This document shows, piece after piece, positions 1-64,000 of a stretch of 64,000 bases of DNA. Within the stretch, counting starts at the first letter, position 1, and the number at the start of each line of letters is the position of its first letter. The notes beneath the pieces are model-generated. The model did no database searches, was not told the origin of the DNA, and saw only the letters and a list, made by a program, of their open reading frames with translations. The stretch covers positions 62,001 to 126,000 of the forward strand of contig SUZN01000001.1 in NCBI GenBank assembly GCA_015059905.1, in the 5' to 3' direction. Made by a program: the position numbers and the translations under genes. This stretch comes from Rikenellaceae bacterium (GTDB taxonomy: Bacteria; Bacteroidota; Bacteroidia; Bacteroidales; Rikenellaceae).

Positions 1-2
1 TT

Positions 3-1232
3 GTGAAGAAGACCGAGCGAGAGATTGGATTGAAGCAGATAGGTGATGGTATCCGTAAGATTCTCGACGAGTACTCTATTATTCGTAAATATACCGTAAC
101 CGAGGGTGGTGGCGGAATGGCTGGTAAGACATCTGTCGATATCGAGATTTATGGTTACGACTTCGATACGTCGGATGCACTTGCAGAGCAGGTAGCACAG
201 ATGTTCCGCGCAATGGATGGTTGCTCGGAGGTGACAATCTCTCGTGATGAGTACACCCCAGAGTATCACGTTGATTTCGACCTTGAGAAGTTGGCTCGTA
301 GCGGTTTGGATGTAACAACAGCTTCGATGTACCTGCGTAATCGTATCAATGGTTCGGTGACATCTTTCTATCGCGAGGATGGTGACGAGTATGACATCCG
401 CGTGCGTTACGACCGTAAGTTCCGTGAGTCAATCGAGGATATTGAGAATATCACTATCTACAACCAGATGGGTCAGGGTATCAAGGTTCGTGATATTGGT
501 GTAGTGAAGGAGGCTGCAACACCCCCTGCCATTACACGTAAGAACCGTGAGCGTTACGTTACTGTATCGGGTGTAGTAGCTTCGGGTTATGCTTTGAGTG
601 AGATTGTTGAGGAGGCAAAACTTAAGATGAACGATATCCAGATGCCATCGGGCTTTATGTGGCAGATTGGCGGTACATACGAGGACCAGCAGGAGACTTT
701 CGGCGACTTGTTCTTGTTGATGGGATTGATGGTTATCCTGGTGTTCGTGATTATGGCATCGCAGTTTGAGTCACTTACCTACCCATTCGTAATTATGTTC
801 TCATTGCCATTTGCGGTTGTGGGTGTGATTATCGGTCTGGCTCTGACGGGTACTCCAATGAATATTATGTCGCTGTTGGGTATTCTGATGTTGATTGGTA
901 TCGTGGTGAACAACGGTATCGTGTTGGTGGATTACACTTTGCTCTGCCGTGAGCGCGGTATGGGTATCTACGAGTCAGTTGTTGCAGCAGGTAGAAGCCG
1001 TCTGCGTCCTATCCTTATGACTACTCTTACCACTGTGCTTGGTATGATTCCAATGGCGGTAGGTAATGGTGTCGGTGCCGAGATGTGGAACTCACTCGGT
1101 ATGTCAGTGGCGTGGGGTCTTTCGTTCTCTACATTGATTACATTGATTCTTATTCCAACTCTGTTTGCGTCATTTGCGGTACATGGTGAGAACCGCCGCC
1201 AGAAGAAGTTGGCTAAAATGCAGAATAACTAA
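3..1232 (+). CDS. RND efflux transporter, C-terminal part (cut by window start)
   Basis: This is the last 409 residues of an inner-membrane RND pump of the AcrB/HAE1 type, normally about 1,030-1,060 residues. It would export hydrophobic or amphiphilic compounds by proton antiport, together with a periplasmic adaptor and an outer-membrane channel presumably encoded upstream. The first 220 residues match the second periplasmic porter/docking region. They are followed by hydrophobic helices with the typical GIVVNNGIVLVDY segment and the RLRPILMTTLTTVLGMIP segment of the last helices. The reading frame is open at the left edge, so the GTG at position 3 is not a credible start. A small PII-like gene follows 11 bp downstream and is probably cotranscribed. 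Substrate cannot be told from this part. Confidence 0.9.
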   Translation: MKKTEREIGLKQIGDGIRKILDEYSIIRKYTVTEGGGGMAGKTSVDIEIYGYDFDTSDALAEQVAQMFRAMDGCSEVTISRDEYTPEYHVDFDLEKLARSGLDVTTASMYLRNRINGSVTSFYREDGDEYDIRVRYDRKFRESIEDIENITIYNQMGQGIKVRDIGVVKEAATPPAITRKNRERYVTVSGVVASGYALSEIVEEAKLKMNDIQMPSGFMWQIGGTYEDQQETFGDLFLLMGLMVILVFVIMASQFESLTYPFVIMFSLPFAVVGVIIGLALTGTPMNIMSLLGILMLIGIVVNNGIVLVDYTLLCRERGMGIYESVVAAGRSRLRPILMTTLTTVLGMIPMAVGNGVGAEMWNSLGMSVAWGLSFSTLITLILIPTLFASFAVHGENRRQKKLAKMQNN

Positions 1233-1243
1233 ACTTACGGAAG

Positions 1244-1537
1244 ATGAAAGCAGTATTTATGTCTTGTAACCAGTCAATGTATGACGCGGTTTTGAATATA
1301 ATGGATGAGATGGGTCTTCGTGGCTTCACAGGCTGGGAGGAACTTATTGGTCGCGGTACAAGCGACGGTGAGCCACACTTGGGTAACCACGCGTGGCCAG
1401 CGATGAACTCGGCGCTCATCTCGGTTATGGAGGATGCTATGGCGGCAGATTTTCTTGCTCGCCTCCGCAAACTTGACGAGGAGAATCACGAGCAGGGCTT
1501 GCGAGCTTTTGCTTGGGATGTGACGGGAGTATTATAA
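1244..1537 (+). CDS. Small PII-like protein accompanying RND pump (PG0541-type)
   Basis: This 97-residue soluble protein starts MKAVFMSCNQSMYDAVLNIM and lies 11 bp after the RND pump. Length, the opening beta strand and the position match the small transporter-associated proteins that sit next to RND pumps in Bacteroidales (PG0541 type), which look like members of the PII/ferredoxin-like fold. The middle carries GRGTSDGEPHLGNHAWPAMN, with two His residues that could bind metal or ligand. By analogy with PII-like regulators of transporters it may sense a signal and modulate the pump, but that is inference. A strong bidirectional terminator follows. Confidence 0.65.
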   Translation: MKAVFMSCNQSMYDAVLNIMDEMGLRGFTGWEELIGRGTSDGEPHLGNHAWPAMNSALISVMEDAMAADFLARLRKLDEENHEQGLRAFAWDVTGVL

Positions 1538-1552
1538 TATTGCTCCCGAGCA

Positions 1553-1592
1553 ATAAAAAAGGCATCAACTTTTCGGTTGATGCCTTTTTGTT
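1553..1592. terminator. Bidirectional rho-independent terminator
   Basis: A 9-bp perfect stem (GGCATCAAC at 1561-1569, GTTGATGCC at 1576-1584) with a 6-nt loop is flanked by an A-run at 1555-1560 and a T-run at 1585-1589. It can therefore end transcription from both sides, closing the RND cluster and the leftward pflB-pflA operon. Confidence 0.85.
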
Positions 1593-1605
1593 GTTGTGAA
1601 GGTGA

Positions 1606-2334
1606 TTAGTTCACCACCACCATTGGGAAGTACTCTTTCAGTAGCTCTGCGGCGCGGTCAATCTGCTCGGGGGTATTCTCCTTCACATCCTTGAGCTTGT
1701 ACTCCTGTCCCATCGCCTCGTACTTATGCACACCCAGAGTGTGGTAGGGTAGCAGCTCCACGCGCTCAATCATCTTGTATTTGCCCAATGTCTCGCCCAG
1801 CAGACGGATATCCTCCTCCTGGTCGCTGATGCCTGGGACAAGCACATAACGCAACCAGAAAGGCTTGCCGTGCTCCTCCAGCCAAGCGGCAGTGCGGAGT
1901 GTCTGTGCGTTTGAGCGAGCTGTGAGTGCCTCGTGACGCGAGCAGTTTGCCTGCTTCACATCGAGCAGTACCAAATCAACCTCATTCAGCAGCTCCTCTA
2001 CCGCAGGGTTCCATATTCCGCCATTTGAGTCTATGCAGACGTGGATGCCCTTTTCGCGGATAGCCTTCACCAAAGGCAGCAACGCTGCCGCCTGAAATGT
2101 TGGCTCGCCACCCGAGAAGGTCACGCCGCCACGCTTGCCGAAGAATGGCTTCATATCTGTCGCCTGCTTCAATATATCATACTCGGATGTAAGCTTGCTC
2201 TCGCCTTCGGCGTCAATCGTATCGGGATTGGCGCAATAGAGGCATCGGAAGTTACATCCCTGAAGGAAAACGACGAACCGAAGACCCGGTCCGTCGAATG
2301 TTCCCATAGATTCGTAAGAGTGTACTCTTAACAT
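1606..2334 (-). CDS. pflA: Pyruvate formate-lyase activating enzyme
   Basis: This 242-residue radical SAM enzyme installs the glycyl radical on pyruvate formate-lyase under anaerobic conditions. The cluster motif CNFRCLYC supplies Cys27, Cys31 and Cys34 (CX3CX2C), and the N-terminal FDGPGLRFVVFLQG is typical of PFL-activating enzymes. A GGEP-type SAM-binding motif (FSGGEPTFQ) is present. There is no extra ferredoxin-like cluster domain, so this is the short PflA class rather than a GRE activase with inserted clusters. It follows pflB on the same strand, separated by 238 bp that hold a structured repeat and a second stem-loop. Length is normal for the family. Confidence 0.95.
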   Translation of the reverse strand: MLRVHSYESMGTFDGPGLRFVVFLQGCNFRCLYCANPDTIDAEGESKLTSEYDILKQATDMKPFFGKRGGVTFSGGEPTFQAAALLPLVKAIREKGIHVCIDSNGGIWNPAVEELLNEVDLVLLDVKQANCSRHEALTARSNAQTLRTAAWLEEHGKPFWLRYVLVPGISDQEEDIRLLGETLGKYKMIERVELLPYHTLGVHKYEAMGQEYKLKDVKENTPEQIDRAAELLKEYFPMVVVN

Positions 2335-2388
2335 ATCCCTTTAATTTTTTTACCCTAGAAGCTTTACTCACCGAGAATTGCCTAAAAA

Positions 2389-2476
2389 GGTGATTTTTGC
2401 GTTATACTCGCCCTTGAAATGCTCATTTACATTTAGTAAACTCCGCTTTCTCGGGCTTCGCAAGCCTTAAAATCCC
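2389..2476. repeat. Dispersed structured intergenic repeat, copy A
   Basis: This 88-nt element lies between pflB and pflA and resembles copies at 60466-60559 and 61922-62010. The 47-nt core (2410-2456) has nested arms GCCC/GGGC, GAAA/TTTC, GC/GC and TTTAC/GTAAA, separated by unpaired TT or TC, T, TCA and CTCC. An outer arm GATTTT/AAAATC encloses it. The arm sequences differ from the other copies but pairing is kept. Confidence 0.75.
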
Positions 2477-2507
2477 ACTTTTTATACAATTCTTTCTCTT
2501 TTGAGAA

Positions 2508-2550
2508 ATAGGGTTGCCTAACGCTAAACGCTGTTGTTAAACAACCCTAA
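2508..2550 (-). other. Stem-loop downstream of pflB
   Basis: AGGGTTG at 2510-2516 pairs with CAACCCT at 2542-2548 around a loop that carries the near-repeat AACGCT/AAACGCT. It begins about 20 nt after the pflB stop and has no clean T-run, so it could be an mRNA 3'-end stabiliser or a partial terminator that sets the pflB:pflA ratio. Confidence 0.4.
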
Positions 2551-2572
2551 TGAGTTTTTCGTCGGGCGGTTA

Positions 2573-4801
2573 TTACATCTTCTCGTGGAAGCTACGGCTG
2601 ATAACCTCAAGCTGATGCTCGCGGCTGAGCTTTGTAAAGTTCACAGCGTAACCCGATACACGGATTGTAAGCTGTGGGTACTTCTCTGGGTGCTCCATAG
2701 CATCCTCCAACATCTCGCGGTTCAACACGTTTACGTTGAGGTGGTGTGCGCCCTTTGTAAAGTAGCCATCCATCATTGTAACCAAGTTCTCGATACGCTC
2801 CTCGGCAGTTGGACCAAGTGACTTTGGAACGATTGAGAATGTGTTAGAGATACCGTCCTGTGAGTCGCGGTAGCGAAGCTTTGCAACAGAAGCCAACGAT
2901 GCGATAGCACCGCTCTTGTCACGACCGTGCATTGGGTTAGCACCTGGTGCGAAGGCAACGCCTGCGGCACGACCATCAGGAGTAGCACCTGTCTTCTTAC
3001 CGTACATCACGTTAGATGTGATAGTGAGAAGTGAGAGTGTAGGACGTGCGTTCTTGTAAACTGGCAACTTCTTGAGCTCCTCCGAGAAGTAGTAAACCAA
3101 GTCAACACCCAAGTGGTCAACGCGGTCGTCGTTGTTACCGAAGCAAGGATAGTCGCCCTCGATATCGAAACCGCAAGTCAAGCCCTGCTCGTTACGACGT
3201 GCAGTAACCTTTGCGTAGCGGATTGCAGAGAGGGAGTCCAATGCGATTGAAAGACCTGCAACACCATAAGCGAGGTTGATGCGTGGGTCGGTATCAACGA
3301 ATGCCATCTGAGCCTTCTCGTAGTAGTACTTGTCGTGCATATAGTGGATGATGTTCATCGCCTCGTTATATACGCGAGCAATCTCGTGAAGTACCTTCTT
3401 GTAGTTTGCCATTACCTCCTCGAACTGAAGAACGTCGCTCTTCAGCGCAGGGATGTCCTTAACTATCAAAGTACCTGTGTTCTCGCAACGACCACCGTTG
3501 ATGGCGAGCAAGAGAGCCTTTGCAAGGTTTGTACGAGCGCCGAAGAACTGAATCTGGCGACCGATGTCCTGATAAGATACGCAGCAAGCGATACCGTAGT
3601 CGTCAGAGTGACGTACCTCACGCATCAACTCGTCGTTCTCATACTGGATTGAGCTTGTATCAACTGATACCTTTGCACAGAACTCCTTGAAGCCCTGTGG
3701 GAGCTGTGGGCTCCAAAGCACAGTCATATTTGGCTCTGGTGAAGGACCGAGGTTGTAGAGGGTCTGCAAGAAACGGAACGAAGTCTTTGTAACCTTTGTG
3801 CGACCGTCGTTGAAGCGACCACCGATAGCCTCTGTTACCCAAGTTGGGTCGCCAGCGAAGATGTCGTTGTAAGACTGCATACGCAGGTGGCGAACCATAC
3901 GGAGCTTGATTACGAACTGGTCGATGAGCTCCTGTGCGAAGGTCTCGTCGATAGCGCCTGTCTGCAAATCGTGCTCGATGTAGATGTCGAGGAACGAAGA
4001 TACGTTACCGAGTGACATCGCAGCACCATCCTGCTCCTTAACGGCAGCCAAGTAAGCCATATAAACCCACTGAACAGCCTCCTGTGCTGTATATGCTGGG
4101 CGGCTCAAATCCAAACCGTAGTATTCGCCCATAGTGCGAATATCCTTGAGTGCCTTAATCTGCTCGGCAATCTCCTCACGCAGGCGGATGCGAGCGTCAG
4201 TCATAGGACCTGTCATGTACTTCAAATCCTTCTGCTTTGCCTCAATCAGACGGTCAGTACCGTAGAGTGCCAAACGGCGGTAGTCGCCGATGATACGACC
4301 ACGAGCGTAGTTATCAGGCAGACCAGTCAAGAAACCGAGTGAACGGAATGTACGAATCTCCTCGGTGTAAACATCAAACACGCCGTCGTTGTGAGTCTTG
4401 CGGTAGTTTGTGAAGATATCCTTTACTCTGTCATCAACCTCCACACCGTGCTCACGGCAAGCGCGTGATACTACGTTGATACCACCGAAAGGCTTGATTG
4501 AACGCTTCAAGAGCTCGTCTGTCTGCAAACCTACGATAAGCTCATTCTCCTTGTCGATGTAACCAGCCTTGTGAGAGGTGATTGTTGATACGGTCTTGTT
4601 GTCAAGGGCGCGAACACCATTGTTCTCACGCTCCTCCTCCAACGCCTTGAGGCACAACTCCCAAAGGTGCTTTGTGCGCTCTGTTGGACCCACGAGGAAT
4701 GACGCATCGCCTGTGTAAGGTGTGATGTTGGTCTGTACGAAGCTTGTAACGTTTACCTCCTGGCTCCAAAGACCATCCTTGAAAATCTCTTTAAGTTCCA
4801 T
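2573..4801 (-). CDS. pflB: Formate C-acetyltransferase (pyruvate formate-lyase)
   Basis: This 742-residue glycyl-radical enzyme converts pyruvate and CoA to acetyl-CoA and formate in anaerobic fermentation. The adjacent cysteine pair in GIACCVSY is the catalytic thiyl relay, and RVSGYAVNF near the C terminus holds the radical glycine at residue 717. The sequence is full length, with the pyruvate-binding RFRF-type segment seen here as [10 protein letters not shown]. Codon choice is strongly biased to the preferred set (also seen in gapA), pointing to very high expression. A well-formed promoter lies 40-70 bp upstream, and pflA follows. No formate channel gene adjoins it. Confidence 0.97.
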
Positions 4802-4840
4802 AATTGTATCTATTTGTTATTAAATTGTCCTAATTGACCA

Positions 4841-4871
4841 CAAATATAAAGATTTTTGCACGAAAAATCAA
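4841..4871 (-). promoter_or_regulatory. Promoter of pflB
   Basis: Read on the minus strand, a TATATTTG box (complement of 4841-4848) lies 20 nt after a TTG (complement of 4869-4871). This matches the Bacteroidetes primary-sigma pattern and leaves a leader of roughly 35 nt before the pflB ATG at 4801. Confidence 0.7.
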
Positions 4872-4932
4872 CATGAGTCCCGCTCTCCTGCCGATGGGGG
4901 AGGAGTTGATATTTTGTCGAATGATGAAAATT

Positions 4933-4966
4933 GCTAAAAAGCGGAGTTTTTGAGCAGCTTTTTAGT
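4933..4966 (-). terminator. Possible terminator after the B12 uptake operon
   Basis: GCTAAAAAGC (4933-4942) can pair with GCTTTTTAG (4957-4965). On the minus strand the stem is followed by AATTTTC. It lies between the end of the leftward B12 operon and the pflB promoter. The stem is A/T-rich, so the call is weak. Confidence 0.4.
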
Positions 4967-5053
4967 TGTAAAATGTTCTAAAAAAGAATAAAAAAGGGCA
5001 ATGTTAACATTGTGTGAACTTTATCGTATTTTCCGATAGTGGTATAATCAGAT

Positions 5054-7105
5054 TTAATATCTGCCCCATTTGGGGGTTATGCCGAGGAAAATCTCGAAAT
5101 TGATGCCTGGCATAGGGCGCGAGAGGACTGACATATACTCCTCGTCGAAGAGGTTGTTTACAGAGCCCTTCAGCGTAAGGTCAGCCCAGCGTGTAGAGAA
5201 ACCCTTTTCCAGCGATAGGTTGTTCATAAAATATTCGGGGAGCTTGCCTGTGAGCATAATATCGTTGCTACTCATCGTGTAGCGCTCGCTGTAATAGCAC
5301 CACTTGTATAGCAGCGACCAACTTCTCCATTTCAGCGCTGCTGTTGCAGCAGCAGAGTGGAGCGGGATATATACCAGCTGCTTGCCGTAGGAGCGGTCTG
5401 CCTCCGACAGGTTTTCACCGTAGTCGATGGATGGTGTCCACGAGTAGGTGGCATTCACATCCATCCGCCAATCTTGTCCCAGCTGCACTGCGAAGTCTGC
5501 CTTCAGCTCTACGCCGTAGGAGTGTACCAGAGCAATATTTGAAGGCTTGTAATAACCCATTGGCGAGGGCAGCCAAATAATCCAGTCGTGGATGCGTGAT
5601 TCAAACCACGTTGCCGAGCCCGAGAGCGAATAACTCTGCGACTTGCCTACGGCAAACGAGAGTCCTGCATCATAGCTCCAGCCACTCTCCTTCCTTAAAT
5701 CCTTGTTGCCGCCAGGTAGGAAGTAGAGGTCGTTGAGCGTAGGGAAACGATAGTTGCGCGAAACAGATGCCTTTGCCACGATGTTACCTCGTTTGGAGAG
5801 TACGCCATCTACAAACAAAGCTGGGATAATGGGCGAGTGGTCTCGACCAAACATATCCTCTCGCAGCGTGAGGGTTGCACCCAGACGCTCTATGGGTTTC
5901 CACTTTGCCGACACAGCACCCGATAGCTCTACACGAGCCTTGTCGTAGCCCACTACGCGGCTATCGCCCTCGGTCGTGATGATGTTTTTGTCGCGGTTTT
6001 GGGCGAAGTGCTGATAGGCGGAGAGTGATGCTGTGAAGAGCCATTTCTTACCAACGTAGTACTCTCCCTCGACCTGTCCGTAAACGGTACTCACGCGGTT
6101 GCGGGCGCGTATCATCGACGCCATTGTGCCGTTACCGACATCGCGCTTGTAATCGTATGGCATCCAGCTGAATGTATAACCTGCCTTTGCACCTACCTTC
6201 CAATCGCTACGCAGATGGTCCCACGAAAGGATACCCCTGAAGGTCTGCTCGCGCTGGCGGTTTTCGAAGGCTTTGTCGCTGCCGTAATCTACCGTCAGAG
6301 TGGGCAGCTCGCGGTTGGAGTTTATATACCACGCGCTCAACCCTATGCGGTCACCACGACCTGTGTTGTAATACGCCTCCTGCAGGATGTGCAAATCCTT
6401 GTATGCGCCGCTGCGATTGCGTGTTGTGGGGTAGTATTGTCCTATGATGTTTTTATCTTCATCGTATATGTTCTCCTTCTTTTCGCGGTTTGTGAACTTA
6501 TATTCGTTGGGCGATGAGGAGTAGGCGACGCGTGTTGATAGTTGCCAATGTGTGTTGCCATAGGTCAGACGCAGAAACTCGTCAAAGGTCTGGAACGAGC
6601 CCACGCCCTGGATGTATTGCAATCCGAAGCCCTCTGCATCGGCTGCCTTTGTCGAGAGCTTTACAGCTCCACCCAAACCACCTCCCGTCTCGTTTACCGA
6701 TGATGAGCCGTGCAACAGTGATGCGTCGTCGATGAAGTATGATGGTATCATCGAGAAATCGACCATGCCGAGCATTGGGTTGTTGATACGCATACCGTTC
6801 CACGTCACCTGCGTGTGCGAGGCCTCTGTGCCACGAAAGGCTACGGTGGAGAGTGTGGCACGACCGTAACTCTTGACAAATATCGAAGAGTTGAACGTCA
6901 GCACATCGGCTATCGAAAGCGATATATTCTCCTTGAGCAGCGCAGAGTCGAGCTTTGTCTGCTGCAAGCCAATCTCCTTCATCGGGCGGTTACCTACAAC
7001 CGTCACCTCGTCAATGTCGATGGTGCGGCGCGACCAATCTCGTTGAGCAAAGAGCGAGCAGGGTAGCAGCAGTAGCAGCGTAAGTATGTGAAATATTCTC
7101 TTCAT
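5054..7105 (-). CDS. btuB: BtuB-like TonB-dependent outer-membrane receptor for cobalamin
   Basis: This is a TonB-dependent receptor of about 683 residues: signal peptide (MKRIFHILTLLLLLPCSLFAQ), a TonB-box-like stretch IDEVTVVGN just after the cleavage site, a plug domain (residues about 30-150) and a 22-strand type barrel ending in an aromatic residue region. It should carry corrinoids across the outer membrane. The assignment rests on its place as last gene of an operon that begins with a cobalamin riboswitch and contains a BtuG-like propeller directly upstream. I prefer the ATG at 7105 over the in-frame TTG at 7117, because the TTG would put four polar residues before an otherwise standard signal peptide. 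The TTG immediately abuts the upstream stop. Confidence 0.85.
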   Translation of the reverse strand: MKRIFHILTLLLLLPCSLFAQRDWSRRTIDIDEVTVVGNRPMKEIGLQQTKLDSALLKENISLSIADVLTFNSSIFVKSYGRATLSTVAFRGTEASHTQVTWNGMRINNPMLGMVDFSMIPSYFIDDASLLHGSSSVNETGGGLGGAVKLSTKAADAEGFGLQYIQGVGSFQTFDEFLRLTYGNTHWQLSTRVAYSSSPNEYKFTNREKKENIYDEDKNIIGQYYPTTRNRSGAYKDLHILQEAYYNTGRGDRIGLSAWYINSNRELPTLTVDYGSDKAFENRQREQTFRGILSWDHLRSDWKVGAKAGYTFSWMPYDYKRDVGNGTMASMIRARNRVSTVYGQVEGEYYVGKKWLFTASLSAYQHFAQNRDKNIITTEGDSRVVGYDKARVELSGAVSAKWKPIERLGATLTLREDMFGRDHSPIIPALFVDGVLSKRGNIVAKASVSRNYRFPTLNDLYFLPGGNKDLRKESGWSYDAGLSFAVGKSQSYSLSGSATWFESRIHDWIIWLPSPMGYYKPSNIALVHSYGVELKADFAVQLGQDWRMDVNATYSWTPSIDYGENLSEADRSYGKQLVYIPLHSAAATAALKWRSWSLLYKWCYYSERYTMSSNDIMLTGKLPEYFMNNLSLEKGFSTRWADLTLKGSVNNLFDEEYMSVLSRPMPGINFEIFLGITPKWGRY

Positions 7106-7117
7106 CGCAAAACTCAA

Positions 7118-8197
7118 CTATCTCCACCCGAAGGCTCCTGGGATTATACCTGTGTAAAATTCATCTATCAACTCACCCGTTGCCGAGTAACGGTAAATCT
7201 TGCCCTGCTGTTGATAGTCAATAGCATCGGCTATATATACATCGCCCGTAGCGGGGTCGATGGTCAGACCGTAATAGATTGTGTCGTTGTAGGGCAGGAA
7301 TGGTCGTGTGGGCAGATGTGCGGCATCAACATCCATCGCCCAAATGTCGTTGTTTATCCAATATATTTTGTTGCCAGCACCGTTGAGCATTAGCTCCGAG
7401 GGAGCATCGCCCTTCTGGAAGTTAAACTCTCGTTCGATAGTGAATGTCTCTGCATCAATGCAGTATAGCGAGGGCGCTTCGTAGCCGTAGGGCGAATCTT
7501 CGTAACCACCATCGGTGACTGTCCACAGCTTGCCATTGCAGTCAATCTTGAGTGAGGTGGGCTGAATACCAACCTCCAGCTCGCCGACCACCTTGTCGGT
7601 GGTGGTGTCAATCTTCAGGATGCGATTCTGGTAAGACCAGCAATTCACATACACATATTTTCCCCACTGCACCATCTGCTCCGTAGAGCCTGTCTCCATA
7701 GTCATTCTGGGGCATTCGATGTAGCCCGTGACCTCAAATCGTTTGGGGTTTACGATGAAGATGCGGTTATCCCACAGTTGTGTGATGTATGCCTTCTCGT
7801 CAGAGAGAAAATGGATGTAACGAGGAGATGTGAGGTCGGTTATGCGTCCCACCTCCCTGGCTGTAGAGAGGTCGATGGCAAAGACAACGTGCGAGTTGTT
7901 CACCACCACCCAGCCTATGCCGTCACGCACGGTCATCGACTGCGCCACATCGCCCAATTTCATTGCGTTGGCGCGATAGAATACCTCGTTCTCAACGCTC
8001 TTTGTGTCGGGGTCGTAGTACGATAGCGAGGCGTTGCCGTATTGGAAATTACCCTCGTTGATGATATAGAGCCCTCTGCCCTTAAACTGAAAATCCTCCG
8101 TATAGCCATACTCCCACTCCATACAGCCGCCCAGGAGCGTGGCTATGCAGAGTGAGGCAAGACGTAATATGTAGCGCAGAGGTAACATCTTACTCAA
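7118..8197 (-). CDS. btuG: BtuG-like surface lipoprotein (beta-propeller, cobalamin capture)
   Basis: This 359-residue lipoprotein has the lipobox LLGGC with Cys25 as the acylation site. The rest shows repeated blades of a YncE/DUF5074-type propeller, for example AKYIT- and GDVYIADAIDYQQQGKIYRY-like strands ending each repeat. In Bacteroides, BtuG proteins of this kind sit on the cell surface, bind cobalamin extremely tightly and form a lid on BtuB. Here it lies immediately before the BtuB-like receptor with no gap and overlaps the preceding gene by 8 bp, fitting a BtuG-BtuB pair. The functional claim is by family and context; no ligand residues can be checked here. Confidence 0.8.
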   Translation of the reverse strand: MSKMLPLRYILRLASLCIATLLGGCMEWEYGYTEDFQFKGRGLYIINEGNFQYGNASLSYYDPDTKSVENEVFYRANAMKLGDVAQSMTVRDGIGWVVVNNSHVVFAIDLSTAREVGRITDLTSPRYIHFLSDEKAYITQLWDNRIFIVNPKRFEVTGYIECPRMTMETGSTEQMVQWGKYVYVNCWSYQNRILKIDTTTDKVVGELEVGIQPTSLKIDCNGKLWTVTDGGYEDSPYGYEAPSLYCIDAETFTIEREFNFQKGDAPSELMLNGAGNKIYWINNDIWAMDVDAAHLPTRPFLPYNDTIYYGLTIDPATGDVYIADAIDYQQQGKIYRYSATGELIDEFYTGIIPGAFGWR

Positions 8198-9161
8198 TCA
8201 TATTGCAGTCATAAATCGAGAATACCTCGGTTGAGTTCTCGCCGAGCCAGCCGCTTTGGGTGTTGAGTGCGGTCTGTACCTTCACAAAGTCTATCCACTC
8301 CAGCTTGATAGCCTTGCCCTTCGAGTCAATGGCATCGCTTATGCGGAAGTGGTTTGGCACGGCTGCGGCCGCTGTGTTGTCATCCTCTATAAGGCGGTCG
8401 ATGTCGCTGGCGTTGTCGGCGTAGCCCCACTCGTAAGGCGGATTTACCCACATCGTGCCGTTGCCCGACTTGTCATAGTTGCGAGCCTTGAGGCGTGTAC
8501 CCGAGAGTGTGTAGCTATCCTCCTTTATCCAGGCTGGATAGTAATAATCCTGCTTGTGTGATGGCACGCGGCTAATCTCGCCCTTCTCGCCCAGACTATC
8601 TTCCCATTTAACGGATGCGCCAGTCTCCTCTGGGCGGAAATATGTCACCGAGTAGTTTCGGATATATCCCTCGGCACCTACCTCACAACCCTTCAGCTCA
8701 TACCAGGTGTCATCGGGCTTGCCGTTGCCGTTCTCGTCCTGCATAACCCACACCACACCTGGCTCCGATGAGCCATCGAAAGAGTTGCCCTTGATGGCGA
8801 AGTCGTAACCGCCATAGTTGTCGATGCTGTGGTCGAAGCCCACAACGATGTAGCCGCCAAAGCCTCCGAGCGATACATATTTCTCTGCACTCATTCGCTT
8901 TAGGGCGTAGGCGGCAGCCTCCGAGGCGGTTTTCTCGCCCGCGAAGCCCGACTTATCCTCGTTTATAAATTGCCCTGGGGCAGGGGTGTATTCAAACACA
9001 CGGTTGCACTCCGCCTTCGATGATTTGCTTTTGGGGCGGTAGTGGCTCTCGGTTGTGCCATCCTGCTCGGAGTCATCGGTGATGACTCCATCCTTATTGC
9101 AGGATGAAGCCATCATCGCGACCATTAACACATACAATAAAATAAATTTTCCGTTCATCAA
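8190..9161 (-). CDS. Surface lipoprotein of the B12 locus, function unknown
   Basis: This 323-residue lipoprotein has the N-terminal signal MMNGKFILLYVLMVAMMASSC with Cys21 as lipid site, followed by an acidic/Ser-rich linker (about residues 25-50). The folded part opens with VFEYTPAPGQFIN and contains SLGGFGGYIVVGFDHSIDN and a DENGNGKPDDTWYELKG segment, whose DxNxNxxPD pattern looks like a calcium-binding loop. Proteins of this type are seen in Bacteroidetes B12 loci, but I know no defined role. It overlaps its upstream neighbour by 4 bp (ATGA) and its downstream neighbour by 8 bp, so the operon is translationally coupled. It may be a further corrinoid-handling or receptor-associated surface protein. 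Confidence 0.7.
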   Translation of the reverse strand: MMNGKFILLYVLMVAMMASSCNKDGVITDDSEQDGTTESHYRPKSKSSKAECNRVFEYTPAPGQFINEDKSGFAGEKTASEAAAYALKRMSAEKYVSLGGFGGYIVVGFDHSIDNYGGYDFAIKGNSFDGSSEPGVVWVMQDENGNGKPDDTWYELKGCEVGAEGYIRNYSVTYFRPEETGASVKWEDSLGEKGEISRVPSHKQDYYYPAWIKEDSYTLSGTRLKARNYDKSGNGTMWVNPPYEWGYADNASDIDRLIEDDNTAAAAVPNHFRISDAIDSKGKAIKLEWIDFVKVQTALNTQSGWLGENSTEVFSIYDCNMIE

Positions 9162-10318
9162 TCTTCTATCTTAAATCTTACGGCAACATCGTCGTAAGCA
9201 AAATATCCTGGTACTGACAGACCGTAGTCGCCATTCATATCCTCCGAGCCTACAAGGTTAAAGGCAACCTTTACAACCTCACCGAGTGATGAGAGGTCCC
9301 ATTTTGTCCACTCGGTAACGAACTTCTTGCCCTTCTCCAAGAGATAGAACTCTGTTGAAGCAATAGGCTCTGCATCCTCGTCAAATGAGTTGTAGCCATA
9401 GGCAACAATCTTATATGTAGATTCGTCGCCCAATACATAAGTAGAACCGAAGCCCGCAGCCTGCAACTGGTTATATACATAGGTGGTGTTTGTAACCCAC
9501 ATATGGTCAATCACTCGTGCCACGCCATCGTCAAACTCAAATGAAGGCATTGTGTTGTTCATGCCGTATGAGGTCTCGTCCACATAGCCAAAGTGAGTGT
9601 TGAAGTTCTCGCCACTGTGTCCGCCTGTTACGTTATATGCCTGAAGGTCATACATATAGTTACCCTCATTCTCCCAATCTGTGCCTACGTAGTTCGATAC
9701 ACCTGCGTGACCTGCAAAGTATCCGAAATCGCCCATCACAGGGGTAAAGACCAACTCGGTGTTACCCTCATCATACCACGAGTATGAGCCGTGACCGTTG
9801 CCATACTGACCATCCGCAGGGATAAAGTCGCTCCAGTAGGTGCTGCCCTCTGAGCCAACATAATCGGCATCCTCGAAAGTAAGCACACGCAGCTCATAAT
9901 CCTTCTTCTTTGGCAGAACGATTACGCGACCATCTGTAAGGGTGATGATAACCTCGTCGTCGGTCTCCTCAATGCTCTCGAAGATAGAGTCGCCATCCTT
10001 GCCGTCCTTGCCATCAGCACCGTCTTTACCGTTGGTACCGTTCTGACCATCTTTGCCGTGGCGCAGTGTAACTTTTGAGCCATCGCTGAAAGTAAGTGTG
10101 TAACCCTCGTCGGTGGACTCAACGCCAGTAATTGTCTTACCGTTGTTCATCGCGTCAATCAATGCCGAAAGGGCTGCGATGTCGGCAGTGTTGTCTGCTA
10201 CCTGATCCTCCAGACCATTAACTTTGTTCCACAAGTCGGAGTCATCATACTCGCAGGCTGTGAACGCTGTTGCAGCCAATGCTGCAACGCAAAAAATAAA
10301 GAACTTTTTCATACGCAT
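9158..10318 (-). CDS. DUF4465 surface lipoprotein with collagen-like segment (possible BtuH-type B12 binder)
   Basis: This 386-residue protein is the first gene after the cobalamin riboswitch. It has a lipoprotein signal (TAFTAC, Cys21), a short heptad-like coiled coil (LWNKVNGLEDQVADNTADI), a small DUF4988-like beta segment, a collagen-like run of Gly-X-Y triplets rich in GKDG (residues about 88-110), and a C-terminal DUF4465 beta-sandwich (from about residue 145, RVLTFEDADYVG). DUF4465 proteins recur in B12-regulated loci. BtuH-type surface lipoproteins of Bacteroides bind cobalamin, and this may be their counterpart, but I cannot confirm the family match. The coiled coil plus collagen-like stalk could trimerise it and hold the binding domain away from the membrane. 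Confidence 0.65.
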   Translation of the reverse strand: MRMKKFFIFCVAALAATAFTACEYDDSDLWNKVNGLEDQVADNTADIAALSALIDAMNNGKTITGVESTDEGYTLTFSDGSKVTLRHGKDGQNGTNGKDGADGKDGKDGDSIFESIEETDDEVIITLTDGRVIVLPKKKDYELRVLTFEDADYVGSEGSTYWSDFIPADGQYGNGHGSYSWYDEGNTELVFTPVMGDFGYFAGHAGVSNYVGTDWENEGNYMYDLQAYNVTGGHSGENFNTHFGYVDETSYGMNNTMPSFEFDDGVARVIDHMWVTNTTYVYNQLQAAGFGSTYVLGDESTYKIVAYGYNSFDEDAEPIASTEFYLLEKGKKFVTEWTKWDLSSLGEVVKVAFNLVGSEDMNGDYGLSVPGYFAYDDVAVRFKIED

Positions 10319-10401
10319 AAATGTTTTAAGTTAATAAAAAGTGTTCTTTCCAGGGTGCAGAACAGCCTCTTCAAAACATTTTTGCCGTATTACCTTAAAT
10401 A

Positions 10402-10424
10402 TATATACACCGAAGTGATATATA
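10402..10424 (-). other. Leader hairpin with tetraloop-like tip
   Basis: On the minus strand a stem of TATATCAC and GTGTATA type closes on a TTCG loop, about 85-105 nt before the DUF4465 start and downstream of the riboswitch. It may belong to the expression platform or protect the leader. It has no T-run. Confidence 0.4.
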
Positions 10425-10518
10425 CAATCGCCACCAATACAGTAGGGGCAAAATCTAAATTTAACGGATAAAATTAGTTTTGATTCAGCCCCGTAGTCCT
10501 GCAGGTCGTAAATCTAAA

Positions 10519-10700
10519 ATGCAACGGGTAGGTCTTCTGACTTGTTCCCTCTGATGCGCCTTCCCAGCTTAAAGCCAGTGGCAAAGAGTGCAACAGAATA
10601 ATTCCTCGCGGAATGGAACTCACAGCAACAGGTATTGTCACGGAATTTCACCGTATTCCCTATTATCCTCGAATGACAGTCGCCAACAAGGACCCAATTG
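10519..10700 (-). promoter_or_regulatory. Cobalamin riboswitch, B12 uptake operon
   Basis: The minus strand carries the conserved blocks of the adenosylcobalamin aptamer in order: a GGTCC start, AGGGAATACGGTGAAATTCCG, GCCACTG...GGGAAGGC, and AAGTCAGAAGACCTACC near 10520-10545. It lies upstream of the DUF4465/lipoprotein/BtuG/BtuB genes. About 200 nt separate it from the first ATG. Within them ACGGGGC and GCCCCTA can pair, a plausible switching hairpin. High cobalamin should lower expression of the uptake genes. Confidence 0.92.
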
Positions 10701-10705
10701 CAATG

Positions 10706-10733
10706 CAAATATAGCAAAAAAAATTGGTATCAA
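10706..10733 (-). promoter_or_regulatory. Promoter of the B12 uptake operon
   Basis: The minus strand shows TATATTTG (complement of 10706-10713) a few nucleotides before the riboswitch aptamer, with a TTG about 17 nt further upstream (complement of 10731-10733). The spacing is slightly short of the 19-21 nt seen elsewhere in this window. Confidence 0.55.
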
Positions 10734-10763
10734 AATATTTTGACTCTTTTTTTAGGGGGAATA

Positions 10764-10794
10764 TTGTGTTTGGTTGTAATAATCAGTATCTTTG
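10764..10794 (+). promoter_or_regulatory. Promoter of the secreted protein at 10834
   Basis: TTG at 10764-10766 and TATCTTTG at 10787-10794 are 20 nt apart, and the ATG follows 39 nt later. It is divergent from the B12 operon promoter. Confidence 0.6.
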
Positions 10795-10833
10795 TTTATG
10801 TAGAAATAGTATTATTGATGTAAAATAATTTAT

Positions 10834-13128
10834 ATGAAACGAATAGTCTTTATATTGTTGCAACTGGTAATGTGTATTACTTGCTGGGCTCAAGGTAAAG
10901 TGTTGTTGCCAGGAGAAGATGGACGTAAGCCAGCGTTAGAGTTGGATTATTTTCCACATCGGCAATATGCGTTTGTGTGGCGTAACTGGAGCGTGGTGGA
11001 TAAGTCACGACTGGCGGAGGTGCTTGCAACATCTGTCGAGAATGTGGAGGAGTTGGCAACATCGATGGGCTTGCCACACCGTCAGAGTATCGAGCCTGAA
11101 TGGGCTACTACTCGTGGTTATATGACAGTGTTGCGTCGAAATTGGCATCTTCTTCCTTATGAGCAACTTATGCAGTTACTTGATATGAGTCGTGAGGAGT
11201 TGCGTTTTCGATTGATTGAGGATGATTTTCTGTGGGTGAAGTTGGGAAATATTAAACCCTGGTGCGAGCCGTTGCAGTATGAAGCCCCAACAGCCGAAAT
11301 GCGCCAGCGAGCAGCACAGATTGCCTCAGATGTCAAGACTTTAGGCAAGAATGTCTTTAGTGTTGAAGAGCCTCGCTTTGGCTTTATTCGTGAGTTTGAA
11401 AAGGTAAAGAGAGAGAAGACGCCATCGTTGATAGAACACGATGATGATGGCTTTGAGTTGCGAATGATATATCCTTATTTTGCAGATTTTGGCGACCCGT
11501 TGCTGGATGAGGAGTTGAGTTCATATCCAGAGGAACTTTTCCGCCGTTTGCAAGCAGTGGGTGTGAATGGAGTGTGGCTACATACAGTGTTAAGAACATT
11601 GGTAGCTCCCGACGATAAAGGTTTTCCTGGTGATGAGCGTGCCGCAGAGCGTGTGGCGGGCATGAACCGATTGGTTGAGCGAGCTGCTAAATATGGCATA
11701 AAGATATATCTCTATTTGAATGAGCCGCGTGCTATGGGCGAAGAGTTCTTCGATGGGGATGAGCAGAGGATGTCTTATGCTGGTACAAAGTTGGGCGATA
11801 TGTATTCGTTCTGTACATCAAACCCCGAAGTGCTTGCCTGGTTGAGTCGTTCAATGGAGCATTTGTTTGAGGAGGTTAAGGGACTTGGTGGCGTGTTTAC
11901 AATCACAGCATCGGAAAATCATACTACCTGTGCCTCACGCAACTATTACGATTGCCCTCGTTGCGGAAAGGTTGATTATGCAGATTTGATAGCTGATATA
12001 AATCGAGCCATTGAACGCGGAGTACATAAGGTCGCACCAGAGGCGAAGGTGATAGTGTGGGATTGGGGATGGCCTGATGATAAGTGTGAGGCTATTATAT
12101 CCAAACTGCCCAAAGAGTGTTGGTTTATGTCGGTGAGTGAGTGGTCGAAACCTATCAATCGAGGCGGAGTGACATCACTGATTGGGGAGTATTCGCTGTC
12201 AGCGGTCGGACCAGGTCCGCGTGCCTTGAAAAATTGGGAGGCAGCGCGACGTGCGGGACTTAAGACGGTGGCGAAGGTGCAGGTGAATGCCACGTGGGAG
12301 ATGGCGGTTGTTCCTTCGGTGCCTGTGCTTGATTTGGTGGCACGTCACGCCTCAAACCTATCCGCGCAGGATGTCAATGGTGTGATGTTGAGCTGGAGCC
12401 TGGGTGGTTATCCGTCAGAGAATTTGAAACTCTTTCAGACTATTCGACAAGGTGATGATGTTGAAGATGTAGTTGCTGCATTGGCTTGTGAAGAGTATGG
12501 TCAGCAGGCTGGCGAACTGGTGCGTGAGGCTTGGCGCAAGTGCTCTGAAGGGTTTGAAAACTATCCATATCACATTGGCACGGTTTATACAGCGCCTCAT
12601 CATGTCGGTCCATCAAATCCTTTTTATATGAATGTGACCGAGTATGTTGCCACTATGGTCGGTATTCCGTATGATAACTATTATGCGTGGGCTTCAGTCT
12701 ATCCGTTGGATGTGTGGGTATCGCTGCTGGATAAGAGTGCTGCGGGATTTGAGCAGGGAGTAGATTTGCTCCGTCAAGCCTATAAGGTGGCAAAAGGAAA
12801 GTATCGGGAGAAGGTAGAACAGCAATTAAATCGAGCCGAGGCTGTGCGTATCCATCTGAAATCATCGGCAGTGCAAACACGCTTTTTTGAGGCTCGCAAT
12901 AGATACAATATGAGTAAAGATGACAAGGTGCGTGAGCAATGCAAGAGGGCAATGCGTGAAGCGTGTGTCGAGGAGCAGACTTTGATTCGACAAATGTTGC
13001 CTGTCGTTTCAAAAGACTCTTCGATAGCATTCGAATCGTCAAATCAATATTTCTATCTGACAGCCGATTTGGTTGAGGCATACATAAGTATATGTTATGC
13101 TCTGCGCCAGATAGATAACCAAATGTAG
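10834..13128 (+). CDS. Secreted protein, glycoside-hydrolase-like, function unknown
   Basis: This 764-residue protein has a Sec signal peptide (MKRIVFILLQLVMCITCWAQ) and no lipobox. The centre (about residues 190-460) reads like a TIM barrel: strands such as GVNGVWLHTVLR, KIYLYLNEPRAMG, GGVFTITASENH and VIVWDWGW carry acidic and aromatic residues near strand ends, as in retaining glycoside hydrolases. A CPRCGK segment (about residue 378) with the earlier Cys residues could bind metal. The C-terminal 200 residues are alpha-helical. I do not recognise a defined CAZy family. It is monocistronic between the two cobalamin riboswitches, with its own promoter. A role in glycan breakdown is plausible but unproven. 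Confidence 0.6.
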   Translation: MKRIVFILLQLVMCITCWAQGKVLLPGEDGRKPALELDYFPHRQYAFVWRNWSVVDKSRLAEVLATSVENVEELATSMGLPHRQSIEPEWATTRGYMTVLRRNWHLLPYEQLMQLLDMSREELRFRLIEDDFLWVKLGNIKPWCEPLQYEAPTAEMRQRAAQIASDVKTLGKNVFSVEEPRFGFIREFEKVKREKTPSLIEHDDDGFELRMIYPYFADFGDPLLDEELSSYPEELFRRLQAVGVNGVWLHTVLRTLVAPDDKGFPGDERAAERVAGMNRLVERAAKYGIKIYLYLNEPRAMGEEFFDGDEQRMSYAGTKLGDMYSFCTSNPEVLAWLSRSMEHLFEEVKGLGGVFTITASENHTTCASRNYYDCPRCGKVDYADLIADINRAIERGVHKVAPEAKVIVWDWGWPDDKCEAIISKLPKECWFMSVSEWSKPINRGGVTSLIGEYSLSAVGPGPRALKNWEAARRAGLKTVAKVQVNATWEMAVVPSVPVLDLVARHASNLSAQDVNGVMLSWSLGGYPSENLKLFQTIRQGDDVEDVVAALACEEYGQQAGELVREAWRKCSEGFENYPYHIGTVYTAPHHVGPSNPFYMNVTEYVATMVGIPYDNYYAWASVYPLDVWVSLLDKSAAGFEQGVDLLRQAYKVAKGKYREKVEQQLNRAEAVRIHLKSSAVQTRFFEARNRYNMSKDDKVREQCKRAMREACVEEQTLIRQMLPVVSKDSSIAFESSNQYFYLTADLVEAYISICYALRQIDNQM

Positions 13129-13197
13129 GTCAGTTGAATATCTTTTTGAAGAATTTTATCCTTTGTGGATTGATGATATTCTGTCAATAACTAATAT

Positions 13198-13229
13198 TTG
13201 AGAGGAAGAATTTCTACAAAATATTTTTG
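13198..13229 (+). promoter_or_regulatory. Promoter of nrdDG
   Basis: TTG at 13198-13200 and TATTTTTG at 13222-13229 are spaced 21 nt apart. Transcription would begin around 13237, just before the riboswitch aptamer. Confidence 0.65.
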
Positions 13230-13244
13230 TAATATTGCAATCGT

Positions 13245-13412
13245 TTTAGGTGCCTTGACCTTTTGGGGTCGGGGTGAAAAGGGAATCCAGTGAAAATCTG
13301 GAGCTATACCCGTAGCTGTTAATTCATTATGCGTTGCACGATTCGAGCCACTGTTTGTAATGGGAAGGCTGTGCAAGGAGAATAAGCCAGAAGACCTGCC
13401 TTAAACTGAAGC
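13245..13412 (+). promoter_or_regulatory. Cobalamin riboswitch upstream of nrdDG
   Basis: All conserved blocks of the cobalamin aptamer are present in order: AGGTGCCTTGACC (13248-13260), GGGTGAAAAGGGAATCC (13272-13288), GCTATACCCG, GAGCCACTG, GGGAAGGC and AAGCCAGAAGACCTGCC (13384-13400). It precedes nrdD by about 105 nt. In that interval a GAGCC...GGGCTC hairpin (about 13443-13462) and a GGGGA/TCCCC pairing could form the expression platform. Confidence 0.93.
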
Positions 13413-13518
13413 CAAATACTTTCGGGGAGAAGGGTATTTGTTGGAGCCTGTGCTGTCGGGCTCGTTTCGTATGTGCTTTTCCCCAGATGTTACCACTGAA
13501 CATACAAAAATTAAAGAT

Positions 13519-15726
13519 ATGATACAGACTGTAGTAAAGAGAGATGGTCGCATCGTGGGTTTTAACCGCGAGAAGATTGCAGCCGCCATACGTAAGGCGA
13601 TGCTTACGACCGAGCACGGAGAGGATGAAATTCTCGTGAATAAAATCGTGGACCGTATTGAATTTCGTGGCGCCGAGCAGTCATCGGTGGAGGATATTCA
13701 GGATATGGTCGAGATGGAGCTTATGAAGTCACCACGCAAGGAGGTGGCAAAGAGCTACATCGCTTATCGTAACCGCCGCAGTATTGCCCGCAAGGCAAAG
13801 ACCCGCGAGATGTTCCTCGAGATTGTTGAGGCGAAGTCGAACGACGTGACACGCGAGAACGCAAATATGAATGCCGATACCCCTGCGGGTATGATGATGA
13901 AGTTCGCATCGGAGACCACAAAGCCTTTCGTGGACGATTACTTGCTCTCGGAGCAGACACTGTGGGCGGTGCGTAACAACTATCTGCATATTCACGACAA
14001 GGATTACTATCCAACCAAGTCGCTCACCTGCATCCAGCACCCACTCGACCGCATCCTTGAGGGCGGTTTTGTTGCGGGTCACGGCGAGTCACGCCCAGCG
14101 CGCAGAATTGAGACTGCGTCTGTTATGGCTTGTATCTCGATGGAGACTGTGCAGAATGAGATGCACGGCGGTCAGGCTATCCCTGCTTTCGACTTCTATC
14201 TTGCGCCTTATGTGCGTTCAAGCTATGTTGAGGAGATAAAGACCATCGAGAGCCTTTCGGGTATAGATTTGAAGCACCTCTACGATGCTCCAATCGAGGA
14301 TTATATCACCCGTGAGCTTGACTTCCTGCAGGGTGATGAGCGTTTCAAGCAGCACGCAATCAACCGCACCGTAAACCGTGTGCATCAGTCTATGGAGGCG
14401 TTTATTCACAATATGAATACCATCCATTCGCGCGGTGGAAACCAGGTCGTGTTCTCTTCAATCAACTACGGAACTGACACCTCTGCCGAGGGTCGTTGTA
14501 TTATTCGCGAGTTGCTGCAATCAACCTTTGAGGGTGTTGGTGGCGGCTCAACAGCTATCTTCCCTATCCAGATATGGAAGAAGAAGCGCGGCGTGAGCTA
14601 TCTGCCCGAGGACCGTAACTACGACCTCTATTGCTTCGCTTGTAAGGTTGCAGCACGTCGTTTCTTCCCTAACTTTGTGAACTTGGATGCGACATATAAC
14701 TTCCACGAGAAGTGGCGCGAGGATGACCCATTGCGTTACCGCTATGAGGTGGCTACGATGGGTTGCCGTACGCGTGTGTTTGAGAACCGTTTTGGCGAAA
14801 AGACATCCATTGCACGTGGTAACCTCTCATTCTCGACAATCAACATCGTGCGATTGGCTATTGAGTGTATGAGTGTGGAGGATAAGCAGTTGCGTATCGA
14901 CCGTTTCTTTGCAAAGCTGGATGAGTTGCTGGAGATTACAGCCAAGCAGTTGTGCGATAGATTTGAGTTCCAGAAGACCGCCCTTGCAAAACAGTTCCCT
15001 CTGTTGATGTCGGCTCTGTGGAGTGGCAGTGAGAACCTGAAGCCAACCGACACTATCGAGCGCGTAATCAATCAGGGTACGCTCGGAATTGGCTTTATCG
15101 GTCTGGCAGAGTGTCTGATTGCGCTGGTGGGCAAGCATCACGGCGAGAGCGAGGAGGCACAGGAGTTGGGCCTGAAGATTGTTCGTTATATGCGTGACCG
15201 TGTGGTTGAGTTCTCGGAGCGTTATCAGCATAACTTCAGCGTGCTGGCTACTCCAGCCGAGGGTTTGTCGGGTCGTTTTACTCGCATCGACCGCAAGGAG
15301 TTCGGCGAGATTGCAGGCATTACCGACAAGATTTACTACACCAACTCAAACCATATTCCCGTATATTACAAGTGCTCGCCAAAGCATAAGGCGGAGATTG
15401 AGGCTCCATATCACGAGCTGACGGGTGGTGGTCATATCTTCTATGTGGAGATTGACGGCGATGCAACGCACAACCCACAGGCGATTATGGATATTGTGGA
15501 TTTGCTCGATAAGTATAATATCGGTTACTGTTCGGTAAACCACAACCGCAACCGTTGTATGGCGTGCGGCTATGAGGATGCACAGCAGGAGTTGAAGGTG
15601 TGCCCAAAGTGCGGCAGTAATGATATCGACCGCTTGCAGCGTATCACAGGCTATCTGGTGGGCACTACCGAGCGTTGGAATAAAGCTAAATTGGCGGAGT
15701 TGAATGACCGAGTTATCCACAAATAG
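13519..15726 (+). CDS. nrdD: Anaerobic (class III) ribonucleoside-triphosphate reductase
   Basis: This enzyme of about 735 residues makes dNTPs from NTPs without oxygen. An N-terminal ATP-cone (MIQTVVKRDGRIVGFNREKI, residues 1-90) gives allosteric control. The catalytic barrel follows. A CX2C...CX2C zinc site (CMACGYEDAQQ, VCPKCG) comes before the glycyl-radical loop RITGYLVG with Gly711. The open frame extends upstream to a TTG at 13438, but that overlaps the riboswitch platform and adds 27 unrelated residues, so the ATG at 13519 is chosen. nrdG overlaps its end. Control by a cobalamin riboswitch implies that it is used when B12 is low. Confidence 0.97.
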   Translation: MIQTVVKRDGRIVGFNREKIAAAIRKAMLTTEHGEDEILVNKIVDRIEFRGAEQSSVEDIQDMVEMELMKSPRKEVAKSYIAYRNRRSIARKAKTREMFLEIVEAKSNDVTRENANMNADTPAGMMMKFASETTKPFVDDYLLSEQTLWAVRNNYLHIHDKDYYPTKSLTCIQHPLDRILEGGFVAGHGESRPARRIETASVMACISMETVQNEMHGGQAIPAFDFYLAPYVRSSYVEEIKTIESLSGIDLKHLYDAPIEDYITRELDFLQGDERFKQHAINRTVNRVHQSMEAFIHNMNTIHSRGGNQVVFSSINYGTDTSAEGRCIIRELLQSTFEGVGGGSTAIFPIQIWKKKRGVSYLPEDRNYDLYCFACKVAARRFFPNFVNLDATYNFHEKWREDDPLRYRYEVATMGCRTRVFENRFGEKTSIARGNLSFSTINIVRLAIECMSVEDKQLRIDRFFAKLDELLEITAKQLCDRFEFQKTALAKQFPLLMSALWSGSENLKPTDTIERVINQGTLGIGFIGLAECLIALVGKHHGESEEAQELGLKIVRYMRDRVVEFSERYQHNFSVLATPAEGLSGRFTRIDRKEFGEIAGITDKIYYTNSNHIPVYYKCSPKHKAEIEAPYHELTGGGHIFYVEIDGDATHNPQAIMDIVDLLDKYNIGYCSVNHNRNRCMACGYEDAQQELKVCPKCGSNDIDRLQRITGYLVGTTERWNKAKLAELNDRVIHK

Positions 15727-16213
15727 CATTCGTGTACTCGACATCAAGTACGGCACATCGGTCGATGGTGTTGGGCTTCGTACCTCAATCTACTGCGCGG
15801 GGTGTGAGAATGGCTGCCCAGGGTGTCACAATCCCCAATCGTGGGACGATAGAGGCGGCGAGGCTGTCGAGGTTGAGGAGTTGTTCCGCCTGATAGAGGA
15901 TGCTGATATGAATGTCACCTTTACGGGTGGCGACCCGATGTTTCATCCCGAGGGTTTTACGCAGCTTGCCCAGCTAATAAAGAGTAGAACAAAAAGGACA
16001 ATTTGGTGCTATACGGGTTACCGCTTTGAGACTTTGTTGAAGCACCCTTCGCGCAGGGCTTTGGTGGAGCTGTGTGATGTGATTGTGGATGGTCGTTATG
16101 TCGAGGCAGAGCGTGATTTGTCGCTCCATTTTCGCGGGAGCCGCAATCAGCGCATCATCGATGTAAGACGCTCGCTGGATGAGGGCGAGGTGGTGCTGAT
16201 GGAGGGGGTGTAG
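15704..16213 (+). CDS. nrdG: Anaerobic ribonucleotide reductase activating protein
   Basis: This 169-residue radical SAM protein generates the glycyl radical on NrdD. The cluster motif is CENGCPGC with Cys34, Cys38 and Cys41 (CX3CX2C), and a nearby extra Cys31 is also present. The VTFTGGDPMFHPEG segment is the SAM-binding GGD/E motif. The start overlaps the nrdD stop by 23 bp, so translation is coupled, and it shares the B12-riboswitch transcript. Length is typical for the family. Confidence 0.95.
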   Translation: MTELSTNSIRVLDIKYGTSVDGVGLRTSIYCAGCENGCPGCHNPQSWDDRGGEAVEVEELFRLIEDADMNVTFTGGDPMFHPEGFTQLAQLIKSRTKRTIWCYTGYRFETLLKHPSRRALVELCDVIVDGRYVEAERDLSLHFRGSRNQRIIDVRRSLDEGEVVLMEGV

Positions 16214-16272
16214 CCTCTTAAGGGTATGACTCTGCTTGGCGAAAAAGAGATAAATAAATTAAAAATAACAAT

Positions 16273-18402
16273 ATGAGAAACAGACTATTTTTATTGGTTA
16301 TGGCTGTGCTGATGACAACAGTGGTGGCTACGGCGCAGGAGTCGCGTAAGCTCCTTACGATTGAGGACGTGGTGCTTAACCGCGAGTTATCTCCCAAATC
16401 TTACTCTGCAAGATGGGTAGGCGAGAGCGATAGTTATGCAACGGTGGAGGGTACTAACCTCGTGGCGGTGGATGCTCGTACGGGCAAGCGTCGCACACTC
16501 ATCACGCTCGATGAGGTAAATGAGTTGCTCTCTACCAATTTCAAGAGCTTCCCAGGTTACGCCTTTGACGATGCCAACTCGTTGGTTGTGGGCGCGCACG
16601 GCAAGCGAAATACAATCGGACTGAAGGAGTGCAAGGTGTTGCAGCAGCATACGGTGCCTGCTGGCGCAAACCTCACTCGTCAGGCAGGCAAGGGTGGTGT
16701 GTATGCCTACACGCGAGAGAATAATCTCTACTGCTGGGATGGCGAGAAGGAGGTTGCGATTACTGCATATGATGATAAGAATATCGTTTGTGGTCAGAGC
16801 GTTAGCCGTAATGAGTTCGGTATTGGTGGTGGTATCTTCATCTCTCCCGATGCAACGAAGATTGCCTTCTACAAGAAGGATGAGTCGGCTGTTACGGACT
16901 TCCCATTGCTCGACATCACAACCCGCACAGGTACGCTCAAAAATATCAAATATCCGATGAATGGAATGGCGTCGGAGATTGTTAGCCTGGGTGTTTATGA
17001 CATCGCAAAACAAACGACAGTCTATATGGATGTTACAGACTTCGATAAGGAGCGTTACCTTACAAACATCACCTGGTCGCCAGACTCACAGCGCATATAT
17101 ATTCAGGTGCTTGACCGTGCGCAGAAGAATGTTCATTTGAACTCTTACGATGCTGCAACAGGCAAGCTGATTAAAAACATCCTCTCGGAGCATAACGACC
17201 GCTGGGTTGAGCCACAGCATCCGCTGGTATTCTTGGAGAGTGACCCTACGAAGTTTATCTATTCGACAGATAACCGCGACGGCTATTGGAACCTCTATCT
17301 GTGTGACGACGAGGGTAATGTTGAGCGATTGACAAAGACGGATGCGAGCGTGCAGTATGTGGCGCAGGATGCAAAGGCGGTGTATTACACTTCAGCAGAG
17401 GTTTCGCCTGTTGATAATCACCTCTTTAAGGTCGATTTGAAGAGTCGTAAGCAAACTCGTCTGACTATGGCTGAAGGCTGGCACGATGTAGTAGTGAGCA
17501 AGAGTGGAAAATATTTCCTTGACTACTACTCTTCACTCAACGTGCCACGTGTGGTGGAGCTTGGTCGCACCGATGGCAAGCCCGCGAAGGAGTTGTTCCG
17601 TGCCGAGGACCCAACCGTAGGATACAACTATGTGCCTATTGAGCTGGGTACGGTAAAGAGCGCTGATGGCAAGTATGATAACTACTACCGCCTGATGAAA
17701 CCGCTGGATTTCGACCCTACGAAGAAATATCCTGTGATTATGTATGTCTATGGCGGTCCTCACTCGCAGATGGTCAAGAATAACTACCTCGCATCGTTGC
17801 GCCGCTGGGAGATGTATATGGCGCAGCGCGGGTATGTGGTCTTTGCGATGGATAATCGTGGTACGTCAAATCGTGGTGCGGAGTTTGAAAAGGCTATCCA
17901 CCGCCAGTGTGGTCAGGTCGAAATGGCTGACCAGATGGAGGGTATGAAGTGGCTGATGTCGCACGATTGGGTTGATAAGGAGCGTATCGGCGTTCATGGC
18001 TGGAGCTATGGCGGTTTTATGACTATCTCTTTGATTACCAACTATCCCGACATCTTTAAGGTGGCAGTTGCGGGTGGTCCTGTGATTGATTGGAAGTGGT
18101 ATGAGGTGATGTATGGCGAGCGTTATATGGACAACGTGCATAACAACCCAGAGGGCTTCGCAAAGACCAGCCTTATTGCCAAGGCGAAGGACTTGAAGGG
18201 TCAGCTTCTCATCTGCCAGGGTGCTATCGACCCAGTGGTAGTGTGGGAGCACTCGTTGAGCTTCGTGCGTGAGTGTGTGAAGAACAACATCTACACCGTT
18301 GATTACTACCCATATCCTTGTCACGAGCACAACGTGATGGGTAAGGATGCGGTGCATCTGTATAATAAAATCTCAAAATATTTTGAGGATTATCTGAAGT
18401 AA
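16273..18402 (+). CDS. Secreted S9 (DPP IV-like) peptidase without the canonical double-Glu motif
   Basis: This 709-residue exported peptidase has a signal peptide (about residues 1-21), an N-terminal eight-bladed DPP IV propeller and a C-terminal alpha/beta hydrolase. The triad is Ser578 in GWSYGGFM, Asp653 in GAIDPVV and His686 in PCHEH. Bona fide DPP IV anchors the substrate amino terminus with two Glu in a DW(V/I)YEEE motif. Here the matching place reads VSRNEFGI (residues 177-184), with only Glu181. It may thus prefer other N-terminal peptides, like prolyl tripeptidyl or related S9 peptidases. The second DPP IV-type gene at 39596-41704 keeps the motif. It is monocistronic with a strong terminator. 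Confidence 0.85.
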   Translation: MRNRLFLLVMAVLMTTVVATAQESRKLLTIEDVVLNRELSPKSYSARWVGESDSYATVEGTNLVAVDARTGKRRTLITLDEVNELLSTNFKSFPGYAFDDANSLVVGAHGKRNTIGLKECKVLQQHTVPAGANLTRQAGKGGVYAYTRENNLYCWDGEKEVAITAYDDKNIVCGQSVSRNEFGIGGGIFISPDATKIAFYKKDESAVTDFPLLDITTRTGTLKNIKYPMNGMASEIVSLGVYDIAKQTTVYMDVTDFDKERYLTNITWSPDSQRIYIQVLDRAQKNVHLNSYDAATGKLIKNILSEHNDRWVEPQHPLVFLESDPTKFIYSTDNRDGYWNLYLCDDEGNVERLTKTDASVQYVAQDAKAVYYTSAEVSPVDNHLFKVDLKSRKQTRLTMAEGWHDVVVSKSGKYFLDYYSSLNVPRVVELGRTDGKPAKELFRAEDPTVGYNYVPIELGTVKSADGKYDNYYRLMKPLDFDPTKKYPVIMYVYGGPHSQMVKNNYLASLRRWEMYMAQRGYVVFAMDNRGTSNRGAEFEKAIHRQCGQVEMADQMEGMKWLMSHDWVDKERIGVHGWSYGGFMTISLITNYPDIFKVAVAGGPVIDWKWYEVMYGERYMDNVHNNPEGFAKTSLIAKAKDLKGQLLICQGAIDPVVVWEHSLSFVRECVKNNIYTVDYYPYPCHEHNVMGKDAVHLYNKISKYFEDYLK

Positions 18403-18422
18403 GTTATTCAGTTTTCACGATA

Positions 18423-18466
18423 AATGCGAGTTGCTGACCTTGGAGGTTGGCGACTCGCATTTTTTA
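18423..18466 (+). terminator. Terminator of the S9 peptidase gene
   Basis: AATGCGAGTTGC (from 18423) pairs imperfectly with GCGACTCGCATT (ending 18462), followed by a T-run. The stem is long and the loop short. Confidence 0.8.
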
Positions 18467-18516
18467 TTGCGCTACCCCAAAACGCATAATTATGACATTG
18501 AAAAAAGTGAATTTTC

Positions 18517-18547
18517 TTGGTGGTTACATTTTTTTTTCTTATCTTTC
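18517..18547 (+). promoter_or_regulatory. Probable promoter of tatA
   Basis: TTG at 18517-18519 and TATCTTTC at 18540-18547 are 20 nt apart. The last base deviates from the usual TTTG. The tatA ATG follows about 50 nt later. Confidence 0.45.
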
Positions 18548-18596
18548 GGGACAAAATTGTGATTATTAAATAAATTAACCTAAAATAGAAACGATT

Positions 18597-18812
18597 ATGG
18601 AATTTTTGTTTATCGGTGGAATCGGAACTCAGGAGATTCTTCTTATCCTTTTGGTATGCTTGCTTTTGTTTGGTGGTAAGAAGTTGCCAGAGTTGATGCG
18701 TGGTGCAGGTCGCGGTATTCGTGAGTTTAAGGATGCTGTGAACAATGCAACAACCGACGTTATTGAGGACGACAAGAAGCCAGCCGCAAAGAAAGAGGAG
18801 AAGGCTGAGTAA
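18597..18812 (+). CDS. tatA: Twin-arginine translocase subunit TatA
   Basis: This 71-residue protein has one N-terminal membrane helix (IGTQEILLILLVCLLLFGG), the hinge FGGKKLPEL, an amphipathic helix (RGAGRGIREFKDAVNNA) and a charged tail rich in Lys/Glu. This is the TatA/TatE layout. It oligomerises to let folded proteins cross the inner membrane. tatC begins 36 bp later. No tatB is seen, so a minimal TatAC system is likely. Confidence 0.95.
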   Translation: MEFLFIGGIGTQEILLILLVCLLLFGGKKLPELMRGAGRGIREFKDAVNNATTDVIEDDKKPAAKKEEKAE

Positions 18813-18847
18813 TTAGTTCTTTGTTTTTTACGGGATATTACAGGAGA

Positions 18848-19723
18848 ATGAGTAATCAACAAATCCACGACGAGGCAGAGATGACCTTCGGTGAGCATCT
18901 CGACGAGTTGCGTAAGATATTATTTCGCGTAGTTGCCGTTTTTGCGTTGCTCTTCATCGTACTTTTTACGTTGAAGGGTATTGTGCTTGACGTTGTCTTT
19001 GCCCCTATTCGTGAGACTTTCCCAACAAATAGATTGTTTGCGTGGTTGGCGCAGGCGATGAACTCCGAGGCGTTGAGGATTTCACCCGAGAATGTGGAGC
19101 TCTTTAACAATAAGATGGCGGGACAGTTCCTGTTGCATATCAAGAGTTCATTCGTCGGAGCTTTCGTGTTGGCGTTCCCATATCTTATCTGGGAGTTGTG
19201 GAGTTTTGTGAAGCCCGCCCTGCCACCACAGCAGCGTCGTAAGAGTATTCGTTACGCTATCGAGTGCCCTATATGGTTTGTGCTGGGTCTGCTCTTTGGA
19301 TATTACATCATAGCTCCTTTGGCAATCAACTTCCTGGGTAATTACCAGGTAAGCGACCAGATTAAGAATATCATCGATGTCAGTTCGTTTATGACCACCG
19401 TAATCAGCGTATCGTTCGCGGCGGCGGTGGCTTTCCAGCTCCCTATTCTTATTCGCCTGCTGGCGACGATGGGCGTGGTGACGGCTGACGGTATGCGCCA
19501 GTATCGCAAGATTGCTGCCGTGTTGTTGCTGATATTTGCGGCGATAATCACCCCTCCCGATGTGGTGAGTCAGACGCTTATCTTTTTCCCTTGCTATGCT
19601 CTGTATGAGTATGGCATCCGCATCACCCAGCGCATTGAGGCGCAGCGTGCCAAGGAGGAGGCAGAGTATCAGGCGGCTATGGCTGCGGGCAAGGTAGTTG
19701 AAAAGGATGACGACGATGAGTAA
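18848..19723 (+). CDS. tatC: Twin-arginine translocase subunit TatC
   Basis: This protein of about 291 residues has six predicted membrane helices and is the Tat receptor that binds twin-arginine signal peptides. The N-terminal MTFGEHLDELRKILFRV motif is diagnostic (HLxELR). I chose the ATG at 18848, which has AGGAG just before it; the frame also opens at an upstream TTG (18821), but that would add nine unrelated residues. The C-terminal tail (about 45 residues) is highly charged. Downstream lie an isomerase-fold protein and an oxidoreductase with a Tat-like signal, probably a substrate. Confidence 0.95.
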   Translation: MSNQQIHDEAEMTFGEHLDELRKILFRVVAVFALLFIVLFTLKGIVLDVVFAPIRETFPTNRLFAWLAQAMNSEALRISPENVELFNNKMAGQFLLHIKSSFVGAFVLAFPYLIWELWSFVKPALPPQQRRKSIRYAIECPIWFVLGLLFGYYIIAPLAINFLGNYQVSDQIKNIIDVSSFMTTVISVSFAAAVAFQLPILIRLLATMGVVTADGMRQYRKIAAVLLLIFAAIITPPDVVSQTLIFFPCYALYEYGIRITQRIEAQRAKEEAEYQAAMAAGKVVEKDDDDE

Positions 19724-19751
19724 TCGTTGTAGAGTATATTAAGTTCTTACG

Positions 19752-20813
19752 ATGGATCGATTAGGTTTTTTCAAGCACGGCTTTTCGGCATTGATGGATG
19801 CTGCATCATCTGCCGTGGGTTTGAAAAAGGCTGTCGAGTCGATGACCGAGGCTGTGGATGAGGCGTTGAGCAACATCCAAAGTGATGTATGTCTGCATCT
19901 GCCCTCGCTCGATGCAAAGATGTATGAGGACCCGCAGAACACCCTTTTGGAGGTGGCACGAATGGGTTACACTACGCTTGAGGTCGGAGCCTACTTCGGC
20001 GATACAATACACGACCAGAAGGTGGATGTGTTTAAGGATATGACCAGTCGCGCGGGGCTGAAGGTTGTGTCGGCGCACCTCAATAGAGAATACAAGCACG
20101 AGCCCGTTGCGGAAGAGAGTAATGGTGAGGCTGTGTCGGAAGAAGCCAAAGGCGAGTCTGTGTCGGAGGAGAGCAGGAGTGAGTCAGTGTCAGCCGAGTG
20201 TGCGAGTGCCACAAATGATAATGGGCAGCAGGTGGAGCAGGCGGCAAGTGTTGAAGCAAAGCCAACAGCTGAACAGTTGTGGTGGACCGAGGCGCTGGAT
20301 ACTGTGAAGGGGCTTGGTTGTCGAAATGTAGTGATGGCAAGGGTGCCAGCCTTTCCACCAAGTGAGGTGGAGCAGATGGCGCAGACCTATGCCGATTATT
20401 TCTCTCGCGTGGCAGAGTTAGCCGCCGAGCGTGATTTGAGATTTTGTTATCACCCCTCCGCTGCCGAGTTACGGGCGCAGCAGGATGGAGTCTCGTTCTT
20501 TGATCTTATAGCTACAAAGTGCGATGCCGAGAAGTTGTGGTTTCAGATTGACACCTTCGAGGCGTTGGAGGCGGGCATAGATATATGTTCGCTCTTGAAG
20601 CAGTATAAAGGTAGGGTATTGTCGTTACATCTGCACGACAGAGGCGTTGTGGGTGATAGCGAGGAGATAGATTTCGAGCGAGTGATTAAATGTGGGTATG
20701 ATTGTGGTGTGCAGAGCATAATTGTCGAGCAGCGCCACTTTACACTTCCCCCGATAAACTGCGTGGAGCGAAGCCTTCAATGTGTGATGGCATTGCCGAG
20801 TGTTAGATTATGA
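19752..20813 (+). CDS. Xylose-isomerase-like TIM barrel protein (sugar phosphate isomerase/epimerase family) with an inserted Ser/Glu-rich repeat
   Basis: This 353-residue protein belongs to the AP endonuclease 2/xylose isomerase-like fold: LLEVARMGYTTLEVGAYFG, a LKVVSAHLN strand, LRFCYHPSAAE, WFQIDTFEAL and VLSLHLHDRG give the expected barrel strands with Glu, His and Asp metal ligands. Two parts are unusual. The first 55 residues form a helical extension (MDRLGFFKHGFSALMDAASS). Residues about 115-178 are a low-complexity insert built from imperfect units such as GESVSEES. Relatives act with Gfo/Idh/MocA and DUF1080 proteins in 3-keto-glycoside cleavage. No Sec signal or full Tat motif is visible, so its location is unclear. 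It lies 28 bp after tatC. Confidence 0.7.
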   Translation: MDRLGFFKHGFSALMDAASSAVGLKKAVESMTEAVDEALSNIQSDVCLHLPSLDAKMYEDPQNTLLEVARMGYTTLEVGAYFGDTIHDQKVDVFKDMTSRAGLKVVSAHLNREYKHEPVAEESNGEAVSEEAKGESVSEESRSESVSAECASATNDNGQQVEQAASVEAKPTAEQLWWTEALDTVKGLGCRNVVMARVPAFPPSEVEQMAQTYADYFSRVAELAAERDLRFCYHPSAAELRAQQDGVSFFDLIATKCDAEKLWFQIDTFEALEAGIDICSLLKQYKGRVLSLHLHDRGVVGDSEEIDFERVIKCGYDCGVQSIIVEQRHFTLPPINCVERSLQCVMALPSVRL

Positions 20814-20876
20814 TGAAAGAATAGAGAATATTAAACTCTTATAGACAAACATTTATTAACCTTAAAATTTACAACA

Positions 20877-22352
20877 ATGTCAAAGAAAATCTCAAGAGCT
20901 GACTTTTTGAAGACCTCTGGTGCAGGTTTGGCAGCTATGACAGTTGTTCCTGGTAACGTAATGGGAGCAGCATTCGGACACAAGGCTCCGTCTGATAAGT
21001 TGAACATTGCCGCTGTAGGTGTTGGTGGTATGGGTAACGCTAATATCAGCAATGTGAAGAAGACAGAGAACATTGTTGCTTTGTGTGATACCGACTGGGG
21101 TTATGCAAAGAACGTTCTCAACGCTTTCCCTAAGGCTAAGAAGTTCTGGGACTGGCGCGAGATGTATGACAAGGCTGCTAACGAGATCGACGCTGTGATC
21201 TGTGCAACTCCTGACCATACACACGCATTGGTTTCTGCTCACGCTATGGAGCTTGGTAAGCACGTTTATTGCCAGAAGCCATTGACTCACTCTGTATATG
21301 AGTCACGTCTTTTGACAAAGCTCGCTGCAAAGAATCAGGTTGCTACATCAATGGGTAACCAGGGTTCATCAGGCGTAGGTGTTGAGACTGTATGTAACTG
21401 GATCTGGAACGGTGAGATTGGTGAGGTAACTCACGTTGACGCTTTCACTGACCGTCCAATCTGGCCACAGGGCTTGATGGTACCAAAGGAGGTTGATCCA
21501 ATTCCAGATACATTGAACTGGGATTTGTTCCTCGGTCCTGCAAAGTATCGTCCATATAACAAGATCTACCAGCCTTGGAACTGGCGTGGTTGGTGGGATT
21601 ATGGTACAGGTGCGTTGGGTGATATGGCTTGCCACATCTTGCACCCTGTATTCAAGGCTCTCGACCTGGGTTATCCAACAGAGGTTCAGGGCTCATCTAC
21701 AGCCCTCTTGACTGACTGCGCTCCACAGGCACAGATGGTTAAGTATAAGTTCCCAGCTCGCGCGAAGAAGTATAAGGCAAAGATGCCAGAGGTAACTGTT
21801 ACTTGGTATGACGGTGGTTTGACTCCTCCACGTCCAGAGGGCTTGGAGCCAGGCAAGAACCTCAACGATTCAGGTGGTGGTGCTATCTTCTACGGTACAA
21901 AGGACATCTTGGTATGCGGTTGCTACGGTGTAAATCCATATTTGGTATCAGGTCGCGTTCCAGAGACTCCAAAGCGTGCGCGCCACGTCGAGCTCTCACA
22001 CGAGATGGATTGGGTACGTGCTTGTAAGGAGTCAAAGGAGAACCGTCAGATGACTAACTCTGACTTCTCTGAGGCAGGTCCATTCAACGAGATGGTTGTT
22101 ATGGGTGTATTGGCTGTTCGTTTGCAGGCTTTGAACAAGGTCTTGAAGTGGGACGGCGAGAACATGAAGTTCACTAACATCTCTCCAGACGAGAAGCTCC
22201 GCATTATGATTGAGGATGGTTTCTCTGTAAACGATGGTCACCCAACATTCAACAAGACATATACAGATCCTATCAACGCATTGGAGTTTGCTAACGAGAT
22301 GATCAAGCATAACTACCGTGCTGGTTGGAAGTTGCCAGATATGCCAAGATAA
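20877..22352 (+). CDS. Exported Gfo/Idh/MocA-family NAD(P)-dependent oxidoreductase
   Basis: This 491-residue oxidoreductase has an N-terminal Rossmann fold (LNIAAVGVGGMGNANISNV, residues about 38-56), the family motif as CQKPLTHS (a variant of EKP), and a C-terminal alpha/beta substrate domain. The leader KKISRADFLKTSGAGLAAMTVV has the layout of a Tat signal (S-R-x-x-F-L-K), but the second Arg is Ala. Exported members of the family oxidise sugars at C3 while holding their cofactor, which fits the DUF1080 partner 28 bp downstream and the tat genes upstream. Codon use is as biased as in gapA and pflB, so the enzyme is probably abundant. Substrate is not evident. Confidence 0.88.
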   Translation: MSKKISRADFLKTSGAGLAAMTVVPGNVMGAAFGHKAPSDKLNIAAVGVGGMGNANISNVKKTENIVALCDTDWGYAKNVLNAFPKAKKFWDWREMYDKAANEIDAVICATPDHTHALVSAHAMELGKHVYCQKPLTHSVYESRLLTKLAAKNQVATSMGNQGSSGVGVETVCNWIWNGEIGEVTHVDAFTDRPIWPQGLMVPKEVDPIPDTLNWDLFLGPAKYRPYNKIYQPWNWRGWWDYGTGALGDMACHILHPVFKALDLGYPTEVQGSSTALLTDCAPQAQMVKYKFPARAKKYKAKMPEVTVTWYDGGLTPPRPEGLEPGKNLNDSGGGAIFYGTKDILVCGCYGVNPYLVSGRVPETPKRARHVELSHEMDWVRACKESKENRQMTNSDFSEAGPFNEMVVMGVLAVRLQALNKVLKWDGENMKFTNISPDEKLRIMIEDGFSVNDGHPTFNKTYTDPINALEFANEMIKHNYRAGWKLPDMPR

Positions 22353-22380
22353 TTAAGTAACACAAATTTAAGTAAATAAG

Positions 22381-23115
22381 ATGAAGAAGATTTTAATGAT
22401 GGCTGCAATGGTTGCTATGCTTGCAGGTTGTGGTACAAAGGAGGAGGATCCTAACACTATCGTATTGTTTGACGGTACCTCTTTGGAGGGCTGGCGTGGT
22501 TACAACAAGGATCACGTTCCATCACGCTGGACTATCGAGGACGGTTGCTTGAAGTTCACTGGTTCAGGTGGCGGTGAGGCACAGACAGGCGAGGGTGGTG
22601 ATATCATCTACGCTGCACAGAAGTTCAAGAACTTCGAGTTGGAGCTCGAGTGGAAGATTTCAAAGGGTGGTAACTCTGGTATCTTCTATCTTGCACAGGA
22701 GACTGCTGGTCCTATCTACATCTCTGCACCTGAGTGCCAGGTGTTGGATAACGAGAACCATCCAGATGCTCGCTTGGGCGTTGATGGTAACCGTATGTCA
22801 TCTTCATTGTATGATATGATTCCAGCTAAGCCACAGAACGCAAAGCCTGCTGGCGAGTGGAACAAGGTTAAGATTCTTTGCTACAAGGGTACAGTTGTTC
22901 ACTATCAGAACGATGTTCCTGTTGTAGAGTATCACTTGTGGACTCCACAGTGGACAGAGATGTTGCAGAAGTCAAAGTTCTCTGAGGAGAAGTGGCCAGA
23001 TGCATTCAAGCTCTTGAACAACTGCGGTGGCGAGAACCACGAGGGTTATATCGGTTTCCAGGATCACGGTGATGATGTATGGTTCCGTAACATCAAGGTT
23101 AAGGTTCTCGAGTAA
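22381..23115 (+). CDS. DUF1080 lipoprotein (3-keto-disaccharide hydrolase family)
   Basis: This 244-residue lipoprotein (lipobox LAGC, Cys17) has a concanavalin-like beta-sandwich: IVLFDGTSLEGWRGYN at the start, FELELEWKISKGGNSGIFYLAQE in the middle, and IGFQDHGDDVWFRNIKVK at the end are hallmark DUF1080 segments. Family members are linked to hydrolysis of 3-keto-glycosides, whose glycosidic bond is labile after C3 oxidation. It follows the Gfo/Idh/MocA gene by 28 bp with the same strong codon bias, suggesting that oxidation and cleavage take place in the periplasm or at the membrane. A strong terminator closes the operon. Confidence 0.88.
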   Translation: MKKILMMAAMVAMLAGCGTKEEDPNTIVLFDGTSLEGWRGYNKDHVPSRWTIEDGCLKFTGSGGGEAQTGEGGDIIYAAQKFKNFELELEWKISKGGNSGIFYLAQETAGPIYISAPECQVLDNENHPDARLGVDGNRMSSSLYDMIPAKPQNAKPAGEWNKVKILCYKGTVVHYQNDVPVVEYHLWTPQWTEMLQKSKFSEEKWPDAFKLLNNCGGENHEGYIGFQDHGDDVWFRNIKVKVLE

Positions 23116-23137
23116 GGGCTGATTAACCAAATTTTTG

Positions 23138-23170
23138 CAGGCTATCCCGCGCGGGGTAGCCTGTTTTTTT
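23138..23170 (+). terminator. Terminator of the Tat/oxidoreductase/DUF1080 cluster
   Basis: CAGGCTATCCC (23138-23148) pairs with GGGGTAGCCTG (23153-23163), one G-T pair, followed by seven T. Confidence 0.9.
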
Positions 23171-23216
23171 GTCTGTTTTAATAATGTTATAATTAGGTTA
23201 ATTCTCTTGCCTCACT

Positions 23217-23246
23217 TTGCCTATTACTCTTTTATTTGTACCTTTG
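23217..23246 (+). promoter_or_regulatory. Promoter of the DedA gene
   Basis: TTG at 23217-23219 and TACCTTTG at 23239-23246, 19 nt apart. This places the transcript start near 23253 and so supports the ATG at 23274. Confidence 0.65.
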
Positions 23247-23273
23247 CGGGCAGAAAAACAAGAAAAGCAGAAT

Positions 23274-23900
23274 ATGGAGTCAGTAGGTTTTATTCAGTGG
23301 TGTCTTGATAATTTGAATTATTGGACCATCACGTTGTTGATGACAATCGAGAGTTCGTTTATCCCCTTTCCTTCGGAGGTCGTTGTGCCACCAGCAGCAT
23401 ATAAGGCGGCTTCAACGGGCGAGTTGAATGTGTGGCTGGTTATATTCTTCTCAACCCTTGGCGCAGAGTTCGGTGCGCTGATAAACTACTCCCTAGCGTT
23501 GTGGTTGGGTAAGCCTATCGTATATAAGTTCGCAAATAGCCGTTTGGGTCATATGTGCCTTATCGACCAGCAGAAGGTGGAGACTGCTGAGGCGTTCTTC
23601 ATCAAGTATGGTGTTGCGGCGACGCTCGTAGGTCGTCTGGTGCCTGCTGTGCGTCAGCTTATATCTATCCCTGCGGGTCTGGCGAAGATGAATCTGGCGA
23701 AGTTTATGCTCTTTACTGCGGTGGGAGCTGGTGCGTGGAACTCTGTTTTGGCGGCTTTAGGCTACTATCTTGAGTCGGTGGTGCCCGAGGATCAGTTGAT
23801 AGCTACCGTTACAGAGTATAGCCACGAGATAGGTCTTGCTATTATAGTTGCGGTGGTGGCTGTCGTGGCGTTCCTTATATATAAGGGCTGGAAGAAGTAG
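23274..23900 (+). CDS. DedA family membrane protein (VTT/SNARE-associated)
   Basis: This membrane protein of about 208 residues has the DedA signature: ESSFIPFPSEVVVPPAAYKA after the first helix, a re-entrant region, GRLVPAVRQLISIPAGLAKM (the conserved R-x-x-P...R...G-x-x-x-M motif) and further helices. DedA proteins flip phospholipids or undecaprenyl phosphate and support membrane and envelope homeostasis. The frame is open 19 codons further upstream, but the promoter box sits inside that stretch, so the ATG at 23274 is the start. Monocistronic, with a long terminator hairpin. Confidence 0.9.
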   Translation: MESVGFIQWCLDNLNYWTITLLMTIESSFIPFPSEVVVPPAAYKAASTGELNVWLVIFFSTLGAEFGALINYSLALWLGKPIVYKFANSRLGHMCLIDQQKVETAEAFFIKYGVAATLVGRLVPAVRQLISIPAGLAKMNLAKFMLFTAVGAGAWNSVLAALGYYLESVVPEDQLIATVTEYSHEIGLAIIVAVVAVVAFLIYKGWKK

Positions 23901-23918
23901 GGTTTGCCTGAAAAGAAA

Positions 23919-23960
23919 ACGATGGGTGCTGAATTATCTCAGCACCCATCGTTGTTTTTG
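23919..23960. terminator. Terminator between convergent DedA and flavodiiron genes
   Basis: ACGATGGGTGCTGA (23919-23932) pairs perfectly with TCAGCACCCATCGT (23939-23952) around a 6-nt loop, followed by TGTTTTTG on the plus strand. It lies between convergent genes and may serve both. Confidence 0.85.
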
Positions 23961-23974
23961 TAATATGGTTTGCT

Positions 23975-25132
23975 TTACTGCGCCATCGCATCTGCCAGAG
24001 CCTCCATTGCTGGGATGTTCTCGGGCTTCATACGTGAACGGATTGTGACCATAGGCTCCACAATCTCGATACTCTTCATCTGCTCCAGCATACCGCGCAT
24101 CACACGACCAGCGCAAGGAGCCCATGAGCCATTCTCAATGATGCCCACGCGGCGCTTCTGGTAGTTCTTGAGCTGAAGGTGGTGCAGGAAGTCATACATC
24201 GGAGGGAATACATCAGCGTCGTAAGACGAAGCGGCAACAACTAAACGGTCATATTTGAAGGCATCTTCGATAGCCTCTGCCATATCATCGCGGCATAGGT
24301 CTGTTGTGCTTACCTTCTCGACACCCTTTGCCCGCAACATCTCGGCAAATGCCTCGGCGGCCTTGGCTGTGCCGCCGTGTATGGATGCGTAGGCGATAAA
24401 GACACCCTTTGCTTCGGGTGAGTAGCTACTCCAAGTATTGTATAATCCGATGTAGTAATCGAGATTCTCACTCAAAATAGGTCCGTGCAGAGGACATATC
24501 TGCGCGATGTCGAGCGTAGCAGCCTTCTTCAGCAGCGCCTGTACCTGCTGACCATACTTGCCGCAGATGTTGAAGTAGTAACGTCGTGCTTCACACGCCC
24601 ACTCCTCATCGTGGCTCAATGCACCGAACTTACCAAATCCATCGGCAGAGAAGAGTATCTTCTCGCTCTGCTCGTATGTCACCATCACCTCGGGCCAATG
24701 TACCATTGGAGCCATAAAGAATTGCAGTGTATGGCTACCAAGCGAGAGTGTGTCGCCCTCCTTCACAGCTATCGTGCGAGAGTCAAATTCAGCCTCGTGG
24801 AAGAATTGTGGCAACATCTGTATCGCGCGCGCCGAGGCTACAATCTGCATCGTGGGATACTTCTCGGCAATGAGCTGAATACTGCCTGCGTGGTCAGGCT
24901 CCATATGCTGCACGATGAGATAGTTAGGGGTACGACCCTGCAACGTCTCATCAACAAGCGCAAGCCACTCCTCGCTCTTACGGCTATCGACACTATCCAT
25001 AATGGCTATCTTCTCATCCTCGATAAGGTAGGAGTTGTATGAGATGCCGTTTGGGATAATATATTGGCTTTCAAAAAGATCAAGATCGGTGTCATCTACA
25101 CCTATGTACTTGATTGACTCTGTGATTTTCAT
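23975..25132 (-). CDS. fprA: Flavodiiron protein (FprA/ROO family)
   Basis: This protein of about 385 residues reduces O2 to water or NO to N2O and protects anaerobes. The N-terminal metallo-beta-lactamase domain holds the di-iron ligands in HMEPDHAG (H-x-E-x-D-H) and further His residues (MVHWPEVMV, CPLHGP). The C-terminal flavodoxin domain begins FIAYASIHGGTAKAAE, the FMN phosphate loop. No extra rubredoxin or flavin reductase domain is fused, so it is a class A enzyme that needs a separate rubredoxin. The frame is open for 46 more codons upstream, but that part is hydrophobic, unlike the family, and includes the likely promoter. Confidence 0.93.
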   Translation of the reverse strand: MKITESIKYIGVDDTDLDLFESQYIIPNGISYNSYLIEDEKIAIMDSVDSRKSEEWLALVDETLQGRTPNYLIVQHMEPDHAGSIQLIAEKYPTMQIVASARAIQMLPQFFHEAEFDSRTIAVKEGDTLSLGSHTLQFFMAPMVHWPEVMVTYEQSEKILFSADGFGKFGALSHDEEWACEARRYYFNICGKYGQQVQALLKKAATLDIAQICPLHGPILSENLDYYIGLYNTWSSYSPEAKGVFIAYASIHGGTAKAAEAFAEMLRAKGVEKVSTTDLCRDDMAEAIEDAFKYDRLVVAASSYDADVFPPMYDFLHHLQLKNYQKRRVGIIENGSWAPCAGRVMRGMLEQMKSIEIVEPMVTIRSRMKPENIPAMEALADAMAQ

Positions 25133-25263
25133 ATTTTTGGCAGTAATAAGTGTTAAAAAATCAAATCCGATATTAAAACGAAATATCTGTTGTAATATTA
25201 CGTTCGCAATCAACACGTAAAGATAGTGAAAAATGTGTGATGTGCAAAATATGATTTTTTTGA

Positions 25264-25295
25264 GTTGCAACGATACGGTAAAATCGTTATCTTTG
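25264..25295 (+). promoter_or_regulatory. Promoter of the DUF1810 gene
   Basis: TTG at 25264-25266 and TATCTTTG at 25288-25295 with 21 nt between. It overlaps the apparent N-terminal extension of the frame and supports the ATG at 25334. Confidence 0.6.
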
Positions 25296-25333
25296 TAGAG
25301 TCGGGATTAGGCTTAAGGCTAAAATCAAAAGAG

Positions 25334-25792
25334 ATGTTATTGGAAACAGATATAAATCGTTTCGTGGAGGCACACGAAGCTCCATACTACGGCAGCTATG
25401 GTCACGCTCTGCGCGAGATTCAGGCGGGCAGAAAGCAGACGCATTGGATATGGTACATCTTTCCGCAATTGAGAGCGTTGGGGCGTAGCACAACGGCCAT
25501 TTATTACGGAATAGCGGATTTGGATGAGGCGCAGCGCCTGCTTCAGCATCCGTTGCTCGGTGAGCGTCTGCGTGAGATTTCGGCAGCTCTGCTGGAGCAT
25601 AGCGGTAAGACGGCGCGCCAGATTTTGGGTGATATTGATAGTTTGAAGGTACGCTCGTGTATGACGCTATTTGACTATCTTGAGCCCGAGGGTGTGTTTT
25701 GTAAGGTGCTTGAGGCGTTCTATGGTGGCGAGCGTGATGTGCTTACTCTTAACGAGATAGAGAAATATAAACATAAAACGGACGAGTTATGA
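25334..25792 (+). CDS. DUF1810 family protein
   Basis: This protein of about 152 residues opens INRFVEAHEAPYYGSYGHALREIQAGRKQTHWIWYIFPQL, which matches DUF1810 closely: a small, helical soluble family related to the NADAR/YbiA-like neighbourhood of uncharacterised proteins. No catalytic role is established. Its stop overlaps the next start by 4 bp (ATGA), coupling it to the FtsZ C-terminal-like protein. I know of no function for the pair. Confidence 0.8.
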   Translation: MLLETDINRFVEAHEAPYYGSYGHALREIQAGRKQTHWIWYIFPQLRALGRSTTAIYYGIADLDEAQRLLQHPLLGERLREISAALLEHSGKTARQILGDIDSLKVRSCMTLFDYLEPEGVFCKVLEAFYGGERDVLTLNEIEKYKHKTDEL

Positions 25793-26187
25793 TTTTAACG
25801 GAGATTGAAAAGATTGATAGCCTGGTAGAAGAGGTGTTGGGCTATGAGAGTTGCTTCATAAGGGTCGATCGTAATGACTACGAGGCTGTGAAGAGGGGTT
25901 CTGCTACGCTGAAGGCGGTGAGCATCAGAGGTCGAAGTGTTGATAAGCCGTTGCTGGCAAAACTTGATGCGGAGCTTGAGCAAGCGGGCAGAGCAGATGT
26001 AGGCAGAATATTTCTTTCGATAGGCTGCTCATCGGTTGATGACGTGAGCTATGACGATGCAATGTCGGTGCTGAAGGTCATCGAGAAGGGTAGCGAGCAC
26101 CCTAACCTCGTCTGGGGCATCGGCGAAGACGCAACGTGCAACGCAAATGAGGTAAGAATAACCCTCGTCCTCGGCTATGATAAATAG
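25789..26187 (+). CDS. Small protein resembling a solitary FtsZ C-terminal domain
   Basis: In this 132-residue soluble protein the region from about residue 50 follows the FtsZ/tubulin C-terminal pattern: a KPLLAKLDAELEQAG helix, VGRIFLSIG strand, VDDVSYDDAMSVLKVIEK helix, NLVWGIGEDATCN and VRITLVLGYD. There is no GTP-binding domain and no conserved C-terminal peptide. Residues 1-48 form a short helix and strands without clear match. It overlaps DUF1810 by 4 bp. It might bind FtsZ or be a repurposed domain. The homology is judged by eye only. Confidence 0.5.
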   Translation: MILTEIEKIDSLVEEVLGYESCFIRVDRNDYEAVKRGSATLKAVSIRGRSVDKPLLAKLDAELEQAGRADVGRIFLSIGCSSVDDVSYDDAMSVLKVIEKGSEHPNLVWGIGEDATCNANEVRITLVLGYDK

Positions 26188-26298
26188 ACCTTAACGGTAA
26201 AATAATAGAAAAACGAGGTGTAGTATATTCACAATCAATCCTATGATGTAGGAAGTGTAACCTCTGCTTGCATTTTGAAGTTTTTATATACTTTGTTT

Positions 26299-26323
26299 GG
26301 GCACCTGTGAGGGTGTCTTTTTT
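26299..26323 (+). terminator. Terminator after the DUF1810 pair
   Basis: GGCACC (about 26300-26305) pairs with GGTGTC around a short loop, followed by six T. The stem is short. Confidence 0.55.
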
Positions 26324-26396
26324 ATCTCTATAGTCTATGCTTTTGTCGTAATGGGATTTTATTTGCTCAAAAAGTACCAAAATGAAATAAAATAGT

Positions 26397-26404
26397 TATT
26401 TTTG
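26397..26404 (+). promoter_or_regulatory. Possible -7 box of the channel/sigma/RyR operon
   Basis: TATTTTTG lies 53 nt before the channel ATG. No TTG sits at the expected distance upstream, so the operon may rely on another sigma factor, possibly its own. Confidence 0.35.
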
Positions 26405-26456
26405 TATGTTACTATAAGTCTTTTTTGGGGTAATAATTTGTAATAAATAGATCACA

Positions 26457-29114
26457 ATGAATTTTGAACAGATTGAGGGTATAATGAGAAAGATGGATTA
26501 TCCAGCAATGGGTGTGGGTATTCTTGCAATTATATCAAACTTTGTCATTTCGTATGATTCTGTAATAGGTAAAATCATCAATATTTCCTTGTGCTTGATT
26601 GCTACCGTGTTGGCAGTATGTTACATTGCCTATGCTTTGTATCTTTATTTTGGCAGAAGGGTGGATTTTGATAGACACCTGATTCATGGACATTTTGCGC
26701 GTAAGGTGTGCTGTGTGGTGTTGCTGATACCCTCTCTGCTGACTACCATATCGTTGTTATTTACTTTTTCTCCCAAAGAGTTGTCATATGAGGAGGTGTT
26801 ATATCAATGCGGGGACAAGGAACTGCCCTGTGAGATAAAATCAGCCCAGCAGAGTCCTAATATATTTTGGAGTGTCTATTATCACTTCGTTGATCCAGGA
26901 AACCAGCATATGACAACAACAAAAGCTGGGCGAGTGTGGGCGGCAGTAATTGCGATACTTGGTGTATTTCTGCTCAACGGTCTGCTTGTGTCTTCCATAA
27001 TAGGATGGATAGATCTGAGGAAAGAAAAGTGGTTAAGTGGCGAAGTGAGGTATAAACCTCGTGATTTAGGAGAAAATCGATTTGCTGTAGTGATTGGAGC
27101 TAATGAAATCGCCGCATCCGTAATAAAAAATCTGTTTACACCCAAGAAGGCAGGTGAGATAAACTACAAGTGCGAAGGTAATAATCAGTATGTTGTTCTA
27201 CAAACAAGCCGAAAAGTGGAGGAGGTAAGAACGGAGCTGGCCTCGCATTTAAATAGCGATTTGTTGAAGAGAGTTGTGATATATAAGGCGTTGAGAGATT
27301 CTGCTGAGGAAATAGATAAATTATATCTTAAAGACTCTACCGAGTTATATGTATTAGGAGAATCGACATTGATAGATGGAGGCGAAACATACCATGATGC
27401 AATGAATATGCGTTGCGTGAACCTGATTGCCAAGGATCTGGAAAAGACAAGAAACAGTCGCGAAGAGAGTAAAGAAATAACGGGTATCTCGGTTAGAAAG
27501 GTCTGCAAGGTAATGTTCGAATATCAGACAACATCTTCGATATTCCAGTTCTCAGATATTTCCGAGGATATTAAGAATAACATAGTATTCATCCCTTTCA
27601 ATCGATATGAATCGTGGGCGAGGGCGGTGATTGCTGATAGCAACGCTGTTGAGGATTGCAATGTTGAGAATGGTGAAACAATAAAGTACACTCCATTTGA
27701 TGGCGAGAACGGGATAAAAGATGATGATCCAACGCACGTTCATTTTGTTGTTGTAGGAATGTCGAAAATGGGTGTGGCAATGGGCGTTCAGGCGATGTTG
27801 CAGGCACATTATATGAATTACGCAGCAGCTGAAATGGTCAAGAGTGAGCAGCAATGCGAACATTTGAAGAATGAGAGAAGAACACGCATAACTTTTATTG
27901 ATACAAATGCCGATAAGGAGATGGCATTTTTTAAGGGCAGATATGATAATTTGTTTAGTCTGACACGTTATCGCTATCTTGATGCTACAACGTGCGATGA
28001 GATAGATTTGATGCCAACTTCGGCGGTTGGATGGGCTGACCCGATGGATACAAGTGCGGGCATGTGGGAGCACTTGAGTGATGGAGGCGAGAATTTCATA
28101 GATATTGAGATAGAGTTTATTAAGGGCGAGATTGAGTCGGAGGGTGTGCGAAGATATCTGCGAAATATTTCTAATATGTCAAATGGTTGGGTTAAGACAT
28201 CTAATCTTACTATAGCTGTATGCCTATCGCGTACGCACCAAGCTATTGCTGCAAGTTTGTATATGCCTATAAGTGTGTATGAAAAGGCGCAAGAGGTCTG
28301 GGTTTATCAGCGTGAGTCGGCGGATATAGTTTTAAACCTTGTCAGAACTAGCCAAAATGATAAGCGTTATAAGAAACTGAAGCCATTTGGTATGCTTTAT
28401 AGTGAGTATATGAACGATAGAAGCCAGTATCTGAAGGCGCTGCTTGTTAATGGCGCATATGACCTGGATGGAAAAATCAATGGGAAGACTGTAAAAGCAG
28501 CTGATTTCCGTGATATGTCAAATAAGGATACCTATCGTGATTTGAATGAGACTTGGAAAGATTTGTCAATAGATAAAAAATTCTCCAATAGGTATTTTGT
28601 GGATTCTATTCCTCTCAAGACAAGGTATATTAAGGCTGTGGGCTTGTCAGAAAAGAATCTTGAGGATAATAACAATCCCCATACGAAAGCTTTAGCAATA
28701 AGTGAGCACAACCGTTGGAATGTGCAACAGTTGTTGTTGGGCTATTCCCCTTGTAATAAGGAGCAGGATGCGATATTTGAGAAATTAAATGCAGCGTGTA
28801 AAGCCGACAAAACAAATTATAAGGCTTGGCAGGAGAAAGTTGGATGGGGGGCGATGTCGCCCAAGCAAAGGATGGATGCAAAGAAGCAAAATGCTGAATA
28901 CAAGACCTTGGCAAAAGGAAAGTTTGATGCGGAAAAAGCAGCATATAAGGAGGGCGCAGATAGAATTCATCCAAATATTTGCGAATATAGCCATTTGGAT
29001 AAGGTTGATAGCGATGCGAAAGGATATGATTTTTATTTGAATAGTATCCTGCCGACAATTAAGGTTTTGATTGACGATAAGGTGGCGTCAGCCCCAGTAA
29101 ATGACAATAAATAA
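26457..29114 (+). CDS. CASTOR/POLLUX-like ion channel with tandem RCK (TrkA-N) domains and C-terminal RyR domain
   Basis: This is an 885-residue membrane protein. Four hydrophobic segments lie at about residues 16-32, 42-65, 83-103 and 158-183. Between the last two is a pore-like loop with FVDPGNQ (about 144-150), similar to the DxGN filter of plant CASTOR/POLLUX/DMI1 channels. Two Rossmann units follow: RFAVVIGANEIAASVI (about 208-223) and HFVVVGMSKMGVAMG (about 429-443), as in RCK gating rings. The C-terminal part has SEHNRW (about 749-754), then after a charged helical insert IHPNICEYSHLD (about 837-848), the core of a RyR domain. It should gate ion flow in response to a nucleotide-type ligand. 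The stop overlaps the sigma-factor start by one base. Ion and ligand are unknown. Confidence 0.75.
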   Translation: MNFEQIEGIMRKMDYPAMGVGILAIISNFVISYDSVIGKIINISLCLIATVLAVCYIAYALYLYFGRRVDFDRHLIHGHFARKVCCVVLLIPSLLTTISLLFTFSPKELSYEEVLYQCGDKELPCEIKSAQQSPNIFWSVYYHFVDPGNQHMTTTKAGRVWAAVIAILGVFLLNGLLVSSIIGWIDLRKEKWLSGEVRYKPRDLGENRFAVVIGANEIAASVIKNLFTPKKAGEINYKCEGNNQYVVLQTSRKVEEVRTELASHLNSDLLKRVVIYKALRDSAEEIDKLYLKDSTELYVLGESTLIDGGETYHDAMNMRCVNLIAKDLEKTRNSREESKEITGISVRKVCKVMFEYQTTSSIFQFSDISEDIKNNIVFIPFNRYESWARAVIADSNAVEDCNVENGETIKYTPFDGENGIKDDDPTHVHFVVVGMSKMGVAMGVQAMLQAHYMNYAAAEMVKSEQQCEHLKNERRTRITFIDTNADKEMAFFKGRYDNLFSLTRYRYLDATTCDEIDLMPTSAVGWADPMDTSAGMWEHLSDGGENFIDIEIEFIKGEIESEGVRRYLRNISNMSNGWVKTSNLTIAVCLSRTHQAIAASLYMPISVYEKAQEVWVYQRESADIVLNLVRTSQNDKRYKKLKPFGMLYSEYMNDRSQYLKALLVNGAYDLDGKINGKTVKAADFRDMSNKDTYRDLNETWKDLSIDKKFSNRYFVDSIPLKTRYIKAVGLSEKNLEDNNNPHTKALAISEHNRWNVQQLLLGYSPCNKEQDAIFEKLNAACKADKTNYKAWQEKVGWGAMSPKQRMDAKKQNAEYKTLAKGKFDAEKAAYKEGADRIHPNICEYSHLDKVDSDAKGYDFYLNSILPTIKVLIDDKVASAPVNDNK

Positions 29115-29683
29115 TGACCGACAAGCAAATAATAGATGGCCTGATAGCCAGGGATGAGCAGGTGACGCAGCAGTTTTTTTTCTGTCGTTGTCGCCCGCTG
29201 TTCTTGAGCATTATCCGCTATGTTTTCTCTTATGAGGTCGATTATGACGAGTTTGTCAATGAATTTTATATCTACTTGATGGAGAACGACGCCCACCGAC
29301 TGCGACAGTTTGAGGGGCGCAGTTCGATATATCAGTGGATGAAGATTGTCGCAATACGTTATTTCATTGCAAAGCGCGACAATGTGATAGATACAAGTTC
29401 AAAAGGAGCTCTTTCAGGAAGCATTGAGCGTCGTGGCGCGGAGTTGAACGAAGGCAGAATTGTGGCGAAGATGGATGTTGAATACCTTTTCAGTCGAGTG
29501 ACCAATGAGCGCTATCTGTATGTGATACGGCGACTTCTGCTGGATGATGCTGAGCCGCAAAAGGTAGCTGAGGAACTCAATACCAATGTGGATAATTTAT
29601 ACAATATAAAGAAACGAGCTGTTGCGGCATTGACCGCCATAGCGCTTAACGAGGCGGAGAGATATGAAAAAAAGATCGGTTGA
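29114..29683 (+). CDS. ECF-like RNA polymerase sigma factor
   Basis: This 189-residue protein has a region 2 (about residues 20-85: LFLSIIRYVFSYEVDYDEFVNEFYIYL then SSIYQWMKIVAIRYFI) and a helix-turn-helix region 4 (about 140-180: VIRRLLLDDAEPQKVAEELN then NVDNLYNIKKRAVAAL). The spacing is that of an ECF sigma factor, though sequence is divergent. A FFFCRC patch near residue 22 is odd and may sense redox state or metal. It starts on the last base of the channel gene and overlaps the next gene by 20 bp, so all three are translationally coupled. The next protein starts like an anti-sigma factor. Targets may include its own operon. Confidence 0.8.
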   Translation: MTDKQIIDGLIARDEQVTQQFFFCRCRPLFLSIIRYVFSYEVDYDEFVNEFYIYLMENDAHRLRQFEGRSSIYQWMKIVAIRYFIAKRDNVIDTSSKGALSGSIERRGAELNEGRIVAKMDVEYLFSRVTNERYLYVIRRLLLDDAEPQKVAEELNTNVDNLYNIKKRAVAALTAIALNEAERYEKKIG

Positions 29684-30818
29684 TAACACTATCTCGGCGG
29701 AGGTGTTGGCGGCGTTCCTGGATGGAAATGCCACCGCGCAGGAGAGTCAGACGATAATCGACGCAATGTCCAACGATGCCTATTTGAGAGAGGTAATGCG
29801 TATCTCTCAAGCGGTGGATGCTGAGCTCGGAGCGCTCTCATCGGATATTGAGCTATTGCCGATGGCTGCTATGGCTGCCACTTGCGAGGAGGGCAACCTT
29901 TGTGCACTTGAGTGTGAAGAATATCTGCTGAAGCGTTTTGGCGTGGAGTGTAACAGAGAGCAAATGCTGAAAAAGGCGATGCAAAATGGTTGGCAGAAAG
30001 ATGGCGGCACAGCACTGCATAATGTTGGACGTCACGCCGAGAGTTATGGCATGATAGCTACGCGCCAATATAAATGTACGGTGGCGGATATTGTCTCTGC
30101 ACTGAGTGCAGGAGAGGGCGTTATCGTGGCAGTGGATGGTGGTGAGTTGTTGGGTGATAGGGTAACAGAGATGAGGGAAGATTTGTTTGTTGGGCAGATC
30201 CCCGACCATACTATCGTCGTTCTGCGATGCGATGAGGAGCAGGGAACAATTACGGTGTATGATCCCAACTCTTGTTGTGAGGAGGATACCTATCCGATGA
30301 GGCAGTTTGAGAATGCCTGGAATGATTCGAAAAATTATTTAGTAACTATAACCTTAAAAGAGAAGAAAACTTATGTTCCAAAGCCGATAGATTTGTCGGA
30401 TGTTGAATTGTCAGAAGATTTGAATGAGTTGCGTGAAGCAATCGCCGAAAATGCACACGAGGTATGGGCGGAGGGTCGCCAGAAGGAGGGATGGACATAT
30501 GGTCCTCGACGCGATGATGTGTTGAAGCAGACTCCCGATATGGTAGCATATTCGCAGCTTACAGATAGCGAGAAGAAGTATGACCGCAATATGGCAATGA
30601 ATACGCTGAAGCTCGTTAAGAAACTCGGCTACGACCTCGTCAAGCGCGAGGAGACAGAGCTTTACAAGGAGTTGATTGAGCAGTTGCGTAGTGCAAAGGT
30701 TGATGTTTTATGTCCTTGTTGTTTATCAAGGGGTATAAAAACTCCAGTCCTGCATCACGATATTTTCTGCCGCGAGTGCGGTCATAAGTTGAATATTGAT
30801 TGGTCGCTTCACGAATGA
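29664..30818 (+). CDS. Anti-sigma-like/C39-like cysteine peptidase/RyR/zinc-ribbon fusion protein
   Basis: This 384-residue protein has no membrane segment. Residues 8-55 (ISAEVLAAFLDGNATAQESQ) look like a zinc-free anti-sigma domain. Residues 75-230 follow the C39-like peptidase plan: Cys80 in CALECEEYLLKRFG aligns with the CGPASL-type catalytic loop, His182 in PDHTIVVL and Asp200 in TITVYDPN complete a possible triad, though the usual upstream Gln is not seen. Residues about 248-328 are a textbook RyR domain (NAHEVWAEGRQKEGWTYGP, VAYSQLTDSEKKYDRN). The end is a zinc ribbon (CPCC at 350-353, CREC at 369-372). It probably binds the overlapping sigma factor and senses a ligand. Whether the peptidase is active is unknown. 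Confidence 0.75.
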   Translation: MKKRSVDNTISAEVLAAFLDGNATAQESQTIIDAMSNDAYLREVMRISQAVDAELGALSSDIELLPMAAMAATCEEGNLCALECEEYLLKRFGVECNREQMLKKAMQNGWQKDGGTALHNVGRHAESYGMIATRQYKCTVADIVSALSAGEGVIVAVDGGELLGDRVTEMREDLFVGQIPDHTIVVLRCDEEQGTITVYDPNSCCEEDTYPMRQFENAWNDSKNYLVTITLKEKKTYVPKPIDLSDVELSEDLNELREAIAENAHEVWAEGRQKEGWTYGPRRDDVLKQTPDMVAYSQLTDSEKKYDRNMAMNTLKLVKKLGYDLVKREETELYKELIEQLRSAKVDVLCPCCLSRGIKTPVLHHDIFCRECGHKLNIDWSLHE

Positions 30819-31061
30819 AGTTAGTGGTCCATCGGTAGTATATTATACGAGAAGTTGACATTGCAAGGTGCTATCGACAAGGTCTTTCTGTGCTAAATTC
30901 ATTCTGGCTGATTACTGTCGAAAAGAGAGTGGGCGCTCTTTACATATGGCATAATCGCAAGTATGTGCTTGCCTTTATATATTGTTTATTTACAAAGAAA
31001 TATTTGTTTTTCAGGCTTGCATGCTTGGAAATTACTTTTGTTATACAAAATTAAGCGAAAT
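30819..31061. other. Intergenic region after the RyR operon
   Basis: These 243 bp hold no open frame of note and no recognisable element. The base composition is more A/T-rich than the genes. A terminator hairpin follows. Confidence 0.5.
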
Positions 31062-31105
31062 GGAGTTGCCTTTCAAAAACTTGTTAGGTAACTCTATTTT
31101 TTTTG
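31062..31105 (+). terminator. Terminator between the RyR operon and ubiX
   Basis: GAGTTGCCT (31063-31071) pairs with AGGTAACTC (31086-31094), one mismatch, followed by eight T. Confidence 0.75.
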
Positions 31106-31116
31106 AATTATCCTTC

Positions 31117-31665
31117 CTACTCTCCCCACTCAAAATGTGGCAGGGTGATGCCTGCGTGGGCGATGATGCGCTCCACGACGGTGAGGGCTGCCTCGTCGAT
31201 TGTCTGTGGATGCGAATAGAACGAGGGCGAGGCGGGGAGGATGATGGCTCCAGCCTCGGTCAGCGTGGTCATATTACGCAGGTGGATAAGCGAGTAGGGC
31301 GCCTCACGCACAACCACAATCAGTCGGCGGCGCTCCTTGAGCATCACATCGGCGGCACGCTCAATAAGCGAGAGCGATACGCCTGCCGCTATGCGACCTA
31401 CGCTACCCATTGAGGCGGGCACGATAATCATCGCATCATAGCCTGCCGAGCCGCTTGCTACGGCAGAGAACATATCGTCGTTTGGGTGCTGCACAATCTT
31501 CTCGCTCTGCGGCAGCGTGATACCTTCGTGGGCAAGCACCCTAGTGGCAGTGTCGCTAATGATAAGCGCAATCTGCTCCACCTCGTGCGCCGCGAGCAGT
31601 TGCTCCAGACACAGACGTGCATACAAGCCTCCGCTGGCTCCTGTTATGGCAACGATAATCTTCAT
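31117..31665 (-). CDS. ubiX: UbiX-family flavin prenyltransferase
   Basis: This 182-residue protein makes prenylated FMN, the cofactor of UbiD-type decarboxylases. The N-terminal VAITGASGGLYARLCLEQL is the FMN/phosphate loop, and IIVPASMGSVGRIAAGVS plus LVVVREAPYSLIHLRNM are hallmark segments (R-x-x-P and the RE motif). No ubiD gene adjoins it. The start overlaps the stop of the upstream deacetylase by one base (TAATG), so the two are coupled although no functional link is evident. Confidence 0.92.
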   Translation of the reverse strand: MKIIVAITGASGGLYARLCLEQLLAAHEVEQIALIISDTATRVLAHEGITLPQSEKIVQHPNDDMFSAVASGSAGYDAMIIVPASMGSVGRIAAGVSLSLIERAADVMLKERRRLIVVVREAPYSLIHLRNMTTLTEAGAIILPASPSFYSHPQTIDEAALTVVERIIAHAGITLPHFEWGE

Positions 31666-32270
31666 TATAACTCGATGATTTTACACTTCAGCCCCAGCTC
31701 CTTCACACGCTCAAGCACCTTGGGCAGGGCATAACTCATATTTCGGAATGTCTTTTGGCTATCGTGGAAGGCTATGATGGCTCCAGGACAGATGTGAGGC
31801 ACAACCTCGCGCACACACTTCTCGGGTGTGATGTGGGCGTAGTCGCGCGAAAGGATGTTCCACATAATCACCTTGTGCCGCTTCGCTACGGCGCGTATCT
31901 GCGACGGCGTGGTCTGTGCATAGGGCGGGCGAAAGAGGTCGGTGTGGAGAATATCATCGGCAAAATCAACATCCTCGATATACTTCTCCAGCGGCATTCC
32001 CCATCCCTTCTGGTGGGAGTAGGTGTGGTTGCCAATCTTATGTCCTTCGTCGGTGATACGCTGCATAAGGTCGGGATACATCTCTGCGTTCTTGCCGAGC
32101 ACAAAGAATGTCGCCTTGGCATCGTACTGTTTCAGCGTGGAGAGTATCCACTCGGTGATGCCAGGCGTAGGACCGTCGTCAAAGGTTAGAAAGACTCCGT
32201 TAGGGTCGTCAATCTCCCAAATCATATCGGGGAATATGTTGCGTATAAAGCCCCAGGGTCTAATTTTCAT
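31665..32270 (-). CDS. Polysaccharide deacetylase (NodB/CE4 family)
   Basis: This protein of about 201 residues has the NodB motifs: TFDDGPTPG (catalytic Asp and metal-binding Asp), GNHTYSH (His metal ligands) and DLFRPPYAQ. The later IAFHDSQKT motif supplies the C-terminal His. CE4 enzymes remove N- or O-acetyl groups from peptidoglycan or other glycans. I see no clear signal peptide: the ATG at 32270 begins MKIRPWGFIRNIFPDMIWEI. The frame extends 19 codons upstream, but that part is unlike the family. It is coupled to ubiX by a one-base overlap. Confidence 0.88.
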   Translation of the reverse strand: MKIRPWGFIRNIFPDMIWEIDDPNGVFLTFDDGPTPGITEWILSTLKQYDAKATFFVLGKNAEMYPDLMQRITDEGHKIGNHTYSHQKGWGMPLEKYIEDVDFADDILHTDLFRPPYAQTTPSQIRAVAKRHKVIMWNILSRDYAHITPEKCVREVVPHICPGAIIAFHDSQKTFRNMSYALPKVLERVKELGLKCKIIEL

Positions 32271-32342
32271 CAGCGCAAAATATTTCGTAGAATAAAGCTG
32301 CCTACAAATGTAATGCTTTTTGTGCAATTACAGGTATTTATT

Positions 32343-32372
32343 TTGCAATAACTCCATTTTTGAGTATATTTG
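32343..32372 (+). promoter_or_regulatory. Promoter of the DUF4837 gene
   Basis: TTG at 32343-32345 and TATATTTG at 32365-32372, 19 nt apart, with the ATG 25 nt downstream. Confidence 0.65.
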
Positions 32373-32396
32373 TAGATAATTTAACAAACTTGTGAT

Positions 32397-33449
32397 ATGA
32401 AAAGAGTGATGATGACGTTGCTCCCCGCGCTTGTGGCGATGTTTCTGCTGGGGGGATGTAAGGCGATAGGCGACCTCCAGTCGGCGGATAATGCTTCGGG
32501 CTCTCCTTATGAGCTGGTGTTGGTGTGTGCGCAGCCAGAGTGGCAGAGTGAGCTGGGAGATACGTTGCAGTCGGTGTTGAAGCAGCCAGTGAAGGAGCTT
32601 ATGCAGTATGAGCCTGTGTATGATGTGATGCGTATCCTGCCCAATAACTTCAAGAGCCTGACACGCACCCACCGCAATGTGGTTGTGGTGAATGTCAATC
32701 CCGAGATAGCCGAGCCAGGCATCACTGTGCAGTATAATGTGACCTCGAAGCCACAGATTTACATTACGTTGAAGGGTCCCGACACGCAGAGCCTTGCCAA
32801 ATATGTGAGCGACAACCGCGATAACATCCTCTATGTGTTGGAGAAGGCAGAGCGTGACCGCACGATTGCCTATGCAACGAAATATTTTTCAGCCCCTCTG
32901 CGTGAAAAGATTGTCGAAAAATTCGGAATGGATTTGGCTGTGCCAAACAACTATCAGGTGCGCTCGGAGTCAGACGATATGTTGTGGGTGTCGCAGGAGT
33001 TCCCAACGGCAAGTCAGGGCTTCTTCATCTATAAATACCCCTATGAGGGCAAGCAGTCGCTCACTCGTGAGGCATTGGTGAAGGCGCGTAATAAGTTTGC
33101 TTCGCGCATCCCAGGACCACGCGAGGGTTCGTATATGATTACGACAAATAAGATTGTGGATGATACGGGCGAGGATTATATGCCCTATATGCCCGAATAT
33201 CTCCAGCTGCTCATCGGCGACCGTATGTGGGTTGAGATGTATGGTTTGTGGGAGGTTGAGAACTACTTTATGGGTGGTCCTTTCGTAAGTTACACAACGG
33301 TGAATAAGGCTACAAATGAGGTTGTTACCATCGATTGTTATGTCTATTATCCAACCCTCTACAACAAAGACCCCGAGAAGCGAAACAAGTTGCGCGCATT
33401 GCAACATCTGGTATATCTTGCCGATTTCCCTGCTGCAAAGGCGAAGTAG
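32397..33449 (+). CDS. DUF4837 family lipoprotein
   Basis: This 350-residue lipoprotein has a clear lipobox (LLGGC, Cys21). It begins PYELVLVCAQPEWQSELGDTL after a linker and matches DUF4837, a family restricted to Bacteroidetes with no known function. The architecture looks like two related alpha/beta halves: VVVVNVNPE at about 95, and a second half that starts near YQVRSESDDMLWVSQEF (about 187). It is monocistronic, between a divergent deacetylase and a convergent cardiolipin synthase. Envelope location is likely. Confidence 0.85.
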   Translation: MKRVMMTLLPALVAMFLLGGCKAIGDLQSADNASGSPYELVLVCAQPEWQSELGDTLQSVLKQPVKELMQYEPVYDVMRILPNNFKSLTRTHRNVVVVNVNPEIAEPGITVQYNVTSKPQIYITLKGPDTQSLAKYVSDNRDNILYVLEKAERDRTIAYATKYFSAPLREKIVEKFGMDLAVPNNYQVRSESDDMLWVSQEFPTASQGFFIYKYPYEGKQSLTREALVKARNKFASRIPGPREGSYMITTNKIVDDTGEDYMPYMPEYLQLLIGDRMWVEMYGLWEVENYFMGGPFVSYTTVNKATNEVVTIDCYVYYPTLYNKDPEKRNKLRALQHLVYLADFPAAKAK

Positions 33450-33464
33450 AGGCAGAGAGTGTGG

Positions 33465-34769
33465 TTAAAGGAGCGGTGCAATAAGTTGTGCTGCTCCTTC
33501 TTTTATGCGCCCGAGGAAGGAAGAGCGCAGGTCACGGGGTGCTACGGCTGTGGAGTGTGCGACATCCTGCATAAATTGCTCCGTATAGTGACGTGCAAGC
33601 CCTTTGTTATAGACCACTGCGGCGGCTTCGAGGTTGTAGCGCAGGCTGCGGTAATCCATATTCGCAGAGCCTATGATGCTCGTTGAGTCGTCGATGATGA
33701 TAACCTTCGAATGTAAAAAACCATCCCTGTAACGAAATAACTTCACACCACTTGCCACCGCGCGGCGCAGTGAGGGCATAGAGCCGCAGTCAATCAGTGC
33801 GATGTCGCTACGCGAGGGGATAATCAGCGTCACCTCCACGCCACTTTGTGCTGCTGAGCAGATGCTGTCAAGCAGCGACGCGGGCGGCAGAAAGTAGGGT
33901 GTTGAGATGCGTATAGAGTGCCGCGCCGAAGAAAATGCCTCCTGAAAGATGTATTGCAGCGCAACCGAAGGCGATTGTTGCGAAGGGTAGATAAACTGCA
34001 TCGGACAGAGTGATGCAGTTGTTCGGCGGCGGAAACTATCTTTTAACGTTGGTGCGATTTGTCTTATCGCCTTTTGTGCCGCTTCGCCCTCGATGCGGAT
34101 GTGGTCGTCACGCCAATATCCGAGCCTTCCTTCTCCCAGATAACGTGATGCGATATTTATCCCGCCTACATATAGTATCTCCCTGTCAATTAGTACTATC
34201 TTGCGGTGATTGCGACGGTGAAGGTCGGGACTAAGATATGGAAAGCGGGGCGGACCGAAGCGTTGAAGCTCTATACCGCTCTGCTTCAGTGTGTTGATGC
34301 TCTTTTTTGAGAGTCGCCACGAACCCACCGCATCGTATATGATTTTGACCTTCACGCCCGACCGCGCCCGACGGCAGAGAAGAGCAAGGATTGTAGAGCC
34401 GATATGGTCATCATCGATTATGTAAAACTCAAAAATTATCTCACGTCGGGCTTGTTGCAGGTCGCGGATTAAGGACGTATATGTCTGTTCGGCATTGTGC
34501 AGAGCCGTGATGTGGTTGCGTGTGGTGAGTTCGCCTAAAGCGAGCGTTGCTATGGAGCGTTGCAGGCGGTTGTAGTGTGGCGCGTGCGAGCACCTTGGCG
34601 AGAATGTTGTGCGGCAGCGTGTGAGCCACAGCGCCAGCGTTGAGATGGGAGGCGCAATAATCATCGCTAAAGACCACGCCCATGCCGAAGCGGGTGAAAA
34701 TGAGCCGCGAAGCACATATATTATGCCCACGATGCTCCACAAGGTATGTAAAATGGTGTATAGTGTCAT
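33465..34769 (-). CDS. cls: Cardiolipin synthase (phospholipase D family)
   Basis: This protein of about 434 residues has two N-terminal membrane helices followed by two PLD catalytic domains. The HKD motifs are HRKIVLID (with GGIN downstream) and HSKVIIID (with GSANMD downstream). It joins phosphatidylglycerol molecules to give cardiolipin in the inner membrane. The ATG at 34769 (MTLYTILHTLWS) fits the family; an in-frame ATG 16 codons earlier would overlap the greA promoter region on the opposite strand. Length is slightly short of the 480-residue norm because the linker between helices is brief. Confidence 0.92.
   Translation of the reverse strand: MTLYTILHTLWSIVGIIYVLRGSFSPASAWAWSLAMIIAPPISTLALWLTRCRTTFSPRCSHAPHYNRLQRSIATLALGELTTRNHITALHNAEQTYTSLIRDLQQARREIIFEFYIIDDDHIGSTILALLCRRARSGVKVKIIYDAVGSWRLSKKSINTLKQSGIELQRFGPPRFPYLSPDLHRRNHRKIVLIDREILYVGGINIASRYLGEGRLGYWRDDHIRIEGEAAQKAIRQIAPTLKDSFRRRTTASLCPMQFIYPSQQSPSVALQYIFQEAFSSARHSIRISTPYFLPPASLLDSICSAAQSGVEVTLIIPSRSDIALIDCGSMPSLRRAVASGVKLFRYRDGFLHSKVIIIDDSTSIIGSANMDYRSLRYNLEAAAVVYNKGLARHYTEQFMQDVAHSTAVAPRDLRSSFLGRIKEGAAQLIAPLL
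33466..33507 (+). terminator. Terminator of DUF4837, inside the end of the convergent gene
   Basis: AAGGAGC (33468-33474) and GCTCCTT (33492-33498) form an interrupted stem followed by CTTTTAT. It overlaps the last codons of the convergent cardiolipin synthase gene, an economical but unusual arrangement. Confidence 0.45.
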
Positions 34770-34805
34770 ATTTCTGAAGAAAAGGCATACTTTGTGCCAA
34801 AAAAA

Positions 34806-34836
34806 TTGGAAAATCAAAAAAATCTCCCTACCTTTG
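34806..34836 (+). promoter_or_regulatory. Promoter of greA
   Basis: TTG at 34806-34808 and TACCTTTG at 34829-34836, 20 nt apart. Transcription would start near 34843, leaving a leader of about 84 nt. Confidence 0.7.
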
Positions 34837-34926
34837 TTTCATAAGATTTTAAGATTGTTAATTCGGGATTCCGATTGCGTGGTGCGAGCCGCAATATTGG
34901 GATTCTGGCTTTTTTTACTGTATTAT

Positions 34927-35403
34927 ATGGCAAATGAAATTATCTATTTGACGGCAGAAGGTATGCAGAAGTTAAAGGATGAGCTTAACCATATGCGTTC
35001 GGTTGAGCGTCCTGCAATTTCAGCAGCTATTGCCGAGGCACGCGATAAGGGTGACTTGTCGGAGAATGCCGAGTATGACGCAGCGCGTGAGGCGCAGGGC
35101 TTGTTGGAGATGCGTATTGCAAAACTGGAGCAGACTTTGACCAATGCGCGTATTATTGATGAGTCGAAGATTGATAAGAGCAAGGTGCAGATTTTGAGCA
35201 AGGTGACTCTTTTGAACCACAACAATAAGAAGCAGGTGACTTACACCATCGTATCAGAGAACGAGGCTAACTTGCGCGAGGGCAAGCTTGCCATCGGTAC
35301 TCCTATCGCAAAGGCTCTTTTGGGTAAGAAGAAGGGCGAGATTGTGGAGGTTACTGTGCCTGCTGGTGTGTTGAAGTTTGAGATATTGGATATCAATATC
35401 TAA
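34927..35403 (+). CDS. greA: Transcription elongation factor GreA
   Basis: This 158-residue factor rescues backtracked RNA polymerase by stimulating transcript cleavage. The N-terminal coiled coil runs from IYLTAEGMQKLKDELNHM to about residue 75, with the acidic tip around ARDKGDLSENAEYDAA, which supplies the Asp/Glu pair for Mg binding. The C-terminal FKBP-like domain contains LLGKKKGEIVEVTVPAG. The frame is open 106 codons upstream, but the promoter lies within that stretch, and the ATG at 34927 gives the standard length. Confidence 0.96.
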   Translation: MANEIIYLTAEGMQKLKDELNHMRSVERPAISAAIAEARDKGDLSENAEYDAAREAQGLLEMRIAKLEQTLTNARIIDESKIDKSKVQILSKVTLLNHNNKKQVTYTIVSENEANLREGKLAIGTPIAKALLGKKKGEIVEVTVPAGVLKFEILDINI

Positions 35404-35423
35404 TGGAACTTCTTTAATCACGA

Positions 35424-35460
35424 TTTAGGGCGATGCAAGTTTGCGTCGCCCTAAATTTTT
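35424..35460. terminator. Terminator between convergent greA and sod
   Basis: TTTAGGGCGA-GCAA pairs with TTGC-TCGCCCTAAA around a short loop, followed by TTTTT on the plus strand. It closes greA and may serve sod on the other side. Confidence 0.85.
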
Positions 35461-35472
35461 GAATTCCCCTGT

Positions 35473-36087
35473 CTATTTCGTCTGACTTAAAATATCCTCA
35501 TATCTCTGCCCGATAATCTTCCAGTCAATTATATTCCACAACGCATTTACCCCCTCTACGCGGGCGTTGCGGTGGTCGATGTAGTAGGCGTGTTCCCACA
35601 CATCAATGGCAAGTAGCGGATAGAGCCCATCGGTGAGTGGGTTGCCTGCATTTGGCTTGCTCACAATCTTGAGCTTGCCGTGTGCATCACTTGCAAGCCA
35701 TACCCATCCAGAGCCAAATAAAGATAACGCCTCGGCTGTCATCCTTTCGCGCAGCTTCTTGTAACTGCCAAAGGCTGTATCGATGGCTTGCAGCAGTTCC
35801 CCTTCGGGTTTTTGTTGCGCCTGGGGCGAGAACTGCTCAAAGTAGAAGTTGTGGTTCCACACCTGTGCGGCGTTGTTGAAGAGTGCGCCATCTGCCGAGA
35901 GTATAATCTGCTCCAGCGTAGCATCGGCAAACGAAGTACCTTGAATCAACTCCAGCGTCTTGTTAACATACGCTACCAGATGTTTGTCGTGGTGGTAGAT
36001 GAGGGTCTGCTCCGAGAGATAAGGCTCCAGCGCCTGATAAGAGTAGGGCAGAGGCTTTGCCTCGATTTTGCTAAATGTGGTAGTCAT
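35473..36087 (-). CDS. sodB: Superoxide dismutase (Fe/Mn family)
   Basis: This protein of about 204 residues converts superoxide to hydrogen peroxide and oxygen in the cytoplasm. Metal ligands are His32 in YHHDKH, the His of QVWNHNFYFEQ, and the Asp and His in LAIDVWEHAYYIDHRN. The SGWVWLASD stretch is the family signature. No signal peptide is present with the ATG at 36087. Starting 11 codons earlier would add a short hydrophobic stretch that is not family-like. Fe or Mn use cannot be told reliably. Confidence 0.95.
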   Translation of the reverse strand: MTTTFSKIEAKPLPYSYQALEPYLSEQTLIYHHDKHLVAYVNKTLELIQGTSFADATLEQIILSADGALFNNAAQVWNHNFYFEQFSPQAQQKPEGELLQAIDTAFGSYKKLRERMTAEALSLFGSGWVWLASDAHGKLKIVSKPNAGNPLTDGLYPLLAIDVWEHAYYIDHRNARVEGVNALWNIIDWKIIGQRYEDILSQTK

Positions 36088-36209
36088 AAGAAAAAATAAT
36101 TTAATTGTAGATAAAATCATAATTTTGAATTTATGGCTCCAGATGCAAATCTAATGCCTGTTTTTGCAGTGATGCAGTGCGCGTAGCAAAATGTCGAATG
36201 GCGAAATAT

Positions 36210-36239
36210 TTGGAAATTAAAAGATTATTGTTATCTTTG
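36210..36239 (+). promoter_or_regulatory. Promoter of the zeta-like gene pair
   Basis: TTG at 36210-36212 and TATCTTTG at 36232-36239, 19 nt apart, with the ATG 22 nt downstream, so the leader is very short. Confidence 0.65.
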
Positions 36240-36261
36240 CAATAATTACTATGGACATTAT

Positions 36262-36831
36262 ATGCCAAAACTATATATCATAGCTGGATGTAATGGCGCG
36301 GGAAAGACCACTGCTTCGTATGCGGTGTTGCCCGAAATGCTGGAGTGTCACGAATTTGTTAATGCCGACGAGATTGCCAAGGGGCTGTCGCCGTTTAATC
36401 CGTCACGCGTATCAATCGAAGCAGGACGTCTTATGCGTCAGCGTATGGATGCGTTGATGGCAGATGGCGCGGATTTTGCTTTTGAGACTACGCTGGCGAC
36501 CAGATATTATACACGTTTTATCAAGGAGGCGCAGGAGAGAGGCTATTTCGTCTCGTTGCTCTATTTTTGGTTGCCTACGCCCGACCAGGCTGTTGAGCGT
36601 GTGGCGCGCCGTGTGATAGAGGGTGGTCATAATGTGCCGCCAGAGGTTGTGCGACGTCGTTACTATCGTGGTTTGAGATACCTTACCACACTATATACCC
36701 CGATATGTGATTATTGGGTTATCTACAACAATAGCTCTGTTGAGGGCGTGAAAAAGGTAGCATACGGTACGCACGATGAAATACGAGAGGTGGTTGATTC
36801 GTTATCTTATCGAACAATTTGCAAAATGTAG
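36262..36831 (+). CDS. Zeta-toxin-like P-loop kinase
   Basis: This 189-residue protein has a Walker A motif GCNGAGKTT (residues 9-17) and an NADEIAKGLSPFNP segment. The DFAFETTLATRYYTRFIKEAQ segment (about 70-90) is shared by zeta-toxin-like ATPases. Classic zeta toxins phosphorylate UDP-N-acetylglucosamine and so block wall synthesis; chromosomal relatives may have other small-molecule targets. A 53-residue gene starts 6 bp downstream, in the order toxin then possible antitoxin. It is a solitary pair with its own promoter and terminator, often a sign of a mobile or selfish module. Confidence 0.8.
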   Translation: MPKLYIIAGCNGAGKTTASYAVLPEMLECHEFVNADEIAKGLSPFNPSRVSIEAGRLMRQRMDALMADGADFAFETTLATRYYTRFIKEAQERGYFVSLLYFWLPTPDQAVERVARRVIEGGHNVPPEVVRRRYYRGLRYLTTLYTPICDYWVIYNNSSVEGVKKVAYGTHDEIREVVDSLSYRTICKM

Positions 36832-36837
36832 AAGCGT

Positions 36838-36999
36838 ATGGGAGAATTGGAACTTGAACAGTTGCAGGAGAAGATAGATGCAGGAATACTTTTGGCGCAG
36901 CAGCGACTCAAGGAGAAGGTCTTGAGAGAGGATGGCGAGCTGGTAGTTATGCGTGATGGTAAGGTTACGCACCTCAAGGCTGAGGACTTGAAGGAGTAA
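36838..36999 (+). CDS. Small protein, possible antitoxin or partner of the zeta-like kinase
   Basis: This 53-residue protein begins MGELELEQLQEKIDAGILL, has a helix with QQRLKEKVLREDG, and ends in a short beta-hairpin VVMRDGKVTHLKAEDL. It starts 6 bp after the kinase stop and is followed by a strong terminator, so it is clearly part of the same transcript. Its acidic/amphipathic helix suits a protein that blocks the kinase, but it does not resemble epsilon antitoxin. It is easily missed because of its length. The role is inferred from position only. Confidence 0.6.
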   Translation: MGELELEQLQEKIDAGILLAQQRLKEKVLREDGELVVMRDGKVTHLKAEDLKE

Positions 37000-37039
37000 T
37001 GTGCGCAGAAATATTTTTTTAGGCGGAGTATAATAGATG

Positions 37040-37080
37040 TAGTCCGAGGAGTGTTGTGTGACTCCTCGGACTTGTTTTTA
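37040..37080. terminator. Terminator between zeta-like pair and FmdE-like gene
   Basis: GTCCGAGGAGT (37042-37052) pairs perfectly with ACTCCTCGGAC (37061-37071), loop 8 nt, then TTGTTTTT. The convergent gene stops at 37081. Confidence 0.88.
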
Positions 37081-37632
37081 TCAGTGGCAAAGCTCGAAAA
37101 TATCCTTCCTGTTCCACTCTGACCAACACTCCAAGGCAAACTGCCGCACGCTGTGCCAATATCCATCGCTTCTGCCGTAGAGTGCGGTAAGGCTCTGTAC
37201 CTTATCTTCAATCATCGCCTTCTGCTCGTTCTTGAGCCTTAACCGAATTGTACTCTGTCGCGTACTGAACTCCGCCTCGGCGCAGGGCGTGAAGGGGTGT
37301 ATTACCTCTATCAGTCCGTGACCGAGGGTCGCCTCGGTAGCCACCTGCAAGCCGTCATTTAGGCAACTTACGGGCGGCACACTGCCAGCATACGTCACCA
37401 CACGCAGCGACCCCGCCTCTGCGCCCAGCAGTTCGCGTGCAAAAAGACCCATCTTCACACCAAGTAGGGCATAGATGCCGATGTGACCGTGTAACTCGGA
37501 TGTGAGTAGGGCGTATCGCCACTCCTTCTCGCCATAGCGCGCTATTGTCTGCGAGGCGATGGCTGCAATGTCGGTGTTGCAAGGCTCTGCCGAGAGGGTG
37601 TCGTTAAGGATATGATGGTGGTGCATAAGCAA
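37081..37632 (-). CDS. FmdE-like protein (formylmethanofuran dehydrogenase subunit E family)
   Basis: This 183-residue protein has ELHGHIGIYALLGVKMGLFA and VVTYAGSVPPVSCLNDGLQVATEATLG, the FmdE-type core with a His-Gly-His pair and a conserved Cys before the ATLG helix, which are likely metal ligands. An N-terminal MLMHHHH run adds more His. The C-terminal zinc finger of archaeal FmdE is missing. It starts 5 bp after a TonB-dependent receptor. This pairing hints at import and handling of a metal or metal-bound cofactor. Methanofuran chemistry is not expected here. Confidence 0.7.
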   Translation of the reverse strand: MLMHHHHILNDTLSAEPCNTDIAAIASQTIARYGEKEWRYALLTSELHGHIGIYALLGVKMGLFARELLGAEAGSLRVVTYAGSVPPVSCLNDGLQVATEATLGHGLIEVIHPFTPCAEAEFSTRQSTIRLRLKNEQKAMIEDKVQSLTALYGRSDGYWHSVRQFALECWSEWNRKDIFELCH

Positions 37633-37637
37633 AATGA

Positions 37638-39509
37638 TTAAAATTTAAATTTCAGACCTCCCATAAATGTCGTGCCAGGCATAGGGTAGCCTGCGTTAAT
37701 CTGGTATTTTGTGTCGAGAATGTTGTCAATGGTGGCGAAGAGTCGCAGACGCGGTGTGACGCTGTACTCGGCATTGGCGTTCCACAGAACAAAGCCTTTC
37801 TGGGTAGTCAGTGGCGAGGCGAGTGTGATAAGTCCATTGATATACTGCGCTCCGCTTGATACGCTCCAGCGTTTGTGAGAGTAGCTCACGCTGGCATATA
37901 GCTTATGCTTTGGGGCTGCCGCCACAGGGTAACGCATATTGAGGTAGCTGTAATTAGCCTCCGCGCGCCACGCTTTCGATATCTGCCACGCAACCTGCAT
38001 CTCCACGCCCCAATTCTCCACCTTGCCGATGTTGATATTTAGTGGACGTCCATCCACAGGCTGTGTGCGGATGATATTCTTACCGTCAATGTAGTAGATG
38101 TTCACACCGTAGCTTACCTTGCCATCGAGGAGCGACTGCTGCAACGACAGTTCATAATTGATGACACTCTCGGGTTTGAGGTCGGGGTTTTGTGGTGGGA
38201 ACATATACATCTCGCGGATTGTGGGGAAGCGAAATCCTTTGCTTACCATAGCCTTCAGTTGCATTTGTCGTGGCAGTAGAAGCGATACTCCCGCCTGTGG
38301 TATCCACTCCGCACCCGCTTTCGAGTGGTGGTCATAGCGCAGACCTACATCAAGCATTATGATGCGCGCAATCCTTTGGCGCAGATTGCAGTATGCGGCA
38401 ATCTCGTCCATAGTCTTGTCGGCGGAGACCTTGTCGGGCTCGCCGTCAAGAAATTTGTTCCACGCCTTACCGCCGAAGTGTTGGTAGTCGATACCGACGA
38501 TTATATTATTGCCCTGAAAAAGAGATGTATTCTGGAATATAGATACGCCCCACATCTCATCGCGCGAGTTGAAACGATAGCCCAGCGGCTCCTCGCCTGC
38601 GGAGTAACCATCGTTTATGCGGTGACGACCAGCATTGTAGAATAAGTTTATTGCGCCTGATGTCTTTTCGTAATTGTTTTTTACCGATAGCGTTGAGGCG
38701 TAGCGTGTTATGCGTGAGTCGTTGTCGATGATTGGCTCTGTGACAGAGCCAGGATTTGAGGCATTGAAGTGAGTGACCTGACCCGAGGCAGAGATGTTCC
38801 AATTGCTGCTGATGTCGTATGCAAGATTCAGATTTCCGCCTATTTGCTCAAATCCCATATCGGCACGATGTCCGTCTGTGCGGTTGTATGTTGCGCCTGC
38901 CGAGGAGCTGAAACGCCCACTTTTTATGCGGTTGGTTATAGCTGATTGCAGGGTGTTGAATGAGCCGTAGCTTAACTCGATGTTGTCCTCCACGCCATCT
39001 TGCTGCATCTTTTGTGTAACGATGTTGATTACGCCACCCATAGCATTTGAGCCATAGAGAACGGAGCTTGCGCCACGCAATACCTCGACACTCTCTGCCA
39101 TCATCGAGTGGCATACATCGGCTATGGGGTGTCCCATCAATCCCATATATTGGGGCACGCCATCTATTGCAACGAGCATAGCCGTTGAGGGCGCACCTCC
39201 TATGCCACGCAGTGACATAGTGCCTGCTGCACCTGTTGATACGCCGTAGCCCATCACGCCACGCGAGGTGATGAACAATCCTGGCACCTGCTGCGAGAGC
39301 GTAGGCAGCAGCGAGGAGTGGTGTTGTTGTTCGATTTTTTGTTTCGATATCACGCTGACGCTTATCGGCGTAAGTCGCGAGGTGGTGTGGTGACGGCTTC
39401 CCATTACTACAACCTCTCCAATCGCAGCCTGCATCTTCAGCGAATCGTTCTGTGCCTGGCAAATCATAGGCACGATGAGTAGCGAAAGCAATACTGTCTT
39501 AATCTTCAT
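37638..39509 (-). CDS. TonB-dependent outer-membrane receptor
   Basis: This 623-residue receptor has a signal peptide (MKIKTVLLSLLIVPMICQAQ), a TonB-box-like IGEVVVMGS (about residues 30-38), a plug with LRGIGGAPSTAMLVAIDGVPQY and LRGASSVLYGSNAMGGVINIVT, and a barrel that ends in MGGLKFKF with a terminal Phe. No carboxypeptidase-like N-terminal domain is present, so it is not of the SusC type. It belongs to the siderophore/vitamin/metal class. The downstream FmdE-like gene suggests a metal-related substrate. It is the first gene of a two-gene operon. Substrate unknown. Confidence 0.9.
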   Translation of the reverse strand: MKIKTVLLSLLIVPMICQAQNDSLKMQAAIGEVVVMGSRHHTTSRLTPISVSVISKQKIEQQHHSSLLPTLSQQVPGLFITSRGVMGYGVSTGAAGTMSLRGIGGAPSTAMLVAIDGVPQYMGLMGHPIADVCHSMMAESVEVLRGASSVLYGSNAMGGVINIVTQKMQQDGVEDNIELSYGSFNTLQSAITNRIKSGRFSSSAGATYNRTDGHRADMGFEQIGGNLNLAYDISSNWNISASGQVTHFNASNPGSVTEPIIDNDSRITRYASTLSVKNNYEKTSGAINLFYNAGRHRINDGYSAGEEPLGYRFNSRDEMWGVSIFQNTSLFQGNNIIVGIDYQHFGGKAWNKFLDGEPDKVSADKTMDEIAAYCNLRQRIARIIMLDVGLRYDHHSKAGAEWIPQAGVSLLLPRQMQLKAMVSKGFRFPTIREMYMFPPQNPDLKPESVINYELSLQQSLLDGKVSYGVNIYYIDGKNIIRTQPVDGRPLNINIGKVENWGVEMQVAWQISKAWRAEANYSYLNMRYPVAAAPKHKLYASVSYSHKRWSVSSGAQYINGLITLASPLTTQKGFVLWNANAEYSVTPRLRLFATIDNILDTKYQINAGYPMPGTTFMGGLKFKF

Positions 39510-39550
39510 CTTTACACACTTTAATGGGGTTAATTATTCAAATATGGTGC

Positions 39551-39595
39551 CAAAAACAACGCACCCAATCTTGCGGAAGGGTGCGTTGTTGATTT
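39551..39595 (-). terminator. Terminator of the DPP IV operon
   Basis: On the minus strand AACAACGCACCC and GGGTGCGTTGTT (39556-39566 and 39579-39590 on the plus strand) form a 12-bp stem, followed by TTTTG. It sits directly after the DPP IV stop. Confidence 0.85.
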
Positions 39596-41704
39596 TTATA
39601 GATTTTGCAATGTGTATTCAATCATCTTTATGCGGATGTTGTATGCGTAGTGAGGATACATCGAGTGGTTTTGGTCGGGATATATCATCATATCATATTG
39701 CTTGCCTGCGCGATTTAGGGCGTGGCACATCTCCATCGTGTTTTGTACGTGTACGTTGTCATCCGCCGTGCCGTGCATAATCAGGAGCTTCGTGCGGTCG
39801 CTCAAGCGGTTGGCGAAGTTGATAGGCGAGTTGTCATCATATCCCTTTGGATTATCCTGTGGCAGGTCATTGTAAATCTCGGTGTAGATTGTGTCGTAGT
39901 AACGCCAAGAGGTCACGGGCGCAACAGCGATTGACATCTTGAAAAGACCATCACCCTTCAAGGCGCAGCCCAGCGCCATAAAGCCTCCATACGACCAGCC
40001 GTAGATACCGATGCGGTCGCCATCAACCCACTCCTGCGCGGCAAGATGACGTGCAAACGAAATCTGGTCCTCTACCTCCAGCGCGCCGAGATTACCGTAG
40101 GTCTGCTTCTTGAACTTCTCGCCCATAAAGCCTGTGCCTCGACCATCCACACACGCCACGATGTAGCCATTGCCGACCATCACATTCTCCCAGCCCATAC
40201 CGAAGCTGTCGCTTACCGACTGTGAGCCAGGACCAGAGTACTGCGTGAGCAGCACGGGATACTTCTTCGCTGGGTCAAAGTCCTCGGGCTTGATGATGTA
40301 GGCGTTGAGGATGTCGCCACGCTCTGTCGTGAATGTGAAGAACTCCTTTTTGGGGAGGCTCTTTAGCTTCTCGTTAAGCTCGGTGTTCTCTACAAGCGTG
40401 CGGATAAGCTCGCCCTTGCCGTTGCGAAGCTCCACCAGACGACCCTGCGAAGCAGATGAGAAGGTTGAGATATAATACTTCATACCCTTGCTTGGCGAGA
40501 TTGAGTATGTGCCGTCAAGCTCTGTCAGACGCTGCTTCTTCTTGCCCTTGTAGTCGATAGAGTAGAGGTTGCGGCGTATTGGGGAGGTCTCGGTTGAGAT
40601 GTAGTATATGTTCTTATCGGTAGTCTCTACGACACTCGTTACCTGCCATTCGCCCGATGTTAGTGGGCGTATAAGACCCTTCTCGATAGAGTAGAGGTAG
40701 ATATGGTTCCATCCTGTGGCAGTCTCGTTTTGTGCGATGAAGCGGTCCTCGTCGATGAAACGGATGATGTCGAGCGAAGGACGCTCAACGTATGTTGGCG
40801 ACTTCTCATCGTAGATAACCTTCTGCGTGCCATCCTTGCGGCAGAGTACCACTTCCAGATGATTCTGCTTGCGGTTTATGCGGAAAAAGTAGAGCTCGCC
40901 TGCAGGTGTCCACTCGATAAATGGCACATATTGGTCGCTCTCTGCGCCTACATCCACCTTGCTCTTTTCGCCCGTTGCGATGTCGTAGAGCCACAGCTCC
41001 ACCTTTGAGTTGGCATCGCCCGCCTTGGGGTACTTGAATGTGTAGGGCTTATTATATAATGTGCCGTCGAAGCGCATCATCTCAAACATAGGCACCTCGC
41101 TCTCGTCAAAGCGCAGGTAAGCAATCTGCTTTGAGTCGGGTGAGAAGGCGTAAGCCTTTGTGAAACCATACTCCTCCTCATATACCCAGTCGGCAGTGCC
41201 GTTGATAATCTTATTCCACTCGCCATCGGTTGTGATAGCCTTGGCTGGCTTGCCCAACTCACCGACGTAGAGATTGTTCTCCTGTGCATAGGCAATCCAC
41301 TTTGCATCTGGCGAAAGGGTGAGGTCACGCACATTCTTTAACTCGGCAACGCTCGCCTTGTCCGCGAGGCGCACGATAGAGTAGTCGGCATAAGCCGAGT
41401 GGCGATATACAGAGCGGTAGTTGTTGCCCAGGATAATCATATCCTCATCGGGTGAGAAGGCGTAAGATGCGAAACGACCCTTGTAGAGTGTGTCGCACTG
41501 CTGCTCGTCAGCATAGCTGTGGCGGATGACAGCACCTGCCTTGCTTACGGTGTAGTGCTCGCCGTCGTTCATCGACTGAAGCCCATATACACCGCGATTG
41601 AGGCGTGTAATCTGCGAAAGTTCGTCGTAGCTCTTCTGTGCAAAGAGTGGGCTGCTTGAAAAGAGTATCGCGGCAGCCACTATAAGTTTGGTTGTAAGTT
41701 TCAT
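39596..41704 (-). CDS. Dipeptidyl peptidase IV (S9B)
   Basis: This 702-residue secreted peptidase removes Xaa-Pro dipeptides from peptide N termini. It has a signal peptide (about residues 1-22), a beta-propeller and an alpha/beta hydrolase domain. The DWVYEEEYG motif (about 172-180) supplies the Glu pair that binds the free amino group, as in true DPP IV. The triad is the Ser of GWSYGGFM, the Asp of GTADDNVH and the His of DQNHSMYP. It is the last gene in an operon with a LysM glucosaminidase and a conserved unknown. Periplasmic location is expected. Confidence 0.93.
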   Translation of the reverse strand: MKLTTKLIVAAAILFSSSPLFAQKSYDELSQITRLNRGVYGLQSMNDGEHYTVSKAGAVIRHSYADEQQCDTLYKGRFASYAFSPDEDMIILGNNYRSVYRHSAYADYSIVRLADKASVAELKNVRDLTLSPDAKWIAYAQENNLYVGELGKPAKAITTDGEWNKIINGTADWVYEEEYGFTKAYAFSPDSKQIAYLRFDESEVPMFEMMRFDGTLYNKPYTFKYPKAGDANSKVELWLYDIATGEKSKVDVGAESDQYVPFIEWTPAGELYFFRINRKQNHLEVVLCRKDGTQKVIYDEKSPTYVERPSLDIIRFIDEDRFIAQNETATGWNHIYLYSIEKGLIRPLTSGEWQVTSVVETTDKNIYYISTETSPIRRNLYSIDYKGKKKQRLTELDGTYSISPSKGMKYYISTFSSASQGRLVELRNGKGELIRTLVENTELNEKLKSLPKKEFFTFTTERGDILNAYIIKPEDFDPAKKYPVLLTQYSGPGSQSVSDSFGMGWENVMVGNGYIVACVDGRGTGFMGEKFKKQTYGNLGALEVEDQISFARHLAAQEWVDGDRIGIYGWSYGGFMALGCALKGDGLFKMSIAVAPVTSWRYYDTIYTEIYNDLPQDNPKGYDDNSPINFANRLSDRTKLLIMHGTADDNVHVQNTMEMCHALNRAGKQYDMMIYPDQNHSMYPHYAYNIRIKMIEYTLQNL

Positions 41705-41715
41705 CTATACGTTAA

Positions 41716-42402
41716 TTAAATATCATCCAAATTATACTCATAGCCAAGACGCTTGCCCGTAGTAAATTTCGAGTTGTCCATCTTGGTGTTGAACTGGTCA
41801 ACTGTCACACGCTTGTTAATCTCGTAGGATGGCATCAGCGGGTCGAAGTTGATGGCGTAGTTAATAGCCGTCTCCATAATCTCGATAAGTGCCTCGCGTG
41901 TGATTTTCTCATTGCCAAACTCTGCTGGGCGGAGCGTTGTCTGACGCTTGCCCTCGACGAAGTAACACTTCTCGCGGTTGATGAATATGCGACCAATCAG
42001 GTAACCCTCGTCGGCACTACGGTTGAACTTGAAGGAGTCGGAGAGGAAGTTATAGATATCAATCACTCCGCAGTAAGAGTTGTCGCGCTCCTCCTTGACA
42101 TACTCGTTTTGCCATATCTCGTGCTGTGAGTCAAACTCGAAGATATCGGTATGCATACGGAAAATCAAAAGGTCGCTGGCAATCTGCAACTGCGCCTCAA
42201 ACTTACCTCGGTCGCGGTACTCGATACGCACACGCTTGTCGAGCTTGCCGTCAAGGTCATCGTCCAGTTCTGATGCAATCTCAAACAGGACATCCTTCAG
42301 CTCGTTCAGCGTTGTGAACGTATTGTCGAAGATGTGCTGCTTGAGGGTCGATTTGTTAATAATCGTTGCGAGGATTTTCTCGCGTAAAGGGCTTTTATCC
42401 AT
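41716..42402 (-). CDS. Conserved Bacteroidales protein of unknown function
   Basis: This 228-residue soluble protein opens LREKILATIINKSTLKQHIFDNTFTTLNELKDVLFEIASELDDDLDG and continues as an alpha/beta fold with RIEYRDRGKFEAQLQIASDLLIFRMHTDIFEF and GYLIGRIFINREKCYFVEGKRQ. I recognise no domain. It has no signal peptide or membrane helix and lies between a cell-wall hydrolase and DPP IV with gaps of 10 and 11 bp, so cotranscription is near certain although a functional link is not clear. Confidence 0.75.
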   Translation of the reverse strand: MDKSPLREKILATIINKSTLKQHIFDNTFTTLNELKDVLFEIASELDDDLDGKLDKRVRIEYRDRGKFEAQLQIASDLLIFRMHTDIFEFDSQHEIWQNEYVKEERDNSYCGVIDIYNFLSDSFKFNRSADEGYLIGRIFINREKCYFVEGKRQTTLRPAEFGNEKITREALIEIMETAINYAINFDPLMPSYEINKRVTVDQFNTKMDNSKFTTGKRLGYEYNLDDI

Positions 42403-42412
42403 TGTTTTAGGT

Positions 42413-43423
42413 TTATTTTAGTCTAATTTGTTCGCCGTCGTGTAACTCGGCATAAGGCTTCCTTCGATTCATCTTCGCAAGGCGCTTGAGGCGTATGCCA
42501 TAGAGCTGCGAGAGCGATGTGAGCGTTTCGCCCTTGCCTGCGGTGTGATGGCTCTGCTCACCCCACCACTTCGTCTGTTTGCGCTCGACATAAATCATCT
42601 CGCCCGCGATAGGGTCGGCAGTGCTTGTTGGGATTATCTCATTGTATTTGCGAAGCATCTTTGCCGTAATGTCAAAGGCAGTAGCTATATCCTTAAAGCT
42701 GTCACCATTGCGGGCAATGAGAAATGTTGTGCGGTTGTTGGTATATACGCTGTACCCACGATATGTGCGCTCCGACACGCGGAAGGCGTTGGGGTCAATC
42801 TTCGCCTGATGTGTGGTGGTAGTAGAGATACTGCTATGTGCGGTAAAGTCCTCGTCAATACCCTGCTCGCCGCGCTTGCGTGAGGCATAGAGCGCCGAGC
42901 CATTCTCCTGGTCGAAGAGGTAGAGGTCGTTATCCTCGATGAGTTTGATTAGTCGCAACGCATAGTCGGGTGCTGTGGCATAACCTGCCGCCTTCAGTCC
43001 GTGTGCCCAGTTTTTATAGTCGGTTGCGTCGTAGGCAAAGCACTTGTCGTAGCGTGGTGACTTGTCCAGAAACTCTGCGTGGTCCTCATAAGAGTCCTCC
43101 ACCGAGTCGTACTTGCGGAAGCACTCATCGGGGGCGTCATCGGTATGATATACCCTGTCGCCTTTCCAATCCTTCTTGCACTTAATACCGAAGTGGTTGT
43201 TTGACTTGCGTGCCAGCGAGCTGTTGCCGCTGTCGGATTCGAGTATGCCCTGCGCCAATGTGATGCTGGCAGGGATGCCATAACGCTCCATATGGTCGAT
43301 GGCGATACTCTTGTAACGAGCGATATACTCCTCTTTGGTCTGTCGTGTCTGCGCTTGCGAGCCGATAATACCCGCGAAAAGCGAGAAAACAACGACTAAT
43401 ATTGTGTATTTCGAAATTTTCAT
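42413..43423 (-). CDS. Glucosaminidase with LysM domains (peptidoglycan hydrolase)
   Basis: This protein of about 336 residues has a signal peptide (MKISKYTILVVVFSLFAGIIGSQAQ), an N-acetylglucosaminidase (GH73-like) domain with AITL-type helix ASITLAQGILESDSGNS (catalytic Glu) and NNHFGIKCKKDW, and two LysM motifs: ARNGDSFKDIATAFDITAKML and GKGETLTSLSQLYGIRLKRL. It cleaves glycan strands of peptidoglycan in the periplasm. The ATG at 43423 lies 24 nt after a good -7 box; the frame runs 18 codons further but would include the promoter. First gene of a three-gene operon. Confidence 0.92.
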   Translation of the reverse strand: MKISKYTILVVVFSLFAGIIGSQAQTRQTKEEYIARYKSIAIDHMERYGIPASITLAQGILESDSGNSSLARKSNNHFGIKCKKDWKGDRVYHTDDAPDECFRKYDSVEDSYEDHAEFLDKSPRYDKCFAYDATDYKNWAHGLKAAGYATAPDYALRLIKLIEDNDLYLFDQENGSALYASRKRGEQGIDEDFTAHSSISTTTTHQAKIDPNAFRVSERTYRGYSVYTNNRTTFLIARNGDSFKDIATAFDITAKMLRKYNEIIPTSTADPIAGEMIYVERKQTKWWGEQSHHTAGKGETLTSLSQLYGIRLKRLAKMNRRKPYAELHDGEQIRLK

Positions 43424-43446
43424 TATCTTTGTAATTACCTCAAAGG

Positions 43447-43476
43447 CAAAGATAAAAGAATTTATATAAATAACCA
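43447..43476 (-). promoter_or_regulatory. Promoter of the glucosaminidase operon
   Basis: On the minus strand TATCTTTG (complement of 43447-43454) follows a TTG (complement of 43474-43476) by 19 nt. Confidence 0.65.
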
Positions 43477-43555
43477 ATAAAATTGCAAGAGAAGAGCGTT
43501 CGAAAAGTGATTTATTGCAGCAAAAGCTCTTTTCTTCGCCACAAGTAGTGTTGTT

Positions 43556-44272
43556 ATGAAGTCACTCTACATCGTTACCCCTGTTAAGGACTCTATCCAC
43601 TCGACCATAGAGACCGTGAAGGCTATTTTAGGCTCTGACATCAAGGTACCCTATACCTACACCATCTATAACGACTTCTCGACAGAGGAGAACACCGCCC
43701 TGCTGGAGAAGTACTCCAAGGAGATGGGCTTTAACCTTGTCAATATTTCTGACCTTACCGACCACCCGTCGCCCAACTATCTATTGGTGTTGCAGCGCTG
43801 CCGTAAGATTGCCATCGAGCAGGATGCGGGCTTTGTGCTTGTCGAGAGCGATGTAGTGGTGGCAAAGGATACGTTGCAGGGGTTGTATGACGGTGCGCTG
43901 GAACGTAAGGATTGCGCCATAGCGGCATCTGTTACCGTGAATGACGAGGGCGAGATTAACTACCCCTACGAGTACGCGCGCGGTCACGAAGGTGAGTGCT
44001 ATGCCGTGAAGAAACATTGCAGTTTCTGTTGCTCATTGCTTACACCCGAGTTCCTTAGAAAGATGAACTTTGACGAGCTGGACCCCACAAAGCATTGGTA
44101 TGATGTCCAGATTTCGCACGAGGCGCTCAACCTTGGGTTCAAGAATTATCTTTTTGCCAATTTGCCCGCCATTCATCGCCCCCACCAGAGTCGTCCTTGG
44201 AAGCAACTCAAGTATAAAAATCCATTGAAATATTATTGGATAAAGTTTACGAAAGGATTTGATAAGATATAG
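43556..44272 (+). CDS. Family 2 glycosyltransferase-like protein
   Basis: This 238-residue protein has a GT-A fold: LYIVTPVKDSIHSTIETVKAIL at the start, TIYNDFSTEENTALLEKY, then FVLVESDVVVAKDTL, in which ESD takes the place of a DxD metal motif. It lacks membrane helices. It ends with a basic tail (KNPLKYYWIKFTKGFDKI) that may bind membranes. It lies 6 bp before a second GT2 gene, so both probably build the same surface glycan. Donor and acceptor are unknown. Confidence 0.82.
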   Translation: MKSLYIVTPVKDSIHSTIETVKAILGSDIKVPYTYTIYNDFSTEENTALLEKYSKEMGFNLVNISDLTDHPSPNYLLVLQRCRKIAIEQDAGFVLVESDVVVAKDTLQGLYDGALERKDCAIAASVTVNDEGEINYPYEYARGHEGECYAVKKHCSFCCSLLTPEFLRKMNFDELDPTKHWYDVQISHEALNLGFKNYLFANLPAIHRPHQSRPWKQLKYKNPLKYYWIKFTKGFDKI

Positions 44273-44278
44273 TAGCCA

Positions 44279-45340
44279 ATGACCAAAAGAGAACTGCCAA
44301 TGGTGTCGGTGATTGTCCCCTCGTACAATATGGAGGAGTATATTGCCGAGACGCTCGACTCTGTTTTAGCCTCGCGATATGATAATTTCGAGGTCATTGT
44401 TGTGGATGACGGCTCGAAGGATTCTTCGCTCGCCATAGCCAAGCGTTATGCCGAGCGTGACAGCCGTGTGAGAGTGTTTGCTCAACCCAATAGCGGTGTG
44501 AGTGTGGCGCGTAACCTTGCGCTGAAGCATTGTCGGGGCGAGTATGTCCTGCCCGTAGATGCTGACGATAAGATTGAGCCTACGTTCATAGCCGAGGCGG
44601 CAGCTGTGCTTGATGAGGATGCCGAGGTGAAGGCTGTGACTTGCCGTTGTATGTTCTTTGGTAATCGCGAGGGGGAGTGGCAGTTGCCCGAGTATGATGT
44701 GCATAAGCTGGCTACGGATAATCGTTTGTGCGCCTCGTCGATGTATCGCCTGAGGGATGCGTTGCGTGCTGGAGGATATAGCGAGGTGGTTGTGGCGCGT
44801 GAGGATTGGGAGTTCTGGATTTCGATGCTCAAGGATGGTGGCAAGGTGGTTAAGTTGCCGACAGTTGGTTTTCATTACCGCGTGCGTGCCGCGTCGAAAC
44901 GTTTCCGCGACAGAGGACAGAAGGCGCAGACCATAGCGGGGCTGAATCGCCTGCATCCCGAATTTTTTGAGCGTGAATTGGGTGGAAAGTTGCACGACCA
45001 GCGTTCGCAGTCGCGCCTGCGTAACAGGATATATCGTCTGCTGCATCCTCGTGAGGTGTTTGTTGAGAAGGAGTATGCCCACTTGGAGTGGTTTGTGAAG
45101 GCGCTACCACGAATGGTGGAGTATGCCCAAAGTGGTGGGGCGCAGAGCCCTGTTGCGTTAAAAATGGGCGAGCAGGAGGTGCTGGTGGAGACCTTTAAGG
45201 ATTGCCGCGAGTCGCTCACAAACTCCTCGGCAAAGCAGCAGTTTATGGCTCCAAAGGGTGATTTGCAGCCGATAGCATATTATGCCGAGCGGAGCGGTTT
45301 GTGTAGCACCGACAGCTACTGTATATATATAAAAAAGTAG
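44279..45340 (+). CDS. Glycosyltransferase family 2 (GT2)
   Basis: This 353-residue enzyme has a standard GT-A domain: VSVIVPSYNMEEYIAETLDSVL, VIVVDDGSKDSS, QPNSGVSVARNLAL, and VLPVDADDKIEP with the DxD metal site (about residues 95-100). VAREDWEFWISMLKDGG is the ED motif with the likely catalytic base. The C-terminal 140 residues are helical and basic, without membrane spans. It forms a two-gene unit with the preceding glycosyltransferase and ends at a bidirectional terminator. Confidence 0.92.
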   Translation: MTKRELPMVSVIVPSYNMEEYIAETLDSVLASRYDNFEVIVVDDGSKDSSLAIAKRYAERDSRVRVFAQPNSGVSVARNLALKHCRGEYVLPVDADDKIEPTFIAEAAAVLDEDAEVKAVTCRCMFFGNREGEWQLPEYDVHKLATDNRLCASSMYRLRDALRAGGYSEVVVAREDWEFWISMLKDGGKVVKLPTVGFHYRVRAASKRFRDRGQKAQTIAGLNRLHPEFFERELGGKLHDQRSQSRLRNRIYRLLHPREVFVEKEYAHLEWFVKALPRMVEYAQSGGAQSPVALKMGEQEVLVETFKDCRESLTNSSAKQQFMAPKGDLQPIAYYAERSGLCSTDSYCIYIKK

Positions 45341-45355
45341 TACTGACCTATAAAA

Positions 45356-45398
45356 AATGAGAGTGCCCTACCTTTGTTGGATGGGCACTCTCTTATTT
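45356..45398. terminator. Bidirectional terminator, GT2 pair and plsX
   Basis: GAGAGTGCCC (45358-45367) pairs perfectly with GGGCACTCTC (45382-45391). A-rich sequence precedes and T-rich sequence follows, so both convergent units can end here. Confidence 0.85.
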
Positions 45399-45411
45399 TA
45401 TGTGTTGGAAA

Positions 45412-46446
45412 TTACTCCTCTGTGGCAGGCTCCAAATCCTTCAATGCCTCGCGCATCTTGTCGCATACCTTGCTCTCGATGTTGCGCTCCATTGTAAGAA
45501 TCATACTGCATATGGCCTTTGCCGACGAGCCGCCGTGACCAATCATCACAGGAGCATTTACTCCAATCACGATAGTGCCACCCACGCTCTCATAATTCAT
45601 TGCGTTCCAGAAGTTCTGGTGCCAATAGAGTTTACCGCAGATAGGCTCCAGCACAGGACGCAGAAGCTTCAGCAACCAAGACTTGAATGGGTTCAAGCGG
45701 TCGTTGATGCGATACAACGCCTCTGCCATCTTCAAGATAACATTACCCACGAAACCATCAGCAACCACAACATCGCAATACTTGCCTGTGAAGATATATG
45801 AAGACTCGCAGTTACCCACGAAGTTAATGTTCTTGTCAGCCTTCAAAAGCTCGAAAGCGGCCTTTGACTGTGCGTTACCCTTTGTGTCCTCCTCGCCGAT
45901 GTTGAGCAGAGCCACACGAGGACGCTCGATCCCCAGCACTGCCTCGGCGTAGATTGAGCCCATCAGACCATACTGCGCCAACACTTCTGGCTTGGCATCT
46001 ACGTTCAAACCTACATCCAGAAGGATACCACGCTTGTTCTTAATGATGGGAATGAAGGTTGAGATTACGGGGCGGATAACACCCTTGATGGTCTTTACGA
46101 CCATCTGTGAACCAACCATCATCGCTCCCGTAGAGCCTGCGCTGGCGAAGCCGTCAATCTTACCCTCCTTCAGGTAGTTGAAGCCGACGGTCATACTCGA
46201 ATCCTTCTTCGCAGCGAATGCTTTGGCAGGGTGGTCGTGCATCTCGATAACCTCGGTCGTGGGCACGATGTCGAAGTTGTCGGCACTACACTTATGCTTC
46301 TTGAGTAGCTCCAATATACGCTCCTTGTCACCAAAAAGTACGATACGGCTATCTTTGCCGACCTTCTTGAGAGCCATCACAGCACCCTCAACAGCTACTT
46401 CAGGGGCGAAATCGCCACCCATAGCGTCGATACCAATCTTTATCAT
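45412..46446 (-). CDS. plsX: Phosphate acyltransferase PlsX
   Basis: This 344-residue enzyme turns acyl-ACP into acyl-phosphate for phospholipid synthesis. IGIDAMGGDFAPEVAVEGAVMAL is the family start, and GFASAGSTGAMMVG and LLNIGEEDTKGNAQSKAAFELL are typical. It is cytosolic and membrane-associated. It is the third gene in the common order DUF177-rpmF-plsX. A terminator-like hairpin separates it from rpmF, which may lower its expression relative to the ribosomal protein. Confidence 0.96.
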   Translation of the reverse strand: MIKIGIDAMGGDFAPEVAVEGAVMALKKVGKDSRIVLFGDKERILELLKKHKCSADNFDIVPTTEVIEMHDHPAKAFAAKKDSSMTVGFNYLKEGKIDGFASAGSTGAMMVGSQMVVKTIKGVIRPVISTFIPIIKNKRGILLDVGLNVDAKPEVLAQYGLMGSIYAEAVLGIERPRVALLNIGEEDTKGNAQSKAAFELLKADKNINFVGNCESSYIFTGKYCDVVVADGFVGNVILKMAEALYRINDRLNPFKSWLLKLLRPVLEPICGKLYWHQNFWNAMNYESVGGTIVIGVNAPVMIGHGGSSAKAICSMILTMERNIESKVCDKMREALKDLEPATEE

Positions 46447-46462
46447 TTTAGAAAAGTTTAGT

Positions 46463-46510
46463 TAGCAAAAAAGCAAAGAGAGTCGCTCTCGCGGGGCGGC
46501 TCTCTTGTAG
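46463..46510 (-). terminator. Terminator-like hairpin between rpmF and plsX
   Basis: On the minus strand AAGAGAGCCGC and a matching AGCGACTCTCTT arm form a stem, followed by TGCTTTTTTGC. Because plsX follows at once, it is more likely an attenuator than a full stop. Confidence 0.55.
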
Positions 46511-46523
46511 CTTAAAAAAATAA

Positions 46524-46706
46524 TTACTCAGCCTTCTTCTCAATAGCCAACTTGCCACGGTAGAAACCGCACTCTGGGCATACGCGGTGATAGAGTACTG
46601 AAGCACCGCAGTTTGAGCAAGCTACTACAGTTGGAACAACTGCCTTGTAATGAGTTCTTCTCTTGTCGCGTCGTGTTGACGAAACTTTGTGTTTTGGATG
46701 TGCCAT
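46524..46706 (-). CDS. rpmF: 50S ribosomal protein L32
   Basis: This 60-residue protein starts AHPKHKVSSTRRDKRRTHYKA and has four Cys in CSNCGASVLYHRVCPECGFY, the zinc-binding form of L32. It lies between DUF177 and plsX as in many bacteria. Length and sequence are ordinary. Confidence 0.97.
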   Translation of the reverse strand: MAHPKHKVSSTRRDKRRTHYKAVVPTVVACSNCGASVLYHRVCPECGFYRGKLAIEKKAE

Positions 46707-46754
46707 ATTGCAATATAAATTTTTAAGTTATTTGTTTGTTCTTATCGTGTTGTT

Positions 46755-47321
46755 CTACTCCTCGTCCTTTTCTATTAGAGCCTTCAATGCTGCCAACTTA
46801 TTGAAGTCACCCTCGTCAATGCTGTGTGGATCTGAAGCTGCGGCGCGAGACTCAATAGCCTCTATCTCTGCCTCACCTGCCACAGTAAAACGTGCCAGCA
46901 TATCGGGGTTGCATTCACCTTCGGGATGAACTCTCTGGTAGGGCAACGAGAGAACAATGCTTTCGTAAATGTATTGTGTCAAATCGACCTCATTCTCTGC
47001 GGGGTTGAGCCACATCACCTCACCGTCATACTCACCCTCCTGTTCTGATAATCTCACAATCAGGTGACCCTCATAGTCGATAGGTATCTGGCAATCCTCC
47101 AGACAGCGGTCACATTCGCATGTTACCTCGCCTGTGATGACAAAATCGAAGTCCAGCTGCTGCTCCGACTTGAACATCGTAGCCTTCACTTGACACTTTC
47201 CGCCTTTGATGTCGCGACTCTCGTAAGCAGCAAACAACGCATCATCGACCTCGAAATCAAAGTCGAACGAGCTGTTTTTCAAGCCCTTATACGCTACGGA
47301 ATATTGTTTGTTTAGCTCCAT
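46755..47321 (-). CDS. DUF177 (YceD-like) protein
   Basis: This protein of about 188 residues has the DUF177 core CECDRCLEDCQIPIDYEGHLIVRL, with three Cys in the CxCxxC pattern. The family is linked to 23S rRNA accumulation and sits upstream of rpmF in most bacteria. The ATG at 47321 is chosen because the promoter's -7 box (47340-47347) places the transcript start at about 47333, after the in-frame ATG at 47342. The C-terminal tail (about 40 residues) is acidic. Confidence 0.9.
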   Translation of the reverse strand: MELNKQYSVAYKGLKNSSFDFDFEVDDALFAAYESRDIKGGKCQVKATMFKSEQQLDFDFVITGEVTCECDRCLEDCQIPIDYEGHLIVRLSEQEGEYDGEVMWLNPAENEVDLTQYIYESIVLSLPYQRVHPEGECNPDMLARFTVAGEAEIEAIESRAAASDPHSIDEGDFNKLAALKALIEKDEE

Positions 47322-47339
47322 TTCGCAACAAAAAGCAGG

Positions 47340-47370
47340 CAAAATTACAAATTATTCATCAATTTTGCAA
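47340..47370 (-). promoter_or_regulatory. Promoter of the DUF177-rpmF-plsX operon
   Basis: On the minus strand TAATTTTG (complement of 47340-47347) follows TTG (complement of 47368-47370) by 20 nt. The leader before DUF177 is only about 12 nt. Confidence 0.65.
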
Positions 47371-47435
47371 ATAATTACTATTTTTGTGCAAACTATTATT
47401 AATTTATTCTTACTCAAAGAGGTAAAAGTGTTGAT

Positions 47436-47822
47436 ATGGGACGAAAATTCACTGTTGTAGCGAGCTGCGATTTTCCCTATTTGTGGCGATATAATCTGTT
47501 GCTATCGTGCGAGATGTGCGATGCTGCGGGCGAACGTATTGACTTCGCCTATGAGGAGCGCCGCACAGGCGAGATTGGTTGCCAAATGAAAAGAAAACCT
47601 GCCGATTGGAAGCCCTCCGACGTGGTGCTTTCTACCATTGAGTGTGACCATATCCGTGCTTTGCTCTATGTCAATCCTCACACAATGCCTGCGGGGCGTG
47701 AGGTGGAGGCGTTACCGCCCTTTGAGGTGCGTGTAAAAGTAACTGACGGCGAGGAGATTTTGTATAATAAAATCCACTATGTCGATCAGCGCGGTGGCGC
47801 ATCAATATCTATCTCTCTCTAA
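47436..47822 (+). CDS. Hypothetical protein, function unknown
   Basis: This 128-residue soluble protein has no signal peptide. It begins MGRKFTVVASCDFPYLWRYNLLLSCEMCDAAGERIDF, and its pattern of short strands (LLLSCEMCDAAG, VVLSTIECDHIRALLYV, FEVRVKVTDGEEILYNKIHYV) suggests a beta-sandwich. I recognise no family. A possible -7 box (TATTTTTG, 47379-47386) lies 50 bp upstream, divergent from DUF177. Its last 14 bp overlap the end of the convergent GH140-like gene. Confidence 0.65.
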   Translation: MGRKFTVVASCDFPYLWRYNLLLSCEMCDAAGERIDFAYEERRTGEIGCQMKRKPADWKPSDVVLSTIECDHIRALLYVNPHTMPAGREVEALPPFEVRVKVTDGEEILYNKIHYVDQRGGASISISL

Positions 47823-49221
47823 ACTTTTTGCCTGGCTTTGGGTATCGCTTCGCTGCATCGTCCAAAACCAAAACCCAATCCAGCGCCTCGCCATCGTAGG
47901 GTGGGGTAAAGGTCAAGATATCCTTGTTTTCAATCTTGCCAATTTTCTGGCTTTTGCCTGTGCGTGGAGAGTACCACCAGCCAATGAGATTTTCAGCTTT
48001 AAGCATGGAGCCATTAACCGAAAATTTCCTGCCTATTGGGGCATAGACCATTGCGTAGCTGCCTTCGCTATCCATCGTCGCCACGAAACGGTAGCGACCC
48101 GCTCCAGGAACAGAGGAGTGAATTTTGTCAGTGACAATAAATTCAGGTGCAGCGATGCGACTGAAATATGGACGAGAGAGCATCAGGTTTTTCAGATGTT
48201 GCAGTTGTGCCGATGCGGGTCTGTGGAGAGCCTCGTGCCAGGACATAAGTGGACGATTGATGGCGTGACGACCCTCTATCGCAGGGTCATAGAAGCACCA
48301 CAAAGAGTGGTGTCCGTATGTTGCTCCGCAAGAGCCGCTAAATACAGACCAATAGACAGCCCTGCGCTCATCCCACGATATAGAGTGACCCTCGTTGTCG
48401 GGGCGGAACTCCAGAGGATGGTCGTCGTAGAGAGGTTCTATATCTATGACAGGTTTTGTCTGATTACGCCTAAAGTCGTCAATGGTGTTTACGGCTGAAC
48501 GGAAGTATTGTGTATGACCTGTCTGTCGAGCGTTGAAATCAAGCCACTCATCATTGTGAAACCACTCCGAGGAGCTGCGTCCGCCCGAAGGATGAAAGGT
48601 GATAAGGTTATCCTTATCCACACTCCGTATGCCTCGTGCCATTGCGCGGATAATTTGCTGTTTATGATGCTTATCGGGGTTTCGGTCGCCCCCTAAAATC
48701 CAGATGATATTGTAGCTCTTATATCTCTCTGCAATCCAACGTCCATACATCTCGGCATTATTCTCGTTGAAGATGCCCCATTGGTCATTCCACCAGCAGC
48801 CCCAGGTGGGCAGCAGGCCGATATACATTCCAAGTGAATTGGCCTTTCTGACAATATAATCAACGTGATCCCAGTAGTCATTCTCCTCGCCCTCGGTGGT
48901 GGCAGGCTTTGCGGGGTTGCGGTCAATGAGAGGCAGATGTCCATAGGAATTGGGCGTACCTACACCGTCACACTCTGCCAGAGCGACTGCCTGTATTACG
49001 TTAAAGCCTTTTGAAGCGCGATTTTGAAGATATAGGTCAGCCTCTTCGCGTGTTGTGCGGTGAAACAACTCCCACGCTGTGTCGCCCTGATAGAAGAATG
49101 GCTTGCCGCTTTCGTATTGCAGTAAGTGTCTGTTTTCTGAAACGACTATGCGCTCTAAATTTTGACCTATGCAAAGATTTGCCGTCAGAAGGAGTGTAAG
49201 GAGGGTAGGGTAGAATTTCAT
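47809..49221 (-). CDS. GH140-like glycoside hydrolase (DUF4038, apiosidase-like)
   Basis: This 470-residue secreted enzyme has a signal peptide (MKFYPTLLTLLLTANLCIGQ), a DUF4038 TIM barrel (GKPFFYQGDTAWELFHRTTREEADLYL at about 38-65) and a C-terminal collagen-binding-like beta domain (from about residue 380). Candidate catalytic acids are the Asp in WILGGDRNP and the Glu in PVIDIEPLYDDHP, matching the Asp/Glu pair of GH140. The founding member cleaves apiose from the pectin rhamnogalacturonan II. No RG-II locus surrounds this gene, so the substrate may differ. It is monocistronic. Confidence 0.85.
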   Translation of the reverse strand: MKFYPTLLTLLLTANLCIGQNLERIVVSENRHLLQYESGKPFFYQGDTAWELFHRTTREEADLYLQNRASKGFNVIQAVALAECDGVGTPNSYGHLPLIDRNPAKPATTEGEENDYWDHVDYIVRKANSLGMYIGLLPTWGCWWNDQWGIFNENNAEMYGRWIAERYKSYNIIWILGGDRNPDKHHKQQIIRAMARGIRSVDKDNLITFHPSGGRSSSEWFHNDEWLDFNARQTGHTQYFRSAVNTIDDFRRNQTKPVIDIEPLYDDHPLEFRPDNEGHSISWDERRAVYWSVFSGSCGATYGHHSLWCFYDPAIEGRHAINRPLMSWHEALHRPASAQLQHLKNLMLSRPYFSRIAAPEFIVTDKIHSSVPGAGRYRFVATMDSEGSYAMVYAPIGRKFSVNGSMLKAENLIGWWYSPRTGKSQKIGKIENKDILTFTPPYDGEALDWVLVLDDAAKRYPKPGKKFRER

Positions 49222-49258
49222 AATGATGAAGTTTAAGGTTATCCTTACACAAAGGTAA

Positions 49259-49298
49259 TAAAAAAACCGACTCTCTGAAAGAAAGTCGGTTTTTTGTT
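49259..49298. terminator. Terminator after gapA
   Basis: AACCGACT (about 49265-49272) pairs with AGTCGGTT (49284-49291) with small inner pairs, flanked by an A-run and a T-run, so it works on either strand. For gapA (minus strand) it lies 15 bp beyond the stop. Confidence 0.85.
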
Positions 49299-49312
49299 AT
49301 CAGTATATTGGA

Positions 49313-50347
<1,035 letters not shown>

Positions 50348-50381
50348 TTAAATTAAAACTTCTGTTACTTTTTTAACAGCG

Positions 50382-50412
50382 CAAAAATATATATTAAAAT
50401 GGTATTAAGCAA
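50382..50412 (-). promoter_or_regulatory. Promoter of gapA
   Basis: On the minus strand TATTTTTG (complement of 50382-50389) follows a TTG (complement of 50410-50412) by 20 nt. The leader is about 45 nt and A/T-rich. Confidence 0.7.
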
Positions 50413-50594
50413 ATTTTCTGCCCCAAAAAGAGCCTCTTTGTGTAAAACTTAACAATTTGCTAACGCACGGCGACCACATATTCGCCTCTGCTACATTCCG
50501 ATAGTGTAACATAGCGGTAGAGAATTTGCCTAAAAGTGGGGTGGTGGCGACTATATAAAATTATTTTGCTATTTTTGCATCCAAATTTTCAGAT

Positions 50595-51377
50595 ATGCTC
50601 AATTATAAGGTTATAGCAAACGATCCCTCAAACGGTTGGGTGGTGATGGTGCACGGTGCAGGCGGAAGCATCGAGGTGTGGTTTCGTCAGGTGCCCGATT
50701 TTGCGCGTCATTTCAATCTGTTGCTGGTTGATCTGGCGGGTCACGGTGGCTCGGTGAGCGATGTCTTTTGCCGTGGACTTAATTTTGAGCGTATAGCCGA
50801 TCAGGTGATGGATGTGGTTGATCACGTTGGTATTACCACATCTCATTTTATGGGTCTGTCGCTGGGAAGCATCGTTGTTCGTGTCATTGCCGAGCGTTAT
50901 CCCCAGAGAGTGGAGAGTATGGTGCTGGCGGGAGCTGTCACCAAGCTCAGTGCAAAGACCCGTCTGCTGATTCGTCTGGTGGATAAATTTAAGAACATCA
51001 TTCCATACCGTCTGCTCAAGAAGATGATTGCAATGTGCATCATCCCGCAAAGAAAGTATCGCAAGTCAAAGGCTCTGTTCCTGAAGAGTGCGCAGAAGCT
51101 GAACTTCGACCATTTTCTGGAGTGGATGAAGCTGGGCGACAACATCAGCAAGAAGATGGCTGATTTGTTTAGCCGTCAGATACTTATCCCCACGCTCTAT
51201 GTTATGGGCGAGAACGATTATCTCTTCCTGCCGCAGGCTCGTGTAGCGGCCAGTGAGGGCGGCGAAAAGGTCTCGATGGTGATTGTGCCCGATGCGGGTC
51301 ACGTATGCAATGTCGATAACAAAAGTTTCTTCAATCGTGCTTCGATAGAGTTCTTAAAGCAGTTCGGAAGGTTGTAG
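50595..51377 (+). CDS. Alpha/beta hydrolase
   Basis: This 260-residue protein has an alpha/beta hydrolase fold with a complete triad: Ser in the nucleophile elbow GLSLGS, Asp in MGENDYLF and His in DAGHVCN. MVHGAGGSIEVW supplies the oxyanion hole. No signal peptide is present. A -7 box (TATTTTTG, 50570-50577) lies 17 bp upstream of the ATG. The substrate is unknown; esterases and thioesterases share the pattern. Monocistronic. Confidence 0.88.
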   Translation: MLNYKVIANDPSNGWVVMVHGAGGSIEVWFRQVPDFARHFNLLLVDLAGHGGSVSDVFCRGLNFERIADQVMDVVDHVGITTSHFMGLSLGSIVVRVIAERYPQRVESMVLAGAVTKLSAKTRLLIRLVDKFKNIIPYRLLKKMIAMCIIPQRKYRKSKALFLKSAQKLNFDHFLEWMKLGDNISKKMADLFSRQILIPTLYVMGENDYLFLPQARVAASEGGEKVSMVIVPDAGHVCNVDNKSFFNRASIEFLKQFGRL

Positions 51378-51399
51378 TAGGGTAGTGTGATTTAAGATA

Positions 51400-51436
51400 A
51401 AATAGGCTGTCGCAACTTTGGTTGGACAGCCTATTG
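51400..51436. terminator. Terminator between convergent hydrolase and mlaF-like gene
   Basis: AATAGGCTGTC (51401-51411) pairs perfectly with GACAGCCTATT (51425-51435). On the minus strand the stem is followed by TTTATC, so it serves mainly the ABC transporter operon. Confidence 0.75.
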
Positions 51437-51440
51437 TGTT

Positions 51441-52196
51441 CTATTTGCTTGCGCTGCGTGCGCGTTTTGCCATTGCAGAGGCGAATACGAAGTCGCCCAG
51501 CTCCTTGTTGTCGGAGTGGAGGATATCATCCTTCGAGCCTTCCCACCATTTCTCGCCCTCGTAGATGAATACAATCTTCTCGCCAATCTCCATTACTGAG
51601 TTCATGTCGTGGGTGTTGATGATGGTTGTGATGTTGTACTCCTTGGTGATGTCGCTGATGAGGTTGTCAATCACAATAGAGGTCTGTGGATCGAGTCCAG
51701 AGTTGGGCTCGTCGCAGAACAGATAACGTGGATTGAGTACTATGGCGCGTGCAATGGCGGCGCGCTTGACCATACCACCACTCAACTCCGAGGGGTATAA
51801 CTTATAGGCATTCTCAAGGTTTACACGCTTTAGACAGAGGTGTACTCTCTCCAGCTTTTCATCCTCTGACTGGTCGGTGAAGAGGTCAAGTGGCAACTTC
51901 ACATTCTCCTCTACCGTAGAGGCGTCGAGCAATGCTCCACCCTGAAAAATCATTCCCACATCCTTGCGGATAGCCTTGCGGGCGCGGAAGTCGAGAGTTG
52001 AGAAACATACATCGTCATAGTAGATAGCACCCTCATCCACATCGTGCAGACCCACCAGCGACTTCAGTAGTACGGTCTTTCCCGAGCCACTGCGACCGAT
52101 GATGAGGTTTGTCTTGCCTGTGCCGAACTCGGTAGAGATGTTTTTCAGTACGGTGCGACCCTCGAATGACTTTACTATATTTTGTGCCTTAATCAT
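51441..52196 (-). CDS. ABC transporter ATP-binding protein (MlaF-like)
   Basis: This 251-residue ATPase has Walker A GRSGSGKT (about residues 34-41), a Q-loop in GMIFQGGALLD, signature LSGGMVKRAAIARAI and Walker B YLFCDEPNSGLDP. The GGALLDASTVEENV and SGGM variants are typical of the Mla/Ttg2 lipid-transport group. It powers phospholipid movement between membranes together with the MlaE-like permease encoded directly upstream (adjacent, no gap). No MlaD substrate-binding gene is next to it, though in Bacteroidetes it may be elsewhere. Confidence 0.93.
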   Translation of the reverse strand: MIKAQNIVKSFEGRTVLKNISTEFGTGKTNLIIGRSGSGKTVLLKSLVGLHDVDEGAIYYDDVCFSTLDFRARKAIRKDVGMIFQGGALLDASTVEENVKLPLDLFTDQSEDEKLERVHLCLKRVNLENAYKLYPSELSGGMVKRAAIARAIVLNPRYLFCDEPNSGLDPQTSIVIDNLISDITKEYNITTIINTHDMNSVMEIGEKIVFIYEGEKWWEGSKDDILHSDNKELGDFVFASAMAKRARSASK

Positions 52197-52940
52197 TTAT
52201 GTGCGAATGAGTTGAGTTAATACAAGGTTACATATCATAATCACGATGGAACTTATCACCACCGCCTGTGTCGATGCCTTGCCCACCTCCAGCGAGTTGC
52301 CCTTGGCGTAGTAGCCGCAGTAGGCTGATATGCTGGTAATGAAGAAGGCGAAAAACACCATCTTCGTCAAGGCATATGTTATCTCGCTTGTGTAAAAGCA
52401 GTAGCGCAGACCCTCGACATACTCCGAAGGATTCATAATGCCAGTGAGTTCGGCAATGCCGTATCCTCCCGCAATACCGATAAGCATTGAGAAGATAGCC
52501 AGAAATGGGAAGAAGAATACCGTTGCGACAATCTTGGGCAGGATGAGATATGAGGCGGAATTCACGCCCATAATCTCCAGCGCATCAATCTGTTCGGTGA
52601 TACGCATTGTGCCAATCTCGGAGGCAATATTCGAGCCAACCTTACCCGCCAGGATGAGCGCCACGACGGTAGATGAAAACTCAAGAATCATCACCTCTCG
52701 TGTTGCATAACCAATCATAAATTGCGGAATGAATGGCGATTCCAGCGTGATTGCCATCTGCAACGTCACGGCACTACCTATGAATACCGAGATGATGGCG
52801 GTCAAGCCGATGGAGTTCAGTCCGAGTGCCTCCATCTCGCTCATGATGCGGCTGCGGTAAATCGAGAACTTTTCGGGTCGCGAAAATACCTTCTGCATCA
52901 GGAGAGTATATCTGCCTATTGATTCAAATATTTTTAGCAT
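52197..52940 (-). CDS. ABC transporter permease (MlaE-like)
   Basis: This 247-residue membrane protein has five or six helices and the MlaE motifs: SIGLTAIISVFIGSAVTLQMA, VVALILAGKVGSNIASEIGTMRITEQIDALEIMGVN (the EQIDAL coupling helix). It works with the ATPase encoded next in phospholipid trafficking at the inner membrane. It lies 8 bp after the DUF4834 gene, so all three form an operon. Confidence 0.94.
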   Translation of the reverse strand: MLKIFESIGRYTLLMQKVFSRPEKFSIYRSRIMSEMEALGLNSIGLTAIISVFIGSAVTLQMAITLESPFIPQFMIGYATREVMILEFSSTVVALILAGKVGSNIASEIGTMRITEQIDALEIMGVNSASYLILPKIVATVFFFPFLAIFSMLIGIAGGYGIAELTGIMNPSEYVEGLRYCFYTSEITYALTKMVFFAFFITSISAYCGYYAKGNSLEVGKASTQAVVISSIVIMICNLVLTQLIRT

Positions 52941-52948
52941 AGGCCTGT

Positions 52949-53332
52949 TTATTGTTTTTTATCTTTAACCTCTTCAAAATCAACATACTCACCCACCTCA
53001 TCATTCACGCGCTTCTCGTTTGCTTCCGCTGTGGCATAGACCTTTACTTCGCCCTCGTTCTTTGGGCGAGATGAAGTGTTTTGGTGAGTGTTGAAACCTC
53101 CAAAACCCTGTTGGCGAGCCTCCTGCTCCATATTTTTACTCATTCGGCGCAGCTTGAAGAGTCCGTAGATGGGTAACGCGAGCAATAGCAGAGCCACTAT
53201 TGCAATGCCAATGAATATCGCTCCAAAGAGCGATGGAGCAAACACAGCAATCATCACCAGCAAGATGCAGGTTAATGGGTTTCTCTTTATCCACTCCACT
53301 ATGGAGTCGATTATAGCAAATATAAAGTTCAT
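52949..53332 (-). CDS. DUF4834 family membrane protein
   Basis: This protein of about 127 residues has hydrophobic segments at about residues 1-12 and 19-55 and a charged, disordered tail (NTHQNTSSRPKNEGEVKVYA onward). It matches DUF4834, a Bacteroidetes family without known function. The ATG at 53332 is preferred; the frame extends 13 codons upstream into the repeat-rich spacer. It is the first gene of the mlaEF-like operon and may be an accessory of the transporter. Confidence 0.75.
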   Translation of the reverse strand: MNFIFAIIDSIVEWIKRNPLTCILLVMIAVFAPSLFGAIFIGIAIVALLLLALPIYGLFKLRRMSKNMEQEARQQGFGGFNTHQNTSSRPKNEGEVKVYATAEANEKRVNDEVGEYVDFEEVKDKKQ

Positions 53333-53364
53333 AATCAATCTAAATTTTGCCATTGCCAATAAAT

Positions 53365-53403
53365 TCGTCATTGCGAGGAGGGCGCTACCCGACGTGGCAA
53401 TCT
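53365..53403. repeat. REP-like palindrome
   Basis: The stretch CGTCATTGCGAGGAGGGCG continues to a GTGGCAATCTC end, with ATTGC and GCAAT as closing arms. Repeats with a CGTCATTGCGAG start are dispersed in many bacterial genomes. I see one copy in this window. Confidence 0.5.
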
Positions 53404-53421
53404 CATTTGTTATAGTTATAT

Positions 53422-53486
53422 TCAGGCGTAGCCTGTATCTTCGGTAGCGTAGCGCGTTTTACGCCCCCCCCACGCCACCGAAGATA
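53422..53486. repeat. Inverted repeat with poly-C loop
   Basis: TATCTTCGGT-GCG (53436-53449) pairs with CGC-ACCGAAGATA (53473-53486), and the loop includes GCGCGTTTTACGCC and a run of eight C. A small AGGCGTAGCCT palindrome precedes it. No coding frame is present. Confidence 0.6.
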
Positions 53487-53519
53487 AATTTATTATTTGT
53501 TCTCTTTACTTTGTTTTCG

Positions 53520-53601
53520 TTTCTGTTTGCGTCAAACTCAATGCAAAACACCCGTTACATTATTTCTGTTTCCGTCAAAGTCAATGCAAAACAGGCGTTA
53601 C
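53520..53601. repeat. Tandem pair of 39-nt direct repeats
   Basis: Positions 53520-53558 and 53563-53601 are the same 39 nt apart from four changes, all G-C exchanges, with a 43-nt period. Each starts TTTCTGTTT and contains CAATGCAAAACA. The second ends in the palindrome CAGGCGTTACGCCTG (53592-53606). They lie 100-180 bp before purB. Confidence 0.7.
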
Positions 53602-53699
53602 GCCTGCAAATTTACAAAAAAAATCAACATTCGATGACTTATATCTTCCGAGTGTGGATAAAAAGTGTTAATTTAGCACCCAAATAAACTTTTTTAACT

Positions 53700-55043
53700 A
53701 TGTCACATCAACTTTTATCTATTTCACCTGTCGATGGTCGTTATAATAAGGTAACGTCTGTTTTGTCGGATTATTTTTCTGAATATGCTTTAATTCGCTA
53801 CCGTGTGCGTGTTGAGGTCGAGTATTTCATCGCTTTGTGTGAGCTTCCATTGCCTCAGCTTCAGGGTGTGCCCAAGTCGGCTTATGACGAGTTGCGCAAA
53901 CTCTACACCGAGTTTACGATGGAGGACGCACAGCACGTTAAGGAGATTGAGAGCGTGACAAACCACGACGTGAAGGCTGTGGAGTACCTCTTGAAGGAGA
54001 AGCTCGAGCAGCTGGGGCTTAACGCCTACCGCGAGTTTGTTCACTTCGGCTTGACTTCGCAGGATATCAACAATACGGCTACTCCACTCCTGTTGGAGGA
54101 GGCTTTGACCGATGTCTATTTGCCTGCGCTACACGAGCTTGTGGATAAGATTTACGCTTTGGCGGAGCAGTGGGAGGAGGTGCCTATGTTGGCGCACACT
54201 CACGGTCAGCCTGCGTCGCCTACACGTCTGGGTAAGGAGTTCAAGGTCTTTGTTGAGCGTCTTGAGCGTCAGATTGATTTGCTGAATGCTGTTGAGCCTA
54301 TGGCGAAGTTCGGCGGTGCTACGGGCGGTTTCAACGCTCACCACGTTGCTTATCCCAATATTGATTGGGTTGAGTTCGGCAATAAGTTTGTTGAGTCGTT
54401 GGGCTTGGTGCGTGCGCAATATACCACACAGATTGAGCACTACGACAACCTCGCAGCTACATTTGACGCTATGAAGCGTATCAACACCATCTTGACCGAC
54501 CTTGCACGCGATATGTGGACATATATCTCAATGGAGTATTTCCGCCAGCAGGTCAAGAAGGGCGAGGTGGGCTCGTCAGCTATGCCTCACAAGGTTAATC
54601 CTATCGATTTCGAGAATGCCGAGGGTAACTTCGGCGTGGCAAACGCTTTGTTCGAGCACCTGGCAGCAAAGTTGCCTATCTCGCGTATGCAGCGCGATTT
54701 GACCGACTCGACAGTATTGCGTAATGTGGGTGTTCCTGTGGCACACTCTCTCATCGCTTTCAGCTCATTGCAGAAGGGCTTGGGTAAGGTTATCCTGAAC
54801 GAGAAGGCTCTGGAGGCTGACCTTGAGGATAACTGGGCAGTTGTTGCCGAGGCTATGCAGACCATCCTGCGCCGCGAGGCTTATCCTAACCCATACGAGG
54901 CTTTGAAGGCTCTCACCCGCACAGGCGGACACATCACCGAGCAGACCATCAAGGAGTTTGTCGAGGGCTTGGATGTGTCAGAGTCAGTGAAGGCTGAGTT
55001 GCGTGTTATTACGCCACATAATTATACAGGTATGGTTAAGTAA
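53700..55043 (+). CDS. purB: Adenylosuccinate lyase
   Basis: This 447-residue enzyme of purine synthesis cleaves SAICAR and adenylosuccinate to release fumarate. The fumarase-superfamily signature is GSSAMPHKVNPIDFENAEGN, the first conserved region is HGQPASPTRLGKEF (catalytic His), and TSQDINNTA is the substrate-binding loop. Length matches the E. coli-type enzyme of about 456 residues. A truncated structured repeat and a terminator follow the stop. Confidence 0.97.
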   Translation: MSHQLLSISPVDGRYNKVTSVLSDYFSEYALIRYRVRVEVEYFIALCELPLPQLQGVPKSAYDELRKLYTEFTMEDAQHVKEIESVTNHDVKAVEYLLKEKLEQLGLNAYREFVHFGLTSQDINNTATPLLLEEALTDVYLPALHELVDKIYALAEQWEEVPMLAHTHGQPASPTRLGKEFKVFVERLERQIDLLNAVEPMAKFGGATGGFNAHHVAYPNIDWVEFGNKFVESLGLVRAQYTTQIEHYDNLAATFDAMKRINTILTDLARDMWTYISMEYFRQQVKKGEVGSSAMPHKVNPIDFENAEGNFGVANALFEHLAAKLPISRMQRDLTDSTVLRNVGVPVAHSLIAFSSLQKGLGKVILNEKALEADLEDNWAVVAEAMQTILRREAYPNPYEALKALTRTGGHITEQTIKEFVEGLDVSESVKAELRVITPHNYTGMVK

Positions 55044-55057
55044 AAATTGTTTAGCAA

Positions 55058-55106
55058 GGCTCTTTTGGCATCTGGCTCGATTTCGGATTGCTCACATATG
55101 CCAAAG
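55058..55106. repeat. Dispersed structured repeat, copy B (5' half only)
   Basis: It begins GGCTCTTTTGGCATCTGGCT, as in copy C, and keeps the left arms GATT (55079-55082), GGAT (55085-55088), GC and CATAT. The right arms are missing, replaced by the purB terminator. It starts 15 bp after the purB stop. Confidence 0.6.
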
Positions 55107-55107
55107 A

Positions 55108-55145
55108 TAAAAGGTGCAGATTTTGGTCTGCACCTTTTATTATTA
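55108..55145. terminator. Terminator of purB, convergent with the GT117-like gene
   Basis: AAAAGGTGCAGA (55109-55120) pairs perfectly with TCTGCACCTTTT (55127-55138), flanked by A/T-rich sequence on both sides. Confidence 0.85.
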
Positions 55146-55158
55146 TAATAATTTGTTG

Positions 55159-58100
55159 TTACCCCTCCACTTCGGGCGATTCTAATAGCTCGTTAATGCC
55201 CTCGCCTGGTTTGATGAGTTCGTCGTCGGTGTAGCCGAAAGAACGGTAGTACTCGTTGAACCACTTAATCAGGTCGTCACGCTTGGCAAAGGCCGCCAAG
55301 TAATACAGCTCCGAAAGGCTATCCATCCTGTCGCGTATCTCCGATGCAACCATCTGTGCCTGTACGCCGTCAAAGAGCAGATAATACTCCATATACTCAA
55401 TCAGCACGTTGGCATAGTCGGTCAGGAGCTTATCGCCCTTCTCCATCTCGCCGAGCGAGTAGTACGCCTCGATGAATGGGTAGGTGTTGGCGTCGGTGTA
55501 ACGAATCTTTGGCGATGGCAGCACCTCCAGACCTCGGTCAAGAGCCTTTAGTGCCTCCTCGTTCTTGCCCTCGCGGATAAGCTGCTTTGCTACGCGAGCA
55601 AACGCCTCGCGTGCCTTCGATGCCGAGAGGTTATACTGTACAAAGTGATCTGCAAGAACGCCCTCCTCGGCAAGGTTGCCGTAACGGAAGGTCTCCATCA
55701 AGCGTGGGTATGCCCACTCGGTGTCGATGCGACCAATCTCCCACGATGACTTGTAAGGAGTAAGGATAGGCACCAGTCGGTAGGCGTAGCCATCAAACTG
55801 AAGGTAGTCGAGCAGCCCAAAGTCCTGCAAGATATATACCTGCGTGAAGCATATTGGGCGCTTCCAGTCGAAGTTGGCAAGCAGGTCGAGAAGCATCATC
55901 TCGCTCTTCTCCAGCGCGCGCTTGTTCTCTGCTATATTTATATATACGGTATCAACCATCAGGTCGCGGTCCTCCTCCTTCACAATGCCTGCCGCGATGG
56001 CGTTATCTTTGTTCACAGGGATTGCGATTCGATGACCAGGAACATAGTCCACCAGCGTGCCGTCGGTGAGTTGTATCTTGGTATTCTCCTCCTCGCTGGC
56101 GATAAATGCCATCAGCTCCTTACCGTCGATAACTCGCTTCACGCGGTTGGCAACAGGCACAAAGTCATTTACGAAGGAGTATTTGCTTGCGGGTAATGAG
56201 AAGGGGACTCCTGCCGCCTCGTTGGCGCGGGTCTTCATCTCATCGATATACCACTCGCCACCCAGATAGCTTGAGTTCATAATACGCACATCGGTACGCA
56301 CTTCATCCACCTCCTGATTATACCACAGTGGGAAGGTGTCGTTATCGCCATAGTTTATCACGATAGCATTCTTGGGCGTTGATTGCAGATAGTTCCAGCC
56401 AATATCTCGACCCATTGTGCGACCGCTGCGGTCGTGGTCATCCCAGTTCTCTGCTGCCAGAATGGCGGGAACGCCCAACGCCAGCACCGTAGCCACCGTA
56501 GCTGTTGTCTTTGCATTGCGGCGTGTGATGAAACCTATAGCATCACGCAATGCCAGCACACCCAATCCAATCCAGATGGAGAAGGCGTAGAACGAACCTG
56601 CATATACATAGTCGCGCTCGCGTGGCTCCGAAGGGCAGGTGTTGAAATATACCACCAGCGCGATACCCATCATTATGAACAGCCACATCACCACCGAGAA
56701 GTTCTTCTGGTCGCTGTTGAGCTGATATATCAAGCCCAAAAGACCCAGCAGGAACGGCAGGAAGAAGTAGGTGTTGCGCGCAGGGTTGTTTGCCATCTCG
56801 CTCGGAAGCTCCTCCTGTGGACCCAGGTATGCCTCGTCCAGACGGTCGATGCCCGAGAGCCAATTACCGTGCAGGATGGTCTCGCCACTCGCCTGGATGT
56901 CGTCCTGACGACCCACGAAATTCCACAAGAAATAGCGCCAATACATATAGTTGAGCTGGTAGGAGAAGAAGTAGTAGAGGTTCTCACCAAACGTAGGCTC
57001 AACAAAGCTCTCGCCCGTTACGGAGTCATACACCTTGCGACCAAAGTCCAGCACCTCGCCGCGTATGGCGTTGCCGCTTTCGTCACGCATAATCTCGCCA
57101 TTCTCGTCGCGCAGTACATCTATCTTGGTGCGGTATGCCGCCCAGGGCTTATATGCCGCCTCACCCTTTGAGGCGTTCCACAGACGAGGGAAGAAATGCT
57201 TGAACTCCGAAGGATAGGTGTATCCCGTGAGAGTTGTTATCTGGTCATACTGCTTCGTCTCGGCGTTGTAGTGGTAGGATGTCTTCTCGACATAATCATC
57301 CACAGGCGACGAGTAGTACTGTCCATAAAGCAGAGGTCGGTTGCCATATTGGTCACGGTTCAGTACCGAGAGCAGGGCGTGCGGGTTGTTGGGGTTGTTG
57401 CTGTTCATCGGTGGGTTAGCCAGCGCGCGGATGGTCACCGTAGCGTATGACGAGAAACCGAGAAGAATCATCGTTGTGCAGACGAGTGCCAGGTTCCACA
57501 GCCTCTTGCCCGCACGGTGGGTGCGAACTATTCCGTAGCCGAGTGCCGCCATCAATGCGAGCGCAAAGACCACGATACCCGTATTGACAGGCAAGCCCAG
57601 CGTATTGACCGCAAACAAATCAATCATCGCACCGATATAGACGGTGTATGGGATGATAATGCCGTTGATAAAGCCCAGAATAAGCAGCGCCACAAGCGTT
57701 GCCAGAACCATTCCCTTAAAGGTGATGTTCTTATAACGGCGGAAGTAGTATATGAATACCAACGCAGGTATTGTCAGCAGGTTAAGGATATGAACACCAA
57801 TCGAGAGTCCCATCAGATAGGCGATGAGCACTATCCAACGTGACGAGTGAGGCTCGTCAGCCTGCTCCTCCCACTTGAGCATAAGCCATACGACCAGTGC
57901 AGTAAACATTGACGAAAGTGCATATACCTCGCCCTCGACAGCCGAGAACCAGAAGGTGTCGGTGAAGGTGTATGCCAATGCTCCCACAGCGCCTGCGCCC
58001 AGCGTGGCAATCTTATCGCCCTCGCTCATGCGGCGACCTCCAGCTGTGAAGATGCGGCGAGCAAGGTGGGTGATTGACCAGAAGAGGAACAAGATACAGA

Positions 58101-58359
58101 AGGCACTTGCCAAGCAGTTCATACCATTTACCATATGTGGCACATAGTAGGAGTTTGGCGCGAACATAGTAGCGATGCGTGCCATCAGCATAAAGAGGGG
58201 TGCTCCTGGTGGGTGTCCCACCTCTAACTTGTAAGATGTTGCGATGAACTCGGCGCAGTCCCACAGACTCGACGAGGGCTCCATCGTCATAAGGTATGTC
58301 GTAGCTGCTATGGCAAATACCACCCAGCCAATGACTCTATCCCAGCGTTTGAAATCCAT
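55159..58359 (-). CDS. DUF2723 membrane protein (GT117/TMEM260-like glycosyltransferase)
   Basis: This 1,066-residue protein has about twelve membrane helices in the first 600 residues and a large soluble C-terminal part. The start MDFKRWDRVIGWVVFAIAATTYLMTMEP then WDCAEFIATSYKLEVGHPPGAPL is the DUF2723 signature, with the Asp-Glu pair in the first loop typical of GT-C enzymes that use lipid-linked sugars. The family includes vertebrate TMEM260, a protein O-mannosyltransferase. The C-terminal 250 residues carry helical repeats (GKNEEALKALDRGLEVL) like TPR. It probably glycosylates exported proteins. The start codon is preceded by an A/T-rich spacer. Confidence 0.87.
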   Translation of the reverse strand: MDFKRWDRVIGWVVFAIAATTYLMTMEPSSSLWDCAEFIATSYKLEVGHPPGAPLFMLMARIATMFAPNSYYVPHMVNGMNCLASAFCILFLFWSITHLARRIFTAGGRRMSEGDKIATLGAGAVGALAYTFTDTFWFSAVEGEVYALSSMFTALVVWLMLKWEEQADEPHSSRWIVLIAYLMGLSIGVHILNLLTIPALVFIYYFRRYKNITFKGMVLATLVALLILGFINGIIIPYTVYIGAMIDLFAVNTLGLPVNTGIVVFALALMAALGYGIVRTHRAGKRLWNLALVCTTMILLGFSSYATVTIRALANPPMNSNNPNNPHALLSVLNRDQYGNRPLLYGQYYSSPVDDYVEKTSYHYNAETKQYDQITTLTGYTYPSEFKHFFPRLWNASKGEAAYKPWAAYRTKIDVLRDENGEIMRDESGNAIRGEVLDFGRKVYDSVTGESFVEPTFGENLYYFFSYQLNYMYWRYFLWNFVGRQDDIQASGETILHGNWLSGIDRLDEAYLGPQEELPSEMANNPARNTYFFLPFLLGLLGLIYQLNSDQKNFSVVMWLFIMMGIALVVYFNTCPSEPRERDYVYAGSFYAFSIWIGLGVLALRDAIGFITRRNAKTTATVATVLALGVPAILAAENWDDHDRSGRTMGRDIGWNYLQSTPKNAIVINYGDNDTFPLWYNQEVDEVRTDVRIMNSSYLGGEWYIDEMKTRANEAAGVPFSLPASKYSFVNDFVPVANRVKRVIDGKELMAFIASEEENTKIQLTDGTLVDYVPGHRIAIPVNKDNAIAAGIVKEEDRDLMVDTVYINIAENKRALEKSEMMLLDLLANFDWKRPICFTQVYILQDFGLLDYLQFDGYAYRLVPILTPYKSSWEIGRIDTEWAYPRLMETFRYGNLAEEGVLADHFVQYNLSASKAREAFARVAKQLIREGKNEEALKALDRGLEVLPSPKIRYTDANTYPFIEAYYSLGEMEKGDKLLTDYANVLIEYMEYYLLFDGVQAQMVASEIRDRMDSLSELYYLAAFAKRDDLIKWFNEYYRSFGYTDDELIKPGEGINELLESPEVEG

Positions 58360-58410
58360 AATATTCCTAATAAAATGTTATTATCTTGCAAAGATACAAT
58401 AAATTCAAAA

Positions 58411-58433
58411 TCTGTAATTCAAAATTCAAAATT
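58411..58433. repeat. Heptanucleotide repeat, inverted copy
   Basis: About three units of AATTCAAA/AAATTCA type, the reverse complement of the GAATTTT run at 58547-58586. Confidence 0.6.
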
Positions 58434-58546
58434 ATTTGGGTAAATAACGCAATAATACGCGCCGATGTTGTGTGGCGGCAATAAATGTGCCCTGGAAGAG
58501 AAAAGAGCAAAGATGAAAGAGCAACCGATGCTCCGCAGCGTCGGTT

Positions 58547-58586
58547 GAATTTTGAATTTTGAATTTTGAATTTTGAATTTTGAATT
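58547..58586. repeat. Heptanucleotide tandem repeat (GAATTTT)6
   Basis: GAATTTT is repeated with exact 7-nt phase six times (G at 58547, 58554, 58561, 58568, 58575 and 58582). A similar single unit is found before the NamZ-like gene (near 62065). Confidence 0.8.
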
Positions 58587-58604
58587 CCCCTTCCTTATTT
58601 CGCT

Positions 58605-58767
58605 GCGTGGTTTATGTGGTTTAGAGTCTTGCCCTCCTTTATGCGAATCCAGGTCTTGAAGCCACGCTCGCCTTCGGTAAGCTCAATCACTCGCGCTCCA
58701 TTGCCCTCGGGGATGCCGTTATAGACCGTGTTGCCTCCTGTGTAGCGACCATAGGCAAGCAACTATT
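58605..58767 (-). pseudogene. C-terminal remnant of a metallophosphoesterase-like protein
   Basis: The minus strand has a frame of about 54 codons that ends ERGFKTWIRIKEG...HAAK stop and contains YGRYTGGNTVYNG and GARVIELTEG. That resembles the C terminus of calcineurin-like phosphoesterases of Bacteroidales. Upstream, an in-frame TAG and no start codon interrupt it, and no further homologous sequence is seen in 58768-58920. The identification is from memory of the family and is moderate. It shows gene loss in this spacer. Confidence 0.5.
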
Positions 58768-58769
58768 CC

Positions 58770-58918
58770 ATTAAGTGTCTGATGCCATATACACCTCCCG
58801 CATTTTAATCTTGCGATGAGAGTCGGGGCGGTGTGATGCCCGAAAAGGAGTAAAATATATGCTAAATAATTGACATTGCGGCGTTACATTATTGTGGAGC
58901 CGCAATGGTTTGTGGTGA
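58770..58918. other. Spacer upstream of cysS
   Basis: About 150 bp without a credible gene. Nothing recognised beyond the cysS promoter that follows. Confidence 0.5.
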
Positions 58919-58920
58919 TG

Positions 58921-58951
58921 TTGCATTTTTAATTAAAAATCTATACCTTTG
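58921..58951 (+). promoter_or_regulatory. Promoter of cysS
   Basis: TTG at 58921-58923 and TACCTTTG at 58944-58951, 20 nt apart; the ATG follows 20 nt later, so the leader is short. Confidence 0.65.
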
Positions 58952-58971
58952 TAAAAAATAATTGCAATTAT

Positions 58972-60453
58972 ATGGAATCAAAACTCACTTTATACAATAC
59001 GCTCACTCGCCGCAAGGAGCTGTTTGAGCCACTCAACGAAGGTAGAGTAGGTATGTATGTCTGCGGCCCTACCGTTTATGGCGACCCACATCTGGGTCAC
59101 GCCCGTCCATCAATCACCTTCGACCTTATGTTCCGCTACCTGAAGGCTGCGGGTTACAAGGTGCGCTATGTGCGTAACATCACCGACGTGGGTCACTTGG
59201 AGCACGATGCCGACGAGGGCGAGGATAAGATTGCAAAGAAGGCTCGTCTGGAGCAGTTAGAGCCTATGGAGGTGGCGCACTACTACACCGAGCGTTACCA
59301 CAAGGCTATGGAGCAGCTGGGTGTGCAGACCCCATCCATTGAGCCTCACGCATCGGGTCACATTATGGAGCAGATTGAGTTCGTTGAGCGCATCTTCGAG
59401 GCGGGCTATGCCTACGAGTCTAACGGCTCGGTATATTTCGATGTCGAGAAGTATAACAAGGACTACCACTACGGCAAATTGTCGGGACGTAATCTTGAAG
59501 ATATCGTTGCCAACACGCGCGATTTGGAAGGTCAGAGCGATAAGCGCAACTCTTACGACTTCGCGCTGTGGAAGAAGGCATCGCCAGAGCATATTATGCG
59601 TTGGAAGTCGCCTTGGAGCGATGGCTTCCCAGGCTGGCATATGGAGTGTTCGGCTATGTCGTGCAAGTATTTAGGTGAGCAGTTCGACATCCACGGTGGC
59701 GGTATGGACTTGATGTTCCCTCACCACGAGTGTGAGATTGCGCAGGCAACAGCGGCTCTGGGTAAGGACTCGGCTCGTTACTGGGTACACAACAATATGA
59801 TTACTATCGACGGTCAGAAGATGGGTAAGTCTTACGGTAACTTCATCACTATGGAGCAGCTCTTCAACGGCTCTCATCCAAAGTTAGAGCAGGCTTATTC
59901 GCCAATGACCATCCGTTTCTTCATCCTTCAGGCACACTATCGTTCTACGCTTGATTTCTCAAATGCTGCATTGCAGGCTGCCGAGAAGGGCTTTGACCGC
60001 CTGATGAAGGGTGTGGAGACTTTAGGCAAGCTCAAGCCATCTGCCGCTACATCGGAGGGTATTGTGGTTGCTGACCTTGAGAAGCGTTGCCAGGAGGCTA
60101 TGGATGACGATTTGAACTCACCAATGGTTATCTCGGCTCTGTTCGACTATGTGCGCATCATCAATCAGATTGCCGAGGGTAAGGCTACCATCTCGGAGGC
60201 TGACCTTGCAGAGATGAAGCGAGTTTTCGATCTCTATGTATTCGACATCCTCGGTCTAAAGAACGAGAAGCAGGAGAGTGCCGCAGGTGGTGGCGATATG
60301 CTTGCGAAGGTTGTTGATATGATTCTCGCCGTACGTCAGGATGCCAAGGCAAACAAGGACTGGGCTACATCCGACAAGATTCGTAACGAATTGACTGCTA
60401 TCGGAATAAGGGTCAAAGATCGTAAGGATGGCGTTGATTGGGAAATCGAGTAA
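58972..60453 (+). CDS. cysS: Cysteinyl-tRNA synthetase
   Basis: This 493-residue class I synthetase charges tRNA-Cys. The HIGH motif is HLGH in [12 protein letters not shown] (about 34-45) and KMSKS appears as KMGKS. The zinc-binding Cys in MYVCGPT, the Cys in WHMECSAMS and the His/Glu in HHECEIAQ are in place. The C-terminal DALR and small anticodon-binding regions follow ([17 protein letters not shown]). Full length and ordinary. A structured repeat lies directly after the stop. Confidence 0.97.
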
Positions 60454-60465
60454 AACTCCTTCTGA

Positions 60466-60559
60466 TTGGCTCTTTTGGCGTCTGGCTTGATTTCGGGTTG
60501 CTCACATACGTTAAGTATGCTCCGCACCCTCAATCTGCGACCAGCCTCAAAATAGCTCA
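60466..60559. repeat. Dispersed structured intergenic repeat, copy C
   Basis: The 47-nt core is 60489-60535. Arms GATT/AATC, GGGT/ACCC, GC/GC and CATAC/GTATG enclose unpaired TC, T, TCA and CTCC. Outer arms GGC/GCC, TTTTG/CAAAA and GCT/AGC extend it. It starts 13 bp after the cysS stop. Confidence 0.75.
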
Positions 60560-60684
60560 ACCATAAGAAGTTTTTGGGGTGCAAGGCTGTTGTAGCAGTA
60601 GCAAAAGCCGTAACGGTAAAATAGCAGAATTAAAAACTATCGGACTTGGTTAATAGCTCCACATCGGAGCGTTAGCGACCAAAG
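60560..60684. other. Spacer between repeat C and the G/C-rich hairpin
   Basis: About 125 bp without gene or clear site. The stretch GTAACGGTAAAATAGCAGAA resembles sequence near 26195 and just before prfB (60770), hinting at another short dispersed motif. Confidence 0.35.
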
Positions 60685-60718
60685 TCCCCCTCCGAGGAGG
60701 GGGATTAGGGGGAGGGTC
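60685..60718. repeat. G/C-rich palindrome with GGGGGAGG tail
   Basis: CCCCCTCC (60686-60693) pairs with GGAGGGGG (60696-60703), followed by ATTAGGGGGAGGG, which can compete for the same C arm. Such CCCCCTCC/GGAGGGGG elements are frequent in Bacteroidetes spacers. Confidence 0.55.
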
Positions 60719-60795
60719 AGACTTGCATAATGGCGAATGCCATAGGTCGTGACTACGGTGAAGAGTGAGGTAACGGTAATATTACAGAAACAGAT

Positions 60796-61918
60796 ATGAT
60801 TACAGACGACCAGATTAAAGAAGCTATAAGACGACAGGATTCGTTGGGGAGGTGTCTTTGACATCGCTCAGCGTAGAATAGACCTCCAGAACGAGGAGGA
60901 GAAGACTCACGACCCCGCCTTTTGGGAGGATGCCGATGCGGCGCAGAAACAGCTCCGTAAGGTGGCATCTATCAAGAGTTGGGTGGTGGACTATGACGCT
61001 GTGGTGAAGGCTGTCGAGGAGCTTCAGCTGATGCCCGAGTTTGTGGCGGCGGAGCTTGCCTCGGAGGAGGAGATGGAGGCTCAGTATGCCCACACCATCG
61101 AGCTTATTGAGGCTCTGGAGCTTCGTAATATGCTTCGCTCCGAGGAGGATAAGATGGGCGCGATTATGGACATCAACGCAGGTGCTGGCGGTACCGAGGC
61201 TTTGGACTGGGCATCTATGCTGCTTCGTATGTACACCCGTTGGTGCGATGCTCACGGCTACAAATACCGTATGCTTGACTATCAGGCGGGTGACGAGGTG
61301 GGCGTGAAGTCCTGCACTCTGGAGATTGAGGGCGACTACGCCTACGGCTACCTCAAGAGCGAGAACGGAGTGCATCGTATGGTGCGCCTCTCGCCATTCA
61401 ACGCCAACAACAAGCGTCAGACGACCTTTGCTTCGGTCTTTGTGTCGCCAGCGGTGGATGATACTATCGAGATAAAGATTAACCCTGCGGACTGCGAGTG
61501 GGATACCTTCCGTGCGAGTGGTGCAGGAGGTCAGAATGTCAATAAGGTGGAGACGGCTGTCCGTCTGCGATACCACAGCAAAGACCCCGAGACAGGCGAG
61601 GCGATAGAGTACCTCATTGAGAATATGGAGACCCGCTCCCAGCTCGACAACCGCGCCAATGCTATGCGCATCCTGCGCTCAAAGCTCTATCAGCGTGAGA
61701 TGGAGAAGCGAATGGCTACCCAGCAGGCTCTGGAGGCAACCAAGAAACGCATCGAGTGGGGCTCGCAGATACGCTCCTATGTATTCGATGACCGCCGCGT
61801 GAAGGACCACCGCACAGGTTTCCAGACCTCTGCTGTCGAAGCCGTTATGGATGGCGACCTTGACGGTTTCATCAAAGAGTATCTGATGCAAACAGGCGGA
61901 GCTTCCGAAAGCGTATAG
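60796..61918 (+). CDS. prfB: Peptide chain release factor 2, with programmed +1 frameshift
   Basis: RF2 releases the peptide at UGA and UAA codons. The gene starts at the ATG at 60796 and reads 21 codons (MITDDQIKEAIRRQDSLGRC then L) to an in-frame TGA at 60859-60861. The frameshift site is classical: a GGGGAGG Shine-Dalgarno-like stretch (60846-60852), three bases, then CTT TGA C. A +1 slip on CTT continues at GAC (60860), giving about 373 residues, close to the E. coli length. SPF (LSPFNANN) recognises the stop codon and GGQ (GAGGQNVNKV) catalyses release. Low RF2 favours the shift, so the protein regulates its own level. Confidence 0.95.
60843..60864 (+). promoter_or_regulatory. RF2 programmed frameshift signal
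   Basis: GGGGAGG, a 3-nt spacer TGT, the slippery CTT, the in-frame TGA and a following C. All parts of the bacterial prfB recoding site are present with standard spacing. Confidence 0.93.
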
Positions 61919-61921
61919 TGT

Positions 61922-62010
61922 GGTGATTTTGGCATCTTGCTCGTTCTCGAATTGCTCATTTACGCCAAGTAAACTCCGCATTCTCGAACATCGTCAATCT
62001 TCAAAATCCC
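61922..62010. repeat. Dispersed structured intergenic repeat, copy D
   Basis: Its 47-nt core (61943-61989) has arms GTTC/GAAC, GAAT/ATTC, GC/GC and TTTAC/GTAAA, with the same unpaired TC, T, TCA and CTCC as the other copies. The outer arm is GATTTTG/CAAAATC. It begins 3 bp after the prfB stop. Confidence 0.75.
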
Positions 62011-62048
62011 CTACACTCTCCACCTTCAGTAGTGTAGGGATTTTTTGT
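62003..62048 (+). terminator. Terminator of prfB
   Basis: AATCCCCTACACT (62005-62017) pairs with AGTGTAGGGATT (62031-62042) followed by TTTTTG. Its left arm shares bases with the right edge of repeat D, so the two structures could compete. Confidence 0.75.
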
Positions 62049-62085
62049 TTAGATATAATTTTATTTTGAATTTTCAATTCCCTCT

Positions 62086-63246
62086 ATGAAACACCTTTTC
62101 TTGCTTATACTATCTCTGTTCTGCCTGTCGTGTCAGGCGCAGGAGCCGCCAAAACCACTCAAGGTAGGTGCTGAGTGTGTTGAGGCGTATGTGCCGCAGC
62201 TTGAGGGACGACGTGTGGCTGTGTTGGCTAACCATACCGCTATGGTGGGGGAGCAGCATTTGGTGGATATGCTTGTTACAGAGGGTGTTAATCTTGTTGG
62301 TATCTTCTCGCCCGAGCACGGCTTTCGTGGAGCAGCAGATGCGGGCGAGCACGTTAAAAACTCGGTGGATGAAAAGACGGGGATACCTATATGGTCGCTC
62401 TATGATGGAAATACAAAACGCCCTTCGGAGGATAAGATGCAGGCGTTCGATTGTCTGATTGTCGATATGCAGGATGTGGGTCTGCGTTTCTACACCTATT
62501 ACATCAGTATGGTGCGTATGATGGAGGCGTGTGCCGATTATGGGTGCGATGTCATCGTGTTGGACCGTCCCAACCCCAACGGAATGTATGTCGATGGACC
62601 TGTGCTTGATATGAAATACAAGTCGGGTGTTGGTGCGTTGCCTATCCCCGTGGTGCACGGACTCACTATGGGCGAGATAGCTCTGATGGCAAAGGGTGAG
62701 GAGTGGTGTAAGGATTGCTCGTTGCAGGTGGTAAAGTGCGAGAATTACACCCATCAGAGTCGATATACTCTTCCCATAGCGCCATCGCCAAACCTGCCTA
62801 CGCAACACGCGATATATCTCTACCCATCGACTTGTCTGTTTGAGGGTACGGTCTGCTCGTTGGGTCGTGGTACGGATTTTCCGTTTGAGTGCTATGGGCA
62901 TCCGCAATATCGTGGAGCAGAGTTCTCTTTTACGCCGCAGTCACGCTCGGGAGCAAAAAATCCACCTCTGTTGGGGCAGAAGTGCTGGGGAGTAGATTTG
63001 CGAGACGTGGATGATGAGAAGATTATTGCCGATGGCTTTAACCTTGAGTATGTGATTGATGCCTACCGCAATCTCGATATGGGAGAAAAGTTCTTTACGC
63101 GTATGTTCCTTCTGCTGACGGGTGTTGATTACATCAAAGAGATGATAATGGCGGGCAACACTGCCGAGGAGATCCGAGCCCGCTGGAAGGAGGATGTTGA
63201 GCAGTTCAAGCTCCTGCGAAGGAAATATCTTTTATATGAGGAGTAA
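62086..63246 (+). CDS. DUF1343 protein, NamZ-like exo-beta-N-acetylmuramidase (GH171)
   Basis: This 386-residue exported protein has an N-terminal signal MKHLFLLILSLFCLSCQAQ, in which Cys16 could be a lipid site. The DUF1343 motifs are clear: RRVAVLANHTAMVG, GIFSPEHGFRGAADAGE, IPIWSLYDGNTKRPS and DCLIVDMQDVGLRFYTYY, which hold the conserved Glu, His and Asp residues of the active site. NamZ enzymes remove terminal MurNAc from peptidoglycan fragments during wall recycling. The gene lies 2 bp before a beta-helix enzyme gene, probably in the same operon. Confidence 0.88.
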   Translation: MKHLFLLILSLFCLSCQAQEPPKPLKVGAECVEAYVPQLEGRRVAVLANHTAMVGEQHLVDMLVTEGVNLVGIFSPEHGFRGAADAGEHVKNSVDEKTGIPIWSLYDGNTKRPSEDKMQAFDCLIVDMQDVGLRFYTYYISMVRMMEACADYGCDVIVLDRPNPNGMYVDGPVLDMKYKSGVGALPIPVVHGLTMGEIALMAKGEEWCKDCSLQVVKCENYTHQSRYTLPIAPSPNLPTQHAIYLYPSTCLFEGTVCSLGRGTDFPFECYGHPQYRGAEFSFTPQSRSGAKNPPLLGQKCWGVDLRDVDDEKIIADGFNLEYVIDAYRNLDMGEKFFTRMFLLLTGVDYIKEMIMAGNTAEEIRARWKEDVEQFKLLRRKYLLYEE

Positions 63247-63248
63247 TA

Positions 63249-64000
63249 ATGAAACGTGTTTCACTGCTTATATTGCTGTTGTGTTGTGTCATTGGCACAT
63301 CTGCGCAGTCTCGTTGGGTGTCGCAGGATAACCCTGCCGCCCCTATGTCGGAGCGTTTACAAAATAAGGATTATGAGGTCTCGTTGCTGCAGGATGGGCA
63401 GTGGCAGAGTCAAAATGTTTATGGTGCCCTCACCTCAAATTACGACCGCCATCACGCCAATCATCGTGATTTTGTGGGCGTGGAGCGTTTTGTGATGGGT
63501 TTTGTGATGTTCACAGATGAGTTCCAGAAGCCTATCAAGGTGCGCGTTACACGCAAGGGAGAGCCGTTCGAGAGTGCCGAGATACGCCCAACAAGTTATC
63601 GCATAAAGCCTCGCCGCATTGACCCCAATACGGTGGAGTTCACGCTTCGCTCGCCGTCGCAGAAGGTATCTGTTGAGTTCGATGGCGACCGTTCAAGTAA
63701 TATATTCATCATCCCTGATTTGCCCTCTGAGCGACCTGTGGGCGGAGATATCATCTATTTCGGCAGGGGAGAGCACGAGGTAGGCGAGTTGTGGCTTAAG
63801 TCGGGACAGACACTCTATCTTGACGCTGGTGCAGTGGTATATGGTCAGTTGCGTGCCGAGGGGCAGAGTGATATTAAGGTAGCAGGACGAGGCATCTTCT
63901 GCGGCTCCAGAGCAGATCACGGCGAGCGCACGCGCAATGTGTTGGTTAATATGGAGTATTGCAAGAATGTGGAGTTTGAGGGGGTGTTGTTTCGTGATTC
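63249..64000 (+). CDS. Secreted beta-helix glycoside hydrolase-like protein, N-terminal part (cut by window end)
   Basis: The frame starts at the ATG at 63249, 2 bp after the NamZ-like gene, and is open to the end of the window (250 codons). A signal peptide (MKRVSLLILLLCCVIGTSAQ) is followed by a beta-sandwich region (about residues 20-160) and the start of a right-handed beta-helix (GQTLYLDAGAVVYGQLRAEG, KVAGRGIFCGSRADHGER, VNMEYCKNVEFEGVLFRD). That order is typical of dextranase- and polygalacturonase-like enzymes (GH49/GH28 types). Catalytic residues lie beyond the window. Substrate unknown. Confidence 0.8.
   Translation, partial: MKRVSLLILLLCCVIGTSAQSRWVSQDNPAAPMSERLQNKDYEVSLLQDGQWQSQNVYGALTSNYDRHHANHRDFVGVERFVMGFVMFTDEFQKPIKVRVTRKGEPFESAEIRPTSYRIKPRRIDPNTVEFTLRSPSQKVSVEFDGDRSSNIFIIPDLPSERPVGGDIIYFGRGEHEVGELWLKSGQTLYLDAGAVVYGQLRAEGQSDIKVAGRGIFCGSRADHGERTRNVLVNMEYCKNVEFEGVLFRD

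Follow-up and report, generated by a model that had tools for sequence, protein, structure and literature searches.

Three overlapping genes of a Bacteroidales bacterium appear to form a nucleotide-signal switch, a reading to which we give a probability of roughly one half. RyR domains in the third protein (P3) and the first (P1) would sense the same NAD-derived messenger made by TIR proteins, and would thereby gate a sigma factor (P2) and a channel. The messenger is probably cyclic ADP-ribose. The genes occupy positions 26457..30818 of the window, by which we mean the whole 64,000-nucleotide stretch that was analysed. P1 and P2 overlap by 1 bp and P2 and P3 by 20 bp, exactly as the first-pass annotation had reported, and its observation of overlapping genes with RyR domains and a sigma factor is confirmed. 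The GC content of P1 is 0.406, compared with 0.453-0.477 for P2 and P3. No Rfam match was found within positions 22000-34000 and no tRNA across the whole window. PADLOC holds no model for the trio, and no system of this composition was found in the open literature searched. The genes and their parts are as follows.

26457..29114, +, P1 (885 aa), predicted RCK-type ion channel with a C-terminal RyR-like domain
26457..27035, +, P1 residues 1-193, pore and transmembrane helices as predicted by inspection of the structure model and sequence
26892..26912, +, P1 residues 146-152, DPGNQHM, filter-like motif by conservation in 88 aligned sequences
27072..28628, +, P1 residues 206-724, tandem RCK gating ring, predicted fold
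28689..29051, +, P1 residues 745-865, RyR-like domain, divergent and carrying an insertion, from invariant residues and bridging relatives
29114..29683, +, P2 (189 aa), ECF-type sigma factor by family profile matches
29664..30818, +, P3 (384 aa), predicted anti-sigma domain, C39-like domain, RyR domain and zinc-ribbon-like tail
29664..29828, +, P3 residues 1-55, three-helix N-terminal domain, putative sigma-binding (anti-sigma) module from the model and gene context
29859..29879, +, P3 residues 66-72, PMxxxAA linker, candidate cleavage or plug segment, from conservation
29886..30365, +, P3 residues 75-234, predicted C39-like cysteine-peptidase fold with conserved Cys-His-Asp (C80/H182/D200)
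30372..30638, +, P3 residues 237-325, RyR domain (PF02026) by profile match
30711..30779, +, P3 residues 350-372, CxxC...CxxC zinc-ribbon-like tail, from cysteine conservation

TIR genes, which were absent from the first-pass annotation, are the strongest clue. Among 101 genomes, TIR was present in 22 of the 25 with RyR and in 17 of the 76 without it (p 6e-9), and a TIR gene lay within 10 kb of RyR in 11 of 31 loci, compared with 0.73 expected; p values for this linkage are rough because the loci and genomes are related, many of them come from incomplete metagenome assemblies and the P3s that lack RyR are mostly distant relatives. Of 64 loci, 27 carry a TIR gene inside the operon (18 of 45 after dereplication), and TIR density is 86.6/Mb in the operons versus 24.2/Mb outside the operons in these loci. 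P3 bears the RyR domain in 26 of these 27 operons, and in the remaining one (L089) a contig end cuts P3. PADLOC defence models were matched by 8 of 10 TIR proteins from the neighbourhoods or from the genome under study, in their TIR part. A conserved glutamate, which we take to be the catalytic residue of TIR, is found in 81 of 83 TIR proteins. One locus (L153) has a P3 relative without RyR, yet a TIR neighbour.

According to a 2026 preprint, phage RyR domains bind TIR-made cyclic ADP-riboses (PMC13232231). The phage protein RyDEP, a glycosidase with a His-Asp dyad, cleaves 2'cADPR/3'cADPR using H75, W78, H100 and D117, and six of eight RyDEP homologues tested bound these molecules without degrading them (PMC13232231). 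The proposal that a single ligand controls both the channel and transcription is still the best reading, and the RyR-TIR linkage now points to TIR-made cyclic ADP-riboses as the candidate ligand class.

It is possible, though clearly less probable, that what the RyR domains recognise is a metabolite of adenine-nucleotide or NAD(H) type, such as ATP, ADP or ADPR, which would make the locus a stress or energy-status regulon for cation flux and transcription. The matches include human RyR3 repeat domains whose structures were solved with ATP, ADP and AMP-PCP, and the RCK relatives GsuK and TrkA have been solved with ADP, NAD or ATP. No TIR gene lies within 10 kb of the present locus, and 24 of the 50 operons with an RyR-bearing P3 carry none. 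The strong linkage of RyR with TIR, at the genome scale and physically, and the TIR genes within operons argue against a metabolic ligand. In the present genome, which has 7 TIR matches in 2.25 Mb, a TIR-made messenger would need a source away from this locus; five of the matches form one cluster on contig C1.

The RyR domain of P3 matched PF02026 strongly (107.9 bits against a cut-off of 27.4; 3.2e-31), as the first-pass annotation had read it. Its residues H265, W268, T290 and D307 are spaced as H75, W78, H100 and D117 of RyDEP. Among 70 aligned sequences, the position of T290 holds T in 30, H in 19, N in 6, D in 6, P in 1 and a gap in 8. Because T290 replaces H100 of RyDEP and the site is variable, the ligand of P3 may differ from that of RyDEP. 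The model of P3 places N-terminal helices at residues 12-19, 25-35 and 39-54, with pLDDT of about 70-78. No anti-sigma family model of Pfam matched the P3 N-terminus. The linker behind it is conserved in the same 70 sequences at P66 (67), M67 (58), A71 (65) and A72 (65). The next domain has a papain-like C39 fold with Cys-His-Asp in the prediction, and its peptidase activity is putative. The four cysteines of the zinc-ribbon-like tail are kept in 30/31, 29/29, 29/31 and 31/31 of those rows in the 70-sequence alignment that have a residue there.

P2 was borne out as an ECF-like sigma factor at the level of its family. All 48 aligned members match the sigma70-ECF profile TIGR02937 at E <= 0.001, and P2 of this locus itself scored 30.4 bits, under the cut-off of 42.9. 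In one scan, a P2-like sigma gene lay upstream of the P3 N-terminal domain in 74 of 74 loci. Thirteen of those loci have this domain alone, without the other parts of P3, as short ORFs (67-143 aa for those with an assigned start), and in all 13 it directly follows the P2-like sigma gene. This placement supports the earlier view that the P3 N-terminus is the partner domain of the sigma factor, and we infer from it that residues 1-55 bind P2 in an anti-sigma role. Two exceptions to the pairing were seen. Locus L077 has a second P3-like ORF (218 aa) that is not directly behind a sigma gene, and in genome G669 (L154) P2 is separated by two genes from a P3-like gene with no N-terminal domain in its match. 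Genomes G751, G105 and G198 also matched in the searches and were left out of the inspected loci.

P1 is predicted to be a membrane protein with a tandem RCK ring and an RyR-like tail. Structure predictions were made on whole P1 and whole P3, and the P1 model has helices at residues 3-30, 36-66, 80-102, 156-173 and 176-193. In the filter-like motif, D is conserved in 84 of 88 aligned sequences, P in 84, G in 87, N in 82, Q in 84 and H in 80. Slo1 channels formed the top rows of a Foldseek search with P1 (E 2.4e-7), with a TM of only 0.25 and an rmsd of 19.8, and structural likeness was taken from the VIA re-alignment; this comparison barely reaches beyond residue 724. A K+ channel was rejected by eye, since P1 has no TVGYG-like filter. 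The P1 motif, D-x-G-N-x-H, resembles the filter of CASTOR, AD265S(A)GNHA (PMC6697748). In its predicted fold, P1 would share membrane helices and the tandem RCK ring with plant DMI1/CASTOR/POLLUX and bacterial GsuK, but it is only 9-11% identical to them in the aligned part, carries the C-terminal RyR-like domain and is a predicted channel only.

The RyR assignment in the first protein also held, in a divergent form. P1 itself gave no PF02026 match over the curated cut-off, our own RyR profile matched 4 of 9 proteins given and not P1, and hhalign profile-profile comparison of the P1 tail with the P3 RyR domain gave a probability of 0.1. A P1-family relative, L142, passes PF02026 with 35.3 bits and bridges P1 to RyR. 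E750, H751, R753, W754, H838 and D858 are invariant in the 88 aligned sequences, and H751, W754, H838 and D858 correspond to the ligand-pocket His, Trp, His and Asp by a mapping based on spacing, in which H838 follows an insertion and lies 20 rather than 17 residues from the Asp. Chance resemblance of the P1 tail to RyR was rejected because of this 88/88 conservation and the Pfam matches of bridging relatives.

The three genes had been taken as one conserved unit, and this did not hold. P1 directly precedes P2 in 18 of 64 loci (10 of 45 after dereplication; channel genes were counted from 350 aa upwards), and relatives of P1 are found without P2-P3 nearby, next to a TIR or a lone RyR gene. A fixed trio was therefore rejected: P2-P3 is the core unit and P1 is a frequent partner. 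One could go further and take P2-P3 as the sole functional unit, with P1 as an optional neighbour that has its own ligand, so that a shared RyR would not mean shared control. The low adjacency, the occurrence of P1 without P2-P3 and its different GC content are consistent with this, but we consider it improbable. In each of the 18 loci with P1 next to P2, the spacing falls between -77 and +4 bp with longest-ORF starts, so that the genes overlap or almost meet; P1 retains all four ligand residues, and a second RCK-RyR membrane protein (cluster c8), which is found elsewhere in further operons, is also directly before P2 in 3 other loci.

If one TIR-made messenger serves both proteins, the switch could work as follows. 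The N-terminal domain of P3 would hold P2. Binding of the ligand to the RyR domain of P3 would switch on the C39-like domain next to it; that domain would then cut the protein's own conserved PMxxxAA linker, or the clasp would unfold, and P2 would be free for transcription. Ligand bound to the RyR-like domain of P1 would gate a CASTOR/GsuK-like cation pore. Lone RyR genes of about 100 aa, present in 8 of 45 operons, may dampen the response by binding or degrading the messenger. L039 has a lone RyR gene, and L072 has one too, as its second RyR-labelled gene. That the RyR domain of P3 is itself an off-switch, hydrolysing or soaking up a messenger of which the sigma factor makes more in a feedback, is the least probable alternative: P3 keeps the His-Asp dyad of the RyDEP glycosidase (PMC13232231) as H265 and D307, but its fusion to a putative anti-sigma/peptidase protein suits sensing better, lone RyR genes could fill that role, and most tested RyDEP homologues bound signals with no degradation.

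Phage defence is a plausible role for the locus. RyDEP has the same PF02026 domain, and its ligand residues are kept, three in P3 and four in P1, with matching or near-matching spacing; RyDEP stands alone and inactivates host signals, whereas the RyR domains of this locus are joined to predicted host response proteins. In Thoeris (TIR ThsB with ThsA), TIR enzymes make cyclic ADP-ribose signals, which phage RyR domains recognise (PMC13232231). Here the output would instead pass through a sigma factor and an ion channel, and the locus holds no TIR gene. SIR2, SLOG and Macro had no match in P1-P3, so that the locus does not classify as Thoeris. Calp of type III CRISPR (PMC12751052) consists of the Lon-SAVED protease CalpL, the anti-sigma CalpT and the sigma factor CalpS. 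There a nucleotide second messenger leads a protease to cut the anti-sigma and free the sigma factor, a sequence of events that is only proposed here. The sensor here is RyR rather than SAVED, the C39-like fold is in the same chain as the putative anti-sigma domain, and an RCK-RyR channel gene lies alongside, with TIR genes in sister loci; neither SAVED nor Lon matched in P1-P3. EACC2 conflict systems, in the available part of PMC8195603, also place a peptidase (caspase) and an ECF sigma factor in one cluster, but with another peptidase and sensor, and a search of that text for 'RyR' found none. Oomycete PKDRR (PMC7399828) likewise fuses a cation channel to RyR domains, but it is eukaryotic, of PKD type and has two of them.

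The bacterial RyR domain has a solved structure, released in 2010, and no cellular role of the domain in bacteria was found in the literature searched. If our reading is true, the domain gains a testable job as receptor for TIR-made signals, and the outputs of TIR signalling gain gene activation and a gated ion channel. Small soluble bacterial proteins would also allow a direct test of an old question, whether ryanodine receptors respond to cyclic ADP-ribose by way of the repeat domain. A bolder version, which is rather unlikely as a whole, holds that cyclic ADP-ribose from TIR enzymes acts via RyR to open a CASTOR-like calcium channel and simultaneously triggers a self-cutting RyR-bearing anti-sigma protease. 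Ion flux would then be coupled to immune transcription, in a prokaryotic parallel to the animal cADPR-RyR calcium pathway that might also be its source.

In the mobile-element searches, P3 gave partial matches only in plasmids and phages and no match as a single-sequence query against viral_contigs; P1 gave none in plasmids and partial matches only in phages. A gapped-dyad count in the 300 bp upstream of 35 operons revealed no shared promoter, since its best value of 5 did not exceed the 3-5 of eight shuffles. Two loci outside the 64- and 45-locus counts, L071 and L099, each carry P2, an RyR-bearing P3, TIR and a match of channel type.

The window locus is a new arrangement of known parts. Its three genes are as follows.

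26457-29114, + strand: P1, 885 aa, predicted RCK-type ion channel with a divergent RyR-like C-terminal domain
29114-29683, + strand: P2, 189 aa, ECF-type sigma factor by profile match
29664-30818, + strand: P3, 384 aa, predicted anti-sigma N-terminal domain, C39-like domain, RyR domain (PF02026) and zinc-ribbon-like tail

The genes overlap by 1 bp (P1/P2) and 20 bp (P2/P3), as the first-pass annotation had described. With starts taken from the longest ORFs, P2-P3 spacing is -65 to +29 bp across 64 loci and P1-P2 spacing is -77 to +4 bp across the 18 loci in which P1 is adjacent; close gene coupling is recurrent among relatives. The earlier call of an ECF-like sigma factor also held. Window P2 matched the sigma70-ECF profile at 2.7e-7, under the curated cut-off. 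When P2 was aligned with 47 relatives (drawn from 63 listed), all 48 sequences matched this profile at E <= 0.001. P2 is taken as an ECF-type sigma factor.

A scan of GTDB genomes with the first two domains of P3 gave 74 loci, and a P2-like sigma gene lies upstream in every one (59 + 13 + L071 and L099). The match extends into the C39-like domain in 61 loci. In the other 13 it covers the N-terminal domain alone, which lies in a short ORF immediately 3' of the sigma gene; the ORFs with an assigned start are 67-143 aa long. P3 is broken into pieces in L109 and L111, and P2 of L111 is an 80 aa piece; exceptions to the pairing are G669, a genome in the order sample, and a second P3-like ORF in L077. 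The P3 N-terminal domain is the constant partner of the sigma factor, to which C39 and RyR seem to have been added. Anti-sigma models gave no match to this N-terminal domain; its putative anti-sigma function is inferred from its constant association with the sigma gene.

The window, four genome stretches and 59 of the 74 loci were compared after five duplicate loci were dropped (64 loci). P1 is immediately upstream of P2 in 18/64, and in 10/45 after dereplicating P3 at 80% identity. P2-P3 is the core and P1 is a frequent partner; the three genes do not form a constant set. A P1 relative (E <= 1e-20) was found in 22 of 393 genomes sampled from the order, and P2-P3 adjoins it in three of them (the window's own genome, G763 and G817). 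The GC content of P1 (0.406) is lower than that of P2 (0.453), P3 (0.477) and the window (0.487), hinting at separate acquisition of P1. Another family of membrane proteins, c8, also combines RCK-like and RyR parts; it is directly before P2 in three other loci and elsewhere within further operons; P1 or c8 types (>350 aa) are present in 19/45 operons.

The first-pass annotation placed RyR domains in both P1 and P3. P1 was not matched by the RyR profile built in this analysis, and direct profile-profile comparison of its tail with the P3 RyR gave a probability of 0.1. The P1 part of that claim is supported by four residues, H751, W754, H838 and D858, invariant in 88/88 sequences. By spacing, they would correspond to H75, W78, H100 and D117, which hold cyclic ADP-ribose in RyDEP, a phage RyR-domain protein that cleaves TIR-made cyclic ADP-ribose signals (PMC13232231). 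Bridging relatives also speak for an RyR identity of the tail: L142, L148, L136 and L144 match the P1 profile (4e-54, 3e-71, 3e-131 and 1e-118), and their C-termini match PF02026 (1.4e-8, 1.6e-4, 0.0023 and 0.0061), L142 alone passing the cut-off. A PF02026 search of L129 gave no match. The P1 homologue P0219 has an additional canonical RyR fused C-terminally.

Consecutive genes on one strand, no more than 250 bp apart, were counted as an operon, and the operon genes were clustered. By Pfam, the representatives of three neighbour clusters are TIR proteins, and one of these combines a SIR2-like part with TIR. A TIR profile with seeds taken from the same loci found TIR inside 27/64 operons (18/45 dereplicated). 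It was present in 26/50 operons with an RyR-bearing P3 and 0/13 with an RyR-less P3 (p 0.0004), or 17/33 and 0/10 after dereplication (p 0.003), a contrast limited by the RyR-less P3s being mostly distant relatives; L089, whose P3 is truncated where the contig stops, was excluded from both comparisons and the incomplete L111 from the second. L153, outside the 64-locus set, is a counterexample, with an RyR-less P3 relative and a TIR neighbour. In Pfam searches of 101 genomes, independent of the profiles built here, TIR occurred in 22/25 genomes with RyR and 17/76 without (p 6e-9), and was <=10 kb from 11/31 RyR loci (0.73 expected by random placement). All p values are rough because the genomes are related and partly incomplete. 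A glutamate that we take to be the TIR catalytic residue is kept in 81 of the 83 TIR domains having that column (85 aligned). PADLOC defence models were matched by 8 of the 10 TIR proteins given, within the TIR part only.

There is no TIR gene <=10 kb of the window locus. The same genome has seven TIR matches, five of them at C1:202.6-217.0 kb (C1 being a contig of this genome), a stretch that also holds M48-type and PrsW-type peptidase genes. A lone RyR is at C1:221.8 kb, near the contig end, in L045 (C1:212000-222793), which also contains a series of TIR genes and a gene for a PrsW-like membrane protease. At C1:198.8-199.6 kb (8839-9629 of L044, C1:190000-209000), P1 N-terminal and P3 C-terminal fragments are adjacent, with no sigma gene seen between the two fragments; M48 and TIR genes come after them. 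The fragments look like a decayed cassette copy or an assembly fault. As speculation, the window sigma factor might serve the C1 TIR cluster in trans; a search for a shared promoter found none.

RyR is TIR-linked and is fused both to a predicted channel and to a putative sigma inhibitor that includes a peptidase fold. In the simplest joint reading, a single NAD-derived messenger would free the sigma factor and gate the channel. Two points weaken this reading: TIR is absent from the window locus, and P3 has T290 where RyDEP has H100; among 70 aligned sequences, column 290 has T in 30, H in 19, N in 6, D in 6, P in 1 and a gap in 8. The nearest worked case is CalpL/CalpT/CalpS (PMC12751052), in which a messenger acts through a protease and an anti-sigma factor to free a sigma factor. 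Two other papers describe conflict systems pairing caspase with an ECF sigma factor (PMC8195603) and oomycete channels carrying RyR domains (PMC7399828). Passages of PMC7016017 give no bacterial RyR role, and the term RyR is absent from PMC7824862 and PMC7159879. Among the matches listed, from open-licence literature with few subscription papers in scope, none described RyR with a sigma factor, RyR with an RCK channel or RyR in bacterial TIR operons. The original observation was right, in a TIR setting richer than it saw, and the arrangement carries a sharp, testable prediction.

Other arrangements were also observed. In L141 (G028:C8:74000-92000), genes for P1, TIR, an RCK-RyR protein of the c8 type and a solitary RyR form one run without a sigma factor. 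A P1-like stretch adjoins an RyR domain in MT836850.1, an 8.5 kb contig from human faeces that a phage collection lists as phage. PrsW-type intramembrane protease genes are in the P2-P3 operons of eight loci (L077, L078, L079, L081, L083, L100, L103 and L118); PrsW is an anti-sigma protease in Bacillus. The AAA ATPase protein c4, often followed by a Sel1-like protein, recurs with P2-P3 in nine loci, in genomes recorded as Prevotellaceae-type (L082, L085, L086, L087, L092, L095, L097, L103 and L106). RyR-less P2-P3 cassettes head other operons (L043/L110, L042/L107 and L108), and by eye that of L043 seems to be accompanied by genes resembling Hsp70 and GTPase genes. Outside the order, many genomes of family f59 and genus g100 have ORFs of ~900 aa with two tandem RyR matches, a different architecture.
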